A stretch of DNA of 22,800 bases, taken from a virus. The notes beneath the pieces were generated by a model. The model was not told the DNA's origin. It saw only the letters and a program-made list of their open reading frames with translations, and did no database searches. The stretch covers positions 1 through 22,800 of the IMG/VR virus record IMGVR_UViG_3300007516_000169; one strand, written 5' to 3'. The position numbers were made by a program, and so were the translations under genes. Positions 1-22,800 of this stretch are shown in pieces (the stretch's first letter is position 1; each line of letters starts with the position of its first letter).

Positions 1-408
1 AAAAGTTCCGAAGATGAAGCAAAGAAACACCAGAGAAAAGAAAAGAACCGTGGTGAAGGGTTAGACCGTGCGTTGACCGGGTTGGGTGAGTCCTTCATGG
101 GCACCTATCATCGTAATGAGAATAGCCATACCGCAAATATTGTGCACCTCGCCAAGCATTTTGGACATGTCGCAGTACCTAAGTCGGCAGTGATCGTAGT
201 AGAGGAGGTGACATATAAAGTAGGCCAGAATTTTAGAATTGGGGACGATCTTGCTTTGTTAGTAAACACTAGCGCTAAGTTCTGTGTACTAATTATGTTT
301 AAAAATGGTCTCAGGTATACCAAGCCTATTAAGGTTGGCAATCCTAAAAGAATTACCCAGAAAGAACTCAGTAAAATGTCGGATACTCGCGCAGTCTTAG
401 TTAACTAA
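1..408 (+). CDS. Chimeric ORF, 5' partial: phage protein N-part joined to repeat-family C-part
   Basis: The frame is open from base 1, so the true start lies outside the window; a TTG at 73 and an ATG at 97 are only internal candidates. Codons up to about 165 encode a charged segment ending in LAKHFG. From 166 on, the protein is almost the same as the C-terminal two thirds of the tandem genes at 21809-22567 (HVAVPK..., VTYKVGQNF, IGDDLALL, GLRYTKPIKVGN, ending AVLVN), and the DNA is nearly identical too. The first part is unlike that family and appears to continue in the next gene after its own repeat-like start (HFG then TDADQ). I read this as the front half of a broken virion-type gene fused in frame to the back half of an inserted repeat unit. 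Function unknown. Confidence 0.6.
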   Translation, partial: KSSEDEAKKHQRKEKNRGEGLDRALTGLGESFMGTYHRNENSHTANIVHLAKHFGHVAVPKSAVIVVEEVTYKVGQNFRIGDDLALLVNTSAKFCVLIMFKNGLRYTKPIKVGNPKRITQKELSKMSDTRAVLVN

Positions 409-548
409 AACCGAAGATCGTTAGGGATTGGATGAACAAGGAGAATATGATGAAACAAGTACAGCTCGAAGCTAATGGTGTAGCATATAATGTCATTGCT
501 GAAACAGAGGACTACTACATTCTTGATGGCCACCCCACAAATTGGGGC
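166..548 (+). mobile_element. Inserted, circularly permuted unit of the tandem gene family
   Basis: This stretch begins in the middle of a repeat-family gene, runs through its stop at 406-408, then through an intergenic spacer identical to the one at 22568-22605, and then through the first ~35 codons of a second copy. Its length (~383 bp) is about one array period (392 bp between copies 2 and 3). Both junctions keep frame with the flanking sequence. The left half resembles copy 1 of the right-hand array most, the right half copy 3. Flanks read together give AKHFGTDADQAQAKFF, a plausible uninterrupted helix. The exact ends are uncertain by a few bases (shared GG at the junctions). An assembly chimera between repeats cannot be excluded from sequence alone. 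Confidence 0.6.
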
Positions 549-839
549 ACAGATGCCGATCAAGCACAAGCAAAGTTCTTCGCAGACGAACTCAACAAGA
601 AGAAGTTGACTGAAGAACTCCATGCTTATGATGTACACCACGCGGGTAAGCATATCGACACAATTTTCTACGGGTCACATGAGGAACCGGAGAGCGTCAA
701 GAAGTCCCTAGTAGATCACGATGGTTATCACCCAAACATCACGGTGAAGAAGCAACGCAACAAGAAGAAGAGTGTAGAAGAAGAAGTTCAACCAAGAGTA
801 ACTTTAGCCGCAGTCAGGCGACTATTGAGCGGGGATTGA
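450..839 (+). CDS. Chimeric ORF: repeat-family N-part joined to phage protein C-part
   Basis: I chose the ATG at 450 (MKQVQ) because AAGGAG at 438-443 sits 6 nt upstream, as in the right-hand family members; upstream in-frame ATGs at 432 and 447 are alternatives. The first ~32 residues (NGVAYNVIAETEDYYILD) are the family start. After the NWG triplet the sequence changes to a lysine/glutamate-rich, helical segment (TDADQAQAKFFADELNKKK, then YDVHHAGKHIDTIFYG) with a basic tail (KKQRNKKK). That second part looks like the rear half of the gene broken at 165. The stop at 837-839 is directly followed by the next ATG. Probably a structural or assembly-related protein before disruption; no enzyme motif seen. 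Confidence 0.6.
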   Translation: MKQVQLEANGVAYNVIAETEDYYILDGHPTNWGTDADQAQAKFFADELNKKKLTEELHAYDVHHAGKHIDTIFYGSHEEPESVKKSLVDHDGYHPNITVKKQRNKKKSVEEEVQPRVTLAAVRRLLSGD

Positions 840-840
840 C

Positions 841-1854
841 ATGAAGAAATTCAAAGAACTCAAGGAATCAAAATATGGGGATGCCATGTCTTCACGGTTG
901 CCCTCGCACTTGGACGATCCGCGTGTTGAAGCCGAGAAGAAACCCAAACCCAAGACTGGTGCGCCAAGTTATTCGATCAAGATCCCAAAGCCAAAGCGTG
1001 GTTATGGTTATCGACCATTGCCTCTGAAGGAAGAATCAACTTGGAATCTCTATCGTGAATCAGCTCTACTTGAGTCTGTGTTGGATGTTCCTACGTCTTC
1101 CCCCGAAGCCATTGCCAAGAAACATGAAGTGTCAGTTGAAGACATTCGGGCCCAGCTCGCAAAGGGTACAGAGGTTGAGAAAGAGCATACCTCAAATTTG
1201 AGGCTGGCGCGTGAAATTGCCTTGGATCATCTGGGAGAGAACCCTGAGTATTACACGAAGTTAAGTAAGGCGAAACTAGAAGAGAGTTTGAAGGAGAATT
1301 CCATGCTCAACAAAGCTGAAGGATATAAGGTGGGAGACAAGGTAAAGCCGAACATTGGTCCTCATAAAGGTATCGTGCATACAGTCATTCATGTGCATTC
1401 AACGGGACATCTCAATATCAAGCCTGATATCCATGTGTCTAAAAATCGTTATAAGTTGGGCGCGGCCCAAGCAAAACCTGAAGATGTCTCGCGACATATG
1501 GAAGATTCGACCTTGTTAGCTGGCCGCGAAGAAAAGCCAATGCCCAAGAAAAGTGCAAACGAGATGAAGCCTAAGACAGGTACGGGTATCAATCGCAAGA
1601 CAATCCAAGAGATTTTCCAAGCAGCCAAGGATAAGATGTCTGCCCAGAACCTCCCCACTGAAGGTGCAAATGATCAAACCAAGGAAGTTCCTGGTGCCCC
1701 AGCCCCAACCGCCAAGAAGGATAATACCCCTACCCCTGAAGGTGGGAAGAAGAAACAAGAAGTCAAGGGTTCTGGGGTAGACGATAAGTTTCAGGCAGAT
1801 CCTACTTTCACGTCATTATCGAGGATGCCTGATACTGCAATCCCTAGGCGGTAA
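841..1854 (+). CDS. DUF5661-containing phage protein, probably virion-associated
   Basis: A 337-aa protein with GGGG at 833-836 ahead of the ATG. It begins MKKFKELKES, a leader style frequent in myovirus head-region proteins, followed by a basic Pro/Lys stretch (residues 30-60). Residues ~80-145 match what I know as DUF5661: LESVLDVPTSSPEAIAKKH, then EKEHTS and REIALDHLGENPEYYTKL. A third region (~160-215, YKVGDKVKPNIGPHKGIVH) resembles a small KOW-like beta barrel, and the last ~100 residues are low-complexity Lys/Pro/Thr. It sits directly after the disrupted gene and before structural-type genes. Precise role unknown; scaffold or head protein is an inference. Confidence 0.6.
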   Translation: MKKFKELKESKYGDAMSSRLPSHLDDPRVEAEKKPKPKTGAPSYSIKIPKPKRGYGYRPLPLKEESTWNLYRESALLESVLDVPTSSPEAIAKKHEVSVEDIRAQLAKGTEVEKEHTSNLRLAREIALDHLGENPEYYTKLSKAKLEESLKENSMLNKAEGYKVGDKVKPNIGPHKGIVHTVIHVHSTGHLNIKPDIHVSKNRYKLGAAQAKPEDVSRHMEDSTLLAGREEKPMPKKSANEMKPKTGTGINRKTIQEIFQAAKDKMSAQNLPTEGANDQTKEVPGAPAPTAKKDNTPTPEGGKKKQEVKGSGVDDKFQADPTFTSLSRMPDTAIPRR

Positions 1855-1865
1855 CTTTTCCGATA

Positions 1866-1873
1866 CATAAATA
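1866..1873 (+). promoter_or_regulatory. Possible T4-type late promoter element
   Basis: CATAAATA in the short gap before the HAD gene matches 7 of 8 bases of the T4 late-promoter element TATAAATA and lies ~33 nt upstream of the start. Similar CTAAATA strings occur at 20153-20159 on the + strand and on the minus strand before the SegE-like gene. There is no -35 box. Such short AT-rich matches arise by chance, so this is tentative. Confidence 0.25.
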
Positions 1874-1905
1874 GCATCATAACACTCGAAGGAATGGATA
1901 CCCCT

Positions 1906-2412
1906 ATGCTTCGCAACCCTGATGCTATCATATATTCTGACTCTGATGGAGTCATTTGTGATTTTTCTGCGGGGTCGGAGAAGGTTCTTGGGCACCGGTT
2001 CGACAATAAGGCACGAGCCAAGAATGGGGAGAAATTAAATGCGGTGAATGACTTTTGGGAAACCTTACCCCCAATGCCTGACCTGCATATGTACTGGGGG
2101 TATATTGCCAAGTATCATCCCCACATTCTCACTGCGGTCCCTAGTTTTCCGTGGGTGTTTGAATGGCAGGACATTGACAGAGGAAAGCGGGCGTGGTACA
2201 GGAAGAATATCCCGACGATCCCTCAGAGAAACATCCATATAGTAGAACGAGAACGCAAACGAGACTTCGCACGAAATGGAAAGGTGCGGAACATTCTCAT
2301 CGACGACCATGTTCAGAATATCAATGAGTTTGAGGCCGCCGGTGGGATTGGAATTCATCATGTGAGTGCGAAAGTTACGATTTTGAGACTGAAGGAATTA
2401 GGTTATCACTAA
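1906..2412 (+). CDS. HAD-superfamily phosphatase, 5'(3')-deoxyribonucleotidase-like
   Basis: The protein is ~168 aa. I prefer ATG 1906 because GAAGGA at 1888-1893 lies 12 nt upstream; the ATG at 1894 touches that site and is too close. HAD motif I is visible near the N-terminus as SDSDGVICDF (DxD nucleophile pair, with the GVxxDF seen in deoxyribonucleotidases). Near the C-terminus ILIDDHVQNINEF followed by GGIGIHH supplies the acidic Mg2+-binding motif IV and the usual Gly-rich end. Family members dephosphorylate nucleotides or related phosphomonoesters, and a role in nucleotide turnover would fit the nucleotide genes downstream. The real substrate cannot be told from sequence. Confidence 0.75.
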   Translation: MLRNPDAIIYSDSDGVICDFSAGSEKVLGHRFDNKARAKNGEKLNAVNDFWETLPPMPDLHMYWGYIAKYHPHILTAVPSFPWVFEWQDIDRGKRAWYRKNIPTIPQRNIHIVERERKRDFARNGKVRNILIDDHVQNINEFEAAGGIGIHHVSAKVTILRLKELGYH

Positions 2413-2426
2413 CAAGGAGAAATACC

Positions 2427-2996
2427 ATGCCATTATGGACAATGACAGACGGCGCAGCAGGGGCCCCAAAGTTTCTTTCTATTGACAACGGACAGGGTAA
2501 CCGTAGGTCGCAAAACTCACAGATTGCATACCAGAACGTCACCGTCGGTGCTGTCGCAAGCAATAGCGCTATCGGTGTGTTTGGCGTGGACGTGAACGAA
2601 CAAGCCAACGTCACATTCGAAGGACGAAGAACAACCCATTCAGGTTGGGTCGAGCGCAAAGTTGGAACAGGATATGTGTCAGCGGTCTTGACCTCTGGTG
2701 GTACTGGTTATACCAACGGCGCTGGTTTCCTTACCTTCGCGGGTGGTGGGGCTGGTTCGGGGGCTAACGCAACCTACAACGTCGTGGCTGGTGTGATCAC
2801 CACCATCACTATCAACTCACCCGGAGCCAATTACAACGTAGCACCAACTGCTAACGCGGTTGCAGCCTACACCACACCAGCGACACTCACAGTCGTACCA
2901 GGTGGACGTATTGGTCGCCGATCATATATCACCCTCGTGGCTTCTGGTTCTATGAGCCGCGATGCTAACACCGACGATGTGATTGTTGGTGGCTAA
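2427..2996 (+). CDS. Putative virion structural protein with Gly-rich repeats
   Basis: 189 aa, with a good ribosome site (AAGGAGA 2414-2420). The start MPLWTMTDGAAGAPKF and the beta-rich, Gly/Ala/Thr-rich composition resemble small structural proteins of T4-like cyanophages. Residues ~84-140 contain two related segments of the type GGTGYTNGAGFLTFAGGG and GANYNVAPTANAV, a repeat style common in phage fibre and decoration proteins. No cysteine, transmembrane segment or enzyme motif is evident. The next gene starts inside its stop codon (taATG), so the two are translationally coupled. Assignment as structural is by composition and context only. Confidence 0.6.
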   Translation: MPLWTMTDGAAGAPKFLSIDNGQGNRRSQNSQIAYQNVTVGAVASNSAIGVFGVDVNEQANVTFEGRRTTHSGWVERKVGTGYVSAVLTSGGTGYTNGAGFLTFAGGGAGSGANATYNVVAGVITTITINSPGANYNVAPTANAVAAYTTPATLTVVPGGRIGRRSYITLVASGSMSRDANTDDVIVGG

Positions 2997-3415
2997 TGGA
3001 TTCTTTTCGTGATTATCTAAGAGAATGTATGGAAGGGGTTCCAGCGATAAACTGGGACCCCACCAAACTTGTTCTGTCTGATCCCATGACTCGCGATGAT
3101 TTGAATGAGCACTTGTCTGATATCACAGATGAAGTGGTGGTTCATCCCGCGGTTACCTACGAACAAGTGAGGCAGTTCCTACAGGCTGAAGGTCTTCACA
3201 TTCCACCAGTCTCTCTCTATGCAACAGAATTCCAAGACACTGATGGGGAGATCCTCCTCCCTCTTGTCTCATCTGAGAACATCGAAGAGATTGTGTATTT
3301 GTATTTTGTATTTGCACAAGACGAACTCCAATTCAGTTACGATGTCCTGGCTGAAATTGCTACCGCAGATGAACTTGAAGGAATTTGGGACGAGGCTGAG
3401 ATAGACGAGCAATAA
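2996..3415 (+). CDS. Conserved acidic phage protein, unknown function
   Basis: 139 aa, strongly acidic (the C-terminus ends in EGIWDEAEIDEQ). The ATG shares a base with the upstream stop, indicating coupling to the structural protein. Aromatic and hydrophobic blocks in the middle (IVYLYFVFAQ) suggest a folded core, but there is no signal peptide or clear membrane segment. I do not recognise the family. Its position between a structural protein and a DUF7207 protein is typical of small virion-region genes. Confidence 0.55.
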   Translation: MDSFRDYLRECMEGVPAINWDPTKLVLSDPMTRDDLNEHLSDITDEVVVHPAVTYEQVRQFLQAEGLHIPPVSLYATEFQDTDGEILLPLVSSENIEEIVYLYFVFAQDELQFSYDVLAEIATADELEGIWDEAEIDEQ

Positions 3416-3434
3416 TCTAAATGGGTAATTTATT

Positions 3435-3827
3435 ATGATTGATTTGAATCCCGATACCGTGGCGATCTATGCAGTAAAATCTTACGACAAGCCAACCTAT
3501 ATCAAGAGTGAACTTCAGGAAGATTTGAAGCACTTGAGTTATGTAAGGCGTCTCTTCCGTCGGTATCATCAATATGGAGAGTTACGCGAACGGCTGATTC
3601 TGAATCACATTGTTATCTTGTATAACATTTTCGGACTCCCCGCAGCGACTAGATTACTGTTCTATCATGTGCGTGTCGAGGATCAAGCGATACTCAAGAC
3701 GTTCCTGGTATTTCTGAATTACATGCCCGAAAATGTTCCAGGCATTCGTGGCACAACCATACTTTCATCGAACTTGCAAATCGACCCTGTTATTGTCGAG
3801 GCACTGAGGAAAATCAAGACTCCATGA
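3435..3827 (+). CDS. DUF7207-like conserved T4-type phage protein
   Basis: 130 aa. The pattern EDLKHLSYVRRLFRRYH, followed by GELRERLILNHIVILYNIFG, then TRLLFYHV and LKTFLVFLNYMPE, matches a small protein conserved in T4-like phages that I know as the DUF7207 family. Its function is not established. The protein is rich in helices and basic residues, and could act in assembly or late gene control. The ribosome site is weak (GGGTAA). The next gene starts within its stop codon (ATGA at 3824-3827). Confidence 0.65.
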   Translation: MIDLNPDTVAIYAVKSYDKPTYIKSELQEDLKHLSYVRRLFRRYHQYGELRERLILNHIVILYNIFGLPAATRLLFYHVRVEDQAILKTFLVFLNYMPENVPGIRGTTILSSNLQIDPVIVEALRKIKTP

Positions 3828-4144
3828 ATGCAGTACTAGCACTTCTCCAAAAACTCGATCCTAGTCTTGGTAATCCTAGTCTTGGTAAGAGTGCGCTATT
3901 CAGGGTTCTTGAGTATATCGTGCTTATCATTATGCTCTATGGGCTATATGCAGATGCCACAGGCAATCTCTTAGCCGCCAAATCGAACCGCGATGAACAA
4001 ATCAAAGGGTATGCGGTTCAGATGGGGCTCAACCATACAGAAGTCTACCATTTGAAAGATAGCTTGGCAGACCTTGAAGAAAAGAACAAGGAACTGACCG
4101 CGAGAATCAATCGACTTGAAGATAAAATTATTAGGGGTCACTAA
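3824..4144 (+). CDS. Single-pass membrane protein with C-terminal coiled coil
   Basis: 106 aa. One hydrophobic segment (~residues 25-46, VLEYIVLIIMLYGLYADATG) is followed by a long heptad-like helix (~70-102, LADLEEKNKELTARINRLE). That is the layout of an inner-membrane spanin (Rz-like) or another phage envelope protein, but position and size alone do not prove it. The N-terminal end carries an in-frame 15-bp duplication (DPSLGNPSLGK). It overlaps both neighbours by 1-4 nt, so it belongs to the metallopeptidase/holin block. Confidence 0.55.
   Translation: MNAVLALLQKLDPSLGNPSLGKSALFRVLEYIVLIIMLYGLYADATGNLLAAKSNRDEQIKGYAVQMGLNHTEVYHLKDSLADLEEKNKELTARINRLEDKIIRGH
3858..3887 (+). repeat. 15-bp tandem duplication
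   Basis: The 15-mer ATCCTAGTCTTGGTA occurs twice head to tail and adds five residues in frame near the N-terminus of the membrane protein. It is one of several short perfect tandem duplications in this window. Confidence 0.9.
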
Positions 4145-5049
4145 TGCAGTTACTTATCGAATGCACCACAGAATTTCAAGACGAACTCTTGCATGACTTC
4201 ACACTCTTTGCCTGTGAACGTCTAGAAATTTCTACTCAACCGTCCTTTACATTCGTGGAGAACACCGGTGGAACCTCGTTTGGTTCTTACAGTCCATCGG
4301 AAGAAGGCATCATTGTTGCCACCGAGGGTAGACACATTTCAGATATCTTGAGAACCCTGGGTCACGAACTCGTTCATCACAAGCAGTTGTCTGAGGGTGA
4401 GAATGAGATGACCTTGGAGGAACTAGAGTATGAGGCAAACGCGGTTGCTGGTATGCTGATGCGCGATTACAATAAGCTGCACCCAGAGATGTTTGAAGGT
4501 GCTGTCACAGCAGTTCCACCTCCCGACTCATTAGGGGATTCACAAGGCGCAACCTTCCCTGATGTCACTCGCCCATCTGGACCTATCAACATGGCAGAAG
4601 CAAAGATAAAAGAGTCCGATTCCGACGCTTTGAAATTACTCAAATTGGGCAATATGGCATTGCGAGCATTTCCTTCATCACCAAAGCAGCAAGAGATACA
4701 GAAGCAGATTGAGACTTTGCGTAAAAAAATGAAAAATGGAGGTACTCCTGAATACCACACAACTCTCAAAGAAGAGGGTGTGATCAATTCAGCAGGATCG
4801 GGTGCTATCGCTGGTATTGGGATAGGACCAGATGGTGAACCTGGTGTCACGAAGAAAAAGAAATCTCCAATCATGAGGCCGATGTTGAAACGCTTCAAGC
4901 AACTCAGAGAAGAAATCACAGACCCCGCAGTTGATGTGCGAAAGAAACTGGCGTCAACGAGTGTGACCGCAACCGCAAAGGAACTTCTTGCACGACGAAA
5001 ATTAGTGGCGCAGATCGATACACCGAAGACTGTTAGGACAGGACAATAA
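4144..5049 (+). CDS. Putative zinc metallopeptidase with phage-protein C-terminus
   Basis: 301 aa. The gluzincin-like motif HELVHHKQ (H74, E75, H78) follows a hydrophobic strand/helix (ISDILRTLG). ELEYEANAVAG, about 20 residues later, offers a glutamate (E95 or E97) as third zinc ligand, as in the HExxH...E arrangement. This domain (~1-115) is followed by a linker and a charged C-terminal half containing MLKRFKQLREE, reminiscent of the MKKFKELKES start of the protein at 841. The role may be processing of virion proteins or of host/cell-wall proteins. The neighbours (coiled-coil membrane protein, holin) would allow a lysis or virion role. The metallopeptidase fold is fairly clear; the substrate is unknown. 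Confidence 0.65.
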   Translation: MQLLIECTTEFQDELLHDFTLFACERLEISTQPSFTFVENTGGTSFGSYSPSEEGIIVATEGRHISDILRTLGHELVHHKQLSEGENEMTLEELEYEANAVAGMLMRDYNKLHPEMFEGAVTAVPPPDSLGDSQGATFPDVTRPSGPINMAEAKIKESDSDALKLLKLGNMALRAFPSSPKQQEIQKQIETLRKKMKNGGTPEYHTTLKEEGVINSAGSGAIAGIGIGPDGEPGVTKKKKSPIMRPMLKRFKQLREEITDPAVDVRKKLASTSVTATAKELLARRKLVAQIDTPKTVRTGQ

Positions 5050-5050
5050 C

Positions 5051-5593
5051 ATGATGGATTTTCTAAAGTCAGCAGGTGGTATCCTCGCGTCACTTGCCCC
5101 AACAGTCGCTACAGCTATGGGTGGTCCGTTCGCCGGTATGGCTACCTCGGCCATGATCAATGCATTGGGACTTGCTCCTGATACGTCTTCAGATGATTTG
5201 ATGAGAGCCGTGGCAGGCGCCACGCCTGAGCAATTGTTGTTGCTGAAGGAAGTGGAAGCCAAGTTTATCACCGACCTAAAGCGATTAGATGTTGATCTGT
5301 TGAAGTTGGACATCGAGGATCGTAGCTCAGCCCGACAGAGGGAAATCGACACGAATGATTGGACCCCACGAATTCTTGCGGGTCTTATCCTAGGTCTGTT
5401 CATCGGGGTGCAATACTTCATTTTTGGGGGTCATATAGTCGAACCCACCATGAGAGACTTTGCCATGCGTTCATTGGGAACGCTTGATGCTGCGTTGGCA
5501 ATGGTGCTTGCCTATTACTTTGGTTCTTCGCAAGGTTCAAGGAACAAGGACCAACGAATCGCCATACTCACAAACGAAAAGATGGACAAATAA
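5051..5593 (+). CDS. Holin of the 3-TM superfamily
   Basis: 180 aa. The N-terminus (residues 5-40) is a Gly/Ala-rich amphipathic or hydrophobic segment. A charged helical stretch follows with DRSSARQRE (~91-99), a signature of the Holin_3TMs family. Then come two clear membrane segments (~107-127, ILAGLILGLFIGVQYFIF; ~143-161, LDAALAMVLAYYFG) and a basic tail (SRNKDQR). Members form the inner-membrane lesions that time lysis. AGGACAGG lies upstream of the start; ATG 5054 is an alternative. The following gene starts in its stop codon. No endolysin is recognisable in this window, so the lysis genes are probably split. Confidence 0.75.
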   Translation: MMDFLKSAGGILASLAPTVATAMGGPFAGMATSAMINALGLAPDTSSDDLMRAVAGATPEQLLLLKEVEAKFITDLKRLDVDLLKLDIEDRSSARQREIDTNDWTPRILAGLILGLFIGVQYFIFGGHIVEPTMRDFAMRSLGTLDAALAMVLAYYFGSSQGSRNKDQRIAILTNEKMDK

Positions 5594-6003
5594 TGTCGAG
5601 TATAAGGGGTGATGTCCTACCAGAATGTCAAGTCGCATTCACTGACCTACGATTAACTGTGGCACTCATTGAACACGATATAGTCCTGTCTGCAAAGGTT
5701 ATTGACAAACTCAGTGAGGCGGTAGAGAAAATTGAAGAGATGAATGCCAATTTGGTAAAGATCATTGCGGTCCATGATTTGAAGCACGAGAACACCACCG
5801 AAGATGTCAAAGAGTTGGAACGTCGAATTGATGATCATCGGTTGAGTTCGGTCACCACAACCACCACAGAGAATGATGCAAAAAAGACCCTTGAACAATT
5901 GAAGAAGTGGCAGTATATGATCTTCGGTGGCGCTATTGTTGTCGGATGGGTAATCTCGCATTTGAAATGGCCCGCACTCCTCAGTCTCTTCGGTATCAAC
6001 TAA
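5593..6003 (+). CDS. Coiled-coil protein with C-terminal membrane anchor
   Basis: 136 aa, starting in the holin stop codon (taATG). Residues ~20-115 are largely helical and heptad-like (VIDKLSEAVEKIEEMNANLV, then DVKELERRIDDH). Residues ~107-130 are hydrophobic (WQYMIFGGAIVVGWVISHL). The shape resembles XhlA-like or other holin-accessory proteins that sit peripherally on the membrane beside a holin. A Thr-rich hinge (SSVTTTTTEN) separates coil and anchor. Functional link to the holin is inferred from coupling and topology. Confidence 0.6.
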   Translation: MSSIRGDVLPECQVAFTDLRLTVALIEHDIVLSAKVIDKLSEAVEKIEEMNANLVKIIAVHDLKHENTTEDVKELERRIDDHRLSSVTTTTTENDAKKTLEQLKKWQYMIFGGAIVVGWVISHLKWPALLSLFGIN

Positions 6004-6009
6004 TTCTGC

Positions 6010-6038
6010 TTGCAATTCTCCCCCCGTTCGTGTATAAT
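6010..6038 (+). promoter_or_regulatory. Sigma70-type promoter for the primase operon
   Basis: TTGCAA (6010-6015), 17 nt, TATAAT (6033-6038). The expected transcription start (~6045) is only a couple of bases before the primase ATG at 6047, so the mRNA would have almost no leader. Confidence 0.75.
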
Positions 6039-6046
6039 CCTTTTCT

Positions 6047-7123
6047 ATGTTACATATTGACCTGAAGTATACCCATTTGATATCCTGCCATCTTGAACGA
6101 TTCACTAGGAAAGGTGATTATCTCTTCAATTTCAGGTGTCCTATCTGTGGTGACTCACAAACAAAAAAGACCAAGACACGAGGGTATATCTACCGCGATA
6201 AACAAAGGCTCGCATTCAAGTGTTGGAACGGATGCGCCCCGCTATGGCTTGGGGCACTCATTAAGCACCTCAGCGTTGATTTGTATAAAGAATATCTACT
6301 CGAAACCTTCGTGGACAACCACACACCACGAACGAAGAAGCTGATAGGCGAACCTGGATTCTTTGCTGGTAAAGCCACTGTGACCCAACAGATGCGTTTC
6401 GGTACCGTAGAGGCGGTTATCTACGAACATGCCGAAAAGGTGAGCGATCTTCCGGAGGAACATTTTTGTAGTCAGTATGTCAAGAGCCGACAGATACCGA
6501 AGCAGTTTTGGGGTAAGTTGTACTATGCTAAGAACTACAACAAATTCATCTCGGAAATCGCACCACACTATGACAAAAAGATCAAAGATGAGCCCAGACT
6601 CTGTATCATGGTCTATGATCAATTTGGAGCCGTTTGTGCCGTTTCTGGACGTGCTTTAGAGGACTCTGCCTTACGTTATGTGACCATTCGAACGACTACC
6701 GATGAGAGCAAACTGGTGTATGGACTTGAGCGGGTGGATCAGAACAAACCTGTACAAATAGTCGAAGGTCCCCTTGATAGTCTGTTCCTGGGAAACACGG
6801 TTGCCTCGTGTGATTCAAACCTCATACTGACAGCCGGTCGACTGTCGGCAACTCAGATTGTTTTGCTGTACGACAATGAACGTCGTAGCCCCGAAATTGT
6901 CCTACAGATGACACGAGCGATAAACCTAGGTCACAAAGTTGTGGTATGGCCTGAATGGTTGGTAGAGAAAGATATCAATGGCATGGTTTTATCGGGGCAT
7001 TCTCCCGAGAGCATACAAGAAATCATATATAGGAATACATTCACAGGACTAACCGCACTTGCAGAATTGACGCGCTGGAAGAAAACCCCCAACAATAGGA
7101 GAGTTATGTTATGGATGAAGTGA
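6047..7123 (+). CDS. DNA primase, T4 gp61-like
   Basis: 358 aa. The N-terminal zinc-binding domain shows FRCPICGDSQTKK (C31, C34) and FKCWNGC (C59, C63). The TOPRIM-type catalytic core is visible as VEGPLDSLFLGN (E240, D244) and LLYDNERR (D276, E278). This order and the text around GPxDSLFL are those of T4 gp61, which makes RNA primers with the replicative helicase. The start is set by alignment to the gp61 N-terminus (IDLKYTHL...ERF before the zinc motif) and lies just after the predicted transcription start, with no Shine-Dalgarno. The last 13 nt overlap the ThyX gene. Confidence 0.9.
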   Translation: MLHIDLKYTHLISCHLERFTRKGDYLFNFRCPICGDSQTKKTKTRGYIYRDKQRLAFKCWNGCAPLWLGALIKHLSVDLYKEYLLETFVDNHTPRTKKLIGEPGFFAGKATVTQQMRFGTVEAVIYEHAEKVSDLPEEHFCSQYVKSRQIPKQFWGKLYYAKNYNKFISEIAPHYDKKIKDEPRLCIMVYDQFGAVCAVSGRALEDSALRYVTIRTTTDESKLVYGLERVDQNKPVQIVEGPLDSLFLGNTVASCDSNLILTAGRLSATQIVLLYDNERRSPEIVLQMTRAINLGHKVVVWPEWLVEKDINGMVLSGHSPESIQEIIYRNTFTGLTALAELTRWKKTPNNRRVMLWMK

Positions 7124-7794
7124 AGGTTTTGGATTACGGTCATGTGCGTCTGGTGGATCATATGGGATCGGACTTGTCGATTGTTCGCTCAGCCCGAGTC
7201 AGCTACGACGCGGCGTGGCGCACAGGCGAGGATGCTGGAAAAGATGCCAAGCTGATTCAATACCTTATCAAGAATCGTCATTCCACCCCACTTGAGTCTG
7301 TCACATTCACATTCGATGTCAAGGCTCCCATCTTTGTGTTCAGGCAGTGGCATCGTCACCGCACCTGGGCATACAATGAAATGTCTGCACGTTACACAGA
7401 ACTTCCCGAAGAGTTTTATGTACCCGAGGCGGACCAGATCACCACTCAGTCCGCTAGCAACAAACAGATGCGTACTGATGAAGTGAATCCACATGCAGAG
7501 TCGATGCGGGACCTCATGCGTTCCACTAATACCATAGCATTCAAAGCCTATCATACCATGCTTGCAGAAGGTTGCCCTCGTGAACTCGCCCGCTCAGTAT
7601 TACCCGTAGCTACATACTCACAGATGTTTGCATCGGTAAACTTACACAACTTGTTTCATTTCCTAGGCCTGAGAATGCATTCCCATGCCCAGTATGAGAT
7701 TCGTGTATACGCTATTGCAATCTTAGAACTCGTTCGACCTGTCTGTCCTATTGCGGTCGCCGCATGGGAAGAAGTTCAATCAACAAAGAAATAG
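7111..7794 (+). CDS. thyX: Flavin-dependent thymidylate synthase ThyX
   Basis: 227 aa. The ThyX signature RHR-x7-S is present (R82-H83-R84 ... S92, in HRHRTWAYNEMSARY). ThyX methylates dUMP to dTMP using FAD, NADPH and methylene-tetrahydrofolate. ELARSVLPVATYSQM and the downstream HFLGLRMHSHAQYEIR are also typical of the family's nucleotide-binding C-terminal half. AGGAG at 7097-7101 lies 9 nt before the ATG, and the start is inside the primase gene. Length is normal for the family. Its last codons (VAAWEEVQSTKK) are copied in a duplication immediately downstream. It works with the neighbouring ribonucleotide reductase to supply DNA precursors. Confidence 0.95.
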   Translation: MDEVKVLDYGHVRLVDHMGSDLSIVRSARVSYDAAWRTGEDAGKDAKLIQYLIKNRHSTPLESVTFTFDVKAPIFVFRQWHRHRTWAYNEMSARYTELPEEFYVPEADQITTQSASNKQMRTDEVNPHAESMRDLMRSTNTIAFKAYHTMLAEGCPRELARSVLPVATYSQMFASVNLHNLFHFLGLRMHSHAQYEIRVYAIAILELVRPVCPIAVAAWEEVQSTKK

Positions 7795-8085
7795 GATACA
7801 AAACATGGACGCACCTAAAGGGTTCTCGTTGAAAATTTTCCGCGATAGATACGCTTTCACGGAAACAGAAACCTGGCAAGATGCCTGTCTCCGTGTCGCT
7901 CACCAGGTGGCGACGGTCGCCGCATTGGAAGAAGTTCAATCAACAAAGAAATAGGATACAAAACATGAACGTACCTTTTTACGAACCTAAAGGGTTCTCG
8001 TTGACAATTTTCCGCGATAGATACGCTTTCACGGAAACAGAAACCTGGCAAGATGCCTGTCTCCGTGTGGCTCACCAGGTGGCGA
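7754..8085 (+). repeat. 160-bp imperfect tandem duplication across thyX/nrdJ
   Basis: Unit 1 is 7754-7913 and unit 2 is 7914-8085. Each holds the last ~12 codons of thyX, the stop, the spacer with AGGA, and the first ~36-40 codons of nrdJ. The only indel is 12 nt extra just after the start codon in unit 2. The join between units is GGTGGCGA/CGGTCGCC, with short GC-rich microhomology. The second unit feeds the intact nrdJ. Confidence 0.95.
7805..7954 (+). pseudogene. 49-codon chimeric ORF made by the duplication
   Basis: Starts at a copy of the nrdJ ATG with the same upstream AGGA. It encodes a near copy of the NrdJ N-terminus (PKGFSLKIFRDRYAFTETE) and then switches at the duplication joint into a copy of the ThyX C-terminus (VAALEEVQSTKK). 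It keeps an open frame and a normal ribosome site, so a 49-aa peptide may be made. Two substitutions relative to the parent sequences suggest the copy has had time to drift. Most likely a by-product rather than a functional protein. Confidence 0.6.
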
Positions 8086-9746
8086 TAGCCGAAACCCCTG
8101 ACAAACAAAAAATGTATATGGATCGTTTTTATGATGTTCTCGCCAAGAACCTATTCGTTCCAGGTGGACGCATATGGACGAACTCAGGACGGACCAATCC
8201 TCAGCTTTTGAATTGCTTTGTGTTAGACCCCAACAAGGACAGCAAAGAAGGTTGGGGAAAATCCGCATACGATATGATTGTTACCTCCATGACAGGAGGG
8301 GGTTGCGGCGACGATTTCTCAGACGTGAGACCCAAGGGCGCGAGTATTGCAGGTCAACGTGGACTTGCTCCTGGTGCCGTCGAACTTATGCGAATGCTCA
8401 ATTCATGTTCGAAGTCAGTACGCAATGGTGGACAGCGCCGCGTGGCCCTTATGTTCTCACTCGATCTATCCCACCCAGACATTGAAGAATTCCTCTCTGC
8501 GAAACTTATCAAAGGTGAACTCAACCACGCGAATGTGTCTGTGAAATCCCGACACACCAAAGCATTCATCAAAGCCATCAAGGACGATGGAGAAATTGAA
8601 TTGCATTGGAAGGGCAAGTACAAACGGTTCATCAAGGCGCGTGTGTTGTGGGATACCATCGTCGAGAATGCGTATAATTCAGCCGAGCCGGGTTTCTTGA
8701 ATTGGGAGTTGGTTGAACATGATAGTAACATTTATTACATAGAGGAGTTGGTGACCACGAATCCTTGCGGGGAATTGGCACTCGCCTCCATGGAACCCTG
8801 TTGCCTGGGGCATCTCGTGTTGTCTCGGTTTGTGACTCCTGATGGTATCAACTACCCTGCACTTGGAGATACGATTCGCTTGGCGGTGCGATTCTTGGAT
8901 AATGTGCTAAGTGTGAATCATTTTCCTCTCAGTGAGATGAAAATAAAATCGAGCAACCTCAGACGTATTGGATTGGGGACCACGGCGCTCGCTGATACAC
9001 TCGCACTCCTGGGGCACCGTTATGGTTCGGAAGAGGGGAACAAGTTTATCGATAAACTGTATCGTTTTATTAGCAAAGCTGCCTACGAAGCCTCTGTGCT
9101 CTTGGCAATCGAAAAGGGTGCATTCCCACTCTGCCACCCGTTGAAGCATGTTGAATCTGGATTCATGAAGCGTATGCCAGCCAAGACACAATCCTTGGTG
9201 CGAGAACATGGTATTCGCAACTGTGCCATCATTACACAAGCACCTACAGGCACAGTCAGTATTCTCTCAGAGAATTGTAGTTCAGGCATCGAGCCTATGT
9301 TTGCGCCAGCCTATGAGCGACGATATTGGGATGGTGAGGTTCGAAAGATGGAGTTGGTCTTCCATCCCCTCTTTGAGAAGTTCATGCTCGAAAAGAAAAG
9401 CGTGGATCATTTTGTGGGTACCCATGATCTGACCGTACGCGATCACCTTGAGGTGCAGCGTATTATTCAGAGGCATGTAGACAATGCAGTCAGTAAGACG
9501 ATAAACATGCCGCATAACTATCCTATAGAGGATATGGAAAAGTTGTGGTTAGAGTATCTGCCTCACCTGAAGGGTACAACCTTCTATCGGGAGAAGACAC
9601 GAGGATTTGTCAACGCAGAGGGTGCGGTTGAGGAACCCCCGTTGAGCGCCATTCCTCTCAAGGAAGCCAAGATGCGTTTCAAAGAAACACACAAAACAGG
9701 GACGGAAGCCGTCATGGAATGTCCAACAGGAGTATGCCAACTATGA
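7965..9746 (+). CDS. nrdJ: Ribonucleotide reductase, class II (adenosylcobalamin-dependent)
   Basis: 593 aa from ATG 7965; the frame is open further upstream only because of the duplication. The catalytic loop is NPCGELALASMEPCCLGH (N266, C268 radical site, E270). The partner cysteine of the active-site disulfide is C84 in LLNCFVLDPN. PTGTVSILSENCSSGIEP matches the phosphate-binding region, and the C-terminus MECPTGVCQL carries the shuttle cysteines (C586, C591). No N-terminal ATP-cone is visible and no NrdB-type radical subunit lies beside it, which favours class II (B12) over class I. It reduces ribonucleotides for phage DNA synthesis, coupled to thyX. The stop overlaps the next ATG (ATGA). 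Confidence 0.9.
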   Translation: MNVPFYEPKGFSLTIFRDRYAFTETETWQDACLRVAHQVAIAETPDKQKMYMDRFYDVLAKNLFVPGGRIWTNSGRTNPQLLNCFVLDPNKDSKEGWGKSAYDMIVTSMTGGGCGDDFSDVRPKGASIAGQRGLAPGAVELMRMLNSCSKSVRNGGQRRVALMFSLDLSHPDIEEFLSAKLIKGELNHANVSVKSRHTKAFIKAIKDDGEIELHWKGKYKRFIKARVLWDTIVENAYNSAEPGFLNWELVEHDSNIYYIEELVTTNPCGELALASMEPCCLGHLVLSRFVTPDGINYPALGDTIRLAVRFLDNVLSVNHFPLSEMKIKSSNLRRIGLGTTALADTLALLGHRYGSEEGNKFIDKLYRFISKAAYEASVLLAIEKGAFPLCHPLKHVESGFMKRMPAKTQSLVREHGIRNCAIITQAPTGTVSILSENCSSGIEPMFAPAYERRYWDGEVRKMELVFHPLFEKFMLEKKSVDHFVGTHDLTVRDHLEVQRIIQRHVDNAVSKTINMPHNYPIEDMEKLWLEYLPHLKGTTFYREKTRGFVNAEGAVEEPPLSAIPLKEAKMRFKETHKTGTEAVMECPTGVCQL

Positions 9747-10102
9747 GAGCACTCATTCTAGCCTCAATTCTATTTCTATCGGGTTGTGGGTATGTCGTTG
9801 TGCCTCACTGGGACAATACAGAGTACAATGATCTAGTCAGCGTTGCTGCCCTAAGTAGTAAGGGTGATTGTAGTGTTGAACAGCGGGATAAACTCTCTGA
9901 GATCACCACCCACGCATTGTACTATAGCAAATTCCTTCCTGCGAATGATCTGACCCACGAGGGTATTGCTCAGATGAATAAGACGGTTCAGGAGTTGAAT
10001 GATGCACCTAAAGTGAGCCAAGCATTTTGTGATATTCGACTACGGGCGATTCACCTGATGTCCACCTCAATGGCCAAAGCAGTGGGAGGTAAACCACGAT
10101 GA
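9743..10102 (+). CDS. Small lipoprotein, unknown function
   Basis: 119 aa from ATG 9743, which is 10 nt after AGGAG (9728-9732) and overlaps the nrdJ stop; upstream in-frame ATGs at 9719 and 9734 are less likely. The N-terminus MRALILASILFLSGCGY is a lipoprotein signal peptide with lipobox LSGC. The mature part is mostly helical, with two further cysteines (GDCSVEQR; AFCDIRLR) that could form a disulfide. It would be anchored in the host membrane and exposed to the periplasm. Phage lipoproteins of this size often act in superinfection exclusion or lysis; that is only a possibility here. Confidence 0.65.
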   Translation: MRALILASILFLSGCGYVVVPHWDNTEYNDLVSVAALSSKGDCSVEQRDKLSEITTHALYYSKFLPANDLTHEGIAQMNKTVQELNDAPKVSQAFCDIRLRAIHLMSTSMAKAVGGKPR

Positions 10103-10341
10103 GTATCTATGCACTTTTACAACACGACGAACTTCGGGTACGAGAACTAGGAGAACTTCTCAATACCATTGCCTCGGCACTGGATCAGAAGAAGATCACG
10201 GAACAGGAATATGTCACCCTCATGATTGATGCAGAACGACTCAAGGAAGTTATGGATTTGTCGGAGGACTTGGAACTCAGGTTGAAAATCAATGCCGCAT
10301 TTAAGGTGGTCATTCAAATAGCAAAGATGGTGAATCTATGA
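10099..10341 (+). CDS. Small helical phage protein, unknown
   Basis: 80 aa, overlapping both neighbours by 4 nt (ATGA). The composition is helical and acidic (RVRELGELLNTIASALDQ; EDLELRLKINAAFK). No metal site, signal peptide or membrane span. Not recognised. Confidence 0.55.
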   Translation: MSIYALLQHDELRVRELGELLNTIASALDQKKITEQEYVTLMIDAERLKEVMDLSEDLELRLKINAAFKVVIQIAKMVNL

Positions 10342-10748
10342 GATATAGCGCTGGGTATAAGTATCAGCTCGCCGAAAGCTGTACGGTTACAATGCCTGAT
10401 CTCCCCGTTCGGACCCGAGAAATTGATACAGATTATATATGGTTAGGAGACGCGAATCTGTTGATCATTAAGAAGGGGTACGCATGGGATGGACCTAGTG
10501 GGCCCACTATCGATACCAAAGACTTCATGCGCGGTAGCCTTGTGCATGATGCATTGTATCAATTGATCCGAGGGAATCATCTTGATAAGAATGAGTATCG
10601 AGTGTTAGCAGATAAAGAACTCTATAGAATTTGTCGCGAAGATGGTATGTCCTGGGTTCGCGCTAATGTTGTGTATTATACGCTACGAGTATTCGGAAAC
10701 CCCGCAGCACGACCAGAAGCCGACCACAAAGTTATCGACGCACCATGA
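10338..10748 (+). CDS. DUF1353 family protein
   Basis: 136 aa. The core GYAWDGPSGPTIDTKDFMRG followed by SLVHDALYQL is diagnostic for DUF1353, a family common in phages and prophages and often found near structural or lysis genes, with no settled function. The conserved H in VHDALYQ and the acidic residues around it look like a possible active or metal site. Four-base overlaps at both ends place it in the same translated chain as its neighbours. Confidence 0.8.
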   Translation: MRYSAGYKYQLAESCTVTMPDLPVRTREIDTDYIWLGDANLLIIKKGYAWDGPSGPTIDTKDFMRGSLVHDALYQLIRGNHLDKNEYRVLADKELYRICREDGMSWVRANVVYYTLRVFGNPAARPEADHKVIDAP

Positions 10749-11026
10749 TTATCTATAACCTACGGCGACCTATTGCGCGTGTGCAATATATACGTGTGGA
10801 TCGAGGAACACAATGGGGCAATCCCTTCGTTATACTGAATCAGTCAGATAAAGAACGGGAGCGAGTGTGTGAGTTGTTTGAGGAATATGCAATATGGAGA
10901 CTGACCGTGGACCCTGAGTGGTTACACCCGCTGCGAGGTTCGAACCTCGCCTGTTGGTGCACACCAAAACGCTGTCATGCGGAAGCATTATTGAGATTAG
11001 CCACCCAATTAGAGGAGATACTATGA
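10745..11026 (+). CDS. DUF4326 family protein
   Basis: 93 aa. The sequence YIRVDRGTQWGNPF near residue 15, then LACWCTPKRCHAEALLRL, are the two conserved blocks of DUF4326, a small domain frequent in phages. The three cysteines and the histidine (CWC...CH) may bind metal. Function is not established. It directly precedes the Tad2-like gene with an ATGA overlap. Confidence 0.8.
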   Translation: MIIYNLRRPIARVQYIRVDRGTQWGNPFVILNQSDKERERVCELFEEYAIWRLTVDPEWLHPLRGSNLACWCTPKRCHAEALLRLATQLEEIL

Positions 11027-11298
11027 CACCTTGCGAAAATTTCGGTTGGGCACTTGAACAACTCAAGATGGGGAAAAAGGTTGGTAGGACAGGTTGGAAT
11101 GGTAAGGGAATGTTTGTGTTCCTCGTACCAGGATCAACATTCACCGTGAATCGTGCCCCATTACTGGGCTTCTATCCAGAGGGGACAAAGATAAGGTACC
11201 ATGCACATGTGGACATGAGGACAGCCGATGGAGAGATTGTGCCGTGGCTGGTCAGTCAGACAGATTTATTGGCAGATGATTGGGAGATTGTACCATGA
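11023..11298 (+). CDS. DUF2829 / Tad2-like Thoeris anti-defence protein
   Basis: 91 aa from ATG 11023 (AGAGGAG at 11011-11017). The family blocks are clear: NFGWALEQLKMGKKVGRTGW, NGKGMFVFLVPGST, then HVDMRTADGEIVPWLVSQTD and ending LLADDWEIV. DUF2829 includes Tad2, which binds and sequesters the cyclic ADP-ribose signal made by Thoeris ThsB and so prevents NAD+-depleting ThsA activation. The family is wide and not every member is proven to be anti-Thoeris, so the activity is inferred. It may combine with the NAD-related genes at 16366-19088. Confidence 0.8.
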   Translation: MTPCENFGWALEQLKMGKKVGRTGWNGKGMFVFLVPGSTFTVNRAPLLGFYPEGTKIRYHAHVDMRTADGEIVPWLVSQTDLLADDWEIVP

Positions 11299-11495
11299 CA
11301 TTTACACACACATGTCAGTCTTGCAATAGACACATTTCATTATCCTATGATGAGGCAGACAGCACACCTGAATTTTGTCCTTTTTGTGGGGAAGATATCG
11401 AGGATGATGGTGAAGCGTCTTATGATGACCCAGGTGCCCGCGGTATTGCTGGCGCAGATTTCGATATGGGTGATGAGTGGGATGGGTACAGATGA
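11295..11495 (+). CDS. Small zinc-ribbon protein
   Basis: 66 aa from ATG 11295, overlapping the Tad2-like stop. Two CxxC knuckles (CQSC near residue 7, CPFC near residue 28) form a probable zinc ribbon, followed by a very acidic tail (GEDIEDDGEASYDDPG and GDEWDGYR). Its last ~75 bases are also read antisense as the end of the SegE-like gene. Role unknown. Confidence 0.6.
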   Translation: MTFTHTCQSCNRHISLSYDEADSTPEFCPFCGEDIEDDGEASYDDPGARGIAGADFDMGDEWDGYR

Positions 11496-11893
11496 GCCAA
11501 CGAACTCTTGTGTAACTTCAGACTGACCCATTTGTTATAGTAGTTATCCGAGAGTAGAGCGCCCGAAGTCAAAATCTCTAGGGCCTCGAAGTAATTCGTT
11601 TCCCCACGCTTGGTTGTCAGGTGTAGAATCTCACGGGTAAAGAACTCCTCACCAAGAGTTTCGATATCCTTTAGCAGTTCGTCACTAGAGCCCCAGTAGG
11701 ATACCCAATCACTGGCAACCCGGAGTTTCTTCCTGCGTTTGTTCTTTTTTGTAATGCCTTGGATCTTGGACTTTGTGAAAAGCTTACGTCCCAGGTATAT
11801 TCTACCCGTTTGTAGGTTAGTAATACGGTAGACAAACCCGAAGTGTTTATCATTTGGTCCAATAAAATCAATACCTTGATGCTGCCAGGCCAT
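11420..11893 (-). CDS. SegE-like GIY-YIG homing endonuclease
   Basis: 157 aa, the only convincing minus-strand gene in the window. HFGFVYRITNLQTGRIYLGR (residues 17-36) carries the degenerate GIY-YIG core, R36 matches the catalytic arginine, and NYFEALEIL (~100-108) supplies the catalytic glutamate. The basic block TKKNKRRKKLRV and SYWGSSDELLKDI are typical of the T4 SegE group. GGAGG lies just before the start. The last ~25 residues run antisense through the zinc-ribbon gene and look non-conserved (SHSSPISKSAPAIPRAPG), so the natural end may have been lost. Opposite orientation inside a + strand operon fits a free-standing mobile nuclease. Confidence 0.8.
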   Translation of the reverse strand: MAWQHQGIDFIGPNDKHFGFVYRITNLQTGRIYLGRKLFTKSKIQGITKKNKRRKKLRVASDWVSYWGSSDELLKDIETLGEEFFTREILHLTTKRGETNYFEALEILTSGALLSDNYYNKWVSLKLHKSSLAHLYPSHSSPISKSAPAIPRAPGSS

Positions 11894-11918
11894 AGTGTTC
11901 CTCCTATCGTATTTAGGC

Positions 11919-11947
11919 TTGACAAACCCACCCTATCGTGTTATCAT
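11919..11947 (+). promoter_or_regulatory. Sigma70-type promoter
   Basis: TTGACA (11919-11924), 17 nt, TATCAT (11942-11947). A strong GGAGG (11961-11965) follows, 5 nt before the start at 11971. It restarts transcription downstream of the minus-strand nuclease. Confidence 0.75.
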
Positions 11948-11970
11948 TCATATAACAAACGGAGGACTCT

Positions 11971-12204
11971 ATGGAATCCATTGCCGACATTGCTGTAAAA
12001 ATTTTGACCTGGACCTTCATGATTATCGCAACCCCATGTATTGTGTTGTTGGGGGCGTCAATCGCCGTTGTTGGGTCCTTCATTGGTGCCATTGTGCTGA
12101 TGGTCGGGGGACTCGTCCTTGTTATTGCAATCAGTGTAGTACACCTACATGGTCTTCTTCAGCGTCTCGCTGCCAAGATCCGAGGTACGGCATGGACCAG
12201 TTAG
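11971..12204 (+). CDS. Small two-span membrane protein
   Basis: 77 aa with two long hydrophobic stretches (~residues 8-34 and ~36-58; GSFIGAIVLMVGGLVLVIAI), then a basic tail (QRLAAKIRG). It is the first gene after its own promoter and has a strong ribosome site. It could be a small inner-membrane accessory protein or a holin-like protein; nothing decides this. Confidence 0.6.
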   Translation: MESIADIAVKILTWTFMIIATPCIVLLGASIAVVGSFIGAIVLMVGGLVLVIAISVVHLHGLLQRLAAKIRGTAWTS

Positions 12205-12641
12205 AATTTGGTGCGATCCTCAATGAACGACCAGAACTCTATGATGGATTTGGGTTCTTCATGAACAGAGAAACTAATAAGGTACAATTCTATTACTTTG
12301 ATGATATGGCACGTAAGCACGGCAAACTACCAGGCAATCCCGACGTGCCCGAAGATCGTGAATCCTACCATGTGCTACTCACTTCTGTGCGAAAGGGTAT
12401 CGTGCATGTGGAGAAGCCTTTCACGTCATGTTTCATTGATCCGTTCGTCTATGCGACACGGATCGTTCGGGCTGGATTCAATGGGATCATGATCCGAGAG
12501 ACACAATACTCTCTGATTCTTCTTTCGACCGCCTTACTAGATACCTTGAAACTCTTCAAAACAGCCGGTGGATTCGTGATGAAGGATGAGGATGGGGTTG
12601 ATGTGTTTCATGAGGGCCTAAACAAGGGGAAAAAATTATGA
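12192..12641 (+). CDS. Phage protein of unknown function
   Basis: 149 aa from ATG 12192, overlapping the membrane protein by 13 nt; GAGG (12182-12185) is the likely ribosome site. Soluble and mixed alpha/beta (FGFFMNRETNKVQFYYFDD, later SLILLSTALLDTLKLF). There are no recognisable catalytic or metal motifs. Its stop overlaps the next ATG. Confidence 0.55.
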   Translation: MDQLEFGAILNERPELYDGFGFFMNRETNKVQFYYFDDMARKHGKLPGNPDVPEDRESYHVLLTSVRKGIVHVEKPFTSCFIDPFVYATRIVRAGFNGIMIRETQYSLILLSTALLDTLKLFKTAGGFVMKDEDGVDVFHEGLNKGKKL

Positions 12642-12958
12642 TTATTGCAGCGAATTTGGTAGAAGTTGGGGTGAAGATGTTGACCAAGTACCTCCGTGAG
12701 GGTGTGGTTGAGGTACAATTCACAAAGAAGGACGGCACACTTCGCGTGATGAACTGCACCAAGGATATGACAAAAATTCCTGTGGAAAACCATCCCAAGC
12801 CACAACCAGTGACAGAAGAGTCGGGAGCCTTGGACCTCGATGACCTGCCTCCATATACACAAAAGCCTGTGCAATTGATCACCGTGTTTGATGTGGATAA
12901 GCAGGAATGGAGAAGTTTCAACTATACCACAGTCCGCTCAATCAGTTTAGCCAATTGA
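12638..12958 (+). CDS. SH3-like beta-barrel (DUF2693/WYL_2-type) phage protein
   Basis: 106 aa. The pattern VEVQFTKKDGTLRVMNCTKD, a variable linker (KPQPVTEESG), then ITVFDVDKQEWRSFNYTTV matches small phage proteins with a WYL-like SH3 barrel (DUF2693). In T4-like phages these are usually annotated as nucleic-acid-binding or regulatory candidates, without proof. Here the linker is Pro/Glu-rich and unusually long. ATGA overlap with the upstream gene. Confidence 0.6.
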   Translation: MIIAANLVEVGVKMLTKYLREGVVEVQFTKKDGTLRVMNCTKDMTKIPVENHPKPQPVTEESGALDLDDLPPYTQKPVQLITVFDVDKQEWRSFNYTTVRSISLAN

Positions 12959-12960
12959 TG

Positions 12961-13029
12961 ATGGGTTCCAAAACGGAGGATATGATTATGGGTTCCAAAA
13001 CGGAGGATATGATGATGGGTTCCAAAGTG
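12961..13029 (+). repeat. 27-bp in-frame repeat carrying ribosome site and start codon
   Basis: Units begin at 12961, 12988 and 13015 (ATGGGTTCCAAA...). The first two are identical except for the last base; the third has diverged after 12 nt. Each of the first two contains GGAGG (12975-12979 and 13002-13006) placed 8 nt before the ATGGGTTCC of the following unit. Confidence 0.9.
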
Positions 13030-13497
13030 GTGATGTGGATGATGGGTTTTGTGATGTTGACCGCTGTGGGATGCGGCGGGTCAAGGTTTATTGTTGTGGA
13101 AGATGCCCCTAAGGGTGCCCGCGCCGACCAGACCTTGGGTCTTCGCGCCGTCGTTGATGTGGATACCCTTGCACCAACCGAGCGTTACTCGTGGTTGTCC
13201 TTGTGTGATAAGGTAGAGACTCCCTCCTTCAAGATCTTCACCAAAGTCACCTATGTGAACTGTGAGCCACAAATGGAATTGACACAAAAGGTGCAGAAGA
13301 CTACGACTACAGGTTGGGTTGCTGGTGTGGTTGGACCTGTTATCACTACAGGCATGACGGCGGCAGCAATTGGATATGCCGGTAATCGGATTGGTGATGG
13401 ACTTAGTAAGTCTGGTTCTAAGACCTCCTATACAAATAGCGGCAACGGAGGACCAGGAGGCAACGGAGGACCGGGTGGAAATGGTGGTTTGCCATAG
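13015..13497 (+). CDS. Putative lipoprotein with Gly-rich C-terminus
   Basis: 160 aa from ATG 13015 (GGAGG 8 nt upstream); ATG 12988 is an equally well-spaced alternative created by the 27-bp repeat, and the frame is open back to 12907. The N-terminus MGSKVVMWMMGFVMLTAVGC gives a short basic start, a hydrophobic core and a loose lipobox (AVGC). Later features are two cysteines (LSLCDKVE; YVNCEPQ), a glycine/alanine-rich hydrophobic stretch (VAGVVGPVITTGMTAAAIGY) that may insert in a membrane, and a C-terminus of GGPGGN repeats. Likely an envelope-located protein; role unknown. A strong terminator follows. Confidence 0.6.
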   Translation: MGSKVVMWMMGFVMLTAVGCGGSRFIVVEDAPKGARADQTLGLRAVVDVDTLAPTERYSWLSLCDKVETPSFKIFTKVTYVNCEPQMELTQKVQKTTTTGWVAGVVGPVITTGMTAAAIGYAGNRIGDGLSKSGSKTSYTNSGNGGPGGNGGPGGNGGLP

Positions 13498-13513
13498 ATC
13501 GGCATAAGTAATG

Positions 13514-13546
13514 GATAGCCCCGGCTCAACTGGGGCTATCTTTTCT
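13514..13546 (+). terminator. Rho-independent terminator
   Basis: Perfect 9-bp stem GATAGCCCC (13514-13522) / GGGGCTATC (13532-13540) with a 9-nt loop, then TTTTCT. It closes the operon begun at 11919. Confidence 0.9.
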
Positions 13547-13547
13547 C

Positions 13548-13576
13548 TTGACAACCCACACAAATTCTGATACAAT
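13548..13576 (+). promoter_or_regulatory. Strong sigma70-type promoter
   Basis: TTGACA (13548-13553), 17 nt, TACAAT (13571-13576), starting right after the terminator's T-run. GAAGGA (13581-13586) then serves the gene at 13593. Confidence 0.85.
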
Positions 13577-13592
13577 CATCGAAGGATAACAC

Positions 13593-13727
13593 ATGCTACT
13601 CATTGCAGGACAATTTGCCCTCTTCATTGTTTCGATTGTTGTGGTGTTGCTCTTTCTATCAGGTGCGATAAAGGCGATACAGTTTGCGTTGAACCTCTTG
13701 ATATCGGTCATCAAGACCAAGGAATAA
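13593..13727 (+). CDS. 44-aa single-span membrane peptide
   Basis: GAAGGA lies 6 nt before the ATG, directly under the strong promoter. Residues ~7-24 are hydrophobic (QFALFIVSIVVVLLFLSG), followed by an amphipathic basic tail (AIKAIQFALNLLISVIKTKE). Its place as first gene of a promoter-driven unit argues that it is real despite its length. Function unknown. Confidence 0.6.
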   Translation: MLLIAGQFALFIVSIVVVLLFLSGAIKAIQFALNLLISVIKTKE

Positions 13728-13728
13728 A

Positions 13729-14028
13729 ATGGTTTTTGAATGTCATATCACTATTGCGGATAGTCTCTCACATACCCATGTGAATATCAAGCAATCTGTT
13801 TTGGATGCGAAGTGGAAATTTTCGTGCATTGATGGTGACCCCCTTCTTGGTAAACAAATTTTGTACTACGCTACCCGATGGTTCGAACATCGTGAGAATG
13901 CGATCATAGAAACCAACAGACAAAAGGATCTATTCATTCAGCACGGTCTCCGTGTGGTGAGAGCGAAGGTTGAAGAAGTGATTTACGATGCACGGCTCAT
14001 TGGCGGTGTGTGGAAGGAAATCCCATGA
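13729..14028 (+). CDS. Phage protein, unknown function
   Basis: 99 aa, starting one base after the membrane peptide's stop. The sequence includes MVFECHITIADSLSHTHVN, then KWKFSCIDGDPLLGKQ and VEEVIYDARLIGG. The HITI and paired-His region recalls phosphodiesterase-like or 2H folds but lacks the second HxT motif, so I do not assign it. Its ATGA stop overlaps the DUF6915 gene. Confidence 0.55.
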   Translation: MVFECHITIADSLSHTHVNIKQSVLDAKWKFSCIDGDPLLGKQILYYATRWFEHRENAIIETNRQKDLFIQHGLRVVRAKVEEVIYDARLIGGVWKEIP

Positions 14029-14375
14029 AACCCTATCTCCATGGACAAGTGAGCGTCAGAAAATTTGGGGGGAAAGTCGAAGACTACCAAGCCATCCACG
14101 ATTTTTTTGATTCGTCAAAGGCGCACGTGCCCGACATGCGCCACAGAGCTATCCTTCATTCCTCATTCGGCATCTATCTGGCAGAGAGAGTTTTCGGTAC
14201 GACCATCACGAACTCAGATGGTAAGGTTGTCCAAGTCAGAGATGTCGGCGAACAGCATGTCATTGACGATATGGGAAAAATCCCCACGGTAGCCGACTAC
14301 CTTAATGGAATGCCTATGTATTCATGGCTGGGTGGACCCAAGATCACCAAGCGAACAATCACGATGGTGGACTAG
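14025..14375 (+). CDS. DUF6915-like protein
   Basis: 116 aa from ATG 14025 (ATGA overlap). The conserved blocks KFGGKVEDYQAIHDFFDSSK, MRHRAILHSSFGIYLAE, then TITNSDGKVVQVRDVGEQHV and IPTVADYLNGM match a small family (DUF6915) seen in phages and some bacteria. Several conserved histidines and acidic residues suggest a metal site, but no activity is known. Ends ~20 nt before the next gene. Confidence 0.7.
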   Translation: MKPYLHGQVSVRKFGGKVEDYQAIHDFFDSSKAHVPDMRHRAILHSSFGIYLAERVFGTTITNSDGKVVQVRDVGEQHVIDDMGKIPTVADYLNGMPMYSWLGGPKITKRTITMVD

Positions 14376-14396
14376 AAGAGAAATAACCTTTTCATA

Positions 14397-14684
14397 ATGG
14401 AGCGGTGCGTGGCGAAGAATATGGTGTATATTGTCAGCACGATTGGTTGGGAGTATAATGACGAGGTCTATTCCCGTTTCGGTCTAGCTGGCACCCCAGT
14501 GAGGGGATACACAACGCGGGCACGGGCACAGAAAGAAGTGGACAGACTCAATGCACCCTTGCTCAATAAGAAGGCTGCCGGCAAATACCGCCGCGAATGT
14601 CTCGGTGATGAAGAGGGGGATGAATATGGTACCGTAGCCATCACTGAAAATTATGAAGTTGTTGCAGTGGAGATGGGAGACTAA
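14397..14684 (+). CDS. Phage protein, unknown function
   Basis: 95 aa, or 87 aa if ATG 14421 (MVYIVSTIGWEYND) is used; the second start fits the fold better but neither has an obvious ribosome site. YIVSTIGWEYNDEVYSRFG and GYTTRARAQKEVDRLN suggest a small alpha/beta protein of the kind that accompanies phage nucleotide or accessory genes. Not recognised. Confidence 0.5.
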   Translation: MERCVAKNMVYIVSTIGWEYNDEVYSRFGLAGTPVRGYTTRARAQKEVDRLNAPLLNKKAAGKYRRECLGDEEGDEYGTVAITENYEVVAVEMGD

Positions 14685-14686
14685 TC

Positions 14687-15115
14687 ATGACAAAGAAAAA
14701 GACCAACATCATCACAGGGGAATACTTTGCAGCCTTCATCGAAGCGAAGAAGGCACTCGATAAGAAGATTGAGGTAGAAGGAATAAAAGCGCTCACGGCA
14801 TTCTTTCAAGAATTCTTTGAGAAGCGACCTGATGTATATGGAGTCAAGTGGACACAACATACTCCATACTTCAATGATGGGGAACCTTGTGTGTTTGGGC
14901 TCGATGATGTGTATCTATTCTTCACCAAGGAATCATTCGAATCGGAAGTGTTGAACTATGATAACGAGGATGCGGTGGAATCATCCCGCGACGAACAGCC
15001 TACCATATCACTCTTAGAGATCGAGAATATTCTCGAATCAGCATTCGGAGATCATGCAGCAGTGTCGGTGACTCGCACAGAGATCACCACCGAAGGCTAC
15101 GAGTCCCACGAGTAA
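14687..15115 (+). CDS. Phage protein, unknown function
   Basis: 142 aa, basic at the N-terminus (MTKKKTNIITGEYF) and acidic later (YDNEDAVESSRDE). The middle (YGVKWTQHTPYFNDGEPCVF, DDVYLFF) is aromatic-rich and may be the conserved core. GGGAGA just upstream serves as ribosome site. It is the last gene before the 331-base non-coding stretch. Confidence 0.55.
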   Translation: MTKKKTNIITGEYFAAFIEAKKALDKKIEVEGIKALTAFFQEFFEKRPDVYGVKWTQHTPYFNDGEPCVFGLDDVYLFFTKESFESEVLNYDNEDAVESSRDEQPTISLLEIENILESAFGDHAAVSVTRTEITTEGYESHE

Positions 15116-15127
15116 CGAAAGGCAAAC

Positions 15128-15410
15128 GGAGAGGTGTGGCTGAAGTACCCTTCTTGCGAGGGTAAGGCTGAGTACCTGCACCTGGGAAAGAACAAGTAGA
15201 CTGTCATAACTTAGTGCCGATGTTCATGCAGACTCTGGTGTGGGATGCATGATTGTCGAATCATACGTACACTATACACTAGCAAGCGTATGTTGGAGGG
15301 AGGAATCCCCCTAGTTCATTGAAGCGCTGTTGCAACAGCGTGGAGAGCTATCGCATAACAAAGGCGTCACAGTCGAACGTCGTAGGGGTTGGCATCCCTA
15401 CCACCTCTCC
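15128..15410 (+). ncRNA. Candidate structured RNA closed by a 9-bp terminal helix
   Basis: The gap 15116-15446 holds no credible gene. Its ends are perfectly complementary: GGAGAGGTG (15128-15136) with CACCTCTCC (15402-15410). Inside are several hairpins: TACCCT/AGGGTA (15146-15151/15159-15164), ATGATT-GTCG-AATCAT (15249-15264), CATACG/CGTATG (15262-15267/15287-15292, exclusive with the previous one), CGCTGT-TGCA-ACAGCG (15325-15340), and GTAGGG/CCCTAC abutting the terminal helix. The outline (long acceptor-like stem with an arm stacked next to it) recalls tRNA-like or tmRNA-like RNAs, but there is no tag ORF, T-loop, CCA or anticodon arm. No promoter is seen, so it would be processed from an operon transcript. 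It could also be a 5'-leader element for the gene at 15447. Confidence 0.5.
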
Positions 15411-15446
15411 ATTATATTATGAGGATGTAACCAGAAAGGAAATGGA

Positions 15447-15713
15447 ATGTCACCGACAGAAACCTTACGAAAGCAATTGACCCATGTACACGAGTCCGCC
15501 AAAGAGTTTGTTGATAAGGTTTTTACTCGCAAGAAGCGAACGATGTTTCTCTATCCTCTCATGGATCTGAAGGGTGGATGGTCATTGGATGATGTCTATC
15601 AGCGAACTCTGGCCGCACAAGAACTTGGTTGGTGCGTCACTGTTCATGCTGATGCAGCGGGGTTACGCTTTGATTATGAAGAGAAGCTTCCCGCACGACC
15701 CTGGAATTTATAA
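15447..15713 (+). CDS. Small phage protein, unknown function
   Basis: 88 aa, with AAAGGA 6 nt upstream of the ATG. The N-terminal half is basic and helical (RKQLTHVHESAKEFVDKVF, RKKR); the rest contains LDDVYQRTLAAQELGW. It is soluble and has no recognisable motif. It follows the candidate structured RNA directly, which might control it. Confidence 0.5.
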   Translation: MSPTETLRKQLTHVHESAKEFVDKVFTRKKRTMFLYPLMDLKGGWSLDDVYQRTLAAQELGWCVTVHADAAGLRFDYEEKLPARPWNL

Positions 15714-15732
15714 TTCAAGAAAAAGGTGACAC

Positions 15733-16161
15733 ATGAAAACTACGTATACACTTCTGGCATTGCTCGCTGCGCTCTTTATTTTCCTCATTGTCTCCAGCTC
15801 TCAGGGTGCTGAGAACTCTCAGGGTGCTGAGATGCTTCGATGCACCCAAGCTGATGGGACCACACTCTACACCAATAAGGACGTACAAGGCTGTGAAGCT
15901 GTCAGACTTCCTGAATTGTCTATAGTACCCTCAGTCTATGAGAAGGTTGAGGTGCTTGAGAATGCACCTGATATGACACCCTCTAACCAACCACAAAATT
16001 TATCTATCCATGCGCGGACCTGTTTACTCTATGGCGAATGGCTTGATGTTCAAGAGAAAACGCTCGGAGGATTCAATCACAACACCGTCTATGATACCCA
16101 GCGTAGAATGTTGCTCACACAAATTTTTGGTTCGGGATTTATGCCTGTAGGTTGCCAATGA
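15733..16161 (+). CDS. Exported DUF4124-like protein
   Basis: 142 aa with a Sec-type signal (MKTTYTLLALLAALFIFLIV, then small residues) and likely cleavage around residues 22-26. After it, LRCTQADGTTLYTNKDVQGC resembles the start of DUF4124 domains, small periplasmic beta modules. Four cysteines in the mature part suggest disulfides. SQGAEN/SQGAEM comes from an 18-bp in-frame duplication. AAGGTGA gives the ribosome site, and the stop overlaps the next ATG. A periplasmic role is likely; the partner is unknown. Confidence 0.6.
   Translation: MKTTYTLLALLAALFIFLIVSSSQGAENSQGAEMLRCTQADGTTLYTNKDVQGCEAVRLPELSIVPSVYEKVEVLENAPDMTPSNQPQNLSIHARTCLLYGEWLDVQEKTLGGFNHNTVYDTQRRMLLTQIFGSGFMPVGCQ
15798..15832 (+). 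repeat. 18-bp-period tandem duplication
   Basis: CTCTCAGGGTGCTGAGA occurs at 15798-15814 and again at 15816-15832, adding six residues in frame just after the signal peptide. Confidence 0.85.
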
Positions 16162-16310
16162 GACCCACCGATCTTGAAATCATTTCACTCATACAGTCGC
16201 TTGCGGCGCAATGCCGTGAGCACAATAACGCATACCACCACATTACCCCGCTAGAATTGATTGGTGCTGCCTACCAACTCATTGAAAAGATAGAACAAAA
16301 TCCTTCTTGA
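16158..16310 (+). CDS. 50-aa helical phage protein
   Basis: Starts in the previous stop (ATGA) and runs MRPTDLEIISLIQSLAAQCR to IEKIEQNPS. It is mostly helical with a cluster of His/Asn in the middle (EHNNAYHH). Short, but the overlapping start matches the phage's operon style. Its stop sits inside the -35 box of the next promoter. Confidence 0.5.
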   Translation: MRPTDLEIISLIQSLAAQCREHNNAYHHITPLELIGAAYQLIEKIEQNPS

Positions 16311-16335
16311 CATTCAAACTTCATTGTGTTATCCT
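16307..16335 (+). promoter_or_regulatory. Sigma70-type promoter for the NAD/PRPP operon
   Basis: TTGACA (16307-16312), 17 nt, TATCCT (16330-16335), with the same GTGTTATC context as the promoter at 11919. A CAGGAGA site (16354-16360) follows before ATG 16366. Confidence 0.65.
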
Positions 16336-16365
16336 TATACTATCGCAGTACAACAGGAGAACATT

Positions 16366-17160
16366 ATGATCCAATCGTCCATAAACCATAATACATTCAA
16401 TTTCCCCGTTGGGGAAATGCAGGTGACTGTTGATCCTGAATACATGGGACCAGTCGATATTGAATTCATTTTTGAGAAGAATGCGGATATCATTGAATTG
16501 CTGATGTTTTGTGATGCTGTCCAGAGGGCAGGATGCAAACTTGGCGAGTTGGTGATGCGCTACGTACCGTTCAGTCGCCAGGATCGCTGCAATAACAAAG
16601 GGGAAGCGTTTAGCCTCAAGGTATTTTGCGATCTGATCAATGGATTGAACTTTAGGGTGGTCTACATTTCTGATCCTCACTCTGATGTCACGCCAGCTTT
16701 GCTCAAGAATTGTGTGACGATCTCTCAATGCGACTTGCTTGCACAACTAATCAACCGGCATGTTCATGCACCCTTCTATCTTGTGGCCCCTGATGCTGGT
16801 GCACTCAAGAAAACCCACACGTTAGCCAAAGAACTGTATTCACCTATGTTTCTGGGTATCATTGAGACTTCGAAGCTGCGTAACACTCAGACTGGCGAGA
16901 TCACGGGCACCGTAGTTCATACCCCCATGCTTCCAACCTACACTGCCGTGGCTGGTGTGGTCACCACCTATGTGATGGTTGATGATATCATTGACGGTGG
17001 GCGCACATTTATTGAGTTGGCAAAGGAATTGAGGAAGAAGGGGGCACAACAAGTCTATCTGTTTGCCACACACGGGTTCTTTACAAAAGGAAAAGAAGTC
17101 TTTGATGGTTACATAGATCTTGTGCGAGTGGCGAATGATTATTCAGAGAGGTTCAAGTAA
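16366..17160 (+). CDS. Prs-like PRPP-synthetase family enzyme (possible ADPR-PP synthetase, Adps)
   Basis: 264 aa from ATG 16366 (CAGGAGA upstream). The ATP-side block is RYVPFSRQDR (~64-73), the catalytic-side block is SDPHSDVTPALL (~102-113), and the ribose-phosphate loop is VDDIIDGGRTF (205-215). Cellular PRPP synthetases are usually ~315 aa and make PRPP from ribose-5-phosphate and ATP. In the NARP1 phage pathway a protein annotated as Prs instead pyrophosphorylates ADP-ribose. The short length and the NAMPT-like gene 32 nt downstream fit that pair, but sequence alone does not distinguish the substrates. It is the first gene after its own promoter. Confidence 0.85.
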   Translation: MIQSSINHNTFNFPVGEMQVTVDPEYMGPVDIEFIFEKNADIIELLMFCDAVQRAGCKLGELVMRYVPFSRQDRCNNKGEAFSLKVFCDLINGLNFRVVYISDPHSDVTPALLKNCVTISQCDLLAQLINRHVHAPFYLVAPDAGALKKTHTLAKELYSPMFLGIIETSKLRNTQTGEITGTVVHTPMLPTYTAVAGVVTTYVMVDDIIDGGRTFIELAKELRKKGAQQVYLFATHGFFTKGKEVFDGYIDLVRVANDYSERFK

Positions 17161-17192
17161 CAGTCGAGCTAATCAACCAGAAGGAATTCATC

Positions 17193-19088
17193 ATGCAAAA
17201 ATCAGGCTCCATCATTCACGCAAGCGATTTCTATAAGACTGGACACCCGCCCCAATATCCAGAGGGCACGACCCAAGTCTATTCCAATTTCACTGCCAGA
17301 GGATCACGCCTCAAGGAAGTGAATAAGGTGGTTGTGTTTGGGTTGCAGTATTTTGTCCAAGAGTATCTGGTCAATCGCTTTCAGAATGAATTCTTCAAGG
17401 CTGATAAGGACGAGGTCTTGGCAAAATACAAAAGGCGCATGGATACCTCACTGGGTCCTGATGCGGTGCCCGTGGATCGTTGGGCTGCCTTACATGACCT
17501 GGGATATTTGCCGTTGTTGATCAAAGCGTTACCCGAAGGTTCGCGTGTGGATTTGCGTGTCCCGTTCATTACGATCAAGAATACCCATCCTGATTTCTTT
17601 TGGTTGACCAACTGGGTAGAATCCTTAATGAGTAATGTGATTTGGCACCCAATCACTGTGGCGACCATTGCCTATAGTTACTGGGAATTGTTGAATGCAG
17701 GAGCCGTCAAGTCCTCAGATCATGTTGATTTTGTGCAATGGCAGGGTCATGACTTTTCCTATCGTGGAATGGACGAGTCTGCGGCAATCTGTGGTGCCGC
17801 CCATCTCCTGAGTTTCACAGGGACGGATACGATCCCCGCTATCGATGTATGTGAGGATTACTATGGTGCGAATGCTGAGAAAGAGTTGATCGGGGGTTCA
17901 ATTCCTGCAACAGAGCATTCCGTCATGTGCATGGGTGGGGAAGCATCTGAGTTTGAAACCTTCCGTCGATTGATCGAAGATGTATACCCAAGTGGACCTG
18001 TCAGTATTGTGAGCGATACCTGGGACTATTGGAAGATTTTGACTGAGACGCTGCCAGCACTCAAGGATACGATTATGAATCGCAATGGAAAGGTGGTCAT
18101 TCGACCCGATTCAGGCGATCCAGTCAAGATCATTTGTGGTGACCGTGATGCAGATATCCTGTCACCTGAGTACCGCGGAACGATTCAAGTGCTGTGGGAC
18201 GTATTCGGTGGAACAATCAATTCCAAAGGCTACAAGGAATTAGATACCCATATTGGTGCGATCTATGGGGACTCCATCACCTATGAGCGAGCGAATCAGA
18301 TCACGGATCAATTGATGCAAGCAGGATTTGCGTCAACCAATATCGTGTTTGGTATTGGCTCATTCACCTATCAGTATGTGACCCGCGATACCTTTGGGAT
18401 GGCGATGAAGGCCACCAGCGGGGTGATTAAGGGCCAGCGTGTGACCATTTCCAAGAACCCCAAGACTGATGATGGGTTGAAGAAATCTGCCAAGGGGTTG
18501 CTCGTGGTTCAATCGACTGAGACAGGGTTTAAACTTTTTGAGAATGTGTCGGAAGAAGAGGAAGCTGCCGGCGGCGACCTAGCCATGATCTATGAGAATG
18601 GTCTGACAGGTCGAACTCAGTCATTGGCAGAGATACGTGCCCGTTTGAAACAGAGAACATATTGTGGTGTTCTGGAGCATCCTTATGGTGGTCTTCTGCA
18701 TGACGATGTGGTCATGGGTACTAGGACGGACAGAACACAGGATCACGGCGATCAGATTGATGCCCAGGAAACACAATCCACGATTAGCCAGTGGGCACAG
18801 GACACGTTTGGACCCTCCTCGTCCAATCTCCGCATTGCCATACGGGCGAATGAGGAAATGGCAGAATTACTCAAAGCGTTGATCGTCAAGGGTCTTGAGG
18901 ACAAAGCTGCCGAAGAAGTCGCTGATGTGTTTATCGTCCTCTACAGACTCGCCACTGAGTTGGGTCGCGACCTCCATGAGGATATCAACAAGAAAATGAA
19001 GATCAACCGAGCACGGACATGGACGCTGGACGGCTCAGGATGCGCCCAACATGTGAAGGAGACACAGAATGTTGTCCCTCAAAGTTGA
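17193..19088 (+). CDS. NAMPT-like phosphoribosyltransferase fused to a MazG-like domain
   Basis: 631 aa; GAAGGA precedes the ATG. Residues 1-~515 are NAMPT-like, with counterparts of the human active site: HDFSYRG (F188, R191), SFTGTDT (D212), IPATEHSVM (H242), VIRPDSGDP (R304, D306). Cellular NAMPT joins nicotinamide and PRPP into NMN; the NARP1 enzyme Namat joins nicotinamide and ADPR-PP into NAD+. Residues ~528-615 form a MazG-like all-helical domain (ANEEMAELL with E554/E555/E558, EEVADVF with E575/D578), which in other proteins hydrolyses (d)NTPs to monophosphates. Full-length NAMPT ends near 490-500, so this is a real fusion. The C-terminal tail changed when pyrE was inserted (repeat 19041-19071). 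Overlaps pyrE by 20 nt. Confidence 0.9.
   Translation: MQKSGSIIHASDFYKTGHPPQYPEGTTQVYSNFTARGSRLKEVNKVVVFGLQYFVQEYLVNRFQNEFFKADKDEVLAKYKRRMDTSLGPDAVPVDRWAALHDLGYLPLLIKALPEGSRVDLRVPFITIKNTHPDFFWLTNWVESLMSNVIWHPITVATIAYSYWELLNAGAVKSSDHVDFVQWQGHDFSYRGMDESAAICGAAHLLSFTGTDTIPAIDVCEDYYGANAEKELIGGSIPATEHSVMCMGGEASEFETFRRLIEDVYPSGPVSIVSDTWDYWKILTETLPALKDTIMNRNGKVVIRPDSGDPVKIICGDRDADILSPEYRGTIQVLWDVFGGTINSKGYKELDTHIGAIYGDSITYERANQITDQLMQAGFASTNIVFGIGSFTYQYVTRDTFGMAMKATSGVIKGQRVTISKNPKTDDGLKKSAKGLLVVQSTETGFKLFENVSEEEEAAGGDLAMIYENGLTGRTQSLAEIRARLKQRTYCGVLEHPYGGLLHDDVVMGTRTDRTQDHGDQIDAQETQSTISQWAQDTFGPSSSNLRIAIRANEEMAELLKALIVKGLEDKAAEEVADVFIVLYRLATELGRDLHEDINKKMKINRARTWTLDGSGCAQHVKETQNVVPQS
19041..19071 (+). 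repeat. 31-bp direct repeat, left copy (flanks pyrE)
   Basis: Identical to 19629-19659. It contains the end of the MazG domain frame, the ribosome site AAGGAG and the pyrE start ATG (19069-19071). Confidence 0.97.
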
Positions 19089-19644
19089 GTTAGCGAACGC
19101 CTTTTATGAGACTCAGTCGTTCAAGTGGGACACTGAGACAGGGTTCACCCTCGCGTCCGGATTGAAGAGCCCCTTCTACGTCGATTGCCGGTCTTTGATG
19201 GCCCACCCAGGATCACGCCGTCTTGTCGCGCACCTCGCGTTCGAATCGCTGCGACCGGTCGAACTCGACTGTCTTGGCGGGCTGGAAATCGGCGCGATTT
19301 CTATAGCGACCAGCATATCGGATTTTGCGTTTGTGGCCCAGCCGCCAAGAACATGGCGGACTTTCGTGGTGCGGAAGCAGGCGAAAGATCATGGACTCGG
19401 AAAACTTATTGAAGGATCGTTTCAACCAGAGGATCGAGCCGTGATCGTGGACGATGTGCTCACAAGCGGCGGCTCGCTTCTTAAAGCTGTCGCGGCTGCC
19501 AGGGGGGCAGGTTTGACTGTGACCCATGCCTTGGTGATCGTCGATCGGAGGGAGCAGGATGGGCGGCGCAAGGTTGAAGCTAAGGGACTCACCCTTATCA
19601 GCCTACTAACCATCGACGACTTGACGAGTGCGCCCAACATGTGA
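19069..19644 (+). CDS. pyrE: Orotate phosphoribosyltransferase
   Basis: 191 aa. The PRPP-binding loop is VIVDDVLTSGGS (125-136). LASGLKSPFYVDCRSL (28-43) and FVVRKQAKDHGLGK (99-112) are characteristic of OPRTase, which converts orotate and PRPP to OMP in pyrimidine synthesis. The gene is visibly GC-richer than its neighbours: 41 of 60 bases are G/C at 19201-19260, against 26 of 60 at 18301-18360. It is bounded by 31-bp direct repeats that carry its ribosome site and start. Both facts point to recent acquisition from a bacterium. It follows a Prs-like gene, so PRPP made there could feed it; use of another base cannot be ruled out. Confidence 0.85.
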   Translation: MLSLKVELANAFYETQSFKWDTETGFTLASGLKSPFYVDCRSLMAHPGSRRLVAHLAFESLRPVELDCLGGLEIGAISIATSISDFAFVAQPPRTWRTFVVRKQAKDHGLGKLIEGSFQPEDRAVIVDDVLTSGGSLLKAVAAARGAGLTVTHALVIVDRREQDGRRKVEAKGLTLISLLTIDDLTSAPNM

Positions 19645-19659
19645 AGGAGACACAGAATG
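19629..19659 (+). repeat. 31-bp direct repeat, right copy (flanks pyrE)
   Basis: Second perfect copy, 588 bp from the first. It supplies the last pyrE codons, the ribosome site and the ATG of the next small gene (19657). Confidence 0.97.
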
Positions 19660-19743
19660 GAACAGCATGAAGACCGATACATTGCCTTCCTCGTCCTGGC
19701 AATCGTCATACTTGCAGGTGCTGTACACTGGATGCACCTATGA
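19657..19743 (+). CDS. 28-aa single-span membrane peptide
   Basis: Uses AAGGAG and ATG from the right copy of the 31-bp repeat. YIAFLVLAIVILAGAVHW spans a membrane. The stop overlaps the next ATG. Before pyrE entered, it would have followed the NAMPT-MazG gene directly. Too short to classify. Confidence 0.5.
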   Translation: MEQHEDRYIAFLVLAIVILAGAVHWMHL

Positions 19744-19898
19744 ACACAGAGAAGAATCACGACAATCCACCCATCTGCCAACACACAGAGAGTTTGATCT
19801 ATTTTGATCAAAGCTACGGGTCATTGACTCAATGGCAAGTCTGTGATACGTGCCACGAACGATTCAATAGTATCACGACAGAAGAAGGAACGAGATGA
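19740..19898 (+). CDS. 52-aa probable zinc-ribbon protein
   Basis: ATGA overlaps at both ends. Metal-ligand pattern: C13-x-H15 ... W32-x2-C35-x2-C38 (ICQH and WQVCDTCH). The same spacing near the C-terminal knuckle recurs in the gene at 21427, so they are probably related. Role unknown. Confidence 0.55.
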   Translation: MNTEKNHDNPPICQHTESLIYFDQSYGSLTQWQVCDTCHERFNSITTEEGTR

Positions 19899-20062
19899 CA
19901 CGACGATTGACACGATCCTCAAAAGATGTGATGCTCGAAAGAATAGACAGACTGAGAACCGCAGTGACAAAGAGAGAAGACCAAGAGACAGTTTCGTGCC
20001 TGGCATTGCTCGTCGCACAATACACACTACTTTCAAGTAGTTATGAATCATCTGCCGATTAG
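19895..20062 (+). CDS. 55-aa small protein, unknown
   Basis: Starts in the previous stop (ATGA). Basic, helical N-terminal half (MTRRLTRSSKDVMLERIDRL) and a hydrophobic stretch (VSCLALLVAQYTLL). Kept as a gene because of the overlapping start in a continuous chain. Confidence 0.45.
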   Translation: MTRRLTRSSKDVMLERIDRLRTAVTKREDQETVSCLALLVAQYTLLSSSYESSAD

Positions 20063-20217
20063 CTAGGATGGAGGGGGCAGATGGGTGGACTATCGAGGTC
20101 ACAGGGAACCTGAAGATACCGATTTGCTTGCCGGGTAAGTGAAATGGGCACTAAATAGAAGTATACCGAAATGGTGCCGAAAAACACAGAGTCCTTTGAT
20201 GCACGGAGGTAACCGCG

Positions 20218-20442
20218 ATGTCTATGCAGCTACCAGAGAATGATAAGCTAGTCCGACTGATCCTGGGGTGTCTATTGTTTCGCCTGGGTGGGGAACAAAC
20301 ATTTACCGCTGAGGAGATCGATTTTATCTGCGCCGATGTCCGCGGTATTCAATTGATCTTGACTGTGGATAACAAACTGTTACTGAGGACCCGCGGTGCC
20401 AATGCGGTCCTGGACGGCGCTGAGAAGGGGGTCATACTATGA
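20218..20442 (+). CDS. 74-aa phage protein, unknown
   Basis: CGGAGG (20203-20208) before the ATG gives a good ribosome site. The sequence KLVRLILGCLLFRLGGEQTF, then TAEEIDFI, DVRGIQLILTVDNK, reads as a small alpha/beta protein. It heads a second chain of tiny overlapping genes (20439, 20579, 20692). The 155 bases before it (20063-20217) hold no convincing gene. Confidence 0.6.
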   Translation: MSMQLPENDKLVRLILGCLLFRLGGEQTFTAEEIDFICADVRGIQLILTVDNKLLLRTRGANAVLDGAEKGVIL

Positions 20443-20582
20443 GTGACTTAGAATATTTCCAAGATCTCCTTCGCGGCGCAATCGACCCCACGTTGAAAGC
20501 GTTCTATGCCGCAAAGATCCGCGAATGTAACAATGGGGTCTTCAATGAAGGCTCTTACAGTCAGGGCCCTGTCAGATCATGA
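20439..20582 (+). CDS. 47-aa small soluble protein, unknown
   Basis: ATGA overlap with the previous gene. MSDLEYFQDLLRGAIDPTLK followed by AFYAAKIRECNNGVF looks like one helix and a loop. No known domain. Confidence 0.5.
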   Translation: MSDLEYFQDLLRGAIDPTLKAFYAAKIRECNNGVFNEGSYSQGPVRS

Positions 20583-20695
20583 TCTATTGGCAGGATATTT
20601 GCATAGTCGTGGGTCTTGGGGTCTTCACTGCGCTTGTGATGGCTGGAACCCTATGGCTGTTTGTGTACCTGGATCGTAGAAAGAATATCCAATGA
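20579..20695 (+). CDS. 38-aa single-span membrane peptide
   Basis: ATGA overlaps at both ends. IVVGLGVFTALVMAGTLWLF spans a membrane and LDRRKN is a basic cytoplasmic-side tail. Confidence 0.5.
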   Translation: MIYWQDICIVVGLGVFTALVMAGTLWLFVYLDRRKNIQ

Positions 20696-20766
20696 TTGAA
20701 TCCATCGTCATACTCGTGCTGCTTGTGTTTGTGGCGTTCCTTCTCAACATAGTACCAGGTCCATAA
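20692..20766 (+). CDS. 24-aa hydrophobic peptide
   Basis: ATGA start. MIESIVILVLLVFVAFLLNI is almost entirely hydrophobic. It ends the chain; a promoter follows within 40 nt. Confidence 0.4.
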   Translation: MIESIVILVLLVFVAFLLNIVPGP

Positions 20767-20802
20767 CGCTAACTGACTGATTAGATACCCCTTTGTCGGT
20801 AC

Positions 20803-20831
20803 TTGACAGACCGCGGGTAATGTCGTATACT
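20803..20831 (+). promoter_or_regulatory. Strong sigma70-type promoter
   Basis: TTGACA (20803-20808), 17 nt, TATACT (20826-20831). The expected start of transcription is at or next to 20838, which is the A of the next gene's ATG. Confidence 0.85.
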
Positions 20832-20837
20832 TGAATC

Positions 20838-21116
20838 ATGGTACGATATCGCTTACTAGAGTTTGTTCGTGCGGATCACAAGCAGCATCGAATCCGCTTG
20901 TATGGTGAAATCCTGGGTATGGCATTGAGCATTGGTGTTGCATCGATGCTTGCGATCACGACACCACATCCCCCGATGTTACTGGCATACAGCATTTGGT
21001 TGGTCGCGTCCGCGATCCTCATGATGACCTCATGGTCCCGCGGTTCTGTGGGTCTGACCTTACTCTATGGCGCGTTCCTTGTGATTGATTGCATTGGCTT
21101 TGTGAGGACGCTATGA
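20838..21116 (+). CDS. Small polytopic membrane protein, probably leaderless
   Basis: 92 aa. A basic N-terminus (VRYRLLEFVRADHKQHRIRL) precedes about three hydrophobic segments (~25-41, ~47-63, ~70-88). There is no Shine-Dalgarno, and the ATG lies 6 nt after the -10 box, so the transcript probably begins at the start codon. No family recognised. ATGA overlap with the next gene. Confidence 0.6.
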   Translation: MVRYRLLEFVRADHKQHRIRLYGEILGMALSIGVASMLAITTPHPPMLLAYSIWLVASAILMMTSWSRGSVGLTLLYGAFLVIDCIGFVRTL

Positions 21117-21430
21117 CACACGATGACATGAACGCTGTTCGTGGTCGTATTGCGAAGCTTCGATGCTGGACTATCGACCGTGGGGTGACTGCGAGCGAGG
21201 CGGTGTTTGCCCTGAAGAAAATCGGTGAGTTAGAAGCGAAGCTCGGTGCACTCACCGAGCCCCATACGAGTTTCACGGACGACATGTATGACACAGCGCC
21301 GAATGCCTGTCAAGGGAATTTAAATAGACACTCACCGAGCCGCAGTGTCTATACACTCACAGGAACGCTGCGGTGCAAGTACTGTCAGGCATACTATGAT
21401 CATGATAGGCAGTGTTGGAGGAAATCATGA
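21113..21430 (+). CDS. Small protein with DUF2786-like start and zinc knuckle
   Basis: 105 aa from ATG 21113. The N-terminal helices (GRIAKLRCWTIDRGVTASEA, VFALKKIGELEAKLG) recall the DUF2786 style found in phage proteins. The C-terminal part has CKYCQAYYDHDRQC, a possible metal-binding knuckle. Coupled by ATGA overlaps to both neighbours. The family call is tentative. Confidence 0.5.
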   Translation: MTHDDMNAVRGRIAKLRCWTIDRGVTASEAVFALKKIGELEAKLGALTEPHTSFTDDMYDTAPNACQGNLNRHSPSRSVYTLTGTLRCKYCQAYYDHDRQCWRKS

Positions 21431-21597
21431 CCGACTGCAAACACGTTCGTTACCGTCGCACTCAGGCACACGATGTGGAGCGGCAGGCTGGGCAGGTTGG
21501 TTTTATTGCTTGGAAGACGGTCTTCCAGTGTCTAGACTGCCCTCAATCCTGGACTCCACCGATGCGGACTATCAACTTGGGGGAACACAGCGTCTAG
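21427..21597 (+). CDS. 56-aa probable zinc-ribbon protein
   Basis: ATGA start. C4-x-H6 and W29 ... C35-x2-C38 (DCKH, FQCLDC) repeat the ligand layout of the protein at 19740, so the two are probable paralogues. Last gene before a hairpin. Confidence 0.55.
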   Translation: MTDCKHVRYRRTQAHDVERQAGQVGFIAWKTVFQCLDCPQSWTPPMRTINLGEHSV

Positions 21598-21667
21598 AAC
21601 CCCCACAAACGGCCCAGGACGGTCGATCCCCCTCTGTTCCACCCCTAGTAGCACCCTAGTTTTATGT

Positions 21668-21691
21668 GATCCCGAAGATCGTTTCGGGATC
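21668..21691 (+). terminator. Hairpin, possible terminator
   Basis: Stem GATCCCGAA (21668-21676) / TTCGGGATC (21683-21691) with a 6-nt loop. The T-run (TTTT) comes only ~9 nt later, so termination may be weak. Confidence 0.5.
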
Positions 21692-21745
21692 AAGCCTCTG
21701 TTTTCAATGAAATCAACCACTTACCATAGCCACATTCGAATTCTC

Positions 21746-21773
21746 TTGACTTCTTCCACCTGTATGCTATAAT
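21746..21773 (+). promoter_or_regulatory. Strong promoter of the tandem gene array
   Basis: TTGACT (21746-21751), 16 nt, TATAAT (21768-21773), with an extended -10 (TGC before TATAAT). It lies ~17-35 nt upstream of the first array gene. Confidence 0.8.
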
Positions 21774-21808
21774 TAGTGTGCAGGGATTGAATGAACAGGG
21801 AGAATGTG

Positions 21809-22171
21809 ATGAAACAAGTACAGTGCAGCACTTATGGTTGTGGGGGTTGTGGGGTACATGATGTTATCGCCGAAGCGGGGGACTACTACATTCTTGATAG
21901 TTGTCCTGTGGGTTGGAATCACGTGTGTCATGTCGCAGTACCCAAGACCGCAGTGACTGTGGTAAAGGAGGTGACATATAAAGTAGGCCAGAATTTTAAA
22001 ATTGGGGACGATCTTGCTTTGTTAGCACAACTTAGCGCTAAGTTGTGTGTACTAATTATGTTTAAAAATGGTCTCAGGTATACCAAGCCTATTAAGGTTG
22101 GTAATTGTAAAAAGATTACTCAAGATGAACTCAATAGAATGTCGGGTACTCTCGCAGTCTTAGTTAACTAA
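21809..22171 (+). CDS. Tandem family protein, copy 1 (Cys-rich variant)
   Basis: 120 aa from ATG 21809 (AGGGAG 6 nt upstream; ATG 21791 is the alternative). The first third differs most from the other copies, with several extra cysteines (QCSTYGCGGCGVHD; DSCPVGW; HVCHVAVPK), perhaps metal-binding. The shared core is VTYKVGQNFKIGDDLALL, GLRYTKPIKVGN, ITQDELNRMSGTLAVLVN. Probably a small beta-rich protein of unknown function, expressed from the strong promoter just upstream. Confidence 0.65.
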   Translation: MKQVQCSTYGCGGCGVHDVIAEAGDYYILDSCPVGWNHVCHVAVPKTAVTVVKEVTYKVGQNFKIGDDLALLAQLSAKLCVLIMFKNGLRYTKPIKVGNCKKITQDELNRMSGTLAVLVN

Positions 22172-22216
22172 TCCGTAAAGGCATGTAGGAGGTGAGTTAA
22201 ACAATGGAGGTATATG

Positions 22217-22567
22217 ATGAAACAAGTACAGTTTAGAGCTAATGGTGTAGCATATAATGTCATTGCTGAAACAGAGGACTACTACATTATTGATCGTCGT
22301 CCTGATGATTGGGCTCAGGTATGTCGAGTTGCAGTACCCAAGACCGCAGTGACTGTAGTAAAAGAGGTGACATACAAAACAGGCCAGAGGTTTAAAATTG
22401 GGAACGATCTTGCTATTTTAGCGCAAACTAGCCATTCCTTGTATGCATTAATTAGTCTAGGAGATGGTAATAGATATACCGAACCTATTAGTGTGGGTAA
22501 TTCTTATATAATTACCCAGGAAGAACTTAGCAGAATGTCGTATACTCTCGCAGTCTTAGTTAACTAA
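22217..22567 (+). CDS. Tandem family protein, copy 2
   Basis: 116 aa from ATG 22217 (GGAGG 6 nt upstream; ATG 22214 directly before it). It lacks the cysteine cluster of copy 1 (QFRANGVAYNVIAETEDYYI) but keeps the fold-defining segments VAVPKTAVTVVKEVTY, GQRFKIGNDLAILAQ and ELSRMSYTLAVLVN. Differences concentrate in DRRPDDWAQV and in the HSLYALISLGDGNRYTEP region, which may be exposed surface. No motif reveals a function. Confidence 0.65.
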   Translation: MKQVQFRANGVAYNVIAETEDYYIIDRRPDDWAQVCRVAVPKTAVTVVKEVTYKTGQRFKIGNDLAILAQTSHSLYALISLGDGNRYTEPISVGNSYIITQEELSRMSYTLAVLVN

Positions 22568-22608
22568 AACCGAAGATCGTTAGGGATTGGATGAACAAGG
22601 AGAATATG

Positions 22609-22800
22609 ATGAAACAAGTACAGTTTAGAGCTAATGGTGTAGCATATAATGTCATTGCCGAAACAGAGGACTACTACATTCTTGATCGTCGTCCTGATCG
22701 TCCTGATCATTGGGCCCAGGTATGTCGAGTTGCAGTATGCAAGACCGCAGTGACTGTGGTAGAGGAGGTGACATATGAAATAGGCCAGAGATTTAAAGTT
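22609..22800 (+). CDS. Tandem family protein, copy 3, 3' partial
   Basis: 64 codons from ATG 22609 (AAGGAG 6 nt upstream; ATGs at 22591 and 22606 are alternatives), open to the window edge. Identical at the start to copy 2 (MKQVQFRANGVAYNVIAE) but with RRPDRPDHWAQV from a 9-bp duplication, and AVCKTAV where others have AVPKTAV. Confidence 0.65.
   Translation, partial: MKQVQFRANGVAYNVIAETEDYYILDRRPDRPDHWAQVCRVAVCKTAVTVVEEVTYEIGQRFKV

Follow-up and report, generated by a model that had tools for sequence, protein, structure and literature searches.

The NARP1 pathway has been known since 2024, when Osterman et al. reportedly described it as a phage system made up of two enzymes, Adps (ADPR-pyrophosphate synthetase) and Namat (nicotinamide ADP-ribose transferase). 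Phage NARP1 occurs in Bacillus phage SPbetaL1, in Mycobacterium phage DyoEdafos and in Felix-O1-like phages (PMC12774641; PMC13232231), and a bacterial NARP1 occurs in Paenibacillus foliorum (PMC12774641). The Namats carry a published signature, GSX-Phi-X-Phi-X-Phi-TRD, which is absent from canonical Nampt, and in vitro they can use PRPP as well, yielding NMN (PMC12774641).

We compared with these systems a gene pair lying in 22.8 kb of viral DNA (hereafter the window, meaning the whole stretch analysed, a genome fragment), and the outcome is that, judged by its sequence, the pair belongs to the known NARP1 pathway but has a domain architecture that is new. The likenesses and differences are as follows: (i) the window pair resembles the phage NARP1 of SPbetaL1, DyoEdafos and the Felix-O1-like phages in gene order, in short spacing, in the Namat signature and its clamp and in the loop type of Adps, and no NMN adenylyltransferase (NMNAT) is seen in the 22.8-kb fragment; (ii) it differs from them in that a MazG-type domain is fused to Namat and a pyrE-like gene follows directly; (iii) the bacterial Namats are about 56-60% identical to that of the window, with the clamp kept in all 80 loci fetched and Adps usually adjoining, whereas the bacterial form is chromosomal and has no MazG fusion. 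Taken as a whole, the pair is very probably a NARP1 counter-defence module.

The Adps-like protein and its Namat partner

The first gene (16366-17160, plus strand, ATG start) encodes a protein of 264 aa, classed as a putative ADPR-pyrophosphate synthetase of the Prs family by family match, tree and model. The family matches of the Prs-like and Nampt-like ORFs lie far beyond chance (phrog_619, 1.5e-69; phrog_448, 4.2e-191; PF04095, 4e-41; TIGR01251, 1e-32), and the AlphaFold model of the adps-like product (pLDDT 92) has the Prs fold. Its sugar-phosphate-binding loop, VDDIIDGGRTF (16978-17010, plus strand), already picked out in the first-pass annotation, is of the Adps type, D-G-G-x-T-F, as against D-T-A/G-G-T-L/M in canonical Prs. 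In our alignment D-T-(A/G)-G-T is present in 16 of 16 canonical Prs, whereas that Thr is found in none of the 43 Adps-like rows, and the Adps loop type is common to most of 132 further Adps. The window protein departs from canonical Prs in the loop (D-G-G-R-T-F), in having DPHS instead of DLHA, and in its length, which in canonical Prs is about 315 aa. In the tree, canonical Prs (from E. coli and 15 other bacterial sequences) cluster together, set off by a branch of length 1.91 with 100/100 support, and the window protein falls outside this group, with the Adps proteins. Since its identity to the verified Adps (37% to that of SPbetaL1, 28% to that of DyoEdafos) is low and comparable with its identity to E. 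coli Prs (29%), assignment of the substrate rests on the loop residues and the partnership. The loop K-x-R-x-x-x-T-G was discarded as a possible marker of Adps, since it also occurs in the solved Prs 4twb. That the ORF is an Adps-type Prs homologue, predicted to act on ADPR, is well supported by its sequence, and the contrast between D-G-G-x-T-F and D-T-A/G-G-T provides a sequence test telling Adps from Prs.

The second gene, a Nampt-like ORF of 631 aa (namat-mazG; 17193-19088, plus strand), starts 32 nt after the adps-like gene, the same gap that had been read at first pass. Its residues 1-486 (17193-18650, plus strand) make up a Namat domain, recognised by family match, tree and residues and 52% identical to the verified Namats of SPbetaL1 and DyoEdafos. 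The active-site residues named in the first-pass annotation, D212, H242, R304 and D306, are invariant across 16 aligned relatives, and 19 of the 20 NAD+-contacting residues of the SPbetaL1 Namat structure are kept, the sole exception, A362S, being found also in the tested DyoEdafos Namat. Among the kept residues is the whole adenine clamp: Arg39 of the selectivity-clamp loop (17307-17309, plus strand; SPbetaL1 Arg40), whose SPbetaL1 counterpart is seen stacked against adenine in the solved structure, and F391 and Y395 (SPbetaL1 F392 and Y396) of the selectivity-clamp helix, where GSFTYQYVTRD (18357-18389, plus strand) fits the published signature. Canonical Nampts of the NARP2 type have instead no clamp and a GGALLQ-type helix. 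The Namat is under purifying selection (dN/dS about 0.11-0.15), and in the tree it lies with the verified Namats of SPbetaL1 and DyoEdafos, while the canonical Nampts stand apart on a branch of 1.51 with 100/100 support. The tree comparison proposed at first pass therefore comes out in favour of the NARP1 reading, neither protein grouping with canonical Prs or Nampt across these 100/100 branches, with the caveat that NadV of H. ducreyi, a working NMN-making Nampt, lies inside the Namat clade and has lost the clamp. The identification of the ORF as a Namat is well supported, and from its residues we would expect it to use ADPR-PP.

In the mechanism that we propose, a host NADase (a TIR, SIR2 or SEFIR effector) would cut NAD+, leaving nicotinamide and ADP-ribose; the product of 16366-17160 would then move pyrophosphate from ATP to the free ribose of ADPR, giving ADPR-PP (the Adps reaction), and the Namat domain would convert ADPR-PP and nicotinamide into NAD+ and PPi, with R39, F391 and Y395 holding the adenine. 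NMN adenylyltransferase would not be needed in this route, and in this virus the Namat domain is covalently linked with a predicted MazG-type NTP pyrophosphohydrolase.

Gene neighbourhood and competing readings

Of 80 viral loci with Namat, 72 also have Adps, as do 60 of the 80 bacterial ones, and among 15 Namat-bearing bacterial genomes 14 contain a strong match to Adps as well as a canonical Prs that is distinct from it; adps-namat pairs are present in many Bacteroidota chromosomes and on a Persicobacter plasmid. Database product names (e.g. nicotinate phosphoribosyltransferase) were not counted as evidence of substrate. A PF01467 search of the 22.8-kb record, a genome fragment, returned no NMNAT, in line with the first-pass annotation, and in eight related records, 34-176 kb in size, no hit exceeded the family cut-off; one of these is ctKR88, a genome of 42.6 kb that is recorded as complete. 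The trees and the Namat signature and clamp support the NARP1 reading first advanced in that annotation, with which these searches, covering a genome fragment, are compatible. The promoter that it had placed ahead of the pair fared less well: a site with the form TTGACA-N17-TATCCT and an extended TG before the second hexamer does lie there (16307-16335, plus strand; 10/12 matches), but a promoter is not established, because such sites are at chance level in the scan (6 observed, against 5.7 +/- 2.5 in shuffles).

About 5 kb upstream of the pair are two small genes. One (10745-11026, plus strand; PF14216, 3.2e-18) belongs to the DUF4326 family, proposed to process the phosphates of ADP-ribose or of its breakdown products (PMC9503650). 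The other, whose start overlaps the DUF4326 stop, is Tad2-like (Thoeris anti-defence 2, a putative Thoeris sponge; 11023-11298, plus strand; PF11195, 1.2e-26); the domain spans residues 6-90 of 91, that is, the whole small protein, and the gene is conserved in relatives L005, L006, L008 and L030. A NADAR gene adjoins Namat in L008. The presence of these upstream genes in the window, and of NADAR in L008, counts for a NARP1 context. The first-pass annotation had included neither of the two, nor the MazG domain and the pyrE-like gene.

The pyrE-like gene, for an orotate phosphoribosyltransferase of 191 aa (19069-19644, plus strand; TIGR00336, 127.4 bits, cut-off 106.8), begins before namat-mazG has ended, the two sharing 20 nt. 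It is bracketed by a 31-nt direct repeat, the left copy (19041-19071, plus strand) containing its ribosome-binding site and start and the right copy (19629-19659, plus strand) containing its stop together with the ATG and ribosome-binding site of an ORF of 28 aa. Because of this repeat, because its GC is raised (0.564) and because no such gene was detected beside Namat in the other relatives, the gene looks inserted later and is probably not a core part of NARP1.

The pyrE-like gene is also the starting point of the strongest competing explanation, namely that the pair ensures ordinary PRPP and NMN supply: the Prs-like enzyme would make PRPP, which would also feed the PRPP-dependent pyrE-like enzyme encoded at the overlapping end of the Nampt-like gene, and the Nampt-like enzyme would make NMN, to be adenylylated by the host. 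Such a nucleotide-metabolism island would accommodate the ThyX, ribonucleotide reductase and 5'-nucleotidase genes of the window, the PRTase gene found about 3.3 kb upstream of Adps in relative L013, the ORF upstream of Adps in L037 that is PRTase-like by eye only, and the NMN-forming activity that Namat retains (PMC12774641). We nevertheless consider this explanation improbable, since the adenine clamp is fully kept and its only known use is with ADPR-PP, the Adps-type loops are unlike every canonical Prs compared, and the pyrE-like gene has the marks of a later arrival. The points that count against NARP1 are the ability of Namat to form NMN, the position of NadV in the clade, the PRPP-using gene in the operon, the low identity of the Adps and the incompleteness of the genome.

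A two-step salvage of the NARP2 type, in which the Nampt-like enzyme would make NMN and a phage NMNAT encoded elsewhere in the incomplete genome would complete NAD+, is less probable still. The record is indeed a 22.8-kb fragment, the canonical Nampts of phages phiCbK and Kaldavass have a cytidyltransferase nearby, and an Acinetobacter chromosomal relative has NadM in the operon; however, the canonical phage Nampts fetched are without the clamp and, within 4 kb, without any gene annotated as Prs-family, and the larger related records gave no NMNAT above the cut-off.

The MazG-type domain fused to Namat

The relatives stop at about the start of a linker (18651-18761, plus strand), beyond which the last ~108 residues of the window protein form a full-length MazG-type all-alpha NTP pyrophosphohydrolase domain (18762-19088, plus strand; PF12643, 5.6e-7, with motif and model in agreement). 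The metal-site motif RANEEMAE...EEVAD, of the form EExxE...ExxD, is intact, its residues are invariant in 15 homologues and the fold is a four-helix one, from which activity is predicted. The domain was aligned and modelled alone, as a whole-protein alignment misplaces the stand-alone MazG rows. Its nearest structure is 7ody, MazZ of cyanophage S-2L, with 34% identity, a Z of 10.2 and an rmsd of 2.5 across 96 residues. With MazZ and other phage MazG-like dATP/dGTP pyrophosphohydrolases it shares fold and metal-site motif, but it is fused to Namat. A search for PurZ (PF00709) in 18 records, the window among them, gave no match. These records, for the most part fragments, show no sign of a 2-aminoadenine genome, and on this basis a link of the domain to Z-genomes was set aside even though MazZ is the nearest structure.

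Of the relatives examined, about 107 viral and 80 bacterial, not one shares the fusion, which among these loci is confined to a single viral population. This restriction might suggest two separate genes joined by an assembly or frameshift artefact, which is very unlikely given that nothing is missing from the domain or its active site and that a separate assembly, L004, confirms the fusion: across 7,977 nt it differs by 10 substitutions and is free of gaps, one synonymous change falling within the fused gene. In relative L037 a stand-alone MazG gene neighbours the pair, from which the fused domain may descend, the MazG domains being too short for a tree to decide. Most likely, the domain was acquired from an adjacent gene and serves as an accessory activity that clears nucleotides. 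It is conceivable, if rather unlikely, that Namat-MazG is a two-headed counter-defence enzyme, which would rebuild NAD+ while destroying either the alarm nucleotide that triggers the NADase (in Kongming defence, for instance, dITP) or some other nucleotide used in defence; if true, repair and silencing would be joined in one polypeptide.

In the literature searched, MazG is nowhere mentioned together with NARP1. The RyDEP-NARP1 of DyoEdafos (PMC13232231) likewise combines NARP1 with one further activity within a phage operon; there, however, the addition is a cADPR glycosidase encoded by a gene of its own, whereas in the window the MazG domain is in the same polypeptide and the Tad2-like gene is some distance away (about 5 kb).

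These findings extend NARP1 to an uncultured phage lineage that is seen in several environmental contigs. The adps-namat pairs in Bacteroidota chromosomes raise the question of a cellular use of the pathway, and the Namat-MazG fusion hints that NAD+ repair may be coupled to the hydrolysis of another nucleotide.

The Prs-family and Nampt-like gene pair

The viral record analysed is 22.8 kb long. Profile scores are decisive for the family of both genes, and the arrangement described in the first-pass annotation is borne out: a Prs-family gene of 264 aa (16366-17160, + strand; phrog_619 1.5e-69, TIGR01251 1e-32) is followed, 32 nt after its stop, by a Nampt-like gene of 631 aa (17193-19088, + strand; phrog_448 4.2e-191, PF04095 4e-41), and direct reading of the sequence places plausible ribosome-binding sequences, aggagaacattATG and agaaggaattcatcATG, upstream of them. 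The promoter proposed ahead of the pair fared less well: a site with 10/12 matches, a spacer of 17 and an extended TG does exist upstream of the first gene and looks good by eye, but promoter-like sites are no more frequent in this region than in shuffles, and for this reason we do not count it. Positions 15733-16161 encode a small protein whose hydrophobic N-terminus is signal-like; it is conserved upstream of Adps in six related loci (L006, L008, L009, L011, L012 and L037).

By every available sequence test the pair is a module of NARP1, the phage pathway that rebuilds NAD+ from ADP-ribose and nicotinamide through Adps (ADPR-pyrophosphate synthetase) and Namat (nicotinamide ADPR transferase), and it has a new domain architecture. 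The trees, the clamp and the loops support this reading, as follows: (i) For the Prs-family protein, identity alone is uninformative (37% to Adps of Bacillus phage SPbetaL1, 28% to Adps of Mycobacterium phage DyoEdafos, 29% to E. coli Prs), while the tree and loops are informative. Fifteen bacterial genomes with a Namat relative were searched; 14 gave one strong match of ~280 aa plus a weaker one as long as Prs usually is, and the remaining genome a weaker match plus a fragment. The 15 weaker matches and E. coli Prs form one group (branch 1.91, 100/100) that excludes the window protein. The D-T-(A/G)-G-T loop of Prs, which binds the 5'-phosphate of ribose-5-phosphate, is present in 16/16 canonical Prs, and its Thr occurs in 0/43 Adps-type rows; the window protein reads D-G-G-R-T-F here, and has DPHS in place of the canonical DLHA motif. 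Such an altered loop would fit a sugar bearing diphosphate-adenosine rather than a free phosphate. The AlphaFold model (pLDDT 92.3) has the Prs fold, and the protein is probably an Adps rather than a Prs. (ii) The top solved structures for the Nampt-like protein are 9w5x/9w5w (1.3e-159) and 9ke8 (2.6e-130), with human Nampt far behind (~1e-64). Crystallography of SPbetaL1 Namat bound to NAD+ identified 20 residues in contact with the ligand, among them an adenine selectivity clamp formed by R40 on a loop and F392 and Y396 on a helix whose signature is GSX-Phi-X-Phi-X-Phi-TRD (PMC12774641). All 20 were mapped onto an alignment of 36 proteins: 19 are identical in the window protein, including R39, F391, Y395 and GSFTYQYVTRD, and the sole change, Ala362 to Ser, is also present in DyoEdafos Namat, which synthesises NAD+ in vitro (PMC13232231). 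Neither clamp-helix position is aromatic in canonical Nampts from Cupriavidus, Shinella and T4-like phages. The maximum-likelihood tree puts the window protein among 30 Namat-type rows, with six canonical Nampt rows set off (branch 1.51, 100/100). On this evidence it is a Namat rather than a Nampt.

Clade membership alone is no proof, because NadV of Haemophilus ducreyi pNAD1 (L072:3828-5315) sits within the Namat clade, yet it increased the NMN of E. coli and has served, together with a PRPP synthetase, to produce NMN (PMC6095924). None of the three clamp residues survives in this NadV (E, Q and R replace R40, F392 and Y396), and no Adps is annotated on the 5.6-kb plasmid; it is possibly a natural reversion from Namat to Nampt. 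The clamp appears to track function, and that of the window Namat is intact.

Partner genes and the origin of the pyrE-like gene

Among loci fetched with a 3.5-kb flank, Adps lies near Namat in 72/80 viral and 60/80 bacterial cases, and in most of the tested bacterial loci without Adps in the flank a strong match lies ~3-8 kb from Namat. As the first-pass annotation had noted for the window, no NMNAT scores above the Pfam cut-off there or in eight related records of up to 176 kb, the two sub-threshold matches falling within frames of 709 and 809 aa; near the canonical phage Nampts of phiCbK and Kaldavass, on the other hand, a cytidyltransferase is present.

It is improbable that the pair instead provides an ordinary supply, with the Prs-like protein making PRPP, partly for a pyrE-like enzyme, and the Nampt-like protein making NMN. 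The best argument for this is the PyrE-scoring ORF at 19069-19644 (+ strand; TIGR00336 127.4 bits, cut-off 106.8), which would consume PRPP. However, this gene looks like a later insertion, since two identical copies of a 31-nt repeat (19041-19071 and 19629-19659), which includes a ribosome-binding site and ATG, flank it, its GC is higher than that of the Namat core (0.564 versus 0.485), and no such gene was detected next to Namat in close relatives whose sequence runs past Namat. Some doubt is left because L013 has a PRTase gene 5' of Adps and L037 a PRTase-like ORF, recognised by eye only.

We infer from sequence that the NARP1 pair would have Adps and Namat activities and a role in counter-defence. 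The latter is strengthened by the presence of two NAD-centred counter-defences in so small a window: in addition to the pair, a Tad2-like (Thoeris anti-defence) gene (11023-11298, + strand; PF11195 1.2e-26), kept in close relatives L005, L006, L008 and L030, overlaps a DUF4326 gene directly 5' of it (10745-11026, + strand). Tad2 sequesters the Thoeris signal and NARP1 replaces lost NAD+ (PMC11984713); DUF4326 proteins are proposed to process ADP-ribose phosphates (PMC9503650). Directly after Namat, L008 carries a NADAR gene (L008:5867-6355; PF08719 4.8e-47), which could supply ADP-ribose to Adps.

Elsewhere in the window, related small genes (~117-135 aa) occupy both ends (1-840 and 21791-22800), with 300-nt repeats 78-80% alike, and the contig may be broken inside a paralogue array. 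An imperfect tandem duplication (7754-8085; copies of 63 and 105 nt, 95-97%) between thyX and the ribonucleotide reductase gene adds residues ahead of the likely reductase start.

Candidate NARP1 loci outside phages

On Bacteroidota chromosomes (L157-L236) the clamp is found in 80/80 Namat loci, Adps within 3.5 kb in 60/80, and 14/15 genomes tested hold a strong Adps match in addition to canonical Prs; bacterial NARP1 seems commoner than the literature consulted states. The Acinetobacter nicotinamide-salvage operon prsA2-nadV-nadM (L069:3084-6301) may include NARP1 chemistry, since its NadV has the Namat clamp and the preceding Adps-like prsA2 has the Adps loop; NadM follows.

The Namat-MazG fusion

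Residues ~524-631 of the window Namat form a MazG-like domain (PF12643 5.6e-7) that shares 43-62% identity with 14 phage MazG-like proteins and has metal-site residues RANEEMAE...EExAD invariant or nearly so across 15 homologues. Its model (pLDDT 92.9) best matches cyanophage S-2L MazZ (7ody; Foldseek identity 34%; Z 10.2, rmsd 2.5 over 96 residues). As a default guess the domain would serve in house-cleaning of (d)NTPs; a bolder guess is that it would hydrolyse a defence nucleotide, for instance dITP, the signal of Kongming defence (PMC12774641). A Z-genome role is unsupported, as PurZ was not found in 18 records including the window, mostly fragments.

No other Namat carries the fusion among ~107 viral contigs and 80 bacterial loci. 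An assembly slip is highly unlikely, because L004, a separate contig of the same viral population, aligns without gaps to the window along 7,977 nt and differs by 10 substitutions, of which the only one within the fused gene is synonymous. Capture of a neighbouring gene is plausible, since in L037 a MazG homologue stands as a separate gene ~620 nt downstream of Namat, although the MazG tree is too small to bear this out. NARP1, known since 2024, is common among phages, so the Adps-Namat pair is in itself unsurprising; what is new is the fusion of Namat to MazG.
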